Positions 1-64,000 of a stretch of 64,000 nucleotides of DNA are shown in pieces (within the stretch, counting starts at the first letter, position 1; each line of letters opens with the position of its first letter). This DNA comes from Chroococcidiopsis sp. CCMEE 29 (GTDB taxonomy: Bacteria > Cyanobacteriota > Cyanobacteriia > Cyanobacteriales > Chroococcidiopsidaceae), in the NCBI RefSeq assembly GCF_023558375.1, contig NZ_CP083761.1, forward strand, positions 2,040,001-2,104,000, written 5' to 3'. The position numbers and the translations under genes were made by a program. The notes under the pieces were generated by a model. The model was not told the origin of the DNA and did not search any database. It saw only the letters and a program-made list of their open reading frames with translations.

Positions 1-56
1 TATTGGTTACTACTAGACAAGTTGCTGTGCAGTCTTCAGGGTTTTAATTCTCTTTT

Positions 57-90
57 AAAGCCCCTTCTCTCAAGGTAGAGAAGGGGCTTT
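57..90. terminator. Rho-independent terminator hairpin
   Basis: A perfect 14-bp inverted repeat, AAAGCCCCTTCTCT and its complement, surrounds a 6-nt loop and is flanked by T-rich sequence on both sides. It lies downstream of rplL on the reverse strand, so it probably ends the ribosomal operon. It could also stop transcripts arriving from the left edge. Confidence 0.8.
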
Positions 91-127
91 TATCGTGCGA
101 TCGCTAACTTTACTACTGTGCGTATAG

Positions 128-182
128 AAACGCCGCGATTCATCCTATGTCTAAAAACAGTGGACTCTCTCGCGGCGTTTTT
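128..182. terminator. Second hairpin downstream of rplL
   Basis: An 11-bp inverted repeat (AAACGCCGCGA at 128-138 and its complement at 170-180) encloses a loop of about 31 nt and is followed on the forward strand by a T-run. It lies between rplL and the perfect hairpin at 57-90. It could be a second terminator or an RNA-processing stem. Confidence 0.5.
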
Positions 183-210
183 GTCAGCAGGGGGAGCAAT
201 AAAAGTTTAA

Positions 211-609
211 TTACTTAACAGTAGCTTTCCCGCCAGCTTCTTCCAGTTGCTTCTTAGCGTCTTCAGCCGCATCCTTGGCAACTCCTTCTTTAACGGGCTT
301 TGGTGCAGCTTCCACCAAGTCTTTCGCTTCCTTCAGACCAAGACCAGTCAAAGTTCGTACAACTTTAAGAACAGCAATCTTCTTGTCAGCTGGGACTTCA
401 TCCAGGATCACGTCAAACTCAGTCTTCTCTTCTACTTCTTCAGCTGGAGCCGCGGCACCACCACCACCAGCCGGCATCATCATCATGCCCCCGGCTGGCG
501 CAGCAGCACTAACGCCAAAGGCTTCTTCAATTTGCTTCACCAACTCAGCTGCTTCTAGCAAAGTTAGGGATTTTAGCTGTTCCAAAATTTGTTCAGTTGC
601 AGCAGACAT
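211..609 (-). CDS. rplL: 50S ribosomal protein L7/L12
   Basis: This is the multimeric stalk protein of the large ribosomal subunit, which recruits translational GTPases. The 132-aa product has the expected layout: an N-terminal dimerisation helix (about residues 1-35), an Ala/Gly/Met-rich hinge (about 36-55) and a C-terminal domain containing TEFDVIL and the conserved [12 protein letters not shown] helix. An ATG at 609 follows a GGAG-type ribosome binding site. It is the last gene of the secE-nusG-rplK-rplA-rplJ-rplL cluster and is separated from rplJ by about 70 bp. Confidence 0.98.
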
Positions 610-679
610 CTTGATAACTCCTATGTTTTAAGTTTCTAACTAGCCCTTTTAGGCAGGCTTGTGTTTTGCAGACTACCTA

Positions 680-1231
680 CTATGCAGCAGTTTCTGTTTC
701 AGCACTACCTTGTTCTTTCTCAGACACCGCCTTAAGGCTACGACCCAGCGAAGCGGGAACTTCGTTAATACCTACAGCAATCTTGGTTGCTAAAGCATTG
801 ATTGCCCCAGCAATTTGAGCTATCAACTGTTCCTTCGATGGCAGATCTCCCAGGGCTTTAACATCAGCTTCTTTGAGGAGACGACCTTCCATCACGCCGC
901 CGCGAAGTTCTGTCTTCTTACTGACTCTCTGGAAGTCTTGGTAAGCCTTAATTGCTCCACTGAGCTCTTCTTTAACCAGCAAAAAGGCAGAAGGACCTTT
1001 GAGTAATTCTGTCATTGGCTGCCAGTTATCCTGACCGTCAATGGCAATTCCCATCAATGTGTTCTTAGTTACCTTGCAAACAGTACCAGTTGGACGTAGC
1101 CGTCGCCGTAAATCCGTGATCTCAGCAACTGTTAGTCCTTGGTAGTCAATCACGAGCGCTAGCTGGGATTCACTCAAACTTTGCTTGAGTTCATTGACTA
1201 TCGCTTGTTTATTCTCTATCGTTCTACCCAT
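680..1231 (-). CDS. rplJ: 50S ribosomal protein L10
   Basis: L10 anchors the L7/L12 dimers to 23S rRNA at the base of the ribosomal stalk. The 183-aa product begins MGRTIENKQAIVNELKQSL and carries the typical LVIDYQGLTVAEITDLRR segment, followed by the C-terminal helix that binds L12. The start at 1231 is supported by a very strong AAGGAGGTG upstream. In bacteria L10 bound to L12 represses its own operon by binding the mRNA leader, and the roughly 250-bp gap before this gene contains an attenuator-like hairpin. Confidence 0.98.
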   Translation of the reverse strand: MGRTIENKQAIVNELKQSLSESQLALVIDYQGLTVAEITDLRRRLRPTGTVCKVTKNTLMGIAIDGQDNWQPMTELLKGPSAFLLVKEELSGAIKAYQDFQRVSKKTELRGGVMEGRLLKEADVKALGDLPSKEQLIAQIAGAINALATKIAVGINEVPASLGRSLKAVSEKEQGSAETETAA

Positions 1232-1487
1232 GCGGGTTTCACCTCCTTGAGGAATGCAGAATCACAAACCTTTTTCTTCCCAACCAAGCCAAAATAAAAC
1301 CCCAGCTGTTGAGCCAGGGTTTCGTAGTTTTACTCCTCACGCTGTACTAATTACACTCAAATGAGTAACTTAGCAGACAGTATTGGTGTAAACCTCGGCA
1401 GGCTATTAAGCCAACTGGCTCCTGCTGTCTCTGGCTTTACCTATTAAGTTTTACGGTCTAGGGAAATAATCTTGTTAACCTGTTGCA
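1232..1487 (-). promoter_or_regulatory. rplJ leader, probable L10 autoregulatory region
   Basis: This 256-bp gap between rplA and rplJ has no reading frame. Such spacing before rplJ is typical of the L10(L12)4-binding leader. It contains the hairpin annotated separately at 1297-1322. I infer the leader from position and structure and have not folded the RNA. Confidence 0.5.
1297..1322 (-). terminator. Attenuator-like hairpin before rplJ
   Basis: Read on the reverse strand, AAACCCTGGCT pairs with AGCTGGGGTTT over about 11 bp, including G-U pairs, around a CAAC loop. A U-rich tract (TTATTTT) follows. The structure sits about 65 nt upstream of the rplJ start and resembles an intrinsic terminator that would reduce read-through from rplA into rplJ-rplL. 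Confidence 0.55.
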
Positions 1488-2198
1488 TTATGCCGCAAGT
1501 TTCGTGTCACGCAAGCCATTGACATCGACTTGAATCGATGGACCCATCGTGGCAGACACGTAGATAGTTCGCCAGTAACGACCTTTTGCTCCAGAAGGAC
1601 GATTGCGGTCAATAGTTTCTTGCAACGCCTTTAGGTTCACCAGCAAATCTTCAGGTGAAAAGGAAGCCCTACCAAACATAACATGGACAATGCCTGTGCG
1701 ATCAGCTCGGAATTCTAATTTTCCGGCTTTGAACTCTGAGATTGCCTGCGCCACGTCAAATGTCACCGTACCACCTTTGGGCGATGGCATCAAACCACGT
1801 GGACCTAGCAACTTACCCAGCCTTGCTACTTGAGGCATTACATCTGGTGTGGCAATCAATCTATCAAAGTCCATCCTGCCATTTTGGATTTCGTTAATCA
1901 GCTCTTCTGAGCCAACTAAGTCTGCACCGGCGTTGGTTGCTTCGTTTACCTTCTCACCCCTGGCAATTACCGCTACTCTTACAATCTGACCTGTACCTTT
2001 AGGCAAAACCACCGTTGTCCGCAGCTGTTGATCTGTGTACTTGGGGTCAATCCCTAGGCGGATATGTGCCTCAGCTGATTCGGGAAACTTTGCCGTTGCC
2101 GTCTCTTTTAATAGACTAAGAGCATCTAAAGGTTGATAAGTTCTGTCTTCTACTTTCTGTTGCAGTTCTTGTAGCCTGCGTGATAATTTCTTCGCCAT
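1488..2198 (-). CDS. rplA: 50S ribosomal protein L1
   Basis: L1 forms the mobile stalk that helps release deacylated tRNA from the E site. The 236-aa product shows the signature region [15 protein letters not shown] and the C-terminal segment [12 protein letters not shown]. An AGGAGAG ribosome binding site precedes the ATG at 2198. It lies 127 bp downstream of rplK, with heptamer repeat relics (GATTTTG units) in the gap. Confidence 0.98.
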
Positions 2199-2325
2199 TT
2201 CTCTCTCCTGGGGTTAATCACGAAGCTTAGCCTCTCCCCCGATACAATTTTGGATTTTTGATTTTTGATTTTGGATTTCGGCGTTGAGGTTAATTGTTAA
2301 CTCAAAACTCAAAACTCAAAACTAT

Positions 2326-2751
2326 TTAGTCTGCGATCGCTACGCCCATGTTCCGGGCAGTTCCTGCCACAATTTTCATTGCCGCTTCAATATCATTGGC
2401 ATTGAGGTCTGGCAATTTCGTTTGAGCAATTTCTTGCAATTGCGCCTGCGTAATCGTCCCGACCCGCTTTTTATTCGGTTCGTTTGAACCTTTTTCCACC
2501 CCAGCTGCCTTGCGAATCAATACCGAGGCAGGCGGAGTTTTTAGCACAAATGTAAAACTCCGGTCTTCGTAAACCGAAATTTCTACTGGTATCACCATAC
2601 CGGCTTGATCTGCTGTTCTAGCATTGTATTCCTTGCAGAACATCATGATGTTAACGCCATGCTGACCCAGTGCTGGTCCCACTGGTGGAGCTGGGTTAGC
2701 TTTTCCAGCATTTAGGGCCAATTTAATGACCGCAACTACTTTCTTTGCCAT
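2326..2751 (-). CDS. rplK: 50S ribosomal protein L11
   Basis: L11 is part of the GTPase-associated centre of the 50S subunit and the target of thiostrepton-type antibiotics. The 141-aa length is standard. The N-terminal domain has the proline-rich [18 protein letters not shown] segment and the C-terminal domain has the rRNA-binding [12 protein letters not shown] helix. It starts 9 bp after the nusG stop codon, so it is probably co-transcribed with secE and nusG. Confidence 0.98.
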
Positions 2752-2760
2752 TTCTCTTTG

Positions 2761-3399
2761 TTAGCTTTGTTTCTCTACCTGATTAAACTCCAATTCCACT
2801 GGCGTATCGCGCCCAAAGATGGAGAGTAAAGCTTTAAGTTTACTCCGCTCTGGACTGACTTCAACGACTTCGCCTTCAAAGTCTTTAAATGGACCCGAAA
2901 GTACCATAATCTTGTCACCGGCAGCCATATCTATCTTAACCACCGGCTCCTGCTCAGTGGTTTGCTTGAAGATGCGTTCAACTTCTGAATGACTTAGAGG
3001 CAGCGGTTTAACGTGACCGCGACCTCTGCCAGTGCCACGCCTTTGTTCTGCTCCCACAAAGTTGATTACGTGGGATGTATTTTTGACCACCTGCCAACTG
3101 TCATCATCCATCATCATTCTGACGAGCACGTATCCGGGAAAAACCTTTTCTTCTGTGTGCTGCCTGCTGCCATCTTTCCGAATTTTGACCGCTGGTGTTT
3201 GCGGAATTTCCACCTGAACGATTTTGTCAGCCACGTCGAATGTTTTAGCACGCCGCTCCAAGTCTGCCTTTACACGCTTTTCACAGCCAGAGGCGACTTG
3301 AATAGCGTACCAATTGGCTTTTTTGTGAGCTTGACTGACTGCTTCTCCTGTTTCCTCTACTTGAGGTGAATTACCTGGTTCATCTGTTGCAAACGTCAT
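2761..3399 (-). CDS. nusG: Transcription termination/antitermination factor NusG
   Basis: NusG binds RNA polymerase and couples transcription to Rho and to ribosomes. The product has an NGN domain (NWYAIQVASGCEKRV onward) and a C-terminal KOW domain (VLSGPFKDFEGEVVEV). I chose the ATG at 3399, which gives 212 aa and overlaps the secE stop codon by one base (TGATG), a classic coupled arrangement. The open frame extends to a TTG at 3423, a less likely start. The N-terminal extension of about 35 acidic residues before the NGN domain is variable in this family. Confidence 0.96.
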   Translation of the reverse strand: MTFATDEPGNSPQVEETGEAVSQAHKKANWYAIQVASGCEKRVKADLERRAKTFDVADKIVQVEIPQTPAVKIRKDGSRQHTEEKVFPGYVLVRMMMDDDSWQVVKNTSHVINFVGAEQRRGTGRGRGHVKPLPLSHSEVERIFKQTTEQEPVVKIDMAAGDKIMVLSGPFKDFEGEVVEVSPERSKLKALLSIFGRDTPVELEFNQVEKQS

Positions 3400-3620
3400 C
3401 AGAACACCTGTCTTGCTACCCAAGTAAAGAATCCATCAATCAGATAAATAAAAGTTGCGGAAAGCACCACCATTGATAGAACTGCTGCGGATTCGCTCAC
3501 TAGTTGCTGCCGACTAGGCCATACCACTTTATCAAGTTCTTCTTTGATGCCTCTAAAAAAGTTGGCGACACTAAACCCAGCTGGTTGTTTTTGTATTTCG
3601 GCTTCGTTTTTCTTATTCAC
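3399..3620 (-). CDS. secE: Preprotein translocase subunit SecE
   Basis: SecE is the small essential membrane subunit of the SecYEG channel. The 73-aa product has the conserved amphipathic segment FFRGIKEELDKVVWPSRQQL followed by a single hydrophobic transmembrane helix (about residues 44-65), as in short cyanobacterial and plastid SecE. The stop codon overlaps the nusG start by one base. It is the first gene of the reverse-strand ribosomal protein cluster. Confidence 0.96.
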   Translation of the reverse strand: MNKKNEAEIQKQPAGFSVANFFRGIKEELDKVVWPSRQQLVSESAAVLSMVVLSATFIYLIDGFFTWVARQVF

Positions 3621-3684
3621 GGTTGCTCATTTCCTCAGTAAAAGTCCAGCTATCGCAGTCAATTCCTGGTTCTCCAGAATTTTT

Positions 3685-3837
3685 TCATCGGCTGCGCTGA
3701 GTCCATCGTATTCCAGCTGAAATAACTTTATTACCAACTAATTCTACCCGAAAGCTTTCTACTTCGGCTTTAATTAGCCAGCGGTTGACAGCACTTTCGG
3801 GCAAACATTTGGGTTTTGTAGGGGCAGGTTTAACTAA
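3685..3837 (-). pseudogene. Possible remnant or very small unrecognised gene
   Basis: A 51-codon frame without an ATG runs on the reverse strand to a TGA at 3685-3687. Its residues look like real protein, for example AVNRWLIKAEVESFRVELVG. The only plausible start codons are TTGs, and the 5' end lies inside the GTAGGGGC-type repeat at 3818-3867. It may therefore be a small gene truncated by the repeat. I do not recognise the family. Confidence 0.3.
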
Positions 3838-3867
3838 CAAAAGCTAGATTGTCAAACCTGCACTACT
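3818..3867. repeat. GTAGGGGC-type inverted repeat
   Basis: GTAGGGGCAGGTTT faces the imperfect inverted copy AAACCTGCACTAC about 22 bp away. Related elements occur at 10777-10848, 36080-36143, 36212-36275 and, in part, 49613-49676, so this is one copy of a dispersed palindromic family. Confidence 0.65.
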
Positions 3868-3877
3868 TTTTTAGAGC

Positions 3878-3949
3878 GCGCCCTGGAGGACTTGAACCCC
3901 CGACATCAGGTTTTGGAGACCTGCGTTCTACCAACTGAACTAAGAGCGC
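3878..3949 (-). tRNA. tRNA-Trp (anticodon CCA)
   Basis: On the reverse strand the 5' acceptor strand GCGCTCT pairs with AGGGCGC. The D-arm (AGTTCAGTTGGTAGAAC), an anticodon stem with loop CTCCAAA, and the T-arm (GGGGGTTCAAGTCCTCC) all follow. The anticodon CCA reads UGG. The 3' CCA is not encoded, as is common in cyanobacteria. It lies between rplS and secE on the same strand. Confidence 0.95.
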
Positions 3950-4051
3950 ACAAGTTGTTTTAGAGCTAGCTATTACGTTGCTGAATTCAAGTTTAGCGCA
4001 ATTCGGTACTAATTTAGTGACTAGCCGTGGAACAGCCTAGGGTTATCTTGG

Positions 4052-4414
4052 TTACAAAGCGCGGTCAAACCGTTGTTTTACACGGGTTGCCTTACCAACG
4101 CGATCGCGCAGGTAATATAGCTTAGCCCGACGCACCCTACCGCGACGCAGCACCTTGATACTCTCAATTCGGGGAGAATGCAGGAGAAATACCCGTTCCA
4201 CACCAACTCCTTGAAAGATCCGCCGCACTGTAATAGTTTCATTGATGCCGCCATTGCGCTTGGCAATCACCACCCCTTCATAGGGCTGAGTTCTTTCTTT
4301 TCCACCTTCCTGAATTTTTACCCCAACTCTAACGGTATCTCCGACATAGATGTCGGGCAAATTCGACTTTAGTTGCTCCGCCTCGATTGAGCGGATGATC
4401 TCTTGGGCGTTCAT
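4052..4414 (-). CDS. rplS: 50S ribosomal protein L19
   Basis: L19 lies at the 30S-50S interface. The product shows [18 protein letters not shown], the [13 protein letters not shown] loop and a basic C-terminus ([16 protein letters not shown]). I chose the ATG at 4414, giving a 120-aa protein that starts [11 protein letters not shown] like other cyanobacterial L19 proteins. The frame is open to 4489, but the extra 25 residues have no counterpart in the family. It lies about 100 bp upstream of tRNA-Trp. Confidence 0.96.
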
Positions 4415-4534
4415 GGTCTTCAAAAAACTCACAATCATCCATATTAACTCGATAAGTGCCTCTAAGTCTATCGAAATGTTAGATATCAAACATAAATGCT
4501 GAGGTTATATTAGTTTCACCAAAGAAGGGGTGAG

Positions 4535-4636
4535 CCTTTCTTAAGCAGGGGAGGCAGGGGGAGCAGGGGGAGCAGGGGGAGCAGGGGGAGCAAGAGTGTA
4601 ATCCAAAATCTAAAATCTAAAATCCCCCTCGCCCCT
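4535..4636. repeat. Short tandem repeat array (9-mer and heptamer)
   Basis: About five copies of a 9-bp unit (GGGGGAGCA) are followed by heptamers of the AAAATCT/AAAATCC type and a CCCCTCGCCCC tail. The same composite occurs at 7108-7165, 9921-10045 and 39690-39790. It resembles the short tandemly repeated repetitive (STRR) sequences described in filamentous cyanobacteria. The rest of the gap between rplS and the lyase gene (4415-4806) is AT-rich with no gene that I can see. Confidence 0.8.
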
Positions 4637-4806
4637 GGTGAATCCTCAGAGGGATATTCCACTTACCAGATGACATAACTTTAATTTTTCGTTTAAGATA
4701 GCAGCTATTATATTAAGAAAATTAACAATAGCTTGCTTTTAGACGCAACTGTAAGCATGCCTCGTGATTCTAACTTTGTTAATTACTCGCATGAGGACCC
4801 GCACCA

Positions 4807-5343
4807 GTGACATCAAGGCTACCAATTACCCAAACAGATGAAGCCTCCCTAGCAGAATTTTTTCAAGAATCGGCTGGTAAATGGCGCTCACAACGGCGCT
4901 ATTACACCTTGCCAGAGGGCGAAACGAAGGAAATGGTTAGTTTAATTACTATTCGGTTTTTGGAACAAGGATGTGCTGAATTACAAAAATTGGCTCAGTT
5001 ACATAACCTGGGTGACCCAAGTGCTCTGAAATGTGGTGCTGAAGTTAGCTGGGAAAGCAGGGATTCAGTCACGGATCGAAAGCAGTCCAAAGGTTCAACA
5101 GTATTTGGAGTATTGGGAACGACTCTATATCGCGATCGCGGTTTTGCCACACCGAAGCCTGTTACAGCGGAATATTACTTCCCAAGCCCTAAAACGCTGT
5201 GCTTGCGGACGGAGTACAATGGCTCAGTGTTTGAGGAAGAGTTAAAGCTAATCGGTCGTCATTACCGCACACGGCAGACAATTATCTCACATGCCGCTGA
5301 GCAGCAGATGATTGGTCAATATTTAGAAAAGCGGATTGATTAA
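4807..5343 (+). CDS. Phycobiliprotein lyase, CpcS/CpeS family
   Basis: Proteins of this lipocalin-fold family attach bilin chromophores to cysteines of phycobiliproteins of the light-harvesting phycobilisome. The 178-aa product has the family's N-terminal signature FFQESAGKWRSQRRYYTL and alternating strand-like segments after it. The start is a GTG at 4807; nearby ATGs at 4757 and 4791 are out of frame. The exact paralogue (CpcS, CpcU or CpeS type) cannot be settled from the sequence alone. The bilin synthase gene pcyA lies 32 kb away in the same window. Confidence 0.8.
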   Translation: MTSRLPITQTDEASLAEFFQESAGKWRSQRRYYTLPEGETKEMVSLITIRFLEQGCAELQKLAQLHNLGDPSALKCGAEVSWESRDSVTDRKQSKGSTVFGVLGTTLYRDRGFATPKPVTAEYYFPSPKTLCLRTEYNGSVFEEELKLIGRHYRTRQTIISHAAEQQMIGQYLEKRID

Positions 5344-5393
5344 ACTAGAGGCGAGGGAACACATCGAGTCTTCAGGTAGGAATTCCCTGACCC

Positions 5394-7097
5394 CTAATAA
5401 TGGTTGCCGGATTTGCGCTGGTGTACAGCAGTTACACCGTCTGAATTTAGTAGCTTACCGTTTTCAACAGTTGCATAGACAAGCCAATGATCGCCACATT
5501 CCATGCGACTGCTGACGGAACATTCGAGGTAGGCGAGGGCATCGTTAAGGATGGGTGAGCCGTTATCCGCCATTTGGGTGGAGATATTGGTAAATCGGTC
5601 CTCAGCTGGGGCAAACGGTTTCAGGAAGTGTTTCATTAAACTTAGGTGATTGCCTTCAGCCAGGATATTGAGGGTAAATTGACCTCCTTGATACATTAAG
5701 GATTCAATTGCTCGGTCTTTGGCTACGGCAACGGTTAAACCAGGCGGATTAAATGTTGCTTGGGAAACCCAAGAGGCTAGCATGGCACTGGAAACGTCTC
5801 CCTGCTTGGCTGTAACGATGCAAAGCGAGCCAGCTATACGACCTACGGCTTGTTCAACAGTAGTCGCTTGTTGTTGAGGAGAACGGACTTTTTTGGCTTT
5901 TTTCAAGGCTTGAGCAAAGTCTGTCCCTGCTTGTTCGCATAGTTGGAGGGTGACATCTGTGGGTTTGAATTTAACGCGCAGGGTTTCAAAGCCAAAGCGA
6001 TATCCAGCGTCACGGAGTTTGCCTTCAATTAAGTCAATTGCTTCACCACTCCAACCGTAGGAACCAAAGACTCCAGCAACTTTGCTACTAGTGGCAGTAG
6101 ATAGGACAATGCCTAGGGCGGTTTGAATTGGAGTCGGGGCATGACCTCCGAGTGTCGGTGAACCAATAATAAACCCAGCCGATTTTTCTACAGCTGCTTG
6201 AATTTCAGATGGTTCAGCAAATTCGCAGTTAATTGCTTCCACGCCGACACCAGCTTTGGTAACGCCACGAGCGATCGCTTGTGCCAAAGTCGCGGTATTT
6301 CCATACGCCGAAGCATAAAGCAGAGCTACCGTTGTATCCTGAGCGGTTTGCTGCTGGCTCCATTGCCGATAAGCTTGGGTAAGTTCGATTAAGGCATAAC
6401 GTACTAAGGGACCGTGACCCGTGGCATACAGTCTGACAGGTAGATCGGAAAGTTTATCCAGCGCAGTTTCAACTTGGCGAGCATGGGGAGCCATCAGGCA
6501 ATCGTAATAGTAGCGTCGATCTTCGCTGAATATTTCCCAACCTTCATCAAAGACTTGATCGCCACAAATATGCGCCCCAAACAGCTTATCAGTATAGAGG
6601 ATTTCGGTTTGGGGATCGTAGGTACAAATTTCATCAGGCCAGCGCGGACTGGGAGTGGGGATGAATTGTAAGTGGTGACCCTTACCTATATCCAGGGTTT
6701 CTTCTCCCCGCATCACGATAATTTTCAAATCGCGATCTGGTAAGGCACTCCGCAGGTTAATCGCGCCTGGGTTAGAACAAACAAAGGTGATTTGAGGTGC
6801 CAGATCTAGCAAAGCTTTTATGGTTGCCGCCCGATTAGGATTAACGTGTCCCAAAATGACATAATCCAACCGAGTAAGATCAAGGCGCTGCTGTAACGCT
6901 GCCAGGTAGATTTGGGTAAATGTCTCGCCTGGAGGGTCGATCAGGGCAATTTTATCAGCTTGAATCAAATAAGAATTGGCGGTTGTTCCCTTGGCAAGAG
7001 CATATTCGATTTCAAAGCGCAGACGTGTCCAACTGCGTGATCGCAGCACTGTCGTATCAATGCCAATTGGGAGAACCTGTACGTCACGAGGTTTCAT
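5394..7097 (-). CDS. flv1: Flavodiiron protein Flv1-type, with degenerate diiron site
   Basis: Cyanobacterial Flv1 works with Flv3 to reduce O2 to water downstream of photosystem I. The 567-aa product has the A-type layout: a metallo-beta-lactamase-like domain (about 1-250), a flavodoxin domain (about 260-400) and a C-terminal flavin reductase domain (about 415-567). The diiron motif HxExDH is replaced by HVNPNR (residues 84-89), so ligands are missing, as known for Flv1 and Flv2. It follows flv3 by 117 bp, a gap filled with 9-bp tandem repeats. No sll0218-like gene intervenes, which favours the Flv1/Flv3 type over Flv2/Flv4. Confidence 0.9.
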   Translation of the reverse strand: MKPRDVQVLPIGIDTTVLRSRSWTRLRFEIEYALAKGTTANSYLIQADKIALIDPPGETFTQIYLAALQQRLDLTRLDYVILGHVNPNRAATIKALLDLAPQITFVCSNPGAINLRSALPDRDLKIIVMRGEETLDIGKGHHLQFIPTPSPRWPDEICTYDPQTEILYTDKLFGAHICGDQVFDEGWEIFSEDRRYYYDCLMAPHARQVETALDKLSDLPVRLYATGHGPLVRYALIELTQAYRQWSQQQTAQDTTVALLYASAYGNTATLAQAIARGVTKAGVGVEAINCEFAEPSEIQAAVEKSAGFIIGSPTLGGHAPTPIQTALGIVLSTATSSKVAGVFGSYGWSGEAIDLIEGKLRDAGYRFGFETLRVKFKPTDVTLQLCEQAGTDFAQALKKAKKVRSPQQQATTVEQAVGRIAGSLCIVTAKQGDVSSAMLASWVSQATFNPPGLTVAVAKDRAIESLMYQGGQFTLNILAEGNHLSLMKHFLKPFAPAEDRFTNISTQMADNGSPILNDALAYLECSVSSRMECGDHWLVYATVENGKLLNSDGVTAVHQRKSGNHY

Positions 7098-7107
7098 AAG
7101 CAGGGAG

Positions 7108-7165
7108 TAGGGAGGAGAGCAGGGGGAGCAGGGGAGGCAGGGGAGGCAGGGGAGGCAGGGGAAGA
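7108..7165. repeat. 9-bp tandem array between flv3 and flv1
   Basis: About five degenerate copies of GGGGAGGCA/GGGGGAGCA fill most of the 117-bp gap between flv3 and flv1. The unit is the same as in the arrays at 4535-4636 and 39690-39730. Transcripts of the pair would have to read through a C-rich tract here. Confidence 0.8.
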
Positions 7166-7214
7166 TTAGATATATTTATCCTTCAGCCTTCAGTCTTCGC
7201 TCGTCTCTAGCCCC

Positions 7215-8939
7215 TTAGTAGTAATTACCAACTTTGCGATGGTGAACAGCTGTGAGGGCTTCAGGCTTAGAGACGCGACCTGCGTGAACGGTACTGTAGA
7301 CGATCCAGTGATCGCTGCATTCCATGCGGCTGGCAACTTCGCATTCCATGTAAGCCAGGGCATCTGCCAAAATGGGGGAACCGTTTTCGGCTAGCTGATT
7401 TTTAACCCCAGCAAACCGATCGGCACCAGGCGGGAAGCGCTTGAGGAAGTGCTTCATTAGTCCCTGATAATTGCCTTCTTCTAGGACATTAAGCACAAAG
7501 CGATCGCCGACTTGCATCAAAGACTCAATCGCCCGGTCTTTAGCAACAGCAATTGTCAATCCTAAAGGTTGGAAGCTGGCTTGGGATACCCAGGAAGCAA
7601 GCATGGCACTGGCGACATCACCTTTTTTGGCGGTAATAATGTAGAGTCCGCCACTAATTCGACCTAGCGCTTTTTGCAGGTCGGCATCTAGGGCTTTAAT
7701 CTGTTTGATGTTGCGATCGCGAGTTAGCCATTGTCCTAAGTCTGTTCCTGCTTCTTCACATAATTTGTAAATTGTCTCGTTGGGTGTTTGTTTAATCCGA
7801 ATGGCTGGAAAGGCTTCTGTCAAACCCAGTTCGACAAATTTGAGCAGTATGGGATCGATTGGTTCGTCATCTCCACCGCCAGACTCAAACATCCCCACAG
7901 CTTGCTTTCCTTTAGCAGCTGCTAACACTGTGCTAATCGTAGTCTGGGCCGCAGCTGAGCCAGAAGCGGGGGGCATCCCAATCACAACCCCAGCACAGCG
8001 ACTGACTAGTTCCTGTACTTCTTGTGGCTCAGCCGCTCTGAGATCCACCATTTCAATGGCAACCCCAGTTTTTTGGATTCCCTGAGCAATTGACTGAGCA
8101 AGGCGATCGCTATACCCGTAATCAGAAACATAGAATAGGGCAGCTGTTGTTTCTGCCTTAGCTTTAGTTTGGCTCCAAGTTCTGTAGCGTCCAGTCAGTT
8201 CTGCAACGTTGTGGTACAGTAGGGGACCGTGACCAGTGGCAATGGTGGTAATTTCTCCTAGTTCACCCATGCGTTTGAGGGCAGACAAGACTGAACGCGC
8301 ATTAGGAGCCATCAGGCAATCGTAGTAATACCGGAAATCAGCTTCAATCGCACCTAAGTCTTCGTCAAGAGTATACTCATCGCAATAGTGCAACCCAAAG
8401 GCATCACAAGTGTAGAGGATTTGAGTTTTGCGATCATAGCTAAACATGGTATCAGGCCAGTGCAAGTTCGGCGCACTCACAAATTCGATTTCGTGTCCGT
8501 TGCCCAAATCCAGGCGATCGCCATTTTTCACAATTTGCCTTTTGAAGGGCTGATGCACCATATCTTCCAGAAATTGCAGTGCCACTTTTGAACCCACAAC
8601 GGTAGCTTCAGGAGCTAGTTGGAGGATGTCTTTCACCAAGCCGCTATGGTCTGGCTCGGTGTGGCTGATAATTATGTAATCAATTTCAGCTGGGTTGATC
8701 AGGTCTTTTAAGGTACTGAGATACAGCTGGCGAAACTTTTCGTGGGAGGTATCAACTAAGGCAGTATGCTCACCTTGAATTAGAAACGAATTGTAGGTGG
8801 TGCCATTTTGCAGTCCGAATTCGATGTCAAAGCGATCGCGGTCCCAGTCAAGAGAGCGAATTGCCGTCGTTTCAGGAGCAATTTCGGCAGTTTGCATGGT
8901 CAGCCGGTTCTGGGTCTTATCGGTGAGCGCTACCATCAT
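7215..8939 (-). CDS. flv3: Flavodiiron protein Flv3-type, with canonical diiron site
   Basis: Flv3 is the metal-containing partner of Flv1 in light-driven O2 reduction to water, which protects photosystem I under fluctuating light. The 574-aa product keeps the canonical motif HTEPDH (residues 93-98), His160 in NLHWPD, and Asp179. Flavodoxin (about 265-410) and flavin reductase (about 425-574) domains follow. The two proteins share the C-terminal MECxDHW(I/L)VY pattern. A second ATG lies one codon after the first. The gene is divergent from coaX across about 100 bp. Confidence 0.93.
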   Translation of the reverse strand: MMVALTDKTQNRLTMQTAEIAPETTAIRSLDWDRDRFDIEFGLQNGTTYNSFLIQGEHTALVDTSHEKFRQLYLSTLKDLINPAEIDYIIISHTEPDHSGLVKDILQLAPEATVVGSKVALQFLEDMVHQPFKRQIVKNGDRLDLGNGHEIEFVSAPNLHWPDTMFSYDRKTQILYTCDAFGLHYCDEYTLDEDLGAIEADFRYYYDCLMAPNARSVLSALKRMGELGEITTIATGHGPLLYHNVAELTGRYRTWSQTKAKAETTAALFYVSDYGYSDRLAQSIAQGIQKTGVAIEMVDLRAAEPQEVQELVSRCAGVVIGMPPASGSAAAQTTISTVLAAAKGKQAVGMFESGGGDDEPIDPILLKFVELGLTEAFPAIRIKQTPNETIYKLCEEAGTDLGQWLTRDRNIKQIKALDADLQKALGRISGGLYIITAKKGDVASAMLASWVSQASFQPLGLTIAVAKDRAIESLMQVGDRFVLNVLEEGNYQGLMKHFLKRFPPGADRFAGVKNQLAENGSPILADALAYMECEVASRMECSDHWIVYSTVHAGRVSKPEALTAVHHRKVGNYY

Positions 8940-9038
8940 TCATCTCCTTAGCAACTCATTAATCTTTCTTTATTGTCACATGCCAACCTTGTAAAGATTT
9001 ATTAAAAAGCTTATAATTAAGTTAAGAGATTTAAAAGT

Positions 9039-9920
9039 TTGAAACCCCAAACACACAAAGGACACAAAGAAAAAACTTGGCTGGCTTTGATGATTGGCAA
9101 TTCACGGCTGCACTGGGCTTTATTTGTAGGAGAAAATCTTCAGTCAGCCTGGGATACTCCACATCTTCCTGCCTCTGTTGTCTACCAGTTAGCTAAGTGC
9201 CAGACACTAGGTGATTTACCCGTAGAACTTGTACCCCCTAGTCAGCTCAATCCAAAATCACGCCACTTTGCTCAACGGGGGGAACCCCCGCACACAAGTG
9301 GCTCCAAAATCCAAAATCCAAAATCTCCCCTGCCCCTTCTTCTAGCTTCTGTTGTTCCCAGTCAAACGGTACTTTGGCAAGCCTATCCAGATGTTCACGC
9401 CATTACGTTAGACCAGGTACCGCTGCAGGGCGTATATCCCACACTGGGAATTGATCGCGCCTTGGCGTTGTGGGGGGCTGGGGAAACCTGGGGCTTACCG
9501 ATACTAGTGATTGATGCTGGGACAGCATTAACTTTAACGGGTGCAGATGCCAATCGTCAGCTAGTTGGGGGAGCGATTCTACCGGGACTCAGCTTGCAGT
9601 TCCAGTCTCTGGCACAAAGAACAGCTGGTTTACCGCTTGTAGATTTATTAGATATCACATGTTTACCAGAGCGATGGGCATTGAATACCCCAGAGGCAAT
9701 TCAAAGTGGCGTGCTCTACACACTGATCGCTGGGATACGCGACTTTATTAACGCTTGGTGGCAAAAATTTCCAGGTAGTAGCATTGTTTTGACCGGAGGC
9801 GATCGCACTTTGCTGCTGAAGTATCTCCAATCCCAGTTTCCCGAAGTAGCCTCCAGAGCAATTGCCGATCCCCATTTAATCTTCTGGGGAATACGCTCTT
9901 ATTTTAGAGGTCAAGATTAA
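9039..9920 (+). CDS. coaX: Type III pantothenate kinase
   Basis: CoaX phosphorylates pantothenate in the first step of coenzyme A synthesis. The product has the ASKHA-fold signatures MIGNSRLHW near the N-terminus, GIDRALALWGA, VIDAGTALTLT and GGAILPGLSLQ. The frame opens with TTG at 9039; an ATG at 9090 would begin directly at MIGNSR and may be too short. Residues about 70-100 are encoded by a repeat insertion (CCAAAATC heptamers plus a palindromic block), making this homologue longer than usual. The core motifs lie outside the insertion, so the enzyme is probably active. Confidence 0.9.
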   Translation: MKPQTHKGHKEKTWLALMIGNSRLHWALFVGENLQSAWDTPHLPASVVYQLAKCQTLGDLPVELVPPSQLNPKSRHFAQRGEPPHTSGSKIQNPKSPLPLLLASVVPSQTVLWQAYPDVHAITLDQVPLQGVYPTLGIDRALALWGAGETWGLPILVIDAGTALTLTGADANRQLVGGAILPGLSLQFQSLAQRTAGLPLVDLLDITCLPERWALNTPEAIQSGVLYTLIAGIRDFINAWWQKFPGSSIVLTGGDRTLLLKYLQSQFPEVASRAIADPHLIFWGIRSYFRGQD

Positions 9921-10045
9921 AAGGGGTCAGGGGTCAGGGATCGGGGGTCAGGGGTCAGAAGAGAGCAGGGGAGGCACGGGAGGCACGGGAGGCAGGGGAA
10001 GCAAGAATGCAATCCAAAATCCAAAATCCAAAATCTAAAATCCCC
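9921..10045. repeat. Composite short tandem repeat array
   Basis: GGGGTCA heptamers, then 9-bp GGGGAGGCA-type units, then CCAAAAT heptamers and a CCCCTAACCCC tail fill the gap between coaX and the convergent NUDIX gene. This is the most complete copy of the composite array in the window. Confidence 0.85.
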
Positions 10046-10051
10046 TAACCC

Positions 10052-10507
10052 CTAAGCTAGCGTGGTGAAGCCAGCAAAATAGTCTTGTAGCTGCTGAGTG
10101 TGGTCATGAGAAAGCTGACCTGGAGGTAGGGCAGTGGGCAGAAAAGCCTGTATTTCCATCACTTCCAGCGTATCTTGAACTTTCATCCTGCCTTTAACTT
10201 CTGCTTCAACCACAATGCAAATTGAATGAATTCTCGGATCGCGGTCTGGTGCCGAGTAAACTCCAACCAATCGGCGAATCTTCACTAAATCTAGTCCAGT
10301 TTCCTCTGCCAACTCCCTTTGCACTGCTGTAGGAATATCTTCCCCCCAGTCTACTATTCCTCCTGGTAGTGCCCACTTCCCATTATCACGTCGCCGAATT
10401 AGAACAATTCGACCATCCGGCAAAATGGGAATGATACTAGTGCCTGGGATGGGATGGCGGAAGATAATGCCAATTACAGTTTGAACAAATTGCCACAAGC
10501 GGCGCAT
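10052..10507 (-). CDS. NUDIX hydrolase
   Basis: NUDIX enzymes cleave nucleoside diphosphates linked to another group, often as housecleaning or salvage reactions. The 151-aa product carries a complete Nudix box: [18 protein letters not shown] followed by AEETGL matches Gx5Ex7REUxEExGU. The N-terminus ([18 protein letters not shown]) is hydrophobic and could be a membrane-associated segment. Substrate cannot be predicted. It is convergent with coaX and separated from it by a repeat array. Confidence 0.88.
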
Positions 10508-10724
10508 AGACTTGGATAGTTGAGCAAACTAAGAAAAAATTTTCACTCTGCAACCGTTAGTCAATATCCCGTAAGTAGCAGGGAGTATTACCAATCAAGT
10601 CGGCAACAATATCTCCGCCTCGGTTTTCGGTATTACTTTAGGTAAATCGTCTCAATCCTAGCACCTGCGACCGTAACAAACCTACAGTCAGGGAAAGTCT
10701 TGATAATTTCTACCTGCAAGAATG

Positions 10725-10749
10725 CTACCAATTTTGGATTGAGCAACTG
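10725..10749. repeat. Dispersed 25-bp repeat, copy 1
   Basis: A 25-bp block beginning CTACCAATTTTGG and ending GAGCAACTG is identical at 62824-62848. Weaker similarity extends on both sides (GCAAGA before it, AGTTTC-GAG after it). Here it lies next to the GTAGGGGC palindrome at 10777-10848. The surrounding gap (10508-10985) holds no other gene that I can see. Confidence 0.7.
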
Positions 10750-10776
10750 TTGCTGTAAGCCAGTTTCAGAGCACGT

Positions 10777-10848
10777 GTAGGGGCGGATTTAACCAATTAG
10801 ACAGTGGAAATAGAAGATTACATTAAACCCACCCCTACAGGATCAGTG
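10777..10848. repeat. GTAGGGGCGG-type inverted repeat
   Basis: GTAGGGGCGGATTT at the left faces AAACCCACCCCTAC at the right across about 45 bp, giving a near-perfect 14-bp terminal inverted repeat. It is a 72-bp MITE-like element of the same family as 3818-3867 and 36080-36143. Confidence 0.75.
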
Positions 10849-10985
10849 GTGAAAGACAACTGCTTTAGTCTATAAATTTGTTGCATTGATCCGTTAGGCT
10901 GGAAGAGTACCGTTAAAATCGGTAGCTCTTATTGTCTCTAAAAATCTAGAGGCAACATTTTGTTTGTTTATTTAATGAGGTGAAC

Positions 10986-11141
10986 ATGGCTAAGCGCCGT
11001 AACCCGAAAAAAGAAAAGGCGCTACGGAACCAGGCATACGCCCGTAAGTTTCGTAAACGTACTACTACGGGTCGTTTCCAAAGAAGGTATCAACAGCAAC
11101 AGCCGAAGGAAGAAGATGAAAGCGCAGCCGCTGCGACTTAA
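10986..11141 (+). CDS. Small basic conserved protein (51 aa)
   Basis: This 51-codon gene has an ATG at 10986 and a purine-rich AATGAGGTGAAC ribosome binding region directly upstream. The product begins MAKRRNPKKEKALRNQ and continues with a highly basic segment (YARKFRKRT), then a Gln-rich stretch and an acidic/Ala tail. This looks like an RNA- or ribosome-associated protein. I recall similar very small proteins annotated only as hypothetical in cyanobacteria. The function is unknown. It is followed by convergent argH. Confidence 0.7.
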   Translation: MAKRRNPKKEKALRNQAYARKFRKRTTTGRFQRRYQQQQPKEEDESAAAAT

Positions 11142-11221
11142 GTCATCTTCAGCTTGGGCAGTAGGTTGTCTATAGGCTAAGAGCTAGGGGATAGGTTTCT
11201 GTCCTAGTCCCCTCACTCCAA

Positions 11222-12655
11222 TCATGATGCAGCGCTAATTTGAGAGCGGGCAGCTTGAATGGCTCTACTTACCTGCTCAAAGCCAGTCCCGCCGTAGCTG
11301 TTGCGGGCTGCAACGACTTGCTGGGGTGCGATCGCTTGGTAAATATCTTCCTCAAATGCCGGATGCAGTTCTTTCCACTCTTCCAGGCTTAAATCTTTGA
11401 GGAGTTTACCAGCAGCAACGCAAGTTTTAACAACTTTACCTACAAGGTTGTAGGCTTCCCGAAAAGGAACGCCCCGCGCTGCCAGATAATCGGCTACATC
11501 CGTAGCATTGGAAAAGTCCTCAGCTACGGCTTCCGCCAGACGATTGGTACGAAATTCCAGCCCTTGGTCTAGGAGAATTGTCATGGCTTCCAAGCAAGCT
11601 TTGACTGTCTTTACGCCATCAAATAATGCTTCTTTGTCTTCTTGCAGGTCTTTGTTGTATGCCAAGGGTAACCCCTTCATCAGCACTAATAACGCCTGAA
11701 GATGACCGTATACTCGTCCAGTTTTGCCCCGCACCAGTTCTGGTACGTCGGGGTTTTTCTTTTGGGGCATGATGCTAGAGCCAGTAGCACAGCTATCTTT
11801 GAGCTTGATAAAGCTAAATTCTTCTGATGCCCAGAGAATTACTTCCTCCGAGAGTCGGCTGAGGTGAACCATGATCAGGCTAGCAGCAGACAGGAATTCA
11901 ATCGCAAAGTCGCGATCGCTGACTCCATCTAGGCTGTTAGCATAAACACCGTCAAAATTCAATAGCTGTGCTGTGTAGTGTCGGTCAATGGGGAAGGTGG
12001 TTCCTGCCAAAGCGCCACTACCCAGGGGAGAAATATTTACCCGCTTGTATACATCCCCTAGGCGTTCCCAGTCGCGCTGAGCCATTTGGAAGTAGGCTAG
12101 GAGGTGATGAGCCAAGCTCAGAGGTTGGGCGCGTTGCAGATGGGTGTAACCCGGGATCAGAGTTTCAATGTGTTGCTCAGCTAGGTTGAGTAGAACGCTC
12201 TGAAATTCGCGCAGTTGAGTGCGGATTTGGGTGATTTGGTCGCGCAGGTAAAGTCTGGTATCAGTACCTACCTGATCGTTACGCGATCGCGCTGTGTGCA
12301 GCTTTTTACCTACATCACCCACAATTTCAGTCAGTCGCCGTTCGACGGCAAAATGTACATCTTCTGCCTCTATGCCCGGAGTAAATTGTCCCTGCTGATA
12401 TTCCTGACGGATTTGTTCTAAACCAGCGACCAGTTGCTCTGCTTCTGTCGTTGAAATAATACCTGTATGTGCCAGCATCTTGGCGTGGGCTACGGAGCCT
12501 GTGAGGTCATACTCTATTAATTCAATGTCAAAGCTGATACTGGCATTGAAGCGGGCGATCGCTGGATTTAGAGCCAATTCAAATCTTTGGCTCCAGGTTT
12601 GTTGTTGCATCGCTGCTAGTGGTTGAGGAAGTTGCGTATCTACAATTGGGTTCAC
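11222..12655 (-). CDS. argH: Argininosuccinate lyase
   Basis: ArgH splits argininosuccinate into arginine and fumarate, the last step of arginine biosynthesis. The 477-aa product has the fumarase/aspartase superfamily signature [15 protein letters not shown] (conserved Ser in the flexible loop), plus [19 protein letters not shown] and [10 protein letters not shown]. Translation begins at GTG 12655, which overlaps the stop codon of the upstream phosphatase gene (GTGA). The two genes are therefore probably translationally coupled, although no functional link is known. Confidence 0.96.
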
Positions 12656-14046
12656 TTATTAACCTGCATGACAACTAGCGTCATGTCATCTTTATTTTGG
12701 TTGGCTGAACCAATAAACTTCTGGACTTGAGCAAACAAGTAGTCCAGAATTGCCTGGGGCCCTGGGCAATGCCGACACGCCCAGTTAAAGTCATGAATGA
12801 GGTTTTCTTCATCAAAGCGATCGCCACTTTGGTTAGCAGCATCGGTAAACCCATCTGTGTAATAAATAATTGTGTCCCCAGGTTCCAATTGAACTTGAGC
12901 ATCTTCGTAGTGGCTTTGTGCATCCAGCCCAATTAGCATTCCTAGCGTATCTAGGCGCTTGACGGACTTAGTTGCCGCTTGCCACATTAAAGGCGGATTG
13001 TGAGCTGCATTACTGTAAGTAAGTTTACGCATCTGGGGCTCGTATTCTGAGTAAAACAGCGTTACAAAGCGGTGAGAATTTTCCAGATCGGCATACATTA
13101 CTCGATTCAAGTGTTGCAGAATCCGCGCTGGAGAATGTTCATTCAGCGCCTCTGTACGCAGCATTCCCCGCGTCATTGTCATAATCAGCCCTGCTGGGAC
13201 ACCTTTTCCCATCACATCCCCAATCACTATCCCCCATTGACTAGCTGGTTCACCTTTTGAGCTTGCTAAATTCTGAGGGTGATTAACGGGAATAAAGTCA
13301 TAGTAGTCTCCGCCAACGCGATTAGCAGGTTGGCAGCGAGCAGCAAGAGAAACACCCGGAATCGTGGGGCATTGACGCGGTAGCAACCGCAGTTGAATTT
13401 CTGCCCCAATTTCTAGCTCCCGATCTAAACGCTCTTTTTTCCGCAGTTCTACTGTCAGTTCATCATTTTCAATCGCCACTGCCGTTTGATCTGCCACTAA
13501 TCGGACTAACTTCTGTCTAGTTTCCGTCCAGCTATAGTCTGGGTCACCGCTGAAGACATAAAGTCTTCCTCGTTCTGTATGCTTGACAATAATAGACGTA
13601 CCAAATAACTGAATCTCTGGTCCCAGTTGGCGGCTCGCTTGGTCATCCAAAGCAGCAGCGGGTGTTGATACTATCTGGGCAGTAGTTAAAGAGGCTGTGA
13701 CGAAACGAGTTGCAGCTTCTAGTGCCTGACGGATGTTCTTCCGCTGACGACTATCCTGGCAATATAGACGCTCCAACCGTACTTGACCATTGGGCTTAAA
13801 TAGAAACAGTGCACCACCATCAGCATCTGTCACCCTCGTTGCCATCATTGGAATTAGTTCCAGAAACTGGTTCAGATTATTGAAGCTTCTGAGGGCGAAT
13901 CCCAGAGAACTGAGCAGATCTTGGATCTTGTTTTGTTCCCGATGCAGACGCGCCACCAGTTCTTTAAGCGCTAAAACTGGTGTGACATCTGTCGCGGAAC
14001 TGCTACTACGGTCAGCAGGTTGAGCAGGTGGTTGAGGCACAGACAC
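12652..14046 (-). CDS. GAF domain protein with SpoIIE/PP2C-type phosphatase domain
   Basis: This is an RsbU-like regulator that probably dephosphorylates an anti-anti-sigma-type protein in a partner-switching pathway. The 464-aa product has a predicted helix at about 25-45, a GAF domain (about 55-195, including [15 protein letters not shown]), a linker helix ([17 protein letters not shown]) and a PP2C domain with [20 protein letters not shown] and YYTDGFTDA. The metal-binding aspartates are present. The stop overlaps the argH start. The sensed ligand and target are unknown. Confidence 0.9.
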
Positions 14047-14493
14047 AGGCGTTCTTCCGTTTAAAAGGAGTCGTGAGCCATAAAACTAGGCGGTAAAAGG
14101 AATTGTAAGTATTGAGTGCTTATAATGGCATGAATTGCACAGCCAGAGAAACTACTTATTATGAAATTGAGCGATGCCCTGTGTAAACTATACCGATGTT
14201 AGGCGAAAAAAGTGTTTTATTAACTCATTCGCCATTTCACCAGCAGTGTTTCTCGGTATGGAAATCCCTATCGGTGACACTTTAGCAAGCATCCTAATCG
14301 CTACCAGTTTGAGTTAGCTAGGTTACAGATCGACACTCTGAAAGTGCCTGACAGCAGGTGTTCCTCGATCTAAAATCCAAAATTGGTAGCTTCTGGCTCT
14401 AGAGAGTTTCAATATTTTTAAGTTGAGATATCTTAACTTAAAATCCACGATTGACGCTGCAAAACATTAGTGCATCTAGCAGCTCATACTCTG
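14047..14493. other. Gene-free gap with a 20-bp near-palindrome
   Basis: No reading frame or RNA gene is visible in these 447 bp between the ftsY stop and the phosphatase start. At 14420-14439 the sequence AAGTTGAGATATCTTAACTT is palindromic apart from one mismatched pair, and a short AAAATCC heptamer relic lies near 14370. The palindrome could be a protein-binding site, but this is weak. Confidence 0.4.
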
Positions 14494-16047
14494 TTAGCTG
14501 CTTAGTAACGCTTCCACGAATTCGTAGCTAGAAAAGGGGCGGAGGTCTTCTATGCCTTCACCAGCACCAATAAAGCGGATGGGCAGATTCAGCTGCTGCA
14601 CTACAGCTAGAGCAATACCACCTTTGGCTGTGCCATCCAGCTTAGTTAAGACGACACCGCTGAGTTGTGCAACTTGAGCAAAAACTTCAGCTTGCCGCAG
14701 TCCATTTTGACCCAAGGTGGCATCTAGAACCAATAGAGATTCAACTTTAGCGTTAGCAGCTTTTTTGTCGATAATCCGCCGGATTTTGCTGAGTTCTTCC
14801 ATCAAGTTTTTCTTGTTCTGAAGTCGCCCCGCTGTATCTACTAAAAGTAATTCTGTTCCCCGCGCTTGGGCTGCGGCGATCGCATCAAACACGACAGCAG
14901 CTGGATCTGTATTTTGACCCGGATTGGCAATTACGTCGATCCCACTTCGCTGCCCCCAAATCTTTACTTGTTCCACGGCTGCCGCCCTAAAGGTATCAGC
15001 TGCCCCAATCAAGCATTTATAGCCGGATTTTTGGGCAATATGGGCGATTTTGCCGATGGTAGTCGTTTTACCAGCACCATTTACTCCAGTGATCAACCAG
15101 ACATTGAGGGCTTCTTTTTCTGGAGCGATGGGTTTGTGGGATTGCAAGGGTCGATCGAGCATATCCCGCAGGATTTGTTTGAGGTAGGCGATCGCTGCGT
15201 CAGGTGGTAAGGCTTCTTTCTTTAGCTGGTTCTGAAGCTCAGTGATAATGTAATCAGTTGCCTCTACGCCAACATCAGCTTGCAGCAGCAATGCCTCTAT
15301 CTCCATCACTGCCGCTTGATTCAACGGACCTTGACCGACAATTGCTTTTAGCTGATTGACAATATTACGACGGGTTTTATCTAAACCTTGCCGCAGTTTC
15401 TTCAGCCAGGTGATTTCTTCAACCGAAATATCTTCCGGACGACGACCTTGCGCTGCGAGAATTTCTGCTGACCATAAAAATCCTTCATCGAAAGCAATAC
15501 CAGGAGTTTCCGGCGTTGCCTCCGCTACCTCTGCTGCAGCTGTAACAGCTGCTGGCTGTACTCCCTCCGGTTCTGGTTCTTCAATTGCAGTCGCCTTGAG
15601 CCTTTCTAATCTGGCTTGCCGGTCTGCCTCTGCTCGCGCCCAGAATGGGACTGGGGCTGTTGCAGCTGGTTCAGCAGCCTCTAATGTGTTTGATGCCTCC
15701 GCTGCTGCCGTGACAGCTGGTTCAACTGGTTCTGTGCCTTCGCTTGCTGCTGGTGGAGCTTCAATAGTCGGTTGTGTCTCTGCCGCGATCGCCTCATCCG
15801 CTGCTTCCGGTTCTGCAGTTGGCTCTTCAGTCGTTTGTGACTGTGCTTGTTGTTGCTGGATATTCTTGTAGGCTGCCTTAGCCCAGCTCAGGTAGTCTAA
15901 AGCAACGTCTTCTGGCTCCCCTGTTGGCACTACTGCTTCAGCTGATTCTACTTGCGGCTCTACAGGAGCAGCGGTTGTAGGCTGTTCCTGCTCTTCGGGG
16001 GTAGCAGATTCATCGCTAAATTTACGACGGAACCAGTTAAAAACCAT
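14494..16047 (-). CDS. ftsY: Signal recognition particle receptor FtsY
   Basis: FtsY docks SRP-ribosome complexes at the membrane for co-translational insertion. The 517-aa product has an N-terminal extension of about 190 residues rich in Ala, Glu, Pro and Thr, typical of membrane-associated FtsY, and then the NG GTPase core. The GTPase motifs are GVNGAGKTTTIGK (about residue 320), DTFRAAAVEQ, DTAGR, TKLDGTAKGG and GAGEGIEDLRPF. It lies 61 bp downstream of nusB on the same strand. Confidence 0.96.
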   Translation of the reverse strand: MVFNWFRRKFSDESATPEEQEQPTTAAPVEPQVESAEAVVPTGEPEDVALDYLSWAKAAYKNIQQQQAQSQTTEEPTAEPEAADEAIAAETQPTIEAPPAASEGTEPVEPAVTAAAEASNTLEAAEPAATAPVPFWARAEADRQARLERLKATAIEEPEPEGVQPAAVTAAAEVAEATPETPGIAFDEGFLWSAEILAAQGRRPEDISVEEITWLKKLRQGLDKTRRNIVNQLKAIVGQGPLNQAAVMEIEALLLQADVGVEATDYIITELQNQLKKEALPPDAAIAYLKQILRDMLDRPLQSHKPIAPEKEALNVWLITGVNGAGKTTTIGKIAHIAQKSGYKCLIGAADTFRAAAVEQVKIWGQRSGIDVIANPGQNTDPAAVVFDAIAAAQARGTELLLVDTAGRLQNKKNLMEELSKIRRIIDKKAANAKVESLLVLDATLGQNGLRQAEVFAQVAQLSGVVLTKLDGTAKGGIALAVVQQLNLPIRFIGAGEGIEDLRPFSSYEFVEALLSS

Positions 16048-16108
16048 TGAACTACTTTAGTTACCAGTTGAAGTTAACTCTTTAGTTTAATTTGTATAGC
16101 AAGCTAGT

Positions 16109-16744
16109 TTAATTTGGGTTAGCTGTCGCCTTAATTTGCTCAGTTACTCGCCGCAAAACACCATTGATAAACCTGTGTCCTTCCTCTTCACTGTAGCGCT
16201 TGGCTAGCTCCACTGCTTCATTAATCGCCACGCTATGTGGTACCCCTAAAAACATGATTTCTGCTACTGCAATTCGCAGCAGATCGCGGTCAATCCGAGC
16301 CAACCGACCCAGTTGCCAGTCTACCAAAGCTTTCGCCAGTTGTTCATCAATCTCAGTCCGCTTAGCGTTGACTGTACCAATAATTTGCAGGGCATAGTTA
16401 CGGACATCAAAGTCGCCCTGGTTGGCTAATTGAAGTAATTCTGGTAGCTCCAGTGCTGTAGCCAGTCGGTTGATCGCCGTTTGAGTAAGTTGAATTCCCT
16501 CTTCTACCATAACTTTCGCCGTTTGTAAATCCCCAGCACGGGTTTCGCTAGTTAGCAAGCGATCGCTGGCACGCTGAAGTTCAGCAGCAGCAGTTGTGAG
16601 ATTGTCTTGAACTTCTGTGGTCAAAATTCTTACTGCTGCCAGTAACAAATTGGATAGTTGCTGGGCTTCCAGCTTTTCTGGTGAGTTGGGTAGTTGGCTG
16701 AGGCTTAACAGAGCCAATTCACGAGCAATTCTACGGGGTTGCAT
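16109..16744 (-). CDS. nusB: Transcription antitermination factor NusB
   Basis: NusB binds boxA RNA with NusE (S10) and promotes antitermination of rRNA operons. The 211-aa product has the N-terminal [12 protein letters not shown] and the C-terminal signature [24 protein letters not shown] followed by [12 protein letters not shown]. It is longer than E. coli NusB (139 aa) because of a helical insertion at about residues 40-100, which I recall as typical of cyanobacterial NusB. It lies between the DUF502 gene and ftsY on one strand, a likely operon. Confidence 0.94.
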
Positions 16745-16861
16745 ATGTGAGGGGTTAGGGGTTAGGGGTTAGGGGTTAGGGGCGAGAAAAGTATAAAGGA
16801 TGAAATTTGCTTCTTCAGCCTTCAGCCTTTAGCCTTCATCCTTTCCCCTGCTTCCCTTGCT
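16745..16861. repeat. GGGGTTA heptamer array
   Basis: About four copies of GGGGTTA lie directly upstream of nusB, followed by degenerate CTTCAGCCTT-type repeats. The array fills most of the nusB-DUF502 gap, so nusB has little room for its own promoter. Confidence 0.7.
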
Positions 16862-17578
16862 TTATTCTTCAGCAGGGAGAATCTGTCGCTTTGGTTCCAT
16901 CAGCGGCGGTTCTAGTTTCCGTTCTTTGGGGAAAACTAGGGGAGGCATTGGGGTACTGGGAGTAACAATGCCTCCCGAGATCACGACCTTAAAAGCATCT
17001 TCAATTGACATTGAGAGGTTCACCACCTCGTCTTCTGGGACAATTGCATACCAGCCAGTCGTGGGATTTGGGGTAGTGGGGATGAAAACACTGAGCATGG
17101 GGCGAGATAGCTGGGATTGAATTTCGTTACTGGTTGTACCTGTGACAAAGGCGATCGCCCAAATTCCTTGTCGGGGATACTCCACTAAAATCACGCGGCG
17201 AAACTTGCCATTTGTATCCTTTAATAGGGTTTCCAGTAACTGTTTGAGGGTTTTGTAAACCGAGCCAGCTAACGGAATTGCCTGCAACACTCGCTCTCCA
17301 AAGTCGAGCAACCAGCGCCCAGCAATATTGCGTGCCATTAAGCCAATCAACAAAATACAAAGTAGTGGGACCGCCAGTCCTACTGCTAGATTCATCAGAT
17401 TGACTAATATGGGATGCATTCCCTCAAAGGGATTCAGCTGTTTTGGAATCCGCGTGAGAAAGTTAATCACCCAATTAGCAATAGTAATTGTTAGCCAGAT
17501 CGTGGTAGCTAAGGGAATTACTACCAATAGACCTGCAATCAGATCGTTCTTTAAGTCTTGTTTGAAGCGTTCGATCAC
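16862..17578 (-). CDS. DUF502 family membrane protein
   Basis: This 238-aa protein has two N-terminal transmembrane helices (about 12-35 and 58-85) and a soluble C-terminal part with the family segments KFRRVILVEYPRQGIWAIAFVTG and VFIPTTPNPTTGWYAIVPEDEV. DUF502 proteins are widespread in bacteria, plastids and plants (COV-like) and their molecular function is not known. The C-terminus is Pro/Lys-rich. It is probably co-transcribed with nusB and ftsY, in line with a housekeeping membrane role. Confidence 0.85.
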   Translation of the reverse strand: MIERFKQDLKNDLIAGLLVVIPLATTIWLTITIANWVINFLTRIPKQLNPFEGMHPILVNLMNLAVGLAVPLLCILLIGLMARNIAGRWLLDFGERVLQAIPLAGSVYKTLKQLLETLLKDTNGKFRRVILVEYPRQGIWAIAFVTGTTSNEIQSQLSRPMLSVFIPTTPNPTTGWYAIVPEDEVVNLSMSIEDAFKVVISGGIVTPSTPMPPLVFPKERKLEPPLMEPKRQILPAEE

Positions 17579-18017
17579 AAATCGCCCACTCTCCTTCTAA
17601 CTGGCTCTTGGCTTTTGGTTCTTGGTCTTGGGTTTTGGTTTTTGGGATAAATCCCCACCTTTGTTTCAACTAGCAACATACTCCCATTGAGGCTGCTAAT
17701 ATACTTAACTGCCCTATTAGCTGTGCTTCTAAGAACACGAGTGAGAGTTCAAGCTACTACCATCTCTTTGCCTCACCCTGCTAAATCCTGCATTTTCTCT
17801 GCCGGAACAGGTTAATTCATACATGGTGGTCCATCTATAAAATATTTGTAAGGCTTGTAAATAATTGTTGCAAGTATCCGCTCGTTGCTTAATCCTACCT
17901 TTTTAGCTTAGCGTTGGACATTGAGGTGCTGTTAGCTCAACAAAAAGGGGCGAGGAGCGAGGGGCAAGGTACAAGACGTCGATATTAAATCCCCTTTACA
18001 AAAAGTCTCTTTGTCGT
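17579..18017. other. Gene-free gap
   Basis: This 439-bp stretch lies between the HpsJ-like gene and the DUF502 gene. Degenerate TTTTGG(T/G) repeats occur at 17600-17645. I see no RNA gene, coding region or convincing promoter in the remainder. Confidence 0.4.
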
Positions 18018-18860
18018 CTAAGAGAGAGATTGGTGACGGCTTGATTTTGGAGTGCCCATGCTTCTTAATCCAGTCCAGCCGATGACAATATAACCAAAAG
18101 CTAATAACAACCCACTGATACCGATTCGTAGACCAGACTTCCATGCATCCTGTCTAGCCTGTTGTTTCAGTTGTTCCTGTTGAGCCCGGATCTGGTTTAG
18201 CCTCTGAACAAGAAGTGTCTGAGGATCAGCTTGCTGCGCCACATAAGCATCCAGTGATTTTGGGTCAGCCTTAAATTGCTGGAGTAATTTTCTCTCGGTT
18301 TCGGAAATCTGGCCGCTTTGAATTGCTTGATTAAAACGCTGCTCATCTTGGAGCAGTTCATTAACCTGGCTTCTAAATTGGCTGCGTTGCCTTTCCAGCT
18401 CAGCTTGAACGCGCTCGTCACCTAGTTGAGTTTGCAATTGACCTAATTGTGCCTGCAAATTACTTTCAGCTCGAGTTGCATCCTGACTAATTTGCTCAAT
18501 TGTCTGAGCTCTGGCTTGATTAACATTGTTGAGGTGAATGGGAACAAGTAGCAGGAAGACTAACCCCAAAAGACTAGATAAGACTGCCCAGAGCCTCAAG
18601 TCTAGCCAAGATTTACGGTTAACTAAGAAGTCACTATTGTTTTTTTCAATCCAATACCCAGTAAAAATTAATGCCAGACCGACTAGGGGAATAATTCCTC
18701 GGTCAATCAAAGCGGTGGCAAAGCCAACTTGCCATTGACTATCCCGTGGTCCAGAGGGAAACGACAGAATTACAAAGTCAAGCAAAAAAGACAAAATTAA
18801 GATCACCCCAACCACTTTTAGTGTCCGGACAGCGAGTGGAAATATTGGATGGTTATTCAT
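18018..18860 (-). CDS. HpsJ-like membrane protein
   Basis: The 280-aa product has N-terminal transmembrane helices (about 12-35, 48-67 and 88-110), a long Gln-rich coiled-coil region (about 115-240) and a final transmembrane helix (about 250-268). The arrangement and the segment IDRGIIPLVGLALIFTGYWI resemble HpsJ proteins, which are linked to hormogonium polysaccharide secretion and motility in filamentous cyanobacteria. The assignment rests on recalled similarity and topology. No other hps gene is visible nearby, so the role may differ. Confidence 0.6.
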   Translation of the reverse strand: MNNHPIFPLAVRTLKVVGVILILSFLLDFVILSFPSGPRDSQWQVGFATALIDRGIIPLVGLALIFTGYWIEKNNSDFLVNRKSWLDLRLWAVLSSLLGLVFLLLVPIHLNNVNQARAQTIEQISQDATRAESNLQAQLGQLQTQLGDERVQAELERQRSQFRSQVNELLQDEQRFNQAIQSGQISETERKLLQQFKADPKSLDAYVAQQADPQTLLVQRLNQIRAQQEQLKQQARQDAWKSGLRIGISGLLLAFGYIVIGWTGLRSMGTPKSSRHQSLS

Positions 18861-19101
18861 TGTGCAATTTAAATCTCGATTAATTTGAAAGCTACAACTA
18901 CTACATTTGAATAGTCCGATTTTTTATAGCATTTTCCGCTTGTTGTGTCATTTCGATTCAAGTTAGCGCTTGGGCTAGAGCACTTCATTGATTTAGTAAA
19001 GGCAAAATTTTGCTTTTCTCCAGCGTGTTTCTGAGACTTTCGAATTTTACTTTTATTTAGTCACCATTTTTATCCTAAATTGATTACATGGAGATAATCG
19101 T

Positions 19102-19478
19102 ATGGACTGCATTCATTTAACAGGAATTCGCTGCTATGGCTACACTGGCTATTTGCCGGAGGAACAGGTGCTGGGTCAGTGGTTTGAGGTCGATGTGACT
19201 TTATGGCTGGATCTCTCAGTAGCAGGTAAAAGTGATGCTATCCAAGACACTCTCGATTACCGCAGCATCATCAGTATGGTGCAGCACCTAGTGAAAACTG
19301 CTAAGTTTGCTTTGGTAGAACGTTTAGCGACTGCGATCGCTGAATCCATCTTGGCAGCTCACAATGTGGAGCAAGTTCAAGTCCGGTTATCCAAACCAGC
19401 TGCACCAATTCCCGACTTTAGTGGCAAGATTACTATCGAGCTAACCAGAGGCCTTAAGAGTAGACTTCTTGCAAATTA
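19102..19478 (+). CDS. folB: Dihydroneopterin aldolase, 3' end replaced by an IS end
   Basis: FolB converts dihydroneopterin to hydroxymethyl-dihydropterin in folate synthesis. The 125-aa product shows GIRCYGYTGYLPEEQ with the catalytic Glu, DTLDYRSIISMV, LVERLATAIAESIL and the C-terminal VRLSKPAAPIPDFSGKI. The last codons (RLLAN and the TAG stop) lie inside the left terminal repeat of the IS at 19462-20428. Removing the IS and one AGT duplication restores an ancestral end ...GLKSD-stop, so only one residue was replaced by five. The core is intact and function is probably kept. Confidence 0.93.
19459..19461. repeat. Target site duplication AGT, left copy
   Basis: AGT immediately before the left inverted repeat matches AGT immediately after the right inverted repeat (20429-20431), as expected for a short duplication made on insertion. 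Confidence 0.7.
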
Positions 19479-20428
19479 GGTTATGTAATCTAGAGGGAGG
19501 CAGCAATGGAGTGTAGTGCTTGCCTGCGGCTCCACAAAAGTAGAAAAATCAGGACAACACAATCTAATCAGCGTCCTGATGAATTCTAAAATAGCTCAAA
19601 CACTATCACAATTACAATTCAAACGTCGCTTCGGCGTGCAACCAGATACATTCAAGCACATCATCAAAGCTCTCAAACCTGCCTGGAGAGCCACACCAAA
19701 ACCAGGTGCCAAGCCGAAACTGGGCATTGAACAGCGAGTGCTAATTGCTTTAGAGTATTGGCGGGAGTATCGCACCTACTTCCACATTGGCAGCAGTTGG
19801 GGCGTGAGTGAATCAACCGTCTGCCGCATCGTTCATTGGGTTGAAGATAGGTTAATGGCATCAGGACAATTTCGCCTGCCTGGGAAGAAACAGTTGGTGC
19901 GTGGATTTGGTCAGCCAGCTGTCGTGGTGATGGATGTGACCGAAACGCCGATTGAACGACCGAAGCGTCACCAACGCTGGTTCTATTCTGGCAAGAAGAA
20001 GCAACATACGCTCAAATGCCAACTAGTGATCGAGCAAACAACTGGACGAATTATTTGCACCTACTTTGGTAAAGGACGACGGCATGACTTCAAGCTGTTT
20101 CAAGCTTCAGGGATTCACTTCCACCCACAAATCGAAAGCTTGCAAGACAAGGGGTATCAGGGTATCCAAAAGTTACATGCTAACAGTCATCTACCTCACA
20201 AGAAGCCTAGAGGCGGACAACTCACGCCGGCGCAAAAGTTAGATAATCGAGCCTTAGCCCGTCGTCGAGTTGTAATTGAGCAAACCAATCGTTGCTTGAA
20301 AATCTTCCGCATTCTAGCGGAGCGCTATCGCAACCGGCGGCGGCGCTTCGGGTTGCGCTGTAATCTCATTGCTGCCTTATACAACTACGAATGCTCTCAA
20401 GCTGCTTGATTTAATTTGCAAGAAGTCT
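19462..20428 (+). mobile_element. Complete IS5-like insertion sequence (967 bp)
   Basis: The element is bounded by perfect 17-bp terminal inverted repeats starting AGACTTCTTGCAAATTA (19462-19478 and 20412-20428). A 3-bp AGT duplication flanks it. It holds one transposase gene in the same direction as folB. The left repeat overlaps the end of folB. The intact repeats and transposase suggest a recent, possibly still mobile copy. The length and 3-bp duplication fit the IS5 family; the subgroup is uncertain. Confidence 0.88.
19579..20409 (+). CDS. IS5-family-like DDE transposase
   Basis: This is the transposase of the element at 19462-20428. The 276-aa product from the ATG at 19579 has an N-terminal helix-turn-helix region (RVLIALEYWREYRTYFHIG, SESTVCRIVHWVE) and a DDE_4-type catalytic core: VVVMDVTETPIERP with the first Asp, LQDKGYQGIQ with the second, and RRVVIEQTNRCLK with the Glu. 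The basic C-terminus is complete. An in-frame GTG at 19516 would add 21 residues, but ATG gives the usual N-terminus. The gene appears intact. Confidence 0.88.
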   Translation: MNSKIAQTLSQLQFKRRFGVQPDTFKHIIKALKPAWRATPKPGAKPKLGIEQRVLIALEYWREYRTYFHIGSSWGVSESTVCRIVHWVEDRLMASGQFRLPGKKQLVRGFGQPAVVVMDVTETPIERPKRHQRWFYSGKKKQHTLKCQLVIEQTTGRIICTYFGKGRRHDFKLFQASGIHFHPQIESLQDKGYQGIQKLHANSHLPHKKPRGGQLTPAQKLDNRALARRRVVIEQTNRCLKIFRILAERYRNRRRRFGLRCNLIAALYNYECSQAA

Positions 20429-20515
20429 AGTGACTAGGGAAGCATGAAAGATGCCCAGAAACCTAGAGGGGGAGAGACGCGGAGAATTCTCCGCGTCACC
20501 ACGTCACCGTGTCTT

Positions 20516-22369
20516 CTAGCCCCTAGTTTGGTCGAGCCATGAGGTAACGCTTGCTGGTAACTCTGTACTCAGACGCAGCGGTAGTGCTGGTGTGGAGAGA
20601 GATTCGGCGTAGGCAGGGGTGAGAAAGGGTTCGTAAATTTTAGCTTCTGGCGTCAGCTGTTTGATAAAGGCTAAACTAACGCCTTGAATCAGCTGCTGTA
20701 GGGTTTTGGTTTCTTCACCGCGGCGTTCTTGGATGAGAGTGCTACTAGTGGAGGTACTGCTCAGGTTTGCTGTGTCGCTAATACTCAAGTGAGTGCCGCC
20801 TATAGCCGTTAAGAGATATTTTGGACTGGGTAGCTGGGTGAAAGGCCGCAGCTGATGGTTAAGCACTGGTGTAACAGCGTCTTCGGTTCCAGCCAACAGC
20901 AAGACTGGTGTTGCCACTTGAGTCAGTCCTGTTTTGCCAAACAGATTGCCGATGATCGGATTGAAGGCGATCGCGCTGTTCACGCGCTGGTCTCGCAGCT
21001 TTAGTTTACGATCTGGTAAATCTGCTGCTGCACACTGTAACCAGTCGGCTGGAGCTCGGCTAATAGCAGTGGCACTTTTACAAAACTGCCGCAATTCAGA
21101 AATATTGACTTCTGCCCCAGCTAATGCCAAAGCAGTATATCCACCCAAAGAGTGACCGATTAAACTAACTTGCTGGGTGTTTAGCTTCCCTTGAAGCAAA
21201 CTCTTTTGCTGATTCAGCTTCGCCAGTTCGTCTAGTAAAAAGCTAACATCTTTAGGTCGCTCAACAAATTCTTTAGCTGGCAGCAGTTTAGCGTCACTGC
21301 GATCTGACACACGACCTAGCCAGCTGCTATTACTACCAGGATGTTCTAGTGCAGCTACAGTGAACCCGTGGGAAGCCAGATGACGTGCTAGATAGGTGAA
21401 GAATCTGCGATCTGCTCCTAAGCCGTGGGAGATGACGACGAGGGGTGAGGGACGTAGACGCGCAAGCGGCTTCTCGGAGAGCGAGGTGAGGGATGAGGGG
21501 TGAGGCAGAGGACGCGGTGACGCGGTGACGCGGTGACGCGGGGAATTTCTCCCCTGCTCCCCCTGCTCTCTTCTGACCCTTGACGCCTGACCCCTCTGTT
21601 CCCCTGGTTCGGTGCTGGGAAAGTACAAGTCTACGAGAATCGTGCGGTAGCGTTGCCGATCCAGGAAGGTTAGAGTTTGCTGCTGCACTGGTTGAGAGCC
21701 AGGAACAGCTGGATTAAAGGCGGGTTTGAAGGGTGTGTTAGTAGTGACAGCTAACTCGCTTTCGAGTAAGGGACCAAGCGCTTGGCTTTGTAAGTAGGTG
21801 GGATTGAACTGCAGGGCGATCGCCAGTGCTGCACTCGCGTCTAAGGTAACATTCTCCTTTGGGTAGGCTCGTAAGAAACTAACTAGATTCAATCCATTGG
21901 CTTGCTGCGCTGCTAGTGCTACTGCTGCCTGAATTTGCGGGATTGTACCGTCTGGAATTGCTACTCCCAATGAGTCAACTAATTGTTTGCCTGGAGGAGA
22001 ACGCAACCATTCATCAATTACCTTGTCTGCTAGCTTCGGGTCGATTTGCAGACGACGATTCAATAACTCCCGAACTTGCGGTGTTAATACTGGGGCGTAA
22101 ATTTGAAGGGCAGGAGGCAATTTTCCTGTTTTGGCAAATCGCTCCAAATCGGCGATCGCAATTTTTTGCTCCAATGGTCCTAAGCGCAAAGTCACTTGTT
22201 CCGCAGCCAGAGCCGATGGTATTGATGCTCCCCAACTCAAGCCTAGAGCCAAACTCCACATTAATCCGTGTGCAGTACGTGCCCAAGTTTGTTGAAGCGA
22301 TACTGGCTGCCTAGTGCCAGCAATGCTAAAAAATATTTTACAAGATTGCTCACCAAGCTTAAACTTCAT
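20516..22369 (-). CDS. DUF1400 / alpha-beta hydrolase fusion, probably exported
   Basis: After a hydrophobic signal-like segment ending in ALAAEQ, the protein has a DUF1400 domain (ERFAKTGKLPPALQIYAP, LTPQVRELLNRRL) and a C-terminal alpha/beta hydrolase domain with VVISHGLGADRRFF, nucleophile motif LIGHSLGGYTAL and a late His in GGTHLSIS. This combination is typical of cyanobacteria; the substrate is unknown. I prefer the ATG at 22369; a GTG at 22408 is open in frame. Between the domains lies a low-complexity insert encoded by short tandem repeats (about 21440-21605). Confidence 0.85.
   Translation of the reverse strand: MKFKLGEQSCKIFFSIAGTRQPVSLQQTWARTAHGLMWSLALGLSWGASIPSALAAEQVTLRLGPLEQKIAIADLERFAKTGKLPPALQIYAPVLTPQVRELLNRRLQIDPKLADKVIDEWLRSPPGKQLVDSLGVAIPDGTIPQIQAAVALAAQQANGLNLVSFLRAYPKENVTLDASAALAIALQFNPTYLQSQALGPLLESELAVTTNTPFKPAFNPAVPGSQPVQQQTLTFLDRQRYRTILVDLYFPSTEPGEQRGQASRVRREQGEQGRNSPRHRVTASPRPLPHPSSLTSLSEKPLARLRPSPLVVISHGLGADRRFFTYLARHLASHGFTVAALEHPGSNSSWLGRVSDRSDAKLLPAKEFVERPKDVSFLLDELAKLNQQKSLLQGKLNTQQVSLIGHSLGGYTALALAGAEVNISELRQFCKSATAISRAPADWLQCAAADLPDRKLKLRDQRVNSAIAFNPIIGNLFGKTGLTQVATPVLLLAGTEDAVTPVLNHQLRPFTQLPSPKYLLTAIGGTHLSISDTANLSSTSTSSTLIQERRGEETKTLQQLIQGVSLAFIKQLTPEAKIYEPFLTPAYAESLSTPALPLRLSTELPASVTSWLDQTRG
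21440..21605. repeat. Tandem repeat array inside a coding sequence
   Basis: An 8-bp unit (GTGACGCG) is repeated about four times near 21510-21540. GGTGAGGGATGAGGGG-type repeats lie on one side and CCCCTGCTCCCCCTGC units on the other. The array is read through in frame within the DUF1400/hydrolase gene and encodes an Arg/Pro/Ser-rich linker. Confidence 0.8.
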
Positions 22370-22408
22370 ATTCAAGATTGCTGCCACTTTGGGATAGCTA
22401 AAGATCAC

Positions 22409-22751
22409 TTGCTCAAACTGAATTCTAATGTCGTTTCGTCAGCTCGGGAGTCGACCCCAGTAAGTAGTGGTAGCGCCGCGAGCGCTATCTACAACTTAAA
22501 TAGTAGCTTTCACTTCATTAGACGTGTCTTAGTTCAGTAAAGTTCTGGAGTTTTGTTAGTAAAGTTCTGGAGTTTGCGTGGCGGGGGTAGCTTTAGTAAC
22601 TTCAAGCTAGTTTTACAATCGTTGTTGGTTGTGCCATAATCGCTAAAACTAATTATTTAAATTTTTATCAGGGTACTTGTTTATACGAAGAGCAGTGGGC
22701 TTGATGTGTGTGAAACAAAACATAGAATGGTGAAGTCAGGAAGTCAAAAAT
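22409..22751. promoter_or_regulatory. Divergent intergenic region with 18-bp direct repeat
   Basis: The gap separates the hydrolase gene from the forward export gene. AGTAAAGTTCTGGAGTTT occurs at 22536-22553 and again at 22558-22575, a 22-bp period close to two helical turns. This could be a tandem regulator site, although simple local duplication is equally possible. Confidence 0.4.
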
Positions 22752-24329
22752 ATGACGAGAAATTACTACATCTCAAATTCCAATATGGTCTCTACAGGTT
22801 TTTCTAAATCACTCAGCCAGCCAGTAGCAGGACTAACCCTCTTAGCTATGATAGCGATTGCTTTGCCGTCTCCCACGCGAGCGCAGCTGCCGCCAAATAG
22901 AGTTGCCCCAGCTCCCGCAACAGCACCAACCGCACCGCCACCAACCGCCCCCGCTCCCGCAGCAGCCCCTGCGGCTCAGCAAGCTATCCAAGTGCCGATA
23001 GACTACGCATTGGGAGGGGGCGATCGCATCCGCATCAATGTCTTTGAAGTCCCCGAATACACAGGTGATTATCAGATTCCGCCTGGTGGAGAACTATACC
23101 TGCCTCTAATTGGCGGTGTAACAGTTTTAGGTCTCACCCAGGCAGAGGCAGCTGAGGTAATCGCGGCTAAATATTCTCGTTTCCTCAAGCGTCCCCTAAT
23201 CACAGTCAGTCTTCTAGCTCCTCGTCCGATTAATGTCGTGGTTTCAGGGGAGGTAACTCGCCCTGGTTCCTACACAGTCGGCTTACAAGGAGGTGCAGGT
23301 GACAATCCTGGGGTGCAATACCCCACTATAATTGGGGCATTGACGTTGGCTGAAGGAGTGACTCTAGCGGCAGATCTACGTCAGGTGCAGCTACGCCGTC
23401 GGGAAGGCAGGGGGGGACCTGAGCGAGTCACCACTCTTGATTTAAAACAACTAGTCACGTCAGGCAGTTCGCCTCGAGATATTACCTTACGCGACGGAGA
23501 CACAATCTTTGTCCCCACCGCAACTAGCGTCAACATGGCAGATATCCGCCAATTTTCCACAGCTAGCTTTGCGGCAGCGCAAAACAGACCCCGCACCGTG
23601 ACGGTGGTTGGCGAAGTTAACCGTCCCGGTTCATATGTTGTCATTGGGGGATCGACTGCCGCCGCCGCGCCAGCCTCCTTACAAGGCTCCGCGTCAATAC
23701 AAGCGGCTGGACAGGCAGGAGGTGGGTTGCCTACTGTCTCGCGGGCAATTCAGCTAGCTGGGGGAATTACGTCATCGGCTGATGTACGTAATATCCAAGT
23801 CCGCCGCAAGACGAACAATGGCGCAGAGCAAAGGATGAGCTTGAATTTCTGGCAACTATTGCAGGGAGATCCCAATCAAGACACGCTCGTGCAAGATGGA
23901 GATACAATTATTATCCCCACTGCAACAGATATCAACCCGGCAGAAGCAACGACACTAGCAGATGCTAGTTTTTCTCCGGCAACAATTCAAGTGAGTGTGG
24001 TCGGAGAAGTAAAAAGCCCTGGACTGGTAAACCTTCAACCTAATACACCATTGAATCAGGCTATTTTGAATGCAGGAGGATTTAATAATAGTCGAGCTAG
24101 GAGGAGTACTGTTGAGCTGGTTCGGCTCAATCCGGATGGCACTGTGACGAAACGTTCTGTGCCAGTCGATTTGTCCGAAAATATCAACGCCAAAAGTAAT
24201 CCAATACTCCGCCAGAACGACATTGTTGTAGTCGGCCGCTCTGGAACAGCTAGGATTGGTGACGCGTTAGGCTCTGTCTTTGGGCCGATTATTGCTCCAG
24301 CTCTAGGTCTGTTTAATATTTTCAGATAA
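22752..24329 (+). CDS. Polysaccharide export protein with SLBB domains (Wza-like)
   Basis: This outer-membrane-type polysaccharide export protein has 525 residues. It has an N-terminal signal peptide ending near PTRAQ, a Pro/Ala-rich linker, a poly_export domain (DYALGGGDRIRINVFEVPEYTG, AEAAEVIAAKY) and about three SLBB repeats, each starting with a VVSGEVTRPGSY-like strand (near residues 160, 275 and 415). The ATG at 22752 has an AGGAAG ribosome binding site. It probably forms the exit channel for exopolysaccharide. Partner glycosyltransferase or Wzc genes are not adjacent. Confidence 0.88.
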   Translation: MTRNYYISNSNMVSTGFSKSLSQPVAGLTLLAMIAIALPSPTRAQLPPNRVAPAPATAPTAPPPTAPAPAAAPAAQQAIQVPIDYALGGGDRIRINVFEVPEYTGDYQIPPGGELYLPLIGGVTVLGLTQAEAAEVIAAKYSRFLKRPLITVSLLAPRPINVVVSGEVTRPGSYTVGLQGGAGDNPGVQYPTIIGALTLAEGVTLAADLRQVQLRRREGRGGPERVTTLDLKQLVTSGSSPRDITLRDGDTIFVPTATSVNMADIRQFSTASFAAAQNRPRTVTVVGEVNRPGSYVVIGGSTAAAAPASLQGSASIQAAGQAGGGLPTVSRAIQLAGGITSSADVRNIQVRRKTNNGAEQRMSLNFWQLLQGDPNQDTLVQDGDTIIIPTATDINPAEATTLADASFSPATIQVSVVGEVKSPGLVNLQPNTPLNQAILNAGGFNNSRARRSTVELVRLNPDGTVTKRSVPVDLSENINAKSNPILRQNDIVVVGRSGTARIGDALGSVFGPIIAPALGLFNIFR

Positions 24330-25344
24330 ATTTTGATTTAGGGGTGAGCGTACTGGAGGAGTTACCTAAGTCAGTTCCAGACTGCTGCTGGAGTTGCTGT
24401 AGGAAAAACTCCTCCAGAGAGGGACGGGACAAGTTCATAGCAATGATTTGTCCACCCATAGAGCGAAGGCTAGCGAGAAAATCATAGGGTTCACCTTGGA
24501 TTTGACCTTGCCAAGAGCGATCTGGCTCAAACTTAAGCTGGTATACCCATTGATTCAGGATATTCAAGTCACCACCCCTGCCCTTGACATGGTAAGTGTC
24601 AGCTGAACCTAGCAGTTCATCAAGGGAGCCGCTGCAAATCAACTCGCCTTGAGCGAGGATAGCAACGCGATCGCAGAGCTGCTCTACCTCTGACAGGATG
24701 TGGCTATTAAAGAAAATCGTCTTGCCTTGTTTTTGCAGTAAGTGAATAATCTGCCGCATCTGATATCGTCCCAGGGGGTCAAGACCAGACATTGGCTCAT
24801 CCAGAAACACTAATTCTGGATCGTTGATTAAAGCTTGAGCCATCCCAACCCGCTGGAGCATTCCTTTAGAGTATTGACGCAACTGCTTTTTCCGGGCGGC
24901 TAACTGAGATAGTCCGACTAACTCTAGCAGATGAGGAATACGTTGGCGCTGCACGTTTGCTGGGACTTGGAACAGTCCCGCTGCCATCTGCAAAAATTCC
25001 CAGCCTGTTAAGTAGTCGTAGTAATAGGCATTTTCTGGCAAGTAGCCAACGCGTTGCTTCACAGCGCGATCGCCTAAAGGCTGCCCCAATAATAATCCTC
25101 GCCCCGAGGTTGCACGGATAATTCCCAATAAAAGCTTCAATAGCGTAGTCTTCCCAGCTCCATTCGGTCCCAACAGACCAAAAGTTTCGCCTTGGTAGAC
25201 GTTGAGTGAACAACCTCTAAGGGATGTAACTTTTTGATTCAGCCAAAATCCAGTACGATAGACTTTCCTCAATTCAAAAGTCTGCACCACTGGGGAGTGG
25301 TCAAGGGGAGGCAGTTCAAAATGCGGATCTGCTACAGGCTTCAT
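24322..25344 (-). CDS. ABC transporter ATP-binding protein
   Basis: The 340-aa product is a complete ABC ATPase: Walker A GPNGAGKTTLLKLLLG, signature YSKGMLQRVGMAQAL, Walker B LVFLDEPMSGLDP and an H-loop (FFNSHILSEVEQL). A C-terminal domain of about 110 residues (GSADTYHVKGRGG onward) resembles ABC-2-type exporters. No permease gene is adjacent, so the partner must be elsewhere. Its 3' end overlaps the convergent export gene by 8 bp. The substrate is unknown; drug- or polysaccharide-type export is one possibility. Confidence 0.88.
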   Translation of the reverse strand: MKPVADPHFELPPLDHSPVVQTFELRKVYRTGFWLNQKVTSLRGCSLNVYQGETFGLLGPNGAGKTTLLKLLLGIIRATSGRGLLLGQPLGDRAVKQRVGYLPENAYYYDYLTGWEFLQMAAGLFQVPANVQRQRIPHLLELVGLSQLAARKKQLRQYSKGMLQRVGMAQALINDPELVFLDEPMSGLDPLGRYQMRQIIHLLQKQGKTIFFNSHILSEVEQLCDRVAILAQGELICSGSLDELLGSADTYHVKGRGGDLNILNQWVYQLKFEPDRSWQGQIQGEPYDFLASLRSMGGQIIAMNLSRPSLEEFFLQQLQQQSGTDLGNSSSTLTPKSKFI

Positions 25345-25500
25345 CTTAGTTCAAGTTGCATCGCCACACAAACATATCAATTGAATTATGCCCGATTAAT
25401 TGAGCTTAGCGATCGCAAGCAGCAGACGTGATTTCAAGCGCTGGGTGAAAAGTGCGAGATGATAGATAGGCGTATTACAAAAGCTTTTAGGAGGAAACCG

Positions 25501-25689
25501 ATGAACCGCTCAAAGTTTGTTGCCATAATGGCAGGTGCAATTTCTATAATTCTAGCGATCGCTTATCTAGTCCTGGTTGAGTTGTTGGACTTTCGCGGCG
25601 AGATGCTACCTGCTCCCCAAAGCCAGGTCCCACAAACGCCTGTAGTAGTTGCCCAAATGCCAAATAATTGGAGTCGGAGCGCTGGGTAG
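25501..25689 (+). CDS. Small single-pass membrane protein (62 aa)
   Basis: The ATG at 25501 follows a perfect AGGAGG ribosome binding site at the right distance, so I chose it over the upstream ATG at 25459. The product starts MNRSKFVAIMAGAISIILAI with one transmembrane helix (about residues 7-30) and a short Pro/Gln-rich tail (PAPQSQVPQTPVVVAQ). It appears to be a real gene from its translation signal and composition. I do not know its function. Confidence 0.65.
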   Translation: MNRSKFVAIMAGAISIILAIAYLVLVELLDFRGEMLPAPQSQVPQTPVVVAQMPNNWSRSAG

Positions 25690-25815
25690 ATTTAGGCTAG
25701 TACTCTATTTTAGATAGAGCCGTTAAGGCGATTGCCCAGAGTTTGATGCTCATCTCTCAAGGCGATCGCGTCCCACTTAATAAAGGTTTTATTGCGCTTG
25801 TTGTTCAAAGTCCAA

Positions 25816-26477
25816 TTAAAGAGTGTTAGGGTCAATTCCTCGGTGTTGTAATCTAGCCAAAAGAGTTTGCAGTTGTTCTTCTGGTGTCGGGTATCTACTA
25901 CCCTTTTGGTCATACCAGTATAGCCACTCCCGCGTGAGTCCTTGATAAGTTCCTCGTTCGCGTCCAATCCCTAAATTAATTTCAGGCATCTAAATTAAAT
26001 CGCCCGATTGTAAAACGTATTCTCCCTCCACAAGTCGATAAACTTCTAGAGTTTTTCGCTTGCGACGTTGGCGCGTTGGAGCATAAATTACATAGTACAA
26101 GATACCCAATTGGGCATAATCTAGTTTTTTTTGTTCGTATTCACCGTTATATGTTTTAGAAACAACTTCTAGCACCCAGATGGGGACAATCCCGTCTTCT
26201 TCCCAAAGCACATAGCTAAGTCTGCCATTTTCCCCAACAAAACGCTCTACACCTAAACTGAGGAAGGATCAGGAACAAGAGGAGGTTGATTGGGAGTATG
26301 GTAAATTCCCATGTTGATGCCCAAAAACCAATCATCACGGTTTTGCCATATTAAAGCCAAGATAGCTAATAACAAGTTTGGAATTAGAATTTGCAGTTCG
26401 TTAGCCACAGGCATGTCATCGGAATCGGGTAATTCTTCTGATGAAGGAAAACAGTGTAAGGGATTGTAATTGACCAT
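25816..26477 (-). pseudogene. Decayed Uma2-family (DUF820) endonuclease-like gene
   Basis: The reverse strand encodes a Uma2-type protein of about 220 codons in pieces. It starts MVNYNPLHCFPSSEELPDSD at 26477. A one-base deletion near 26268 shifts the frame: GATCCTTCC where GAT GCC TTC would give VPDAFLSLGVERF. It then continues through VLWEEDGIVPIWVLEVVSKTY. A TAG at about 25991-25993 replaces the Trp usually found in GDLxWMPE, and the frame reads on to a TAA at 25816. Uma2 proteins resemble PD-(D/E)XK nucleases and are abundant in cyanobacteria with no firm role. Confidence 0.8.
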
Positions 26478-26594
26478 AATCGTTAAGTAACTGTTGATGA
26501 ATAAAAAACGGTAGAGCTGCTTAATTCTCTACCGTTTCTCAATTTTTGTTTATGGGCGTATATTAAGCCAACACCCATACTACCTAGCTACTAA

Positions 26595-29066
26595 CTACTC
26601 AACCGCTTGAGGCAGCAACTCCTTCGGTTCTTGCGACAGTACCTTCACAGTGCCAGACTCATCTACGTCCACTACGGCAGTATCACCATCCTTGATGCGA
26701 CCTGACAGAATCTCTTCTGCTAGGCTATCTTCTAGCAAGCGCATAATCGCTCGACGTAGCGGTCTTGCTCCGTAGCTGGGGTTGTAGCCTTCTTCGATGA
26801 GCCGATCTTTGAATCGTTCGGTGACTTCCAAAGTGATACCTTTTTCTGTCAATCGACCAAACACTTCTTTGAGCATAATATCGGCGATTTCTTTCACCTC
26901 GTCCTTGGTCAATTGCCGGAAGACAATGATTTCATCCAAGCGGTTCAAGAATTCTGGACGGAAGTAATTCTTTAACTCCTCATTCACCAGTGAGCGAATC
27001 CGGTTGTATTGGGATTCCGCCTGGTTTTCGGAGAACTCAAAGCCTAAGCCACCGCCACCTTTTTCAATCACCTTGGAGCCAATATTGGAAGTCAAAATCA
27101 GCAACGTATTCTTGAAGTCAACAGTGCGACCTTTCGCATCCGTCAATCGACCATCTTCCAAGATTTGCAGCAGCATGTTGAATACATCGGGGTGTGCCTT
27201 CTCAATTTCGTCGAATAGCACTACCGTGTACGGACGACGACGCACTGCTTCAGTTAGCTGACCGCCTTCGTTGTAACCTACGTATCCAGGCGGTGAACCA
27301 ATCAGCTTACTAACAGTATGCCGTTCCATGTATTCCGACATGTCCAACCGGATCATCGCTTCTTCTGAGCCGAAGAAGTAGGCTGCTAACGACTTTGCTA
27401 GTTCGGTTTTCCCCACCCCGGTTGGACCAGAGAATACAAAGCTAGCGATCGGGCGATTGGGATTCTTCAAGCCAACACGCGCCCGACGAATTGCTCTGGA
27501 AACTGCTTTAACTGCTTCTTCTTGACCAATTAGCCGCTGATGCAGGGTATCTTCCATATGTAGCAGCTTCTCGGATTCAGATTCGGTCAGCTTGTTCACT
27601 GGTACACCAGTCCAGGAAGCAACGATGTGGGCAATGTCTTCTTCAGTGACAACGGGGGAATCTTCGCCTTCGCTGTTGGAGGTGGCATTTTTGCCTTGAG
27701 CGATCGCCCGGATTTCTGCCTTAATTTCCATCTCCCGATCGCGCAGTTCCCCAGCACGATCATAATCCTGGGAACGTACTGCGTCGTCTTTTTCCCGTAA
27801 CACTTGACGCAGTTCTTTATCCAATTCCTTCGCTGCTGGTGGAAGAGCTGAATTAATTAACCGTACTCTAGAGCCAGCTTCATCAACCAAGTCAATTGCC
27901 TTATCTGGGAGATAGCGATCGCTGATGTAGCGGTCAGACAACTTCGCTGCCGCAAACAGTGCTTCATCAGAGATTTTTAGCTTGTGGTGCTGCTCGTAAC
28001 GCTCGCGCAGACCGTACAGAATCTCAATCGTCTCATCTACTGTCGGCTCACCTACCATCACTGGTTGGAAGCGCCGTTCTAAGGCTGCATCCCGCTCAAT
28101 ATGCTTGCGATATTCATCTAGGGTAGTGGCACCAATGCACTGCAACTCACCCCGTGCCAAGGCTGGCTTCAGAATATTCGCGGCATCAATTGCACCTTCA
28201 GCAGCACCCGCACCGATCAGGGTGTGCACCTCGTCAATCACCAAAACCACATTCCCAGCGGAACGGATTTCATCCATGATTTTCTTCAGGCGTTCTTCAA
28301 ATTCACCCCGGTACTTGGTACCAGCCACCAATAAACCAATATCTAGGGTGACTACGCGCTTCTCTTCCAGGATGTCTGGCACATCTTTGTTGGCAATGCG
28401 TGCTGCCAAACCTTCGGCGATCGCGGTTTTACCAACACCTGGTTCCCCAATCAAGACTGGATTGTTCTTAGTCCGGCGACCCAAAATCTGAATCACCCGC
28501 TCAATTTCTTTAGCGCGACCGACTACAGGATCGAGTTTGCCTTCTGCTGCCATTTGAGTCAGATTCGAGCCAAACTCATCTAGTGTAGGAGTTTTGGTGC
28601 GACCAGCCTGAGAACCTGCTGAAACTTCAGCCGTTTCTCCCAACATCCGAATCACCTGTGTGCGTACCTTCGACAGGTCAACCCCCAGATTTTCCAGCAC
28701 TCTAGCCGCAACCCCTTCTCCTTCGCGGATCAAACCCAACAAAAGGTGTTCGGTGCCAATGTAGTTATGGCCTAGCTGGCGTGCTTCTTCTAGGGATAGC
28801 TCCAGAACCCGCTTGGCTCGGGGGGTAAAGGGGATTTCTACAGCAACAAAGCCCGATCCCCGCCCAATAATTTTTTCTACTTCAATCCGAGCATCTTTGA
28901 GGTTGACACCCATAGATTTCAGTACTTTAGCCGCTACGCCTGTTCCTTCTCCAATCAGACCCAGGAGGATCTGCTCTGTGCCTACGAAGTTATGACCCAG
29001 GCGGCGAGCTTCTTCCTGGGCCAGCATGATCACCTTAATTGCTTTTTCTGTGAAGCGTTCAAACAT
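26595..29066 (-). CDS. clpC: ATP-dependent Clp protease ATPase subunit ClpC
   Basis: ClpC is the Hsp100 unfoldase that feeds substrates to ClpP; it is usually essential in cyanobacteria. The 823-aa product has the Clp N-domain double repeat (1-145), a first AAA+ module with GEPGVGKT (about 207), a UVR-type coiled-coil region (about 415-460), and a second AAA+ module with [14 protein letters not shown] (about 548). The C-terminal domain contains [15 protein letters not shown] heat- or stress-type promoter may lie in the 370-bp upstream gap, but I cannot pin it. Confidence 0.97.
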
Positions 29067-29439
29067 GGCGTTTTTCCATCACCTGAGTCGTGCCGGTACG
29101 CTGATTTTAGCATACGCTACTTGTCTGGCTGTCAATTTATCATATTGACGGCCAGTACGGTTTTTCCCCTGCCTTGAGGAGCAATTTCTGCCCTTTTCCA
29201 GAGTGTTAGTTGTTACTCACTTAGCAGTTAACGCTTCATTTGAGTGCAGACCCTGAGGGCTTGACAAAATTCTTCTCAAACACCGAACTGTCAAGATCCG
29301 CTTTTCCGCCAAAAGATTTTTTAGAGCTGATTATTTTTTTCCGGTTTGGAATTCAATTCATATATCCTCAGCATTAAAGAGCGGCGTTTGCCCGCTCTAG
29401 GTTTTTTATCACTTCCAAACAAAAATTATTAGCAGAAAT
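29067..29439. promoter_or_regulatory. clpC upstream region and rimI-side hairpin
   Basis: No gene is visible in these 373 bp. The clpC-proximal half should hold its promoter. A hairpin, AGAGCGG and its complement (29378-29398), is followed on the forward strand by a T6 run, and on the reverse strand it lies just downstream of an unrelated TTTTTT. It may terminate reads downstream of rimI (opposite strand) or end an unseen forward transcript. Confidence 0.4.
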
Positions 29440-30066
29440 TTACTCCATTGTCAAGGATGAGCCATCAAGGAGCGGCAAATTCAAAGGTAGTTGTAACTTC
29501 CAGCCAGCTAGGGAGAGGCGATCGCTTACAGACTTCTGCCAAGTGGGTAAAGTATTGTAAAATTCAGGGTGTTGAAGATTGCCGCGCCAGAGAATCAAGG
29601 CATCTTCATTTGTGTCTTTGTAGTAACGTCGCCGCCGCCCAGCTATTTTGAAACCAAACTTTTGATACAAAGATAGAGCTGGTTGATTAGAGGCTCGAAC
29701 TTCGAGCGTGGCTCGTTCCAAGCCGCGATCAGCAGCTACCTGTAGCAGAGCAAGCAGCATGACTTGTCCTAATCCCTGACGCTGGTAGTGGGGATGCACC
29801 GCCAAAATTGTAATATGAGCTTCGTCCAAAATTGCCCAGAGGCAGCCCATGGCTAGGAGGGGTGAGGGAGGAGCAGGGGAGGCAGGGGGAGCAGGGGGAG
29901 CAGGGGAGGCTAATAAACCGAGTAAGACGCTGTTGGGACTGTTTAGCTCTCGCTGATAAGCCTCTAATGTCCACAGACCGCCAAAACATAGATGATCGAG
30001 TTCTAGGACTGCACCCAGCATTTGGGGTGCAATCGGTTTGAGTTCTAATAAAGTCACTGTTTGCAA
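29440..30066 (-). CDS. rimI: Ribosomal protein S18 alanine N-acetyltransferase-like (GNAT)
   Basis: The RimI family acetylates protein N-termini, classically S18. The 208-aa product has the GNAT core: acceptor region CFGGLWTLEAYQREL, ITILAVHPHYQRQGLGQVML with the acetyl-CoA loop, LEVRASNQPALSLYQKFGFK, and RRRYYKDTNEDALIL. A Pro/Ala/Ser-rich insert (about residues 54-68) is encoded by a 9-bp tandem array at 29862-29912. The frame opens with TTG 30066; GTG 30057 is an alternative. It is divergent from lysA across 56 bp. Confidence 0.85.
   Translation of the reverse strand: MQTVTLLELKPIAPQMLGAVLELDHLCFGGLWTLEAYQRELNSPNSVLLGLLASPAPPAPPASPAPPSPLLAMGCLWAILDEAHITILAVHPHYQRQGLGQVMLLALLQVAADRGLERATLEVRASNQPALSLYQKFGFKIAGRRRRYYKDTNEDALILWRGNLQHPEFYNTLPTWQKSVSDRLSLAGWKLQLPLNLPLLDGSSLTME
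29862..29912. repeat. 9-bp tandem array inside rimI
   Basis: Units GCAGGGGAG and GCAGGGGGA alternate four to five times. The 9-bp period keeps the reading frame and encodes Pro-Ala-Ser-rich residues in RimI. The same unit builds the intergenic arrays at 4535, 7108 and 39690. Confidence 0.85.
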
Positions 30067-30122
30067 TTTAAACTGGGTAACGAGACCTACTCACACCCTG
30101 CAAAAGGACATTTTCTACAATT

Positions 30123-31562
30123 ATGGTATCGACTTATCCGGCTGGGGTTCAAAATTCTGGTAGTCAGTATTTACCTGACTTAACTCTTGCCGCAGCGAAT
30201 CGTTCACCCAACCAGGAACTTTTACCACTTACAGCGCGGATTAATCATCACGATTGTCTAGAAATTGGTGGTTGTGATGTAACAAAGTTGGTACAGCAAT
30301 TTGGTTCACCGCTGTATATTTTGGATGAAGAAACCCTGCGAACCGCTTGCCGTCAGTATCGAGATGCTTTTAAGCGTTACTATCCAGGGGAATCTCAAGT
30401 ACTCTATGCCTCTAAGGCTTGGAGTTGTCTTGCTGTCTGCACGATCGCTAATTCAGAAGGTTTAGGGATCGATGTGGTGTCCGGAGGGGAACTTTACACT
30501 GCTCTCCAGGCAGGTTTAAATCCGGATAAACTATATTTCCACGGCAACAACAAATCTCTAGAAGAACTAACTCTGGCGATTGAATCAGGTTGCACCATTG
30601 TGGTGGATAACTGGCAGGAGTTACGTACTCTAACAAGCTTAGCCGCAGGGGAGAAACTAAGAGCAGGGGAGGCAGGGGGCTCACTTGCCCCTCGAATCAT
30701 GCTACGCTTAACTCCCGGTATCGAGTGTCATACCCACGAATACATCCGCACAGGGCATCTAGATAGTAAATTTGGCTTTGATCCCAATCAGTTAGATGAG
30801 GTGTTTACCTTTGTCAGCCAGCAATCTAGTTTGAATTGCATAGGATTGCACGCCCATATTGGCTCTCAGATTTTTGAACGACAGCCGCATCAAGATCTTG
30901 CTGATGTAATGGTGCAGTGGTTGGATAAAGCGATTAGCTATGGTTTGCCAGTTACAGAATTAAACGTGGGTGGTGGTTTAGGAATTCGGTATACGGAATC
31001 CGACGATCCCCCCAGCGTTGAAGAGTGGGTGAAGGCTATCTGTGAAGTAGTTAAAGATGCCTGTGCAGCTCAACAGCTCCCTCTACCGAAGTTGCTATGT
31101 GAACCAGGGCGATCGCTAATTGGTGCAGCTTGTGTCACTGCTTACACAATTGGCTCATCAAAAGTGGTGCCAGAAATTCGTACTTATGTGGCAGTTGATG
31201 GTGGGATGTCTGATAATCCCCGCCCAATTACTTACCAATCGGTTTATCGAGCAGTCGTAGCTAATCAGATGTCTGTGCCACTGACAGAAACAGTAACAAT
31301 TGCTGGCAAACACTGCGAATCTGGAGACATTTTGATTAAAGATGCGGCTCTGCCTCAGACCCAGCCAGGAGATATCCTTGTAGTCATGGGAACTGGTGCT
31401 TACAATTACAGCATGGCCTCTAACTACAACCGCTTGCCCCGACCAGCAGCAGTTATAGTAAATGCTGGGGAAGCTAATCTCATCCTCCGGCGCGAAACCT
31501 ACCAAGACTTACTTCGTCAAGACTGCCTACCCGGAAGACTAATCAATAGTCAATTCGGTTAA
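30123..31562 (+). CDS. lysA: Diaminopimelate decarboxylase
   Basis: LysA makes lysine from meso-diaminopimelate, the last step of the pathway. The 479-aa product is a fold-III PLP enzyme: VLYASKAWSC holds the Schiff-base Lys, followed by GLGIDVVSGGELYTAL, GLHAHIGSQI, LNVGGGLGIRYTE, LCEPGRSLIG and CESGDILI. A short insert between VDNWQELRTLTSLA and PRIMLRLTPG comes from a GCAGGGGAG-type repeat (30650-30690). The ATG at 30123 is used; the N-terminal 35 residues before the catalytic domain are variable. Confidence 0.96.
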   Translation: MVSTYPAGVQNSGSQYLPDLTLAAANRSPNQELLPLTARINHHDCLEIGGCDVTKLVQQFGSPLYILDEETLRTACRQYRDAFKRYYPGESQVLYASKAWSCLAVCTIANSEGLGIDVVSGGELYTALQAGLNPDKLYFHGNNKSLEELTLAIESGCTIVVDNWQELRTLTSLAAGEKLRAGEAGGSLAPRIMLRLTPGIECHTHEYIRTGHLDSKFGFDPNQLDEVFTFVSQQSSLNCIGLHAHIGSQIFERQPHQDLADVMVQWLDKAISYGLPVTELNVGGGLGIRYTESDDPPSVEEWVKAICEVVKDACAAQQLPLPKLLCEPGRSLIGAACVTAYTIGSSKVVPEIRTYVAVDGGMSDNPRPITYQSVYRAVVANQMSVPLTETVTIAGKHCESGDILIKDAALPQTQPGDILVVMGTGAYNYSMASNYNRLPRPAAVIVNAGEANLILRRETYQDLLRQDCLPGRLINSQFG

Positions 31563-31766
31563 AAGGCAAAAGGCGATCCCCTGCGCTCCCCTGCTTAAGG
31601 GGAAGCAAGAGGCTAGAAATAGTTATAGTTTTAAAGTTCAAGGACTGGTTGTTCAGACCTATGTGCGATCGCACAGAAAATTCCGAAAACCTGCCCCTGC
31701 AAACTTAAAACTACTTCCTACTTCCCTACTTCCCACACAAAAAAATGTAAGGTCAATCCAAATCTA
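31563..31766. other. Gap between lysA and cdaA
   Basis: This gap has degenerate CCCCTGC and CCTACTTCCC repeats and one HIP1-like GCGATCGC. The cdaA promoter presumably lies here, but no confident boxes can be named. Confidence 0.35.
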
Positions 31767-32693
31767 ATGGGAGATTGGTGGAAGCAATGGTTGAGAGACT
31801 TTGGCTGGACACAGTCATTGTTGTTTTACGCTCTCGATCTAGGCTTGGTTCTGGCGCTCACCTACATGGTGCTTGTCATTATTGGAGAGCGCCGTACTTT
31901 GTGGATGGTGCGGGGATTTATTGTCTTGATGCTGGCATCAGCGATGAGTGCCAGGCTAGGACTAACGCTGTTAAATTTTGTTCTCGAAAAGCTGGTAGTT
32001 GGTTCGGCTGTGGCAATGGCAGTTGCCTTTCAGTCAGAGTTTCGTCGCTTTTTGGAACAATTGGGAAGGGGTGAATTTAAGCAGCTGTTGCAACCATCCC
32101 ACCGCACTGTCCCCAAGCCTGATAGTGTAATTGATGAAATTGTTGATGCAGTTAAAGAACTTTCACAAAATCGGATTGGAGCTTTGCTGATTCTGGAAAC
32201 AGATAGTCCGATTGATGAAAGAGATTTTTCGGTGCCTGGAGTAAAACTGAATGCGGAGCTTTCTAAAGAACTACTACAAACGATTTTTCAGCCGAAAACG
32301 CTGTTACACGATGGGGCAACATTGATTCGCGGCTCTCGGATTATGGCATCTGGTATAATACTGCCCCTTTCTGGACGCACAGCGTCGCGCCAGCTAGGTA
32401 CACGTCATCGAGCGGCGATGGGCATTACGGAACGGGTTGAAAATTGTGTTTGTGTGGTTGTCTCAGAAGAAACAGGTTCCATTTCTTTAGCAGAAAGGGG
32501 AATGCTTAATAGACCACTGACCAGCAGTAAACTGAAAGAATTGTTGGAGGCTCGATTCTCTCCGGCTATGGAACGTGAAGCTGTCGCCCCCAGCGTACTT
32601 AGTTGGGTTCGCCAAGTTAGCACTCAGGGATTAGCACTGGTTTCGCGTTTACTTGGTCTACCCTCACCGGCGTCTCCACGAGAAAAAAAATGA
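31767..32693 (+). CDS. cdaA: Diadenylate cyclase (CdaA type)
   Basis: CdaA makes the second messenger c-di-AMP from two ATP, which controls potassium and osmotic balance. The 308-aa product has three N-terminal transmembrane helices (about 15-75), a DAC domain with the catalytic [11 protein letters not shown] (DGA) and [12 protein letters not shown] (RHR) motifs, and a C-terminal tail of about 60 residues. The stop overlaps the uppS ATG (ATGA), so the two genes are translationally coupled. In many Firmicutes cdaA is instead paired with cdaR and glmM. Confidence 0.94.
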
Positions 32694-33439
32694 CTGCAAA
32701 GCCGATTGTGTTACAAGATTTGCCCCCTGATTTAGAACGAGAAAGACTGCCCAGACATGTAGCAGTGATTATGGATGGCAATGGTAGGTGGGCTAAGCGT
32801 CAAGGTCTACCCCGAGTTATGGGTCATAAGCGGGGAGTTGATGCGCTAAAAGACCTGCTGCGCTGTTGTAATGATTGGGGTATCAAGGCACTAACGGCTT
32901 ATGCTTTTTCCACCGAGAACTGGGGCAGACCGTTAGAAGAAGTTGATTTTTTGATGGCCTTGTTTGAGCGGGTGCTGCGTAAAGAACTGCGGGAGATGAT
33001 GCAGGAAAACGTTCAGATCCGGTTTGTCGGGAACCTGAATGCTCTGCCGCTATCGCTCCAAGCTGAGATTGAGCGCTCAATGGCAGATACTCAAAATAAT
33101 CCAGGCATTCGGTTTACCGTGGCAACCAACTACGGGGGAAGGCAGGAAATTTTGCACGCTTGTCGGGCGATCGCTCAGCAGGTGCAGCAAGGTTTAATTC
33201 AACCAGAGCAGATTGATGAGGCGTTATTTGAAAGCCACCTTTATACGGCAGGAATTTGCGATCCTGACTTATTAATTCGTACCAGTGGAGAAATGCGAAT
33301 TAGCAACTTTCTCCTTTGGCAAATGGCTTATGCAGAAATGTATATTACTGAGACTCTGTGGCCTGATTTTGACCGCGCTGAATTTCACAGAGCTTTAACT
33401 GCTTACCAACAGCGCGATCGGCGATTTGGCAAAGTGTAG
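32690..33439 (+). CDS. uppS: Isoprenyl transferase (undecaprenyl diphosphate synthase type)
   Basis: UppS makes the C55 lipid carrier for peptidoglycan and polysaccharide synthesis. The 249-aa product has the catalytic Asp in [16 protein letters not shown], then [21 protein letters not shown] and the C-terminal [19 protein letters not shown]. Starting from an ATG that overlaps the cdaA stop by 4 bp, it is the second gene of a coupled pair. Cyanobacteria often have several cis-prenyltransferases, so a different chain length is possible. Confidence 0.95.
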
Positions 33440-33500
33440 CGATTTTAGATTTTAGATTTGCGATTTTGGATTGAGGATGAATCGAAAATCCAAAATCCGT

Positions 33501-33773
33501 TCACGGTCCCGAAAAAACAGCCTGTTCTACATCTTGCCGACTGAGAGAATACTTAAAGGAGCGTTGAATATCTTGTCCTGCTTCCCCAGCCTGGAGATAA
33601 CGCACTGTAAGCTGATCGACATCGAGCCAAAGTTCTGCTTCCCAGCTTGGTTGCTGAAGTCGCCAGCAATGTAGCTGCTCCCGATCTTGTTGGCAGCAGT
33701 GGCTTCTGAGCCACTGCTCAATTTGGGGGAGGGGATGGTTGTAAAGCGGAGTATCAGCGGAAGGAAGAGACAT
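33501..33773 (-). CDS. DUF3143 family protein
   Basis: The 90-aa product has the DUF3143 signature ADTPLYNHPLPQIEQWLR and later WEAELWLDVDQLTVRY. The family is almost restricted to cyanobacteria and its function is unknown. It lies just downstream of a J-domain protein gene on the same strand, separated by a GGGGTCA heptamer array (33778-33815). This suggests co-transcription and perhaps a shared chaperone-related job (inference). Confidence 0.85.
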   Translation of the reverse strand: MSLPSADTPLYNHPLPQIEQWLRSHCCQQDREQLHCWRLQQPSWEAELWLDVDQLTVRYLQAGEAGQDIQRSFKYSLSRQDVEQAVFSGP

Positions 33774-33777
33774 AGGA

Positions 33778-33815
33778 ATTAGGGGTCAGGGGTCAGGGGT
33801 CAGGGGTCAGGAGGA
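33778..33815. repeat. GGGGTCA heptamer array
   Basis: Four to five copies of GGGGTCA/GGGGTTA in tandem lie between the J-domain gene and the DUF3143 gene. Confidence 0.8.
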
Positions 33816-33819
33816 AATA

Positions 33820-34377
33820 CTAAATTCTGTCTCTTATCTTTTGTATTCTGTCTTCTAGTGCATGTATTGTAGGCAGATGGAACCTGACTTGTTCTTGTAC
33901 AGTTGCGGGTGGTTGCAGCACTACAGGTTGAAAAGCTGCGTCACCACGGGTTAAGCCGATGGCGATCGCTAACAATATACAACCTAAAAAGGTTAAACAG
34001 AGAATAAACAGGACAAAGATTTCTCCCGATGAGAGAGGTCGATCGGTGGGACCCTGGTAAGTTGATGAGTACTGCCGCACCTGGGGTGGCGCTTGAACCA
34101 CGTAGAGACGAGAATAGCCAATTTTGAGGTCGTATTGCAATCGCCGCTCTGGGTTGCTGAGGGTGGCGTAGGCTTCGTTTAGTTGTTGGAACTTAACAGT
34201 GGCGATCGCGGTTGGTAGATTTGTTGTGTCGGGATGATAGCGCTTACTCAGTTCCCGATAGGCACGACGGATGTCTATTGCCGACGCGGAAGGATGCAGT
34301 CCTAGCAGGGCGTAATGAGTGGTTTGATTGGGCATCGCGCGATTGCTGCTTTGTGGCATTGCCCTGTTTTGAGTCAC
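33820..34377 (-). CDS. J-domain (DnaJ-like) membrane protein
   Basis: The N-terminal J-domain (about residues 20-88) has HYALLGLHPSASAIDIRRAY, the essential HPD in RYHPDTTN, and LNEAYATLSNPERRLQYD. A single transmembrane helix follows (about 120-143). J-domain proteins stimulate Hsp70 (DnaK) ATPase; the membrane anchor suggests recruitment of DnaK to a membrane. The frame opens with GTG 34377; ATGs at 34359 and 34335 are alternatives, with the last just before the J-domain. The DUF3143 gene follows it. Confidence 0.9.
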   Translation of the reverse strand: MTQNRAMPQSSNRAMPNQTTHYALLGLHPSASAIDIRRAYRELSKRYHPDTTNLPTAIATVKFQQLNEAYATLSNPERRLQYDLKIGYSRLYVVQAPPQVRQYSSTYQGPTDRPLSSGEIFVLFILCLTFLGCILLAIAIGLTRGDAAFQPVVLQPPATVQEQVRFHLPTIHALEDRIQKIRDRI

Positions 34378-34778
34378 AGCAGTTCGACTAAAGCCTAATG
34401 AGACAGTTTTTCCCTATTGTAAATCTACCTGCTATTCCCAACCAAACCTTTTCCAGTGATTGTAGAACATTCGCAGTTGCTTCAGTCTAAACTAGGTCAG
34501 GATCGCTGTAAGGCAGAAATAGAGATGATCCCCAGGGTAGATGAGACTACCTATTGGTAGGCTATAGATTAAAAACCTAGCACCAAAATCTAGTACTTAG
34601 TGGATAAATAAAGGTGCCTATTGCCTGCAAGAGTACGGTAAACCGAACTAGCCTTTTTTTAGGGGGTTAAAGTTAATTTAATTTTCAGATATTGAGTTGA
34701 AAATGCTTTTAGCTCAAGAGTACTGCAACTTCACCGTACTAATATCCACTTTATCTTCCGAACCAACACAATACAAGT
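34378..34778. other. Gene-free gap upstream of glycosyltransferase
   Basis: These 401 bp lie between divergent genes, the J-domain gene and the glycosyltransferase gene. The sequence is AT-rich near 34660-34700. No reading frame, RNA gene, array or clear regulator site is visible. Confidence 0.4.
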
Positions 34779-35849
34779 ATGAAAATTGCTCAAGTTGCGC
34801 CCTTATGGGAAAGAGTTCCTCCCCCAACTTATGGCGGGATTGAATTGGTCGTTAGTCATTTGACCGATGAACTAGTGCGTCGAGGTCATGAAGTCACTCT
34901 GTTTGCCTCCGGCGATTCTCAAACCCTGGCTCGCTTAGAAGCAGTTTATCCTTGTGCTATGCGCTTAGACCCTCATGTCAAAGAATATTCAGTCTACGAA
35001 ATGATGGAACTTAGCCGGGTCTACGAACAAGCAGAGGAATTTGACATTATTCATTCTCACATAGGAATTGCGGCACTGGCGATCGCTCCTCTGGTAAAAA
35101 CACCAACAATCCACACGCTTCACAATGGCTTTACGCCGGATAGCCGCAAATTATTCAGCTTACATCGCCAGCAGTCATACATTAGTATCAGCAATGCCCA
35201 GCAACGTGAACTGAAGCTGAATTATCTACGGACAGTTTACAACGGCATTAACCTACAAAATTACCCGTTCAAAGCGCAAACTCAAGAGCCACCCTATCTT
35301 GCTTTTTTAGGTCGCCTGTCACCCCAAAAAGGACCCCAGCATGCGATCGCGATTGCCAAGCAAACGGGCTGGCAATTAAAAATGGCAGGCAAAATCGATG
35401 TAGTAGACGCGTCATTCTTTGAACAGGAAATTGCCCCCCAAATTGATGGCAAGCAAATTCAATATTTGGGCGAAGTTAACCATGCCCAGAAAGCCGAGTT
35501 ATTAGGTAATGCGGCTGTCACTCTGTTCCCCATTTCCTGGCATGAACCCTTTGGCTTAGTGATGATCGAATCGATGGCTACAGGGACACCAGTACTCGGC
35601 ATGAATTTAGGTTCTGTACCGGAGGTGATTGCTCACGGCAAAACTGGCTTTCTCTGCCAAAGCTACGAAGCAATGGCTGCCATGATTCCAGCTGCTTTGA
35701 AACTAGACCGTCAGACATGTCGAGATTATGTAGAAAACAAATTTAGCGTTACCCAAATGGTGGATGGATACGAATTAGCTTATCAGCAACTGCTCGAAAG
35801 CCGCTGGTCTTTGAATGGGCATATTCAAAGACCAAAAATAGCGTTTTAA
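34779..35849 (+). CDS. Glycosyltransferase, family 4 type
   Basis: The 356-aa product has a GT-B fold. The N-terminal half has PPPTYGGIELVVSHLTDELVRRGHEVTLF and HSHIGIAALA. The C-terminal half has LAFLGRLSPQKGPQHAI and the donor-binding E-x7-E region FGLVMIESMATGTPVLGMNLGSVPEVI. It is probably a retaining transferase using a UDP- or GDP-sugar. The acceptor is unknown. It is followed 32 bp later by a zinc-ribbon gene on the same strand. Confidence 0.9.
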   Translation: MKIAQVAPLWERVPPPTYGGIELVVSHLTDELVRRGHEVTLFASGDSQTLARLEAVYPCAMRLDPHVKEYSVYEMMELSRVYEQAEEFDIIHSHIGIAALAIAPLVKTPTIHTLHNGFTPDSRKLFSLHRQQSYISISNAQQRELKLNYLRTVYNGINLQNYPFKAQTQEPPYLAFLGRLSPQKGPQHAIAIAKQTGWQLKMAGKIDVVDASFFEQEIAPQIDGKQIQYLGEVNHAQKAELLGNAAVTLFPISWHEPFGLVMIESMATGTPVLGMNLGSVPEVIAHGKTGFLCQSYEAMAAMIPAALKLDRQTCRDYVENKFSVTQMVDGYELAYQQLLESRWSLNGHIQRPKIAF

Positions 35850-35881
35850 TCAACATTTTTTGCCAGCACGGAGATAATAAG

Positions 35882-36067
35882 ATGAATATGCAAACCAATA
35901 GTTGTCCTTGTTGCGGTAGTCCTCTACTGCGTCATGCCCGCCAGAGTGGAGTTTACTGGTTTTGTACATCCTGTTGGCAGGAAGTTCCGCTCTTAGCTGT
36001 TAGTCAAATGCCTCGCCCAGAAAGTATTGTAGTGCGATCGCGCCCTGTCCAACCAGTGAATTCCTAG
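35882..36067 (+). CDS. Small zinc-ribbon protein (61 aa)
   Basis: The product has two cysteine knuckles, CPCC (residues 8-11) and CTSC (about 32-35), typical of a zinc ribbon, and a basic C-terminus. Such mini-proteins accompany glycosyltransferase and regulator genes in cyanobacteria but have no known role. The last 15 codons lie in the first copy of a 132-bp tandem duplication (36024-36287), so the original C-terminus may have differed. Confidence 0.65.
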   Translation: MNMQTNSCPCCGSPLLRHARQSGVYWFCTSCWQEVPLLAVSQMPRPESIVVRSRPVQPVNS

Positions 36068-36287
36068 ACGTGAGAAGCGGTAGGGGCGGGTTTAACTGAA
36101 TTGCCTATTTGAGCACAGGCATGATTGGCAAACCCGCCCGTACAGGAATAAAGGGGTATTGTAGTGTGATCGCGCCCTGTCCAACCAGTGAATTCCTAGA
36201 CGTGAGGAGTGGTAGGGCCGAGTTTAACTGAATTGTCGTTTAAACACAGGCATAATTGGCAAACCCGCCCGTACAGGAATAAAGGGG
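36024..36287. repeat. 132-bp tandem duplication carrying a GTAGGGGC palindrome
   Basis: Two adjacent copies (36024-36155 and 36156-36287) share nearly all bases, starting GTATTGTAGTG(C/T)GATCGCG. Each contains a GTAGGG(G/C)C...AAACCCGCCCGTAC inverted repeat (36080-36143 and 36212-36275). The first copy starts inside the zinc-ribbon gene. The second copy has several changes, including a broken left palindrome arm. Confidence 0.9.
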
Positions 36288-36339
36288 TGTTGACCTGTCC
36301 TGATACAATCGGGGGAGCAACGGTTAGGGACAGGTCAAA

Positions 36340-37395
36340 ATGCTCGCTGCACTTCTATATGGTCAAGAAGACTTACGCCTAGAACAGGTGACCGACCCCA
36401 CTCCGTCTATGGGTGAGGTGGTGATTCAGGTTGCAGCAGCGACGACTTGTGGCACAGATTTAAAAGTATGGCGGCGGGGAGGTCATGCAAAAATGCTACA
36501 ACTCCCTACTTTGTTTGGTCATGAGGCAGCTGGGCGGATTGTGGCTATGGGAGAAGGTGTGCAGGGTTGGCAGGTGGGCGATCGCGTTGTGGCTAACAAC
36601 TCTGCTCCATGCATGGAATGTTTTTTTTGTCAACGTAGTGAACATTCCCTCTGCCCTAATTTGACATGGAATAACGGTACGTTTGCTGAATACCTCAAAA
36701 TTCCTGCCTCCATTGTCCAACACAACATGTTGCCAATACCTGCCAGTCTGCCGGATGAAATTGCAGCAATGACTGAACCTCTTGCTTGTGTACTGCATGG
36801 GGTAGCGCGGTCAAATGTGAAGCAGGGCGATCGCGTAGTCGTGCTAGGAGATGGCGCAATTGGACTGATGTTTGTAGCCGCGCTAGCTAATCAGATGGCG
36901 AATGGTGAAATTCATCCTTCTAAAGTATTACTGTTTGGCGGTAATGACCAACGGCTGCAAATTGGAGAAAAACTGGGTGCAACTGAGACTTTTAACTATC
37001 ACCAATTGCAGGATATGCCAGCTGTAGTAAGAGAACACACAGAAGGCTGGGGTGCGGATATAGTGATTGAGGCAACAGGTGTACCTGCAGTTTGGGAGAC
37101 CGCGATCGCTTGTGCGCGTCCAGGGGCAACAGTTAATCTGTTTGGGGGTTGTCCCAAAGGTACTACGATCGCAGTGAATACAGAACAACTGCACTACAGC
37201 GAACTAAATTTAAAAGGAGTATTTCACAATACCCCAGGGTACGTACGCGCCGCACTGTCGTTGCTAGCGAGTCAAGTCATTCCATTTGAATTGTTAATTA
37301 GCGAGCACCGACCGCTAAAGCAGTTAAAGCAGGTGTTCCACGATATGAAGCATCGCCAGGTAATTAAGGTAGCGATCAATCCGACAGAAATCTGA
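36340..37395 (+). CDS. Zinc-dependent alcohol dehydrogenase-like (MDR family)
   Basis: The 351-aa product belongs to the medium-chain dehydrogenase/reductase family. It has catalytic-zinc residues in TTCGTDLKVW and GHEAAGRIVAMGEG. A four-Cys structural zinc lobe (CMECFFCQRSEHSLC) and a Rossmann dinucleotide site (VVLGDGAIGLMF) follow. It oxidises or reduces an alcohol or polyol with NAD(P); sorbitol- or threonine-dehydrogenase-like, substrate unknown. The ATG at 36340 follows AGGTC. It is a single gene after the repeat block. Confidence 0.88.
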   Translation: MLAALLYGQEDLRLEQVTDPTPSMGEVVIQVAAATTCGTDLKVWRRGGHAKMLQLPTLFGHEAAGRIVAMGEGVQGWQVGDRVVANNSAPCMECFFCQRSEHSLCPNLTWNNGTFAEYLKIPASIVQHNMLPIPASLPDEIAAMTEPLACVLHGVARSNVKQGDRVVVLGDGAIGLMFVAALANQMANGEIHPSKVLLFGGNDQRLQIGEKLGATETFNYHQLQDMPAVVREHTEGWGADIVIEATGVPAVWETAIACARPGATVNLFGGCPKGTTIAVNTEQLHYSELNLKGVFHNTPGYVRAALSLLASQVIPFELLISEHRPLKQLKQVFHDMKHRQVIKVAINPTEI

Positions 37396-37527
37396 TATTA
37401 AGCAGCAATTGGCGACTAGAAGTCGCAGCTATACAGACAAAACCCGCCGACGCGGGTTTCAAATCATTGAGCTGGAGTTTAGTCTGTGCAGCAGAACTTT
37501 GCTTTTATAGCGGCGAATTCTATTGGC

Positions 37528-38280
37528 CTAGCCTGGTGCTGAGGTTTCAGGTAGATCAAATAAAACTGTGGTCATGTAATGTTCAGCCCAATCGGCACCA
37601 AAGGCTTTTTCTAGCACCCGACGAGTTTTGTCATTCTGCTGCTGTTTAGTGCAGTAGTAGCGTTGACTGGCGAGAATCTGAGCTTGTTGTTCAACTGATA
37701 CAGGTTGAGCAGCGATCGCCTGAGTACAATGAATTTCTAGCAATGCCTGTACCCGTTCCAGAAACACTGCTTCTTCTTCTGGGTTACCGGGTCGAATGAA
37801 GATACAAAATTGCGAAAAGATATCTCCCCAAGCTGGTAGTTCCCGGGGCAAACTAAAATTAAGCGGTGGTAGTGCCTGAAGTGCAGAGATGTACTCAGCT
37901 GGCAAAGTGCGTTCAGCACTCAGTGGCGAAAGGTCAGCGATCGCCGCACTAATTTGTCCTCGTCCTCCCACTAAGTCGCAACCAAACATCGGTAGGGCAT
38001 ATTTAGGACGGGGAAACATGACGCAATGCAAAATATCCAGCATGTTTCCGATTTTTGCCAGTTCTAAGTGCAATTTACGGAACTGGGGTGCTTGATAGCA
38101 ACGGTTTTCAATCGTCAGTTTTTCTCCCTCTAGTTTTCCTTCTACGTACCCTAATTCAGCTGGCATTGCGTAGGGACTAAGTTCCAGATGGCTTTGCCAA
38201 GTATTTTCAATACAATCAGCCAACTGACGAACCAAGGGATGTTGTTGCGATCGCAGGGAGGTTGTAGAAATGGGTGACAT
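37528..38280 (-). CDS. pcyA: Phycocyanobilin:ferredoxin oxidoreductase
   Basis: PcyA reduces biliverdin IXalpha to phycocyanobilin with four electrons from ferredoxin, supplying the chromophore of phycobilisomes and phytochromes. The 250-aa product has the family core KIGNMLDILHCVMFPRPKYA with the active-site His, and PMFGCDLVGG with the catalytic Asp. The length matches known PcyA. It is a lone gene upstream of a MITE-like element. Confidence 0.96.
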   Translation of the reverse strand: MSPISTTSLRSQQHPLVRQLADCIENTWQSHLELSPYAMPAELGYVEGKLEGEKLTIENRCYQAPQFRKLHLELAKIGNMLDILHCVMFPRPKYALPMFGCDLVGGRGQISAAIADLSPLSAERTLPAEYISALQALPPLNFSLPRELPAWGDIFSQFCIFIRPGNPEEEAVFLERVQALLEIHCTQAIAAQPVSVEQQAQILASQRYYCTKQQQNDKTRRVLEKAFGADWAEHYMTTVLFDLPETSAPG

Positions 38281-38320
38281 GAGGAAGCAAATGCAAGGTG
38301 GTTTGATCTCGTTGTATCGA

Positions 38321-38513
38321 ACTTACGCAAACTTCATAAATTCCAGACCTTTTTGCAGCTCCCCCGCGCATCCCCCTTAAAAAGGGGGACTTTGAATCCG
38401 GTTCCCCCCTTTCTCAAGGGGGCTAAGGGGAATCGAAGGCTGAAGTTGCTGACCAAAGCATTTGTGTGTACACAGTAGCTTATCAGGGGGGTAAGGGGGA
38501 TCTTTGCGTAAGT
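38321..38513. mobile_element. MITE-like element with ACTTACGCAAA ends
   Basis: A 193-bp element is bounded by perfect 11-bp inverted repeats, ACTTACGCAAA at 38321-38331 and its complement at 38503-38513. Inside lies a C-rich/G-rich palindromic block (38360-38434) related to the element at 59209-59285. It encodes no protein. No target duplication is evident. Confidence 0.75.
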
Positions 38514-38757
38514 CCTGTCTTCTAGATTACAGCTAGTGGTATGAGTTTGAAGCAAGCTGTCTCCGACTTGGATAGTTATGTTAAGTTGGCTCCTCACCTT
38601 CTTTAGGTAAAGTTATTAAACACTTACTTGTTAAATAAAACAGGATTTTAGTAACATACGTTACAGAAATTATTTAAAATTAGTCCCATAGGGCTGGTTG
38701 CTAGACAGGATGAGCCAGCCTAAATTGTGTGATGCTACAGGAAGGGAAAACAAAACC

Positions 38758-39018
38758 ATGAAACTCAATTCCTATAAACCAGACATTGCGGTTCAACAAC
38801 GAACACCTAATCTGGACTGGTCAAATAAGTTTTATTACACTTCGGCACAGCAGGAGTTTGAGCCTGATATTTGGGTACAGTTGTTGGAACTTCCTAGCAC
38901 CTTCAGTTTTGACGAAGCATTGTTAATTTGTCAGTTATCAAAAGATGAGTGGCTAGCCTGGATTCCAGAGCATGGCGAATCAGTGTTACACACCCGTCAA
39001 TTTTGCGCTCTTTCTTAA
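38758..39018 (+). CDS. Conserved hypothetical protein (86 aa)
   Basis: The ATG at 38758 follows a GGAAGGG ribosome binding site, so I chose it over an upstream in-frame start at 38698. The product begins MKLNSYKPDIAVQQRTP and has an acidic middle (FEPDIWVQLLELPSTFSFDEALLICQ) followed by WLAWIPEHGESVL. I recall similar short proteins in many cyanobacteria but know no function. No membrane segment or metal motif is visible. Confidence 0.65.
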   Translation: MKLNSYKPDIAVQQRTPNLDWSNKFYYTSAQQEFEPDIWVQLLELPSTFSFDEALLICQLSKDEWLAWIPEHGESVLHTRQFCALS

Positions 39019-39072
39019 AGGAACTTACCTCGTAGTAAGTGAAATTTATAAACTTTATCTAATCCCTAACCC

Positions 39073-39684
39073 CTAATCCCTAGTTCTGGGAAGTTGCCAA
39101 AAATCAGTGACATCGTACCCTAAATTAGCCAGCATTTGGCGCAACAAGGGTAAGCTGAGACCAATCACGTTGGTATGACAACCCTCAAGTTTTTCCACAA
39201 ATAGACCGCCGCGACCTTCTAAGGCAAAGGCACCAGCGCACTTGAGTGGTTCACCAGTCGCAACATAAGCTTGGATTTCACGATCGCTAATCTGGGCAAA
39301 ATAAACCCGCGTTACCTGACAGCGTACCAGGGAACAGCGTTGCGAGAGGTCAATTAAGGCATGACCCGTGTAGAGTTCGCCGATTTGACCACTCATTTGG
39401 TGCCAACGGGCGATCGCCTCAGCTGGGTCAGCTGGTTTACCATGAATCTCACCATTAACTAGCAAAACTGAATCACAACCCAGAATCAAAGCTGATTCAA
39501 ACTGAACAGCTACTGTCTCAGCTTTATGTTGGGCTAGAGTTTGTACTAGCGATACTGGATCAAGCAGCTGAATTTGGGACTCATCAAAATCGCTGACCCG
39601 AACAATTGGTTCAATCCCAGCACTTTGCAACAAGCGGTGGCGAGCTGGAGATGCGGAGGCAAGTACAAAGGGAGGAAGGCTCAT
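39073..39684 (-). CDS. maf: Maf-family nucleoside triphosphate pyrophosphatase
   Basis: Maf proteins hydrolyse non-canonical or modified nucleotides and inhibit septation when overexpressed. The 203-aa product begins [19 protein letters not shown], the typical Maf N-terminus, and carries [17 protein letters not shown] and [13 protein letters not shown] chose the ATG at 39684. The frame stays open to 39750, but that extension ([10 protein letters not shown]) is a translation of the 9-bp repeat array upstream and is not real. Confidence 0.93.
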
Positions 39685-39689
39685 AAGGA

Positions 39690-39790
39690 AGCAGAGAGAG
39701 CAGGGGGAGCAGGGGGAGCAGGGGAAGCAAGAGTGTAATCCAAAATCCAAAATCCAAAATCTAAAATCCCCTAACCCCTCGCCTCTCTTC
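39690..39790. repeat. Composite short tandem repeat array
   Basis: 9-bp AGCAGGGGG units, then CCAAAAT heptamers, then CCCCTAACCCC fill the gap between cyanoP and maf. The order matches the arrays at 4535-4636 and 9921-10045. Confidence 0.85.
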
Positions 39791-39801
39791 CCTCGCCCCT
39801 C

Positions 39802-40344
39802 TTAATAAATTGAGAAAGACTTAACCACTTGCTCAAATACCTGGTGTACTTTAGGCCAGCGTTTTTCAGGGGTAGAGGCGTTGAAGGTAAAGAGTTTACC
39901 ACGACTAATAGCGACGCTGGCTAGATTGTGGCGTTCTTGCTGATTTGCAAGTTTAACTACATATTCTAGGAGATAGTACGTTTTACCTCCAGATTCTAGT
40001 TTCTCAGCGTTGACTAATTCAGCTTCGCGTCCTGAGTCTGGAGGTGCGATCGCGCTTTTTCCCAGCTTATAACCTACCTCCCCAGGAGTTCCTAATTCAG
40101 CCAGTGTTTTCCCTGCAGGTACAGAGCTAATCACAACTGATACATTTTCTGTTGTTTCAATCAAGTCGTGGAAAACGACATCAGGACCACCTGAAACCTT
40201 GACTTGAAGCCAGCCGTTAGGATAGAGAAACTCATAACCATCAATGCTGTCTACATAGCCGTTTAATCCAGAGGTAGCTGAAACACAACCCGTAAGGCTC
40301 AAGCTCAACACTACCAGCAAAATTGCTGCAATCCGTTTCAGCAT
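39802..40344 (-). CDS. PsbP-family photosystem II lipoprotein (CyanoP)
   Basis: CyanoP is a lumenal PsbP homologue that helps photosystem II assembly. The 180-aa product has a lipoprotein signal peptide ending in LSLTGC (lipobox) and a PsbP fold (YEFLYPNGWLQVKV, VVFHDLIETTENVSVVIS, YLLEYVVK). The ATG at 40344 follows AAGGAGG, so I prefer it to the ATG at 40380. It is anchored to the thylakoid membrane on the lumenal side (inference from the lipobox). Confidence 0.9.
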   Translation of the reverse strand: MLKRIAAILLVVLSLSLTGCVSATSGLNGYVDSIDGYEFLYPNGWLQVKVSGGPDVVFHDLIETTENVSVVISSVPAGKTLAELGTPGEVGYKLGKSAIAPPDSGREAELVNAEKLESGGKTYYLLEYVVKLANQQERHNLASVAISRGKLFTFNASTPEKRWPKVHQVFEQVVKSFSIY

Positions 40345-40476
40345 TTTTAATATCCTCCTTGAGGCTGCACACATAAACAAATTGTCAACAAGCGTGTTTT
40401 AATTGTTCCATTTTAGGGCTGTAACTCCCTCCAGGTGCTACTTTCAAAATCCAAAATCCAAAATCTAAAATCCAAA

Positions 40477-41010
40477 ATGGTATCAGTACCTATAGTTCTA
40501 GAGAAAGTTTTGAGCAGCGACAGGGAACCGGATGCTGTGTTTTCTGCCTTGATGCCAGCTTTAGGTGAGGTGTTGCAGTGCGATCGCTGTTTTCTCTACC
40601 TGCGTCATCCACAAACCCACATTGGTAAAGCTGCTTACTGCTGGCGTCGTAGCCCTGAGTATCCCGATGTTACTGACTCTGATTGGAAGGAAGAACCAAA
40701 ATCTTTGATGCTTGAAGATCCGCTATGGGCTGCAGCAATACGTACCGAACCATCTATTTTTGTTGAGGATGTGGAGACAGCAAATCCTATTGTGGTGAAC
40801 AAATATTTCGAGCAAAAGCAATTTGGACATAGAGCATTAGTTCACGCCCACCTGTGCTGCGATGGTCAATTGTGGGGGATTTTGCAACCCTGTGTCTTTG
40901 GTCAACCTAGAGCTTGGACTGAGGAAGACCGCGCTATTATTGCCATAGTTACAGAAAAGATCGTACCACTGGCTGTTAGCTATGTGAAAGCTGCTTTGAG
41001 CGATATGTAG
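40477..41010 (+). CDS. GAF domain protein
   Basis: The 177-aa product is a single GAF domain: LEKVLSSDREPDAVFSALMPALGEVLQCDRCFLYLR, then LVHAHLCCDGQLWGILQP and RAWTEEDRAIIAIVTEKIVPL. The conserved cysteines near CCDGQLWG might bind a ligand, but the domain lacks an obvious bilin-cysteine motif. CCAAAAT heptamers run directly up to the ATG at 40477 (an earlier frame start at 40435 lies in the repeats). It probably acts as a small signalling partner; ligand unknown. Confidence 0.8.
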   Translation: MVSVPIVLEKVLSSDREPDAVFSALMPALGEVLQCDRCFLYLRHPQTHIGKAAYCWRRSPEYPDVTDSDWKEEPKSLMLEDPLWAAAIRTEPSIFVEDVETANPIVVNKYFEQKQFGHRALVHAHLCCDGQLWGILQPCVFGQPRAWTEEDRAIIAIVTEKIVPLAVSYVKAALSDM

Positions 41011-41016
41011 TATGGA

Positions 41017-41280
41017 TTATTTGTTTCGATAAATTATTGCCAAAAATGTTACAAATCCACAGCTAAGTAAACTAATCAAATTTCCGTAAAGCAAAATCCG
41101 ATCGTTTTGGTAATAGCCATATAAAATTCCATTTAATTGAATAAAGTTGAAACCAAGGAAAGTAATTAAAGCTACATCCTTAGCACTTTTGTTTTTAATA
41201 ATTCTCAATGCTTGCGGAATAAATAGACTAGCGTTGAACACAAAACCTAAGCCAAAAAAAAAGGTTACTATTTCTTTCAT
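41017..41280 (-). CDS. SemiSWEET-type small membrane transporter
   Basis: The 87-aa product from the ATG at 41280 has three predicted transmembrane helices and the PQ-loop signature FIPQALRIIKNKSAKDVALITFLGF. SemiSWEETs work as dimers and carry sugars in some bacteria; the substrate here is unknown. The frame opens to 41322, but the start MKEIVTFF gives the standard N-terminus. It is convergent with the GAF gene (6 bp apart) and lies 38 bp downstream of the M48-like gene. Confidence 0.82.
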   Translation of the reverse strand: MKEIVTFFFGLGFVFNASLFIPQALRIIKNKSAKDVALITFLGFNFIQLNGILYGYYQNDRILLYGNLISLLSCGFVTFLAIIYRNK

Positions 41281-41318
41281 GCTTTCTACTAGGCTGAGTT
41301 GCGCTCTCAAAAGAGATA

Positions 41319-43151
41319 TCAAATCCCACCGCTCAAGATGATGTAGGCTCCCCCAGCTGCTGCCGTAGTTGCTAAGAGGGTAGACCAGCCTGGATGACCA
41401 CTGCGACTGACTTTGCCGCCCTGAGTTTGCAAGATGTCAACGTCGATCCAGGGAGTGGCACCTCGACGAAACCAGCCAGTAGCAATGAGATGTCGGTCTA
41501 ATAATTCTGTGGGGCTGGGTGACTGCCTTAGTACAAGATCGCCAACAGGCCATAACCAGGAAATATGGTGTAATTTAACCAAACCAGTAGGAGAGTGCAG
41601 AATTAAGTCTTGTCCTAGCCAGTTACTGATGCCGTGACGACCCAATAGCTTACCTTGTAGGCGAACAGGTTGGCTGTCAATGGGTAATGCCGTTGATGCC
41701 AACAGGTTGGGTAAGTCGGGGTTGATTGTCACAGTAGCAGGTTTGATATCTGGAAATAAGGAATTAATTTGGATGAAGGTTCCAATGCTAAAGCCAATAG
41801 GTAGGCAACCTTGAATGAGTGACCAATCGCCATACATCCAAGCTAGCTGAGCAATCCCTAGCCAACTGCCAATTCCTCCAACTAGCCAAAGCAAACCTCC
41901 AAGGAGGAAACCGAAGAGAATGCCGAAAAAGGGAGCGACCTGTAATAAAAGAGCAGGGGAGGCAGGGGGAGATGAAGAATTAAATATTCTGTCTGTTTCT
42001 TTCCTGGCTAGATTCAGTTCGGGTTCTAGTCGCCAATGGTGGGCTATGTGAGTAAGGTGATGGAGGCGATCGCCCATTAGGGGATGGGTATGATTAATAT
42101 TTAGCCAGTAGCGAGCAGGGTTTAGATATTCCCAAGCCAGGACAGATTCAAACTGGGAGTATGAGTGTAAGTTACCCAAGGCGATCGCTTGGTCGTAGCT
42201 GATTAATGTCAATAGATTCCAGCTTTCCAACAGCCAACTGGTATGTCCTTGTTGCTGGATATCTTTGTTAATGCCTTGAGCTATTTTGAGTAAGGCACGA
42301 GTTAGACCATTAGGATTGCCGGTGATTTCAGCAGCGAGGCGATCACTGTAGTAAATCCGTAGCTGAGACAACCATAAAGCAGGTCCGCTTAGCAAACACC
42401 AAAGTCCATAAGCGCAGTTAGCGAATACTGCTGCAATGACCCGTAAAAATTCGTTGGTTATCCGATCTTCCCGTACAGATCCTTGCTGATAGATAGTGTA
42501 GGGTAGGTGAGTTACCAGAATGAACAGGGACATAACGACAAAATCCCAATGAGTAATATGCCCCAACTGAGCTGCATAGATAGTGGCAATTTCATCATCA
42601 GCCAGCTGCTCTAACAATCCCTGAGTAACTACGATTCGGGCAGTGCGGGGCAAATTTCCATAGGTCAGTGCTAGGGGTGTTGATATTGGCAGAATACTCA
42701 ACTTGGGTAGTGACCAATTTCGCTGTTGACAATAGCGTTTTAGCACCCTGCTTGCTTCCGGACTGTAGGTAGAGAGGGCATTAATTGATAGCGGTTGAAG
42801 ACGATAAAATAGCTTTAGCAGTGCATCTAACAACCAGGGCGACAAGAGCATCAGAATGCCCAGCGTCAGTAGAATTGACTGGGTTGGATCGCGGTAGAAC
42901 GGTTGAAACGGCTCTAAATATGGCAGCTTGACTAAAAGATCATTCGTGAATGCCATGGCAAATTTAATCAATTCCCGCAGCAGCCAAAACAGAGCGATCG
43001 CCGTGCCGAACTGTAGCAGTAAAAATGGGATGAAGTTAACTGCGCTTAAAGCTTGCCATCGCTTTGCTCGTCCGGCTTGCCGCCACTGAGAGAGTGAGGA
43101 GTGAGGCAATTTTGGATTTTTGGTTTTGGATTTTGGATTACACTCTTGCAC
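41319..43151 (-). CDS. M48 (HtpX-like) membrane protein lacking HExxH
   Basis: This protein of about 610 aa has N-terminal transmembrane helices (about 40-70 and 90-112), an M48-like domain (PLALTYGNLPRTARIVVTQGLLEQLADDEIA) and further hydrophobic regions near 405-450 and at the C-terminus. The usual zinc-binding HExxH is replaced by AAQLGH, with Ala and Gln at the first His and catalytic Glu. It is therefore probably not a protease. The N-terminus and residues about 392-403 come from repeats. The start is uncertain: GTG 43151 lies in a heptamer array. Confidence 0.8.
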   Translation of the reverse strand: MQECNPKSKTKNPKLPHSSLSQWRQAGRAKRWQALSAVNFIPFLLLQFGTAIALFWLLRELIKFAMAFTNDLLVKLPYLEPFQPFYRDPTQSILLTLGILMLLSPWLLDALLKLFYRLQPLSINALSTYSPEASRVLKRYCQQRNWSLPKLSILPISTPLALTYGNLPRTARIVVTQGLLEQLADDEIATIYAAQLGHITHWDFVVMSLFILVTHLPYTIYQQGSVREDRITNEFLRVIAAVFANCAYGLWCLLSGPALWLSQLRIYYSDRLAAEITGNPNGLTRALLKIAQGINKDIQQQGHTSWLLESWNLLTLISYDQAIALGNLHSYSQFESVLAWEYLNPARYWLNINHTHPLMGDRLHHLTHIAHHWRLEPELNLARKETDRIFNSSSPPASPALLLQVAPFFGILFGFLLGGLLWLVGGIGSWLGIAQLAWMYGDWSLIQGCLPIGFSIGTFIQINSLFPDIKPATVTINPDLPNLLASTALPIDSQPVRLQGKLLGRHGISNWLGQDLILHSPTGLVKLHHISWLWPVGDLVLRQSPSPTELLDRHLIATGWFRRGATPWIDVDILQTQGGKVSRSGHPGWSTLLATTAAAGGAYIILSGGI

Positions 43152-43198
43152 CCCTACCCCTCTGCTCTTTCCTGATTAAGGATATGAATCCAAGCCTT

Positions 43199-44839
43199 TT
43201 ACAGACCGTTGTGTTCAATTGGTTGTTGGCCGGAAGCTACGGGTGCGATCGTACTCAATTTTAACTCTGGGTGATCTTCCTGCACCTGCTGGCAATTCCA
43301 TTCATTGCGGAACAGCAGCACCGGACGTCCCCAACTATCCTTCACTGTCACTGTATTGAATAAACGCCCGACTTTTTCCAAAGCTTCCCAACCACCAGTA
43401 ACCCAACGAGTCACTGTGTAGGGCAACATCTCTAGCTGCGTCTCCACACCATACTCATTTTGCAAGCGAAACTGTACCACCTCGAATTGCAGTTGACCCA
43501 CTGCTGCCAAAATTGGGTCGCGCTTAGACTCATCCGCTGAGTACATAATTTGCACTGCGCCCTCTTCCCTTAACTCCAAGACACCTTTTTGAAATTGCTT
43601 GAACTTAGAGGGGTTGGGGTTTCTCAGAATTGCATACAGTTCTGGTGAGAAAGAGGGAATACCCTCGTACTCTAGCTTCTGACCGTTGTAAATCGTATCA
43701 CCGATCGCAAACACGCCGGGATTATTTAGACCGATGACATCCCCTGGATAGGCAACATCAATCGATTCTCGGTCTTGGGCAAATAGTTTTTGAGGACGCG
43801 ACAGGCGAACAGTTTTTCCAGTCCGGGCATGATTCACCGTCATGTCTTTTTCAAACTTACCCGTGCAGACTCGGATAAACGCCACCCGATCGCGGTGTCT
43901 TGGGTCCATATTTGCCTGGAGTTTAAAGACAAATCCCGAGAATTCTGGATAACTCGGTGGCATTTCACCGATACTGCTGTTGTGGGAACTAGGTTTGAGT
44001 GCGTAGTTGAGGAAGTGGTTCAAGAATAACTCCACCCCAAAGTTAGTCATGGCGCTACCAAAGAACACTGGCGTCATTTTGCCTTGGTGGACTAGCGTGG
44101 AATTCAGTTCTGGTCCCACTCCTTCTAGGAGTTCTAACTCATCTTTGAGTTGATAGTAGAGGTCTTGTTCCAACAACTGTTCAATTTGAGGATCGCCCAG
44201 ATCTACTACTGTGTCGATTGCCGCGCGACTCCCGTGGGCGCTACGTTCAAATAAGTGAATTTGTTGTTTGTGACGGTCTACTACACCTTTGAAGCGATCG
44301 CCCATGCCAATCGGCCAGTTAACTGCATACGTCTGTAAACCTAGTTCTTGCTCAATTTCATCCAACAGTTCTAAAGGTTCGCGTCCTGGACGGTCGAGTT
44401 TGTTAACAAACGTGAAAATAGGGAGCGATCGCATCCGGCAGACTTCAAACAACTTGCGCGTCTGGGGTTCCAGACCTTTAGCGGCATCAACCAGCATCAC
44501 TGCGTTATCAGCTGCTGCTAAAGTACGATAAGTGTCTTCACTAAAGTCCTGGTGTCCAGGAGTGTCTAGTAAATTGATCTGACATTTCTTGTACTCAAAC
44601 TGTAACACCGTCGATGTAATTGAAATTCCCCGCTGTTGCTCCATTGCCATCCAGTCCGAGGTCGCCTTGCGCTGCGCCCGGCGTGCCTTTACTGCCCCTG
44701 CTTCATGAATCGCTCCCCCGTAAAGCAAGAGCTTTTCCGTTAGTGTAGTTTTACCAGCATCGGGGTGGGAAATAATCGCAAAATTGCGACGACGCTCAAC
44801 TGCTGTTTGTAATTCAGCCTGGATGTCATTGGAAATCAT
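43199..44839 (-). CDS. prfC: Peptide chain release factor 3
   Basis: RF3 is the GTPase that recycles RF1/RF2 from ribosomes after termination. The 546-aa product has the G domain motifs [15 protein letters not shown] (P-loop), [28 protein letters not shown] and [15 protein letters not shown]. The beta-barrel and C-terminal domain 3 ([17 protein letters not shown]) complete the family layout. It starts with ATG at 44839. An alternative identity as EF-G is excluded by the length and the RF3-type [13 protein letters not shown]. Confidence 0.97.
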
Positions 44840-44973
44840 GAAGCTTAGCTGTAGGATGTTACAGGGAGTAAGAACGAGAATTAACTTAAAGTTGGGCTTA
44901 ATTTTAAAGATAACAATTTGTGACTTATTTTTTCAGTAAAGAAAAGCCCTAACTAGATGAGGAATGTGGTTAT

Positions 44974-45318
44974 ATGTACGACACTGACAGGCGGAAACTT
45001 TTATCAGCACTGAGCCATGGCGCGATTTTTTTTAGCACTACACTTGTGTCTGTGGGGATACCCATTGCAATCTTATTCGTATCTGACGATCCAGTTGTCA
45101 AGGAAAATGCCAAAGAAGCGATTAACTTCCACTTTAATGTCTGGTTCTATGGAATCATCGTTGGAGTATTAGTTATATTATCCTTTGGCTTACTGGGGTT
45201 TATACTGCCACCTATATTTTTCCTTATCCATTGGGGATTATCAATTTGGGCGATCGCCCAGGTTCTTAGCAATCCTGACCAGTCCTTCCGCTACCCCTTC
45301 ATTTTCCGGCTGCTATAA
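44974..45318 (+). CDS. DUF4870 family membrane protein
   Basis: The 114-aa product has three predicted transmembrane helices and the DUF4870 features RKLLSALSHGAIFF and VKENAKEAINFHFN. The family is widespread and unexplained (formerly Tic20-like). The start is ATG 44974 and a hemB gene follows about 100 bp later on the same strand. No functional link is evident. Confidence 0.85.
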   Translation: MYDTDRRKLLSALSHGAIFFSTTLVSVGIPIAILFVSDDPVVKENAKEAINFHFNVWFYGIIVGVLVILSFGLLGFILPPIFFLIHWGLSIWAIAQVLSNPDQSFRYPFIFRLL

Positions 45319-45416
45319 GCCTAAGCTCGATCTCAACATAATTCTGCACAGAATTATCCGGAGAATTGCCAGCATTGTCGTTAGCAAGTTAGTTTTTTTA
45401 CCTTTTATAAGACACC

Positions 45417-46415
45417 ATGTTTCCAATTCAGCGCCCTCGCCGCCTTAGAAGCCATCCCCAGCTGCGCCGGATGGTGCGTGAGACTGTTTTAACCACCAAT
45501 GACTTAATCTATCCTCTGTTTGCCGTACCTGGTGAAGGAATTGCCAAAGAAGTTAAATCCATGCCCGGAGTCTACCAGTTGTCGGTAGACAAAATTGTGG
45601 AAGAAGCGAAAGAGGTATTTGACCTCGGCATCCCTGGAATTATTCTGTTTGGTATTCCTGAAGATAAAGACACAGACGCAACCGGCGCGTGGCATGATTG
45701 CGGCATTGTGCAAAAAGCGGCTACTGCTGTCAAACAGGCAGTACCGGATTTGATTGTAATTGCCGACACCTGCTTGTGTGAATACACTGTTCACGGTCAC
45801 TGTGGCTATTTGGAAATTGGCGACTTAACAGGGCGGGTGTTAAATGACCCAACGCTGGAGTTATTGAAGAAAACAGCGGTTTCTCAAGCCAAAGCTGGTG
45901 CAGATATTATCGCGCCTTCAGGGATGATGGATGGGTTTGTGGAGGCGATCCGTAGCGCTTTGGATGCAGCTGGTTATGAAGACACGCCAATTTTGTCCTA
46001 TGCTGCTAAGTATGCTTCGGCTTACTATGGACCGTTCCGGGATGCGGCGGATTCCTCACCGCAATTTGGCGATCGCCGCACCTATCAAATGGACCCTGGT
46101 AATGGTCGCGAAGCACTCAAAGAAATTCAACTTGATATTGCTGAAGGGGCAGATATGCTAATGGTTAAGCCTGCTTTGGCATATATGGATATCATTTGGC
46201 GGGTTAAGGAAGCAACCAACTTACCCGTTGCTGCCTACAACGTATCAGGGGAATATTCGATGATTAAGGCAGCTGCTCTTAACGGTTGGATTGATGAAGA
46301 GCGGGTAGTGATGGAGACTTTGACTGGCTTCAAACGGGCTGGTGCTGACTTGATTTTGACCTATCATGCCAAAGATGCTGCTCGTTGGTTAGGAGCACTA
46401 GGGGCTAGAGGCTAG
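45417..46415 (+). CDS. hemB: Delta-aminolevulinic acid dehydratase (porphobilinogen synthase)
   Basis: HemB condenses two 5-aminolevulinates to porphobilinogen, feeding heme, chlorophyll and bilins. The 332-aa product has the active-site lysine regions ([27 protein letters not shown]) and the cysteine metal site [15 protein letters not shown]. The three cysteines fit the zinc-binding type rather than the magnesium type of plants. It starts at ATG 45417. A hairpin terminator follows, shared with the convergent porin gene. Confidence 0.97.
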
Positions 46416-46425
46416 GGATTGATCC

Positions 46426-46476
46426 TAGCTCCCAGGCTGAACCTAGGAGCTAACTGAGTGAGGCTTCGCCTCAGTT
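46426..46476. terminator. Convergent terminator between hemB and porin genes
   Basis: Two inverted repeats follow hemB: TAGCTCC...GGAGCTA (46426-46452) and AACTGAG...CTCAGTT with an inner GGC/GCC (46452-46476). The second one abuts the porin stop codon. The structure is suitable as a bidirectional terminator. Confidence 0.7.
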
Positions 46477-48116
46477 TAAAAAGTGAACGTGGTTCGGATC
46501 GTACCGATGACAATATCGTCGTTGTTGTTATTAAAGCCGGGTGCTGTAATCCAAATCACCCCTGGCGTGAGCGCAATATTTTCTGTGAGTTGGAACTGGT
46601 AGAAACCTTCGATGTGTAGTGATGTGTCTTCATCTTCATCTACATCAATGTCTGGGTTGATTGAAGCAATAGTGGAATTAGTGACTTTTGGTTCCATACC
46701 AACAACGAAACCGAGGAGATTTCCTTCTCTACCTAAATCTGGGAAGGCTAGCGTCACAGCATAGTTCCAGATGTCAAGGCTGCCACGGTCAAATAGTCCC
46801 CCAACTGTAGAAAGGAGACGAGTATTCGTGTAGCCAGCCCAACCACCTAAGATAAAGCGATCACTCAGCTGCCAAGACAATTCCACTCCATAGGCATTAG
46901 TAGAAGTTGGCACATCGACCGCTGGTATACCAAGGTTATCCTCGAAGAACTCGTCATCAAACCTAGCAAAGGTGGCTCGACCGCTACCAGTTCCCGTATC
47001 ATCAGCGTTGTAGCCATAAATGTAAGTTAAGCCAATGTTGAGACGCTCTGTTGGCTTAATTACTACTTGAGCTAGAGCGCTGTAAGGTCCATTGAATAAG
47101 CCACTACCCTCTATTGGATCGTTAGCTTCACTCGCCAAATATCCTAAGCTTAATTCAAAGCGATCGCCCAACTGTTGGCGGATGCCTAAACCTGCGCCAT
47201 CCCCTAGATAATAAATTGGATTGCGCGTCCCAAAAGCAGACAGTGCCCCCGTTCCACCGTCTCCATCTAGGATGTTAACTGTACTAGCAAAGTCATCGAA
47301 TGCAGTACCACTAGCACCGATAACCACCTCTGTCTGTTCAGTCAAAGGGAAGCTATATAACAGAACCTCAAGACCAAGATCGTTATCTTCGTCTTGGGTA
47401 AAAGCTAGTTCTCCCTCGCCTGTCCCAGTAACTGTAGAGAATCCAGCAAAGTTTCCAGTTGCAAGTCTTGTAAACAGCAGATCGCGACCTGTGAAACTGG
47501 TATTTAATTCAAGGCGCGCCCGATTCACAAATACTGTCGAGTTATCCAGTTCATTGCCTTCAACATCGTCGCCGCTGACGATACCTGCCACCCCAAATAC
47601 GACTTCTCCGGCAAGTTGGGTCGTGGTAGAAAATTGATTTGCTTCCAATTCGGCGGTAACGGCTTCCAGAGAATCAACACGTCCGCGCAGGGTTGCTATT
47701 TCCGCCGCAAACTCCTCTTGCAGTCGTTGCAGTGTGGCTAAGTCTTCTCGATTAACCAACTCAGCTGTTGCAGTGGTAATCAGTTCATTCACCCGATCTA
47801 AACAAGCATTCAAACCAGCAGCAAACTCGTATCGAGTCAGCGCCCGATTGCCGCGATAGGTGCCATCTGGATATCCAGCAATGCAACCATAACGCTCTAC
47901 TAGCGATTGCAACGCTTGGAATGCCCAGTCTGTAGGTTGAACGTCAGACAACTGGGTCACAGAAGTCACCTGCGATAGCGCGTTGTTTCCCTCAGCACTG
48001 GGAGTTTCAGCATCTGCTAGTAACGGACTCCCAGATGCAGGCATCGTTACACTAACAACCAGAATTGCTCCGAAAACAGCTGGACTAGCCAACAGCGAGT
48101 TCCACATCTTCATCAT
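46476..48116 (-). CDS. Iron uptake porin (SLH domain + OprB-type barrel)
   Basis: The 546-aa product resembles Slr1841/Slr0042-type porins. It has a signal peptide (ending around ASGSPLLADA), one SLH domain (VQPTDWAFQALQSLVERYGC and AGYPDGTYRGNRALTRYEFA, about 55-110), a coiled coil (about 120-165) and an OprB-like beta-barrel ending in IGTIRTTFTF with the C-terminal Phe. SLH domains bind cell-wall polymers. A Fur-like box lies at 48257-48275, 141 bp upstream, consistent with iron control (inference). Confidence 0.92.
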   Translation of the reverse strand: MMKMWNSLLASPAVFGAILVVSVTMPASGSPLLADAETPSAEGNNALSQVTSVTQLSDVQPTDWAFQALQSLVERYGCIAGYPDGTYRGNRALTRYEFAAGLNACLDRVNELITTATAELVNREDLATLQRLQEEFAAEIATLRGRVDSLEAVTAELEANQFSTTTQLAGEVVFGVAGIVSGDDVEGNELDNSTVFVNRARLELNTSFTGRDLLFTRLATGNFAGFSTVTGTGEGELAFTQDEDNDLGLEVLLYSFPLTEQTEVVIGASGTAFDDFASTVNILDGDGGTGALSAFGTRNPIYYLGDGAGLGIRQQLGDRFELSLGYLASEANDPIEGSGLFNGPYSALAQVVIKPTERLNIGLTYIYGYNADDTGTGSGRATFARFDDEFFEDNLGIPAVDVPTSTNAYGVELSWQLSDRFILGGWAGYTNTRLLSTVGGLFDRGSLDIWNYAVTLAFPDLGREGNLLGFVVGMEPKVTNSTIASINPDIDVDEDEDTSLHIEGFYQFQLTENIALTPGVIWITAPGFNNNNDDIVIGTIRTTFTF

Positions 48117-48680
48117 TTTTACCTCTTGTCCTCACACCGATTCAAGCTTCACAGCTATTTACTTAAATCTAGAGAAGGTTGACTGTCTCTAGAAATCCAC
48201 CCTACTGCTGTGACACACACCACTAAAAATTTTTCTTAACCTAGTTTACGGGAAATAAGAACAATAATCATTCTCGTAAATGAATCATTAGCTTTGATGT
48301 TGGTGTCCTAGGTTGATATCGTTAAAAATCTTAAAATAATTAAAACTTTTACTTGCTTGTCAAAGCAATCCCCCACTAGGGCATCGAGAGTTCGTTTTTT
48401 GGTTTTTTTAACCAAGCTTTGCTCACTTTTATCCGAAATTGGCTTATAAATGCCCAGGTAGGGCATTGTATTTTCAGACTGAGATTGGCAAGGTTTAACT
48501 TGGTCTTGATTTTCCTAGGTACTTGAGAGGACTTGGCAAGTAGTGCGCGATGCGAGCTGCTTCCAGGCTTGAAACTCTCCCCAAGCTTCTTCTGCGTTGC
48601 GATTGTGAACCTTTTGTGGTCGCGGTACAGATTTGCTGCTCAAGCACAGTAGGAAAACAACTTAGATAAAGAGAAGCACG
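48117..48680. promoter_or_regulatory. Divergent region with Fur-like box
   Basis: These 564 bp separate the iron porin from the DUF4198 gene. AAGAACAATAATCATTCTC at 48257-48275 matches 13-14 of 19 positions of the Fur box consensus. A small hairpin ATGCCC/GGGCAT lies near 48450. No reading frame or known riboswitch pattern is visible in the remainder. Confidence 0.5.
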
Positions 48681-49472
48681 ATGGTTCTAAAACACCTAAA
48701 ACACTTGTTCTTTGCTTTTGCAATGCTACCTCTGCTGGTTCAACCTGCCTTCGCTCATGTTGTCTGGTTTGACTACAAGGATGGAGAATATGAACTTATA
48801 TTCGGTCATCCAGAGTCTGGTCCAGAAGACTTGGACGCGTCAAAGTTCCGTTCAGCCACAGCCTATGATTTGAACAAACAGGTTGTCCCTGTTGAAATTG
48901 ACAGGCAAGATGGTATATCCGTTGTCCCCCAGGGAGACATTGCAGCGCTGACTGCCTTGTATGATAATGGCTACTGGCTTAGAAACCCTGGTGATTCTAG
49001 TTCTCAAAACATTTCCCAACAAGAGGCAGAGGCTGTTAACTACGCCAATGTCACTAATTTTGTGAAGTACACTAAGGCTCTTTATGACTGGTCCGAACCG
49101 ATTTCGCAGCCGTTCGACCTTCCGCTTGAAATCATGCCTCTACAGAACCCCTTGCAGGTAACGGCAGGAGAAACACTGCCAATTCAGGTTTTATATCAAG
49201 GAAAGCAGATTAATGATGCTTTAGTGGAATACAACGGAGAAACGGTAAATGTGAATGCAGAGGGCGTTGCTTACATCCCTGTCGGCGAAGATGGACTGCA
49301 ACCAATCGAAGCAAGCTACACCAGCCCCAAAGATAATGCTCCTGGTGTTTCTCACGCTACCACTTTGACCGCACAAGCCGTTCCTGAACCGTCAGCATTG
49401 CTTGGTTTAGGAGCATTTGGTCTACTGGCTTTTATTGGTAAACGCAGGCTAAATTCAAGCCGTGGGTATTAA
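48681..49472 (+). CDS. Exported DUF4198-type protein with PEP-CTERM anchor
   Basis: The 263-aa product has a signal peptide (FAMLPLLVQPAFAH) and a DUF4198-like domain beginning HVVWFDYKDGEYELIFGHPE, with a beta-sandwich second half (GETLPIQVLYQGKQINDAL). It ends in a sorting signal, VPEPSALLGLGAFGLLAFIGKRR, typical of PEP-CTERM proteins processed by exosortase. DUF4198 proteins are found beside nickel/cobalt uptake genes; here the neighbours are zinc uptake genes. A metal-binding periplasmic role is inference. Confidence 0.8.
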   Translation: MVLKHLKHLFFAFAMLPLLVQPAFAHVVWFDYKDGEYELIFGHPESGPEDLDASKFRSATAYDLNKQVVPVEIDRQDGISVVPQGDIAALTALYDNGYWLRNPGDSSSQNISQQEAEAVNYANVTNFVKYTKALYDWSEPISQPFDLPLEIMPLQNPLQVTAGETLPIQVLYQGKQINDALVEYNGETVNVNAEGVAYIPVGEDGLQPIEASYTSPKDNAPGVSHATTLTAQAVPEPSALLGLGAFGLLAFIGKRRLNSSRGY

Positions 49473-49571
49473 TTAGGAAGTATGCCGCGATAGAGATAGC
49501 ATTGCATCTATTTCTTTCATGGCTTAGGAAGCGAAAGAATGGGCTTTTGAATGACTCATTGCTCTAAATCC

Positions 49572-49600
49572 ACCTGTAGTATTCGTGCTACAGGTTTTTT
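49572..49600 (+). terminator. Rho-independent terminator after the DUF4198 gene
   Basis: ACCTGTAG pairs with CTACAGGT around an 8-nt loop and a T6 run follows. It separates the DUF4198 transcript from znuA. Confidence 0.8.
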
Positions 49601-49612
49601 ATTCACTATTCC

Positions 49613-49735
49613 CGTACGGGTGGGTTCTACCGACTTGTCTGTTGGCTCATAGGTGCGTCTGATGAACCCGCCCCTACTTCTTGTGATTTGGCTCATAGGT
49701 ATTGTCTGATCAACCTGCCCCTACTTCTTGTGATA
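49613..49735. repeat. Partial GTAGGGGC element with tandem 46-bp copy
   Basis: GTACGGGTGGGTTC...GAACCCGCCCCTAC (49613-49676) is a member of the dispersed palindrome family. Its right part (TTGGCTCATAGGT...CCCCTACTTCTTGTGAT) is repeated once more directly after it, ending near 49735, with several substitutions. Confidence 0.75.
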
Positions 49736-49759
49736 GTGATTCAGTTTTCAGTTGTAGAA

Positions 49760-49774
49760 TAAGATTCATTATCA
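49760..49774 (+). promoter_or_regulatory. Zur-box-like site upstream of znuA
   Basis: TAAGATTCATTATCA matches the cyanobacterial Zur consensus (TGATAATNATTATCA) perfectly in the right half (ATTATCA) and at 4 of 7 positions in the left half. It lies 34 bp before the znuA start codon, the position expected for a zinc-responsive repressor site. Confidence 0.6.
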
Positions 49775-49807
49775 TCAGGTAGTTTGCTCAGAAGCAATCT
49801 CTAACCC

Positions 49808-50827
49808 ATGAAGATCAGGAAAGAAACTGAAAGCCACCCTCCCTTGGGATACCGCACCAGAAGGAGAGGTTTATCCGTACTAGCGCTGCTGCTGCTATCA
49901 GCTATCACGGGTTGTGAACAACCCACTGCAACGCAGCCTCAGGCGCAGGAGGCTACACCTCAAGCACAGCAGCTCGAAGTGGTGGCAACTTTTCTGCCAA
50001 TGTATTGGTTAACCAGAGCAGTGACTGGAGATACAGCAAACGTAGATGTTTTGATTCCACCAGGCTCAGAGGTACATGAATACCAGGCAACACCAGCAGA
50101 TGTGCAAGCGATCGCCCAAGCTAATGTGTTAGTGAAAAATGGTCTGGGTATGGAGGAATTTCTCGCAGGCACGGTAAAAAGTGCTCAGAATCCTCAGCTG
50201 AGAGAGATTAATACCAGCCAAGGCATTGAGCCTTTGAAAGATACTGCGCCAGTTGCGGCTAAAACGGACGATCACGATCATGATCATGCGGGAGAAACCG
50301 ATCATGGTCACACCCACGAGGAGGGAAATCCTCATGTCTGGCTCGATCCAGTGTTGGCGCAACAGCAGGTAACAAATATTCGTGACGGTTTAATTGCAGC
50401 TGACCCCGCGAATAAAGCAACCTATGAAGCCAACGCTGCTACCTATGTCCAGCAGTTGCAGACACTAGATAAAGAGTTTCAGCAGCGCTTGCAAAAGTAT
50501 CCCAACTGTACGTTTGTAACCTTTCATGACGCTTACCCTTACCTGGCTAATCGCTACGGTTTGAAGCAGGTTGCAGTGGTGCAAATTCCAGAAGATCAAC
50601 TCTCACCCGCGGATGTAAGTAATACGATTAATGCGGTGAAAAAGTACAACGTTAAAGCCGTGTTTGGAGAACCAGAGGTAGATAACCGATTGCTGAAAAG
50701 TCTTGCTCAAGACCTGAACTTGACTTACCGAGTGATAGATCCTTTGGAATCAGGACCACTCGATCCGCAGCACTACTTCCAAGTGATGCGGACCAATCTG
50801 CAAAGCATAGAAGCAGGTTGTCGATAG
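49808..50827 (+). CDS. znuA: Zinc ABC transporter, substrate-binding protein
   Basis: ZnuA captures zinc in the periplasm for the ZnuBC transporter. The 339-aa product has a lipoprotein-like signal (LLLLSAITGCEQ), the ZnuA-type cluster A-I fold and a His/Asp-rich loop (DDHDHDHAGETDHGHTH) typical of zinc rather than manganese binding. Metal-binding residues lie in PHVWLDPVLA and TFHDAYPYLANRYG. It is followed at once by znuC, and a Zur-like site precedes it. Confidence 0.95.
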   Translation: MKIRKETESHPPLGYRTRRRGLSVLALLLLSAITGCEQPTATQPQAQEATPQAQQLEVVATFLPMYWLTRAVTGDTANVDVLIPPGSEVHEYQATPADVQAIAQANVLVKNGLGMEEFLAGTVKSAQNPQLREINTSQGIEPLKDTAPVAAKTDDHDHDHAGETDHGHTHEEGNPHVWLDPVLAQQQVTNIRDGLIAADPANKATYEANAATYVQQLQTLDKEFQQRLQKYPNCTFVTFHDAYPYLANRYGLKQVAVVQIPEDQLSPADVSNTINAVKKYNVKAVFGEPEVDNRLLKSLAQDLNLTYRVIDPLESGPLDPQHYFQVMRTNLQSIEAGCR

Positions 50828-50832
50828 CCTTG

Positions 50833-51657
50833 ATGCACTCTAAAACAACTCACACCCAATACCCTGTTTTGAGGGTAGAGGGATTAACCGTTTATCAGGG
50901 CAGTTATCTTGCTGTCCGCGATGTCTCATTTGAATTGTTACCAGGAACAGATACAGCTGTAGTTGGTCCCAATGGAGCAGGTAAAAGTACGCTAGTGCAA
51001 GCGATTCTAGGGTTAATTCCGCGAACTGGCAAGGTTGAAATTTTTGGTCGCCCAGTCGAACGGTTGGGGCATTTATGTCATCAAATCGGCTATATGCCAC
51101 AGAATTTTATCTTTGACCGGAGTTTCCCCATTTCTGTAAGCGAATTAGTGGGGTTGGGATGGGTAAAGGGACGAAGGGCGAGGGGCGAGGGGCGAGAGAT
51201 AAACCGTCGCAACTCAGCAATTGGATTTATGGGGATTCAACAACAATTGCCGGAAAAACAAGTAGCAATTTCGCAAGCTTTACAGCGAGTCGGCGCTTAC
51301 AATCTGCGGCATAAAGGAATCGGCACCCTCAGTGGTGGTGAACTGAAGCGAGTGTTACTAGCTTATTGCTTAGTGATGCCTCGTCAGCTTTTGGTACTGG
51401 ATGAAGCGTTTGCTGGTATTGATGTGCAAGGTGCGGCAGATTTTTATGCCTTACTGGATGAACTCAAGCGCGAGGAAAATTGGACTGTTTTGCAAGTTTC
51501 CCATGATATTGATATGGTGAGCCGTCGTTGCGATCGCGTTATCTGCCTCAACCAAAGTCTAGTCTGCACTGGAACACCAGAGATTGCTCTTTCACCCCAA
51601 AACCTGTTAGCTACCTATGGTCCTAGCTTCAGTCGCTACCACCATCACCATAACTAG
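50833..51657 (+). CDS. znuC: Zinc ABC transporter, ATP-binding protein
   Basis: ZnuC powers zinc import. The product has Walker A VGPNGAGKSTLVQAIL, signature LSGGELKRVLLAYCL, Walker B LLVLDEAFAGID and the H-loop (VSHDIDMV). I chose the ATG at 50833, 6 nt past the znuA stop; a TTG at 50818 overlaps znuA and is also open. An insert (GRRARGEGREINRR) is encoded by a GGGCGAG heptamer array at 51172-51200, three units long, so it keeps the frame. The C-terminus is His-rich (RYHHHHN). Confidence 0.93.
   Translation: MHSKTTHTQYPVLRVEGLTVYQGSYLAVRDVSFELLPGTDTAVVGPNGAGKSTLVQAILGLIPRTGKVEIFGRPVERLGHLCHQIGYMPQNFIFDRSFPISVSELVGLGWVKGRRARGEGREINRRNSAIGFMGIQQQLPEKQVAISQALQRVGAYNLRHKGIGTLSGGELKRVLLAYCLVMPRQLLVLDEAFAGIDVQGAADFYALLDELKREENWTVLQVSHDIDMVSRRCDRVICLNQSLVCTGTPEIALSPQNLLATYGPSFSRYHHHHN
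51172..51200. repeat. GGGCGAG heptamer array inside znuC
   Basis: Three tandem copies of GGGCGAG (21 bp, divisible by three) are read in frame within znuC and encode an Arg/Gly/Glu-rich loop. Confidence 0.8.
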
Positions 51658-51778
51658 GGATTAGAGGTTAGGGGTTAGAGGTTAGGCAGGAAACTCCAGA
51701 TAAACTTTCTTAAAAACAAAGACTATTAATCCACCAGCAGATCTTCTAGTTCTTTTCCTAATCCCTAATCCCTAATTT

Positions 51779-52282
51779 TTATCCCTCCGGTTCGTCTAGA
51801 TGTTCGGCGACGGAGTAATAAAGATTCAGCACGTGACTATCATGGAGGTGATAGAAAACATTACGTCCCTGCTTGCGATAGCTCACAAGCCGCATCGTCC
51901 TGAGAGTCCGCAGCTGATGGGAAACAGCTGATTCACTCATATCTAGTGCTGCTGCCAAGTCACAGACACAAAGTTCTTTTTCTGCCAAAACAGAGAGAAT
52001 CCGCAGGCGGTTGGCATCTCCTAAGAGACTAAAGAACTCTGCCATGCGTTGAGCTTTGTCAGTGTTGAGGATGTGGCTTTGAAGGTGACAGACATCATCA
52101 ACATCAACAGGGTGTGGAGGATTGCACTTAAGAGTTTCTGCCTCCTGAATAGAATTAGTTACAGCCCGATTAATAGCAGGGTAAACTGACATTTTGCGAT
52201 GATGTTGTTGAATTCGTTGCCCGGTTAAATTTGCAGACACCCCAAGTATAGCTTGGGCTTTTAGTGATACTTGAGCAGACAT
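51779..52282 (-). CDS. ArsR/SmtB-family zinc-sensing repressor (ZiaR-like)
   Basis: This metal-sensing winged-helix repressor has 167 residues. The DNA-binding core is LLGDANRLRILSVL, ELCVCDLAAALDMSESAVSH and LVSYRKQGRNVFYHL. The alpha3N CVC motif matches ZiaR. The C-terminal helix has DSH then EHLDE with the exact D-x-H-x10-H-x2-E spacing of the SmtB/ZiaR alpha5 zinc site. It lies on the opposite strand between znuC and znuB. From ATG 52282 it overlaps the znuB start; an ATG at 52195 would leave room for a promoter. Confidence 0.92.
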   Translation of the reverse strand: MSAQVSLKAQAILGVSANLTGQRIQQHHRKMSVYPAINRAVTNSIQEAETLKCNPPHPVDVDDVCHLQSHILNTDKAQRMAEFFSLLGDANRLRILSVLAEKELCVCDLAAALDMSESAVSHQLRTLRTMRLVSYRKQGRNVFYHLHDSHVLNLYYSVAEHLDEPEG

Positions 52283-53150
52283 GGATTTATTAAATCACTA
52301 TTTTTGTATTTGGTTAGCCGTCACTGGCGCTGATGAGTTGGTGACGTTGCTACAGTTTCCCTTTATGCAACGGGCGATCGCGGGTGCTGTGTTAATGGGA
52401 CTCCTCGGTGGCTTACTTGGCAGCTTCGTGACGTTGCGGCAGTTGTCTTTTTTTAGCCATGCTGTTGGTCATGCTGCCTTAGTGGGCATTGCTTTAGGTG
52501 CCCTGTTGCAGTTAAATCCTACCTGGATGCTGTTGCCTTTTACGCTGATTTTTGGCTTGGTCGTACTCTACTTGATTGACCAAACTGATTTAGCAACTGA
52601 CAGCGTTCTTAGTATTGTTCTTTCAGGAGCATTGGCGCTTGGTGTGATTCTTACTAGCTTCATTCAAGGTTATCGGGGCAACCTCATAGGAGTGCTGTTT
52701 GGGGATATTTTGGCGATCAACGTGACTGATTTGATTTTGACACTGTTGGTGCTTGTTGGTGGCAGCATCTTCTTGCTATCTAGCCTACGGCAGCAAATTT
52801 TGTTGACACTTAACCCCGCTGTAGCACAGGTTCAGGGTATTCGAGTCCAGCTGTATCGCTACGCCTTTGTTGTACTACTCTCACTAGCTGTTGCCGTGGC
52901 GATTAAAGCTGTGGGCGTTTTACTTGTGAATGCCTTCCTCGTGATTCCAGCATCTACTGCCAAACTGCTGAGTCATCACTTTAGCCGCTTCCTCGGCATA
53001 TCCGTGATTTTAGGTGCCATTAGCAGCATTGTTGGAATACTTGTGTCTGGTGTTTTCAACTTTGCCTCCGGTCCCAGCATCGTGCTTGTGCAATTTTTGC
53101 TATTTTTAGCCGTTTTCAGCTGGGCTAAGCTGACGATGAAACCGGCATGA
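52281..53150 (+). CDS. znuB: Zinc ABC transporter, permease protein
   Basis: ZnuB is the membrane channel of the zinc importer. The 289-aa product has about eight transmembrane helices of the ABC-3 family, with FMQRAIAGAVLMGLLGGLLGSF and LSFFSHAVGHAALVGIALG as signature segments. The ATG at 52281 overlaps the divergent repressor start by 2 bp (CATG). No ribosome binding site is obvious. The separation from znuA-znuC by a regulator on the other strand is unusual for this operon. Confidence 0.93.
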   Translation: MDLLNHYFCIWLAVTGADELVTLLQFPFMQRAIAGAVLMGLLGGLLGSFVTLRQLSFFSHAVGHAALVGIALGALLQLNPTWMLLPFTLIFGLVVLYLIDQTDLATDSVLSIVLSGALALGVILTSFIQGYRGNLIGVLFGDILAINVTDLILTLLVLVGGSIFLLSSLRQQILLTLNPAVAQVQGIRVQLYRYAFVVLLSLAVAVAIKAVGVLLVNAFLVIPASTAKLLSHHFSRFLGISVILGAISSIVGILVSGVFNFASGPSIVLVQFLLFLAVFSWAKLTMKPA

Positions 53151-53218
53151 ATTTTAGTTGAGGTACTTGCCAATATCTCGTTAAGTTTGCTAGCTTAATA
53201 AAGCACCAAAATTAATCG

Positions 53219-53291
<73 letters not shown>

Positions 53292-53366
53292 TTTTTATTA
53301 TAAAAATCTATCGGCTGAAACTACATAAATCTAGGAGCGCCTATTTAGATATTTTTTGTAAGCGAT

Positions 53367-53374
53367 TGCGGTGT
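53367..53374. repeat. 8-bp target site duplication, left copy
   Basis: TGCGGTGT precedes the left inverted repeat and recurs exactly after the right inverted repeat (54434-54441). Eight-base duplications are the rule for IS1595-type elements. Confidence 0.9.
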
Positions 53375-54433
53375 GGCTCTTTATGGATTCCAGGGATCTA
53401 GAGTTTCGGTGGCAGTCAGGAGGGTATAATACCTACTCTGATTAGCTTCGAGAACTGACCAATCTGTGACCATCCCTGTGCTGATTAATCTCCAAACCTT
53501 GATTGACGAACAAAAGTGCTATGAAACCGTGCGCCAGCTACGATGGTCAGAAGGTGTAACTTGTAGCAAATGTAATTCACAGCGTGTGGTCAAACGAGGT
53601 TTCGATGAGACTCAGCCTCATCGTCAGCGATACCAGTGTCAGGCGATGCCTTTCCCGATTCGACGACTTGAGTGGTACGATTCTGGCTGGTCATCATCAG
53701 CCCTTGCAGACCTGGATTCTCTGTCTGTACTTGATGGGCTTAAATCTCTCGACACACCAAATTGCTCAAGAACTCGACCTGAACAAGGATGACGCGCAGC
53801 AGATGACTTGTCAACTGCGAATGGGCATTGTGGAGAAGAAACCCGAAGTCATTTTGAAAGGAGAAGTGGAATTGGACGAACTCTACTTGATTGCTGGTTT
53901 CAAAGGTCAGCCATCCGAAGTGAGAAAAAGGGGCGACTTGGTCGCCCAAGGCGGTTGAAAGCCAAGCCAGGGCGAGGAACATTGGCACAAGAAAAGCCTC
54001 CCATTTTCGGCATGATTCAGCGAGGAGGAGAGGTTGTTGTGCAGATGCTGTCCAACCTTAAGCAAGCAACTATTGCACCTGTGATTCAGAAGATGGTCTC
54101 ACCTGGTACGCTCATCTACACCGACGAATACAGCATCTATGCTCGCATAACTGAGTGGGGATATGGTCACAAGACAGTGAATCATGGACAAGGGGAATAT
54201 GCTCGGGACGAGGATGGAGACGGGTTTTACGAAGTCCACGTCAATACGATGGAAGGCTTCTGGTCATTGTTACGTTCTTGGTTGAGACCACACCGAGGGA
54301 TTTCCCAAGATAAACTGCCGCTCTATTTGGGTTTTTTTGAGTTCGTTCACAATGTCAGAAAACGGGGTAAAACCCTGTTGTCATCTCTATTAGAGTGCCT
54401 TCTTAGCTAGATCCCTGGAATCCATAAAGAGCC
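53375..54433 (+). mobile_element. IS1595-type insertion sequence (1059 bp)
   Basis: The element has perfect 27-bp terminal inverted repeats (53375-53401 and 54407-54433, starting GGCTCTTTATGGATTCC) and a perfect 8-bp target duplication (TGCGGTGT). It inserted between tRNA-Phe and the DUF296 gene. The transposase frame is broken twice. Perfect ends with a damaged transposase suggest a recent insertion or mobilisation by an active copy elsewhere. Confidence 0.92.
53466..54410 (+). pseudogene. Broken IS1595-family (ISXO2-like) transposase
   Basis: The conceptual protein has an N-terminal zinc ribbon (CSKCNSQR and YQCQAC) and an ISXO2-like DDE core: VELDELYL, LIYTDEYSIY and NTMEGFWSLLRSWLRPHRG. 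It is split across three frames. A one-base insertion near 53645 (GCGATGCC where GCG TGC C is expected) and a one-base deletion in an A-run near 53930 (AGAAAAAGGGG) break it. The second is a possible -1 slippage site, but the first is not explained by slippage, so I call a pseudogene. Confidence 0.88.
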
Positions 54434-54533
54434 TGCGGTGTTTGGCAATTGAAGACAGCCAACTACTGGAGCGCCTTTAAGATTGAGGCTCAATAGGTGT
54501 TTCGGGGAGGTAAAAGGTACTAATGGATAAATT

Positions 54534-54935
54534 ATGAAAGTTTTTGCTTTAAGACTAAAACCAGATCAAGATCTAAGACAAAGTTTAAAAATATTTGCCA
54601 ACGAGATAGATCTCAAAGCAGGGTTTATTTTAACTGCGATCGGCAGCCTAAAACAGGCAAAAATTCGCTTTGCCAATCAAAGTATAAGTACAGTGTTGAA
54701 TGATAAATTTGAGATTATTTCGTTGAACGGTACGCTTGCACAAACTGGAATTCACCTACATATCTGTGTATCTGATAAAGAGGGTAAAATTCTTGGTGGA
54801 CATTTAGATAATGGTTGCATCATTTACACAACTGCTGAAATTGTGATTGGATGCAGTAAAGAATTTACCTTTATTAGAACCGTTGATGACCAGACAGGCT
54901 GCAAAGAATTGGAAATTATCCCTAACCCTTCTTAA
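54534..54935 (+). CDS. DUF296 / PPC domain protein
   Basis: The 133-aa product is a single PPC (plant and prokaryote conserved, DUF296) domain. It has the start MKVFALRLKPDQDL, a GxHLH-type segment (TGIHLHICVSD), GGHLDNGC and a C-terminal FTFIRTVDDQTG. In plants the domain is fused to AT-hooks; bacterial versions stand alone as trimers with a possible metal site at the histidines. The cellular role is unknown. It lies just downstream of the IS1595-type element. Confidence 0.85.
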   Translation: MKVFALRLKPDQDLRQSLKIFANEIDLKAGFILTAIGSLKQAKIRFANQSISTVLNDKFEIISLNGTLAQTGIHLHICVSDKEGKILGGHLDNGCIIYTTAEIVIGCSKEFTFIRTVDDQTGCKELEIIPNPS

Positions 54936-55102
54936 TCCTTCTTAAAACTACTCTTGCGCTTCTCTGGGGTTTAAACTCCACGCTAGGCGTCTGGGTGGTT
55001 TAATTTCTTCATAGAAGATGAGGCATTGAGCTGAGAATTTGAATATCGAAACTCAGCGAGCGCTACTCTTAAGTATCTAAGGGAAATTTGAAAGGATTCC
55101 TG

Positions 55103-56554
55103 ATGAAGAACAATGTCTCGCGCCGCAACGTTATACAAGGCTTACTTGCTGGTACTGTTGTCATCGGGTTTGATTTAGTCAATCGTTCATGGGTGACATC
55201 TGCCAATGCTACGTCTGGGTTTGAAGCACTGCCACCGCTTGATGGTGTACTGTACACCGACCAAGACACCCGCAATGCTGCCGCTGACGATTTTGGTCAC
55301 ATCGTGCATCGCCAGCCGAATGCTGTACTCAAACCTGGCTCAATTGAAGACATCATCCGGGTCATCCGATTTGCTCGTACCCACAAGCTCAAGGTCGCCG
55401 CTCGTGGTCAAGGTCATTCTACATACGGTCAGCCACAGGTAGAGGCGGGCGTAGTCATTGACATGAATATGCTCAACACGATCCATTACATTGGTGCAGA
55501 CCGGGCTATTGTTGACGCAGGCGTGCTGTGGAGCCAGTTATTACTAGCGACGCTTGAACGACAACTAACACCTCCTGTCCTCACTGATTACATCGAACTG
55601 TCGGTTGGTGGCACTTTATCAGCGGGCGGTATCGGCGGCACAAGCCATCGCTACGGCGTACAGGTTGATAATGTATTGGAAGTTCAGGTAGTGACTGGTG
55701 AAGGCAACCTCGAAACTTGTTCACCGTCCCAGAAGCGCGCTCTGTTTGCAGCAGTGCTGGCAGGGTTGGGTCAGTGTGGGCTCGTAGTTCGAGCAACAAT
55801 TCGTCTAATCCCCGCCGATACTCATGCCCGCGTATTTCTCTTGTTTTACAGTGACTTGGCTGCGTTTACGAGTGACCAACGCTTACTGATTGCTGACGAA
55901 CGATTCAACTACGTGGAAGGTCAGGTGGTACCCGATGTCAGTGGCGGGTGGCGTTACATGCTGGAAGCGGCTAGCTTTTATACGCCACCCCAGAAGCCGA
56001 ACAATACCAGTCTGCTTGCTGGGTTGAGTTACAGCCGGGGTACGGAACAAATTGAGGATCGGTCTTACTTCGATTTTGCGGATCGGTTGGCTCCAACTGT
56101 TGCTTTCCTCAAGGAAAGTGGCGTGTGGTCTTACCCGCATCCTTGGTTAGATCTGTTTGTGCCAGGGAAAGTAGTTGAGCGCTATGTTGGCGAGATCGTT
56201 TCCACCTTAACGCTAGCTGATACAGGTCAAGGTCCAGTTCTGCTGTATCCCGTCAAGACAGACCGCTTTACGCTACCGCTGTTCCGGGTTCCCGACGAAC
56301 AGGTCGTGTTCCTGTTCAGTATCTTACGCACTGCACCGCCCGATGCTGCTGCGATCGCATCAATGCTGGCTGACAACCGGACATTCTTCGAGCGTAACCG
56401 CGACCTGGGTGGTACTCGCTATGCGATCGGCGCTGTTGCGTTCTCCAAAGAAGATTGGAAGCAGCACTTTCGACCGGTTTGGGGCAGGCTGGTAAGCGCC
56501 AAGCGCCGCTACGATCCCGACAATGTGCTAACGCCTGGGCACGGCATTTTCTAG
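55103..56554 (+). CDS. Tat-exported FAD-linked oxidase, cytokinin dehydrogenase-like
   Basis: The 483-aa product from ATG 55103 begins with a twin-arginine signal (SRRNVIQGLLAGTVVIGF). The FAD domain has ARGQGHSTYGQ, whose His fits covalent FAD attachment, and SVGGTLSAGGIGGTSHRYG. The C-terminal domain has FLFSILRTAPPDA and YDPDNVLTPGHGIF. This layout matches cytokinin dehydrogenases (CKX). Similar enzymes are reported in cyanobacteria, but the substrate here is untested. An upstream ATG at 55088 is less suited to a Tat signal. Confidence 0.75.
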   Translation: MKNNVSRRNVIQGLLAGTVVIGFDLVNRSWVTSANATSGFEALPPLDGVLYTDQDTRNAAADDFGHIVHRQPNAVLKPGSIEDIIRVIRFARTHKLKVAARGQGHSTYGQPQVEAGVVIDMNMLNTIHYIGADRAIVDAGVLWSQLLLATLERQLTPPVLTDYIELSVGGTLSAGGIGGTSHRYGVQVDNVLEVQVVTGEGNLETCSPSQKRALFAAVLAGLGQCGLVVRATIRLIPADTHARVFLLFYSDLAAFTSDQRLLIADERFNYVEGQVVPDVSGGWRYMLEAASFYTPPQKPNNTSLLAGLSYSRGTEQIEDRSYFDFADRLAPTVAFLKESGVWSYPHPWLDLFVPGKVVERYVGEIVSTLTLADTGQGPVLLYPVKTDRFTLPLFRVPDEQVVFLFSILRTAPPDAAAIASMLADNRTFFERNRDLGGTRYAIGAVAFSKEDWKQHFRPVWGRLVSAKRRYDPDNVLTPGHGIF

Positions 56555-56613
56555 AGAAGTTTGGTAGCGTGGGGAGTTGCCGCTAAACTAACAAATGGCG
56601 TAGCTATCTACTT

Positions 56614-57510
56614 ATGTTTGCCAATTTTCTGCCAAAGTTAGTCGAGCAACTAACTGAGCCTACATCCATCGCCCTTGCCCAAAGCATTCAGCATAGTGCG
56701 ATCGTTACTCCCCTCAGCAATAGCGCGATCGCTACAACCTACGTCCATCAAGGTAGTGGTGGAACACCAATTGTGTTACTCCACGGCTTTGATAGTTCAG
56801 TGCTGGAGTTTCGTCGGCTGCTACCACTACTAGCAGCCGAAAATGAAACGTGGGCTGTCGATCTGTTTGGTTTTGGCTTTACAGATAGAATTGCCGGGAT
56901 ACCCTTTGGTCCAAATGCAATTAAGACACATCTCTACTATTTCTGGAAAACATTGATCTCACAGCCTGTAATTTTGGTAGGTGCATCAATGGGGGGTGCA
57001 GCAGCGATTGATTTCACCCTGACTTACCCTGATGTGGTGAAAAAGTTAGTGCTGATTAATAGCGCTGGCGTGGCTGCTGGTTCAATAATGAGTAGATATA
57101 TGTTTCCTCCTCTAGACTATTTAGCCGCTGAATTTCTGCGTCATCCCCGCATCCGCGCTAGCATCAGTCGCACTGCTTATCAGAACAAAAGTCTTGCTGA
57201 TATTGATGCTCAATTATGTGCATCATTACACCTAGAAATGCCCAGTTGGAGTAATGCTTTAATAACCTTTGCTAAGAGTGGTGGTTATAGTTCTTTTAAG
57301 AAAAAACTTGCCCAAATTAAACAGTCAACGCTAATTTTATGGGGAAAAGAAGATCGGATTTTAGGTACTACTGATGCCTATAGATTTAAGCGTGTGCTTG
57401 CCCATAGTAAATTAATTTGGATTCAAGATTGCGGTCATGTTCCTCACTTGGAAAAACCAAAGATTACAGCAGGGCACATTCTAGATTTTAGGTTTACAAC
57501 TATTCCATAA
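56614..57510 (+). CDS. Alpha/beta hydrolase
   Basis: The 298-aa product has the fold's features: oxyanion HGFDSSVLEF, nucleophile VGASMGGAAAID with Ser, late Asp region LILWGKEDRILG, and His in QDCGHVPHLEKP. The N-terminal 45 residues precede the catalytic domain and have no clear signal. The substrate is unknown; cyanobacteria carry many such proteins with lactonase, esterase or lipase roles. It is convergent with the DUF29 gene, 8 bp apart. Confidence 0.87.
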   Translation: MFANFLPKLVEQLTEPTSIALAQSIQHSAIVTPLSNSAIATTYVHQGSGGTPIVLLHGFDSSVLEFRRLLPLLAAENETWAVDLFGFGFTDRIAGIPFGPNAIKTHLYYFWKTLISQPVILVGASMGGAAAIDFTLTYPDVVKKLVLINSAGVAAGSIMSRYMFPPLDYLAAEFLRHPRIRASISRTAYQNKSLADIDAQLCASLHLEMPSWSNALITFAKSGGYSSFKKKLAQIKQSTLILWGKEDRILGTTDAYRFKRVLAHSKLIWIQDCGHVPHLEKPKITAGHILDFRFTTIP

Positions 57511-57517
57511 ACGTATG

Positions 57518-57946
57518 TCACGGCAGCCAGTCTTCATCTAATACTAACTCTAGAGGATATGGACACTCCTCTGGAAACACTGAAACCTGCACACTGGTTT
57601 GCTTAGCTGCTTGGCGGCGTGCGCGTTGGTAACTTTCTTCAAGTTGCTCTGCGGGATAGTTTTTGAGACTGGGACTATCTTCAATGGCTAATTCAATTTG
57701 AGTACGAGCATCAGTTATAGAATCTAGCCAACTATCTGAGCGACGCTGAGGTTGATATTGCCACTTGAGCAAATGCAGTAAAAGGCGAGTTAATTGACTA
57801 GCAATCCCCCGCCGTTCACTCTTGCCCAAGTCTTCAACCTCCTCAATCAGATGCTCTACGTCAATTTCATGCCAACGACGCTCCCGCAATAGTTGAGCTG
57901 TTTGGTCAATCCACGAATTGAAATCTGCTAAATACGTTTCGTTCAT
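57518..57946 (-). CDS. DUF29 family protein
   Basis: The 142-aa helical product has the DUF29 signature ERRWHEIDVEHLIEEVEDLGKSERRGI and HLLKWQYQPQRRSDSW. DUF29 proteins are very abundant in cyanobacteria and their role is unknown. The start is ATG 57946. The 321-bp gap upstream (57947-58267) has no gene I can see. Confidence 0.87.
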   Translation of the reverse strand: MNETYLADFNSWIDQTAQLLRERRWHEIDVEHLIEEVEDLGKSERRGIASQLTRLLLHLLKWQYQPQRRSDSWLDSITDARTQIELAIEDSPSLKNYPAEQLEESYQRARRQAAKQTSVQVSVFPEECPYPLELVLDEDWLP

Positions 57947-58267
57947 GACTCACTCTCTACCGCTAATGCAGCATCACTGAACGTTTCTAAAGCATCTCAA
58001 TAATAACGCTTGGTAGTGTTGCAGATGTGTTGGTCAGCCTCTAATCTGTCAAAGCTTGAGTGAACAAGTTTAGCGCAACCTCACCAAAAGTTCTACAACA
58101 TCGCCTGCTTGCTTAACCAATTGCCTTGCCTAATTTGGCTTGCGGTAATCCGCACCCTGATAATGCCGATGTAACTTTTAGGATCAAATAGTGGTGTGGA
58201 TAGTTAAGAAGCACCCACCTGATTGGTGAACTAGAACTTATACAAGTTAGTAAAGGATGTACTAGCA
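57947..58267. promoter_or_regulatory. Divergent gap between the DUF29 and msrB genes
   Basis: This 321-bp gap lies between the two divergent genes and should hold both promoters. An AAAGGAT ribosome binding site lies just before msrB. No repeat, RNA gene or clear operator is visible. Confidence 0.4.
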
Positions 58268-58666
58268 ATGATTAACAAAGTCCAAAAATCTGAGCAAGAG
58301 TGGAAACAGCAGCTCACACCGGAACAGTTCAAAGTCACTAGGCACAAGGGAACAGAAAGACCATTTACAGGAGAATACTACAATAACAAAGAGGAAGGCA
58401 CTTACAAATGTGTGTGCTGTGGTAATGACCTGTTTAGCTCCCAAACCAAGTACGATTCTGGAACGGGGTGGCCTAGCTTTTATGCCCCACTTGATCAAGA
58501 GCACATAAAACTTGAGGATGATAACAAACTGTTCATGCGACGCACAGAAGTGCTGTGTGCTGCGTGCGACGCCCACCTAGGTCACGTATTTAACGATGGT
58601 CCAGCGCCAACCGGTCAGCGCTACTGCATGAATTCTGCTGCTCTTAAGTTAGTTAAAAATGAGTAG
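58268..58666 (+). CDS. msrB: Peptide-methionine (R)-S-oxide reductase
   Basis: MsrB repairs the R-epimer of methionine sulfoxide in oxidised proteins. The 132-aa product has zinc-binding cysteine pairs (CVCCGND and [12 protein letters not shown]), the substrate region DSGTGWPSF and the catalytic Cys in RYCMNSAAL. It overlaps the following acetyltransferase gene by 8 bp, so the two genes are probably coupled. Confidence 0.96.
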
Positions 58667-59171
58667 TGAGTTTTGTTCCTTGCCATCTGGGTGTAGCCTC
58701 CGCCTAGCCTGTGCTAAGGATACATGGACAATTCGGAGATTAGTGCTAGCGGCAAGGCTCGATCCAACTCAGTTGCGCTGGTCGCAGTTCTGGGTAATTG
58801 AATGTGATGGGCAACTGGTGGCTTGTGGACAGCTACGTTCCTTCAAGGGGGCACAAGAACTTGGTAGCGTGGTGGTTGCCCCAGCTTGGCGCGCTCAGGG
58901 CTTGGGTACGTGCTTAGTTAAACATTTAATTCAACAAGCTACGCAACCACTCTACCTAGAATGTCTGGGCAACAGACTAACTATGTTTTACGCCCGCTTC
59001 GGTTTTGTAACAGTTCCCTGGCAGGAGTTACCACAACCACTCAAGTTGAAGTTTAGTCTTTCTGCATTGGCAGCCAAGCTATTTCATATTCCTGTGAATA
59101 TTATGCAGTATCGAGGGCTGACTACTTCAGAGGGGTCTTCAGGGAGCGGAGGTCAGGGAACCCACTACTAA
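58659..59171 (+). CDS. GNAT family N-acetyltransferase
   Basis: The 170-aa product has the GNAT acetyl-CoA motif [22 protein letters not shown] and [18 protein letters not shown]. It overlaps msrB by 8 bp, which suggests translational coupling. The substrate is unknown. The C-terminal tail ([11 protein letters not shown]) is low-complexity and may derive from a GGGTCAGG-like repeat. Confidence 0.87.
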
Positions 59172-59208
59172 AAGGACACAAGTCGTGAATGGCGCCTTAA
59201 AAGTTGCA

Positions 59209-59285
59209 GATCCCCCTAAATCCCCCTTAAAAAAGGGGATTTTGAGTCCGGTTCCCCCCTTGAGAAAGGGGGGTTAGGGGGGATC
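59209..59285. repeat. C-rich/G-rich palindromic repeat, copy 2
   Basis: GATCCCCCTAA...TTAGGGGGGATC encloses a second stem (CCCCCTTAAAAAAGGGG) and the invariant TTTGA(A/G)TCCGGTTCCCCC segment shared with 38360-38434. This is an interspersed element about 77 bp long, without the ACTTACGCAAA ends of the other copy. Confidence 0.8.
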
Positions 59286-59318
59286 GAATTCATCCTAGTC
59301 CTCCTCAAGCAGCTCTGC

Positions 59319-60491
59319 TTAGTACTCAGGTACAGAAGGATCAACTTCCCGACTCCAAGCAGTAATTCCACCCTTGACGTTCGTTCCTTCAATTCCAGCT
59401 TCCTTCAAAATACCCAGTGCTTTCGCAGAGCGACCGCCCATTTTACAATGAGCAATTAAGCGATGACCATTGAGCATTTCTTTCACCTTGGCAACGCCTT
59501 GTCCACTTTCAATGTCAGGTAATGGCACCAAGACTGAACCTGGAATTTGGGCAATCTCGTATTCATTTGGATTGCGGACATCAAGCAGAACAAAATCATC
59601 GGCACCGCTATCGAGCAATTCCTTCAATTCCTGCACAGTCATCTCAGAAATTTCCATCTGCCGTTTTGCCTCCTCTGCCTTAGCTTGTGAAATACCACAG
59701 AATTCTTCGTAGTCGATCAATTTCTCAATCACTGGGCGCTCTGGGTTAGGACGCAGTTTCAACTCGCGGAACTTCATTTCCAAGGCATTATATAGCAACA
59801 GTCGTCCACTTAGAGTGGTACCCTGGCCCAAGATGATTTTGACTACTTCAGTCGCCTGGATTGTGCCAATAATGCCACATAAAACACCCAGTACACCACC
59901 TTCAGCACAGGAAGGAACCATTCCCGGTGGTGGTGGTTCTGGGTAAAGGTCGCGGTAATTGGGACCCCCTTCGTAGTTAAATACTGTTGCTTGCCCTTCA
60001 AATCGGAAGATGGAGCCGTAGACATTGGGCTTGTTCAACAGGACACAGGCATCATTCACTAAATAGCGCGTGGGGAAGTTATCAGTGCCATCCACCACAA
60101 TGTCATAGGGCTTAACCAGATCTAAAGCGTTCTCAGAACTTAAGCGAGTTTCATAGAGATCTACTTGGCAATTGGGATTAATCTCTAAAATGTGGTTTTT
60201 AGCAGATTCGATCTTGGGCTTACCTACCCAAGAAGTCCCGTGGATGATTTGACGATGCAGATTAGAGTTATCTACGACATCAAAATCCACAATTCCAATA
60301 CGTCCCACTCCGGCTGCTGCTAAATACAACAGCAAGGGAGAACCCAGCCCACCTGTGCCAACACAGAGGACACTGGCGGTTTTCAGGCGTTTCTGCCCTT
60401 CTAGCCCTACCTCTGGCAAAATGATGTGACGGGAGTAGCGTGCGTATTCTTCTTTACTGAGCTGGATTTCATCCAGGTTGGGATTGAGCAT
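59319..60491 (-). CDS. moeB: MoeB/ThiF-type adenylyltransferase with rhodanese domain
   Basis: This enzyme activates the C-terminus of a ubiquitin-like sulfur carrier, and its rhodanese domain supplies sulfur. The 390-aa product has an N-terminal E1-like domain with GTGGLGSPLLLYLAAAG (ATP site), DNSNLHRQ, DGTDNFPTRYLVND and CAEGGVLGVLCG. The C-terminal rhodanese (about 285-385) has the active-site loop HCKMGGRSAKAL. It lies downstream of a JAMM protease gene. The likely pathway is molybdopterin, thiamine or cysteine sulfur transfer; the carrier is not in the window. Confidence 0.92.
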   Translation of the reverse strand: MLNPNLDEIQLSKEEYARYSRHIILPEVGLEGQKRLKTASVLCVGTGGLGSPLLLYLAAAGVGRIGIVDFDVVDNSNLHRQIIHGTSWVGKPKIESAKNHILEINPNCQVDLYETRLSSENALDLVKPYDIVVDGTDNFPTRYLVNDACVLLNKPNVYGSIFRFEGQATVFNYEGGPNYRDLYPEPPPPGMVPSCAEGGVLGVLCGIIGTIQATEVVKIILGQGTTLSGRLLLYNALEMKFRELKLRPNPERPVIEKLIDYEEFCGISQAKAEEAKRQMEISEMTVQELKELLDSGADDFVLLDVRNPNEYEIAQIPGSVLVPLPDIESGQGVAKVKEMLNGHRLIAHCKMGGRSAKALGILKEAGIEGTNVKGGITAWSREVDPSVPEY

Positions 60492-60571
60492 AGCGATTTG
60501 ATTGGGAAGAGCGAATTAAGATCCTATCCAAAAACAATATCCTTTGTATTTATGTCTTTGTAGTTTTTAAA

Positions 60572-61060
60572 TTAAGTTTTTAATTGAGTGGGTTCAACGT
60601 TCATTTCTTCTAGCTGGAACTGGTGGTCATCATCAAGGCTCCAGCTGTTGAAGTCACAAGCTTTGCCCTGTTGAACAGAGACAATAATATAGGAGTATTG
60701 CTGCCAAGCATAAACTCGATCGAATTCAGACGGAGTTGCTGGATGATCGGGATGAGAGTGATAGATTCCAATTATAGCGAGCTGGCGATCGCGTGCTTCT
60801 GTTTGCGCTTTTAGCATAATCTCAGGTGCGATCGTATAGTGGCTGCGTTTAGTAAAGCCTAGCTCAGATCTAGGCTCGATGGTTGGGAAAGATTCGGCAG
60901 TCTCAGGATTCCAAGCATTTTCAGTTGCCATAACTTCTACCACAGTTTTACTATCCTGACTCAGCTTGCCCAGCAGCAAACCACAACACTCATCCGGGTA
61001 AGTGCTTTCTGCATGGCTGCGGATGAACTGGAGATGCTCAGGGCAGAGTTTTAGAACCAT
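60572..61060 (-). CDS. JAMM/MPN metalloprotease (Mec-like, M67 family)
   Basis: The 162-aa product has the JAMM signature: Glu in CCGLLLG-adjacent region and HSHPDHPATPSEFD (H-x-H-x7-S-x2-D). Bacterial M67 proteases release the sulfur carrier or cysteine from a carrier conjugate. Its position just upstream of moeB on the same strand (80-bp gap) fits a sulfur-carrier pathway. I chose ATG 61060; an upstream in-frame start at 61126 adds a signal-like segment that is probably not real. Confidence 0.87.
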   Translation of the reverse strand: MVLKLCPEHLQFIRSHAESTYPDECCGLLLGKLSQDSKTVVEVMATENAWNPETAESFPTIEPRSELGFTKRSHYTIAPEIMLKAQTEARDRQLAIIGIYHSHPDHPATPSEFDRVYAWQQYSYIIVSVQQGKACDFNSWSLDDDHQFQLEEMNVEPTQLKT

Positions 61061-61144
61061 TAATGACACCAAATTGAGAGACAGGGTAGCTTTCAGAGCA
61101 GGGTGAGAAAGATTAACTATTACCAATCCAGAATCTAAAATCCA

Positions 61145-61876
61145 TCAGTGGGCTTTCCCAGCGCCTAGATACAGTTCTCCCACCTTTGGATCATTCAGTA
61201 ACTCTAACCCAGGGCCAGAAAAGCGATCGCGCCCAGTATCTAGTACGTAACCTCGATGTGCCATCTCTAAGGCTTTTCGCGCATTTTGCTCTACCAGCAC
61301 AATGGCTGTGCCCACCTGGTTAATTTGTTGAATTTGTTCAAACACACTATTTACCAGCACGGGTGACAGTGCGGCACTTGGTTCATCCAACAGTAACAAA
61401 TTAGGTTCGAGCATCAAAGCTTTTCCCATTGCTAGCATCTGGCGTTCTCCCCCAGAGAGAGTGCCAGCACGTTGACGGCGACGCTTAGCTAGGGCAGGAA
61501 AGGTAGCAAAGATTTTATCCTTCAACGGAGCTAAAGAAATGGTACGAATATACGCCCCCATTTCTAAATTCTCTTCCACACTGAGGGAGGGAAACACGTT
61601 GGCTAGCTGCGGCACGTAACCCATTCCTCGTTGGACGATTTGATTTGACTTTAAGCCTGCAATATTCTCGCCTTTGAAGGTGATTCTGCCCTGATGGGGG
61701 TTCAATAGCCCAAAGATGGTTTTTGCCAAGGTAGATTTTCCCGCACCATTGGGACCAATCACTGCAACTAATTCACCCGGTAAAACACGGAAATTCACAC
61801 CTTGAAGGATATCCAAATCTTTAACATACCCAGCCCAGACATCCTCAACTTCTAATAAGGGCACAGAATCGTTCAT
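61145..61876 (-). CDS. ABC transporter ATP-binding protein, LivF/NatE type
   Basis: The 243-aa product resembles the short ATPase of branched-chain or neutral amino-acid importers: GPNGAGKSTLAKTIFGLL (Walker A), GMGYVPQLANVFPSLSVEENLEMG, LSGGERQMLAMGKALML (signature) and LLLDEPSAALSP. No permease, binding protein or LivG gene lies next to it here. NatE in Anabaena and Synechocystis is similarly orphan. Start is ATG 61876. Confidence 0.85.
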   Translation of the reverse strand: MNDSVPLLEVEDVWAGYVKDLDILQGVNFRVLPGELVAVIGPNGAGKSTLAKTIFGLLNPHQGRITFKGENIAGLKSNQIVQRGMGYVPQLANVFPSLSVEENLEMGAYIRTISLAPLKDKIFATFPALAKRRRQRAGTLSGGERQMLAMGKALMLEPNLLLLDEPSAALSPVLVNSVFEQIQQINQVGTAIVLVEQNARKALEMAHRGYVLDTGRDRFSGPGLELLNDPKVGELYLGAGKAH

Positions 61877-61963
61877 ACTAAGCGTTGAGTAAAAAGAATG
61901 AAGGTTGAAGTATGAATATTATCCTTCAACCTTCATCTTTCTTTCATTCCTTTAGCCTTCTCA

Positions 61964-62191
61964 TTACTTTGGCGTTTTCTGTAAATCGGGTCGTTCTTCT
62001 GGAACGATCGCCTCTTCTACTGGACAGACTTGAATACAAATGCCGCAATCTATACAGGTGGTAAAGTCAATCCAGTACCAATCATTCCCCTTAGCATTTT
62101 TGGCTGGACCTGGGTGAATGCAAGCAACGGGACAGGCATCAACGCAATCGGCAACACCTTCACAGATTTCAGTAACAATTGTGTGCGCCAT
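61964..62191 (-). CDS. Bacterial-type ferredoxin with two Fe-S cluster motifs
   Basis: The 75-aa product carries two cysteine sets: C-x5-C-x3-C-x3-C at the N-terminus (CEGVADCVDACPVAC) and C-x2-C-x2-C-x3-C (CIDCGICIQVCP). The second set matches a classic [4Fe-4S] site and the first suggests a second cluster, as in 7Fe/8Fe ferredoxins. It transfers electrons at low potential to an unidentified partner. It is a lone gene upstream of the ABC ATPase gene. Confidence 0.93.
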   Translation of the reverse strand: MAHTIVTEICEGVADCVDACPVACIHPGPAKNAKGNDWYWIDFTTCIDCGICIQVCPVEEAIVPEERPDLQKTPK

Positions 62192-62981
62192 CGTGTTCTC
62201 TCTCTAGTTATTCTTTTGAAAAAGCGTTAATCTATTTTTCTTCAGTCTAGCAAAAAATCAATCAGTGATTTAATTTTGCTTTGAAGATGTATTTTGACCC
62301 TGACAAGGTAGCATATTTTTAAACTTTAATTCTTTCATCTTTCATAATAGTTACCATAGATAATTTATAATGCTTAAACTATAACTGTATGTTTGAATAC
62401 CTAGAAAACTACATTGAAGTGCTTTCTGAATCTAAGTAAAAGCTAGTGTTGAGCTATACAATTTTGATTTTAGATTTTGGATTGTGAAAGTTCTACCAGT
62501 AGGTAGTTCGGCAATTTAAATACTGCAAAAAAACAAAATCGTTTTGTTTCCATTTATAAATCAAAAAAGTATTTAAGGAGTTATCTATATAAATCAGATT
62601 CTCCTAGTTTATTTTTTAAACAAAGAGTAGCAAAATATTGATTTCTAGAGTTTTTTAGTAAAATTGTAGAAAATTATTTCATCCCAATTCAATTTAATCA
62701 ATTAACTGTAATTTTGCTCTTTTTCTCATCCTCAGATGCAAAAATAAGCAATTACCCAGAATTGATATATAGGAATCCTATTCGATTTGTGGGGCAGGCT
62801 TCCAGCTGCACAGGCAAGATGCCCTACCAATTTTGGATTGAGCAACTGGTGCTGAGAGCTAGTTTCGGAGTAAGCATTTGTTGCCTGCTTAACCGAAAAC
62901 GGTACCATCCCACACCTCACAATTTATTTAGGATTGTTATATTGAGTTTGTTTGTACGAATTACAACAGAATACTTCGCTT
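62192..62981. other. AT-rich gap with dispersed repeat
   Basis: These 790 bp are unusually AT-rich between 62220 and 62720. No gene, RNA or terminator is convincing. A CTACCAATTTTGGATTG... block (62824-62848) is identical over 25 bp to 10725-10749. A forward frame at 62714-63007 overlaps hisZ and has no protein-like features. Confidence 0.5.
62824..62848. repeat. Dispersed 25-bp repeat, copy 2
   Basis: The 25-bp block is identical to 10725-10749, with weaker similarity continuing on both sides. This copy has no adjacent GTAGGGGC palindrome. Confidence 0.7.
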
Positions 62982-64000
62982 TTATTCATAATTTATCCTT
63001 TCTTTAGCCAGTGGCTCAATCATCGGTAAACCGTCTGCTTTGATCCAGGCAATTTGTTGGATACGGCGACGACGGGCATACTTACGGATGGTGTCAGGAT
63101 CGCTTTCGTCTAAATTCATTTCTACCCGCACCAAATGCGTAGAATTTCTCAGCTTTTCGGCATAGGCAAAGGCGGCGGGGTAAGCGCCAGTGTTCTCTGG
63201 CACAACAAGCCAATTAATAGCTGCTGTAGCTTGTGGTAGCTGATTAGCATGTAGCAGTTGGTGTAAGTCTTCGATGTTGAGTGCAAACCCAATTCCAGGA
63301 ACTGTTTTCCCTTGTGGATGATAGAGTCCTAGTAGCTGGTCATAGCGACCACCCTGCCCTACTATCCGTGCTTGGGCTGCGGTGTCGCTTACAACTTCAA
63401 ACACAATGCCTGTGTAGTAGTCAATAGTCTGGATCAGGCTGAGGTCTAGAATTAAAGGAAAATTCCCCTGCATACTTGAGCAATCATTTAGTAACTCAAT
63501 CAGGGATTTAAGATGGTTGAGCGCTTCTTGCTGGGGTGGGTCTAGCTCTAATCTGGCAACTTGTTGTAAGACATCAGCTGGGTATCCGCGCAGATCTAGC
63601 ATTAGCAGCGCCCTAGAGCGCAGTTCATCACTCAGGGGTAGTGTTTCAAGAGTAACGCGGTCGAGGTGGGCGATCGCACTCCGCACTTTGTCTTTCAAAG
63701 CCTCTGGAAATGGCGACAAAAGCGATTGGGCAATTCCTGCCTCTCCTAAAATCAAACGCCATTGGCTCAAACCCAAGTTGTTCAAACAGTCTGCCAGCAA
63801 CAGCAGCACCTCAGCATCAGCAAGCCAACCACCACCGCCCAGCAACTCTACCCCAGCTTGATAGAACTCCTGCTGGCGATTGTGGCTACTTTCGGGGGTG
63901 CGGCGAAACACATTGGCGTTGTAGTAGAGGCGTTGGGGATAGGTTGCCCCTGCCATTCGAGTTACCGCTGTGCGTGCGATCGAAGCTGTCAACTCTGGAC
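62982..64000 (-). CDS. hisZ: ATP phosphoribosyltransferase regulatory subunit, partial
   Basis: HisZ is a histidyl-tRNA-synthetase-like protein that activates the short form of HisG in the first step of histidine biosynthesis. The frame runs off the right edge, so the 5' end is missing. The visible part of about 339 residues contains RPELTASIARTAVTRMAG, YYNANVFRRTPESSHNRQQEFYQAGVELLGG, IDYYTGIVFEVV and GGRYDQLLGLYHPQGKTVPGIGFAL. The absence of the aaRS-type catalytic signature set at the C-terminus favours HisZ over HisS. Confidence 0.9.
   Translation of the reverse strand, partial: PELTASIARTAVTRMAGATYPQRLYYNANVFRRTPESSHNRQQEFYQAGVELLGGGGWLADAEVLLLLADCLNNLGLSQWRLILGEAGIAQSLLSPFPEALKDKVRSAIAHLDRVTLETLPLSDELRSRALLMLDLRGYPADVLQQVARLELDPPQQEALNHLKSLIELLNDCSSMQGNFPLILDLSLIQTIDYYTGIVFEVVSDTAAQARIVGQGGRYDQLLGLYHPQGKTVPGIGFALNIEDLHQLLHANQLPQATAAINWLVVPENTGAYPAAFAYAEKLRNSTHLVRVEMNLDESDPDTIRKYARRRRIQQIAWIKADGLPMIEPLAKERINYE

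Follow-up and report, generated by a model that had tools for sequence, protein, structure and literature searches.

Stop content, frame choice and site probably explain nine-base repeat arrays inside cyanobacterial genes better than unit length alone

In the cyanobacterium Chroococcidiopsis sp. CCMEE 29, short tandem arrays of a GCAGGGG nonamer lie both between genes and within them, and their occurrence in genes is better accounted for by stop content, frame choice and site than by unit length alone. Nonamers exceed heptamers inside genes, and much of this raw enrichment reflects stop codons. The in-gene nonamer copies that we examined are read in frames giving mostly small or polar residues. 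A first-pass annotation of the region had proposed a simpler rule, in which a unit divisible by three can spread through coding DNA without frameshift, unlike the heptamers.

Results

Nonamer arrays in the 64-kb window

The window is the whole stretch of 64,000 nt analysed here, within the main contig of a 6.39-Mb genome in two contigs. It contains 19 GCAGGGGNN pairs, counted as matches to GCAGGGGNNGCAGGGG (at most one mismatch), against 0.02 expected, and none of 100 shuffles reaches 19. Tandem Repeats Finder (TRF) places period-9 arrays at 4544-4592, 7114-7162, 9965-10003, 29872-29907 and 39690-39729. The nonamer copies in lysA and in an M48-like gene are absent from its output at score 30; they are short (three units, one of them set apart, and two units, respectively) and are members of the same GCAGGGG family. 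Nine-base arrays between genes and inside rimI, lysA and the M48-like gene, as the first-pass annotation had reported, are thus confirmed. Its list lacked a fourth in-gene copy at 21551-21566, in an alpha/beta-hydrolase gene, and an intergenic two-unit copy at 16843-16862. The features are as follows.

29440-30066, minus strand: rimI-like GNAT acetyltransferase gene (PF00583) that holds an array; "rimI" is the label of the first-pass annotation
29865-29907, plus strand: nonamer array of four GCAGGGG units and partial units in the rimI-like gene; the C-rich strand is sense
30123-31562, plus strand: lysA-like PLP-dependent decarboxylase (PF02784, PF00278)
30645-30678, plus strand: three GCAGGGG units in lysA, encoding AGEKLRAGEAGG; the first unit lies 18 bp apart from the second
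41319-43151, minus strand: M48-family peptidase-like gene (PF01435)
41953-41968, plus strand: two-unit GCAGGGG copy in the M48-like gene, encoding PPASPA
21487-21595, minus strand: composite in an alpha/beta-hydrolase ORF (20516-22408), between its DUF1400 and hydrolase matches
4544-4592, plus strand: intergenic nonamer array, followed by linker GAGCAAGAGTGT and AATC(C/T)AA heptamers
7114-7162, plus strand: intergenic nonamer array, followed by linker AAGATTAGATATATTTAT and CCTTCAG heptamers
9922-10057, plus strand: intergenic composite of AGGGGTC heptamers, nonamer array (9965-10003), AATCCAA heptamers and CCCCTAA heptamers
39690-39769, plus strand: intergenic nonamer array, linker AAGCAAGAGTGT and AATCCAA heptamers
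51167-51196, plus strand: AGGGGCG heptamer array in an ABC-transporter ATPase gene, inside the ABC_tran match
9303-9325, plus strand: TCCAAAA heptamer array in a type III pantothenate kinase ORF, outside the Pfam match

The composite in the hydrolase ORF consists of heptamers (21487-21505 and 21573-21595), two nonamer units (21551-21566) and an octamer array of ACCGCGTC (21511-21541). Together with the last two features listed, its heptamer and octamer arrays are counter-examples, within the window itself, to the idea that heptamers are kept out of ORFs. An Rfam search of the window gave three matches (two tRNAs and an L10 leader), none overlapping an array. The leader, ribosomal protein L10 leader RF00557 (62.9 bits), lies at 1285-1452 on the minus strand. 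A 47-bp unit in two tandem copies (score 149) occupies 49642-49734, upstream of the ORF at 49808.

Unit length and stop codons

Arrays were counted inside and outside genes in 80 evenly spaced main-contig stretches plus the window, one stretch being shortened where it met the window. This sample covers the main contig only and totals 1,651,455 bases (1.65 Mb, about a quarter of the genome, including 2,500 N), with 1,637 called genes and 84% coding sequence; genes were called by our own hexamer-score ORF caller. We counted TRF arrays with a score of at least 36, at least 2.5 copies and a consensus length equal to the period, dropping all other rows and merging overlapping ones. Arrays that partly overlap a gene (n = 24) were scored as not inside, and "internal" arrays lie 90 bp or more from either end of the gene. 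One relative, G001, was sampled over 400 kb; its repeat units differ from those of the Chroococcidiopsis genome. All relatives searched belong to other genera than the source genome.

GCAGGGG nonamers are inside genes in 21 of 60 cases versus 37 of 243 for heptamers (p = 0.0015), and the difference holds for internal arrays (14/60 versus 24/243, p = 0.008). The expected enrichment of nine-base arrays in genes is therefore present when they are set against all heptamers, but octamers also reach 7/21. Other nonamers are inside genes in 10 of 14 cases, 12-mers in 26 of 32 and 15-mers in 10 of 10. The rates for GCAGGGG nonamers and heptamers are both far under the 84% expected from random placement.

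Because a heptamer array passes through all three frames, each of its strands is either wholly stop-free or not, and heptamers can be sorted accordingly. Those with stops on both strands are inside genes in 2 of 84 cases (one a short array of 2.6 copies, the other an imperfect array). Those open on one strand are inside genes in 12 of 66 cases, all 12 in the open orientation, and those stop-free on both strands in 23 of 93, a rate no different from that of nonamers (21/60, p = 0.20); the same is seen for internal arrays (15/93 versus 14/60, p = 0.30). The point estimates, 35% for nonamers and 25% for stop-free heptamers, give the nonamer a slight lead. The phrase "unlike the heptamers" is thus not supported, and the first-pass rule is borne out only in the comparison with heptamers taken as a whole. 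A heptamer insert stays in frame when its total length is a multiple of three.

G001 gives a similar picture. Closed heptamers are inside genes in 1 of 19 cases, those open on one strand in 17 of 124 (17/17 in the open orientation) and those open on both in 18 of 40; nonamers of all units are inside in 12 of 31 and octamers in 2 of 5. Stop-free heptamers and nonamers do not differ there (p = 0.64), and the contrast of closed with open heptamers (1/19 versus 35/164) is not significant in G001 alone (p = 0.13). When both genomes are pooled, nonamers stand at 33/91 and both-strand-open heptamers at 41/133 (p = 0.47). The contrast between open and closed heptamers is partly definitional, because a called ORF cannot carry an in-frame stop, and it shows what genes can carry rather than selection by itself. 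No such definition lies behind the finding that open heptamers and octamers occur in ORFs at rates like those of nonamers.

Closed heptamers often contain the stop codon of a neighbouring gene (17 of 84). Fewer heptamers do so when one strand is open (5 of 66) or both are (4 of 93), and among nonamers 2 of 74 do. A (TAGGGGT)n array in the window (51655-51686) opens with the TAG stop codon of an ABC ATPase gene (50818-51657). Of the intergenic nonamer arrays, 30 have a same-sense gene upstream; all 30 begin no more than 64 bp from the end of that gene, and 16 no more than 9 bp.

Reading frames and encoded peptides

All six frames of the nonamer are stop-free, which makes its frame use a free test. 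The sample holds 90 nonamer chains, 55 not inside called genes and 35 inside, 26 of the latter internal. Three of the six stop-free frames are used and the others are empty. Of the internal chains, 13 are in G-sense frame 0, 5 in G-sense frame 2 and 8 in C-sense frame 1, and the peptides are Ala-Gly-Glu/Gly and variants (19 chains, 13 internal), Glu/Lys-Gln-Gly (7, 5 internal) and Pro/Ser-Pro-Ala (9, 8 internal). The Pro/Ala/Ser- or Gly-rich loops that the first-pass annotation described are borne out by these peptides. By translation of the unit, the empty frames would encode Arg-Gly, Pro-Leu or Pro-Cys repeats. With equal and independent frames, the chance for the internal set of finding none of 18 chains in G-sense frame 1 is 0.0007 and that of finding 8 of 8 in one C-sense frame is 0.0005, although the 26 chains are not fully independent because some share a gene. 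This frame use suggests that, over and above frame, the peptide itself is filtered.

Array sites in proteins

In-frame nonamer arrays occur at tolerated sites of unrelated genes: rimI, lysA, M48, miaA and, as a candidate insertion, a gene that we take to be PEP-synthase-like. We ranked length-variable segments in these five genes, which were picked because they bear arrays and not at random, using 29 to 33 relative rows per gene with the own sequence excluded. By this measure the array site comes top in rimI (5 segments), lysA (6) and miaA (6), second among 30 in M48 and fifth among 20 in the PEP-synthase-like gene. In the rimI model (mean pLDDT 87.1) the array lies between predicted beta strands 46-54 and 70-79, and confidence drops there to block means of 69 and 64, against 95 and 96 in the flanking blocks. 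The lysA model is weak (mean pLDDT 66), with residues 180-186, between a helix and a strand, below 50.

In these five genes the arrays sit in loops of variable length, and several such loops carry other repeats in relatives; repeat types in these loops were assigned by eye. The rimI loop carries a nonamer array in G006 (PPAPPASPASPA) and, in G001, the seven-residue repeat NYQLPTT, the product of that genome's AACTACC heptamer. The rimI of G004 (72% identical) is without such a tract and ten residues shorter at the array site. In miaA (PF01715) the loop holds a palindrome in G001 and G012, another palindrome in G005, a heptamer array with nonamer-like units in G007, nonamers of a variant unit in G010 and nonamers in G011. 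The in-frame palindromes at nonamer loops were seen at L319 and L325 (miaA of G001 and G012, GTGTAGAGACGTTGCATGCAACGTCTCTACAC) and at L351-L353. A scan of named genomes returned mostly distant GNAT proteins, the best cyanobacterial matches being to Sphaerospermopsis and an Oscillatoriales MAG.

Composites and spread among genomes

Nonamer arrays often have company. We defined a composite neighbour as a recognised heptamer or octamer array at most 45 bp away, with direction read on the G-rich strand. Among 86 two-unit nonamer arrays in the sample, such an array lies downstream in 34 and upstream in 9; the other 52 have none within 45 bp downstream. Upstream modules are heptamers of AGGGGTC or GAGGGGC type. 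Downstream modules are AATCYAA, CCCCTRA, CCCCTCG, CCTTCAG or CACCGCGT arrays, lying past recurring linkers that include AAGCAAGAGTGT, GAGAAAATTC and GAGATATATTTTCATT. Transitions in the sample include nonamer to AATCYAA (19), AATCYAA to CCCCTRA (9), AGGGGTY to nonamer (8), nonamer to CCCCTRA (7) and nonamer to CCCCTCG (4), and the transition table for the 86 arrays contains none in reverse order. Under looser array criteria there is one exception, a nonamer with an AGGGATC array downstream (L187). Composites also occur inside called genes, for example at L187 2527-2645, L247 13425-13560 and 21487-21595 of the window.

The order looks similar in G001, where nonamers of AAGGGGGAC type are preceded by AGCAGGG or AGTCGGG heptamers and followed by AACTACC, ACTAGCC or AATTACC; neighbours number 7 upstream and 13 downstream in counts that were not de-duplicated and may hold duplicates, and AAAAGTC occurs once on each side. 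At three sites (L194, L225 and L235), TAAGCTGTTGTGCATTTAAACTGCATCGTGTTGGCA, another dispersed element, immediately precedes nonamer arrays. A hairpin of G-rich arm, loop and C-rich arm was considered but not kept as a general feature: RNA folding of four composites gave no clear gain in stability over dinucleotide shuffles (z = -0.86, -1.53, -1.47 and -0.01).

Genome-wide, the three-unit nonamer pattern has 289 matches (overlapping positions, at most one mismatch), and the reversed pattern has none. Its distribution is patchy. Only 11 of 60 genomes have any match, the leading seven counts being 289 (this genome), 98, 40, 37, 16, 5 and 5. The linker AAGAGTGTAATCCAAAATC (at most one mismatch) has 47 matches in this genome and none in the 59 others. 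In G006, five of eight loci, chosen partly because their matches came in pairs, are units of about 140-270 bp bounded by facing nonamer arrays, which could possibly represent a form like that of miniature inverted-repeat transposable elements (MITEs). These facing inverted pairs were seen at L294-L298, and the L294 arrays share identical variable positions. Three contigs of G011 (C1, C7 and C15) begin with nonamer arrays (L302, L303 and L304), and its miaA is split across C22 and C1; nonamer arrays may break short-read assemblies.

Discussion

The account that we consider best, and probable, is that composites and single arrays are copied about the genome and thinned inside genes by selection. 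The nonamer would be one module of a dispersed repeat copied to many sites, often in the company of heptamer arrays, in an order that hardly varies and together with linkers that recur, and its copies would arrive both in genes and between them. Survival in a gene would then need three things jointly: an insert length that is a multiple of three, a stop-free sense strand, and a small or polar peptide in a length-variable part of the protein. The nonamer would pass often, because addition of whole units is a multiple of three and there is no stop in six frames, and a stop-free heptamer array would pass about as often. We infer both the mobility of the copies and the role of selection as a filter; what is directly observed is composite order and linkers, counts inside and outside genes, frame use, position in five proteins and absence from most relatives. 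Neither a target-site duplication nor a precise empty site came to light in the comparison with these relatives.

It seems unlikely that divisibility by three is the main reason why nonamers, and not heptamers, spread in genes. The raw difference (21/60 versus 37/243, p = 0.0015) fits that rule, as does the mostly in-gene location of other periods divisible by three, the 12-mers and 15-mers, and the in-ORF tandem repeats described for Borg elements all have a unit divisible by three (PMC9879509). Even among stop-free arrays the own-genome estimates lean slightly to the nonamer. Yet stop-free heptamers (23/93) do not differ from nonamers (p = 0.20), octamers reach 7/21, heptamers stand at 18/40 and nonamers at 12/31 in G001, and the pooled comparison is level (p = 0.47). 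Retention for function, for example through DNA or mRNA G-quadruplexes that tune expression, strikes us as very improbable. Related G-rich heptamers are described as forming G-quadruplexes in vitro and favouring four units in Xanthomonas and Nostoc (PMC4692102), and here 26 of 35 in-gene chains have a G-rich sense strand (p = 0.006), as do 18 of 26 internal ones (p = 0.08). But 17 of the 35 have only two exact units, too few to form a four-tract quadruplex on their own, copy number shows no difference between in-gene and intergenic chains (p = 0.71), both orientations occur, and the array loops hold other repeats in some relatives. Selection for G-quadruplexes inside genes was set aside, there being no preference for four units among in-gene chains.

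Two further readings concern where the in-gene copies came from. They could be the product of local replication slippage within loops rich in proline or glycine, with no import; the range of copy numbers, 2 to 7 in genes and outside them alike, would suit this, as would a PEP-synthase-like linker that is Pro/Ser/Ala-rich in several relatives without pure arrays. We regard slippage as improbable, given that one nonamer unit, partly with identical non-repetitive linkers and neighbouring arrays, recurs at many sites (90 chains) and that the rimI of G004 is without any such tract and 10 residues shorter. A stronger contender, though still a minority view on our reckoning, is that shared sites descend from arrays of a common ancestor that decayed in most lineages, rather than from repeated arrival. 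The PEP-synthase-like gene of G014, G009 and G013 has TCC/TCT/GCT-rich tracts of equal length (16 residues) at the site, so that descent from an old array may apply there; miaA of G007, too, holds apparent decayed nonamers. Against descent as the general explanation, relatives carry unrelated inserts (palindromes in miaA of G001, G012 and G005, heptamers in that of G007, the heptamer peptide in rimI of G001), many have short miaA and rimI loops, and a five-protein tree sets G006, G011 and the Chroococcidiopsis genome apart. Copying followed by selection in genes remains the account that we prefer.

Short tandem repeats of cyanobacteria are known as short tandemly repeated repetitive (STRR) sequences. 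Like STRRs and G-rich heptamers, the nonamer forms short tandem units at many chromosomal sites (289 matches, none in the reversed control), mostly intergenic (55/90) and near stop codons (30/30 within 64 bp). It differs from them in a unit of nine bases rather than seven, the heptamers being its neighbours in composites, and in that part of the arrays are joined by linkers to heptamers in a nearly set order. In-gene copies and frames are analysed here, and a four-unit preference is not seen. The comparison for G-rich heptamers is with the GGGGA(C/T)T heptamers of Nostoc PCC 7120 (Rehm et al. 2015, PMC4692102).

Rickettsia palindromic elements (RPEs), as described in PMC10969869, are similar in being in-frame repeats in many unrelated protein genes, seemingly compatible with the fold. 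An RPE is palindromic, measures about 150 bp and encodes a single conserved peptide (PMC10969869), whereas here arrays are about 20-60 bp, composites extend to about 140 bp, there are three peptide types and mobility is a matter of inference. The arrays of Borg extrachromosomal elements, in the account given in PMC9879509, also lie in ORFs and yield low-complexity, disorder-prone peptides, and they likewise lack stop codons and the Cys codon TGC; here, unlike in that account, heptamers and octamers are also found in ORFs and one unit recurs at many sites. Among the matches listed in a search of titles and abstract starts in the open-licence literature, none describes the nonamer or its frame use, which is weak evidence of absence. 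We view the nonamer as a variant alongside the known STRR heptamers, RPEs and Borg repeats, set apart by its nonamer unit, linkers and module order. A bolder idea, which we hold to be doubtful, is that it belongs to a non-autonomous mobile element of new design, with a conserved module order and units replaced from genus to genus, that supplies new flexible enzyme loops. The order of that design would, just as tentatively, be G-rich heptamers, G-rich nonamers, a short linker and C- or T-rich heptamers.

If copying and selection are the right account, a one-factor rule, that the unit be divisible by three, gives way to a testable filter of three factors: total length, a stop-free sense strand and a harmless peptide at a variable site. 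It would also point to a way in which neutral or selfish repeats lengthen loops in conserved cyanobacterial enzymes, unrelated repeats occupying some of the orthologous loops from one genus to another.
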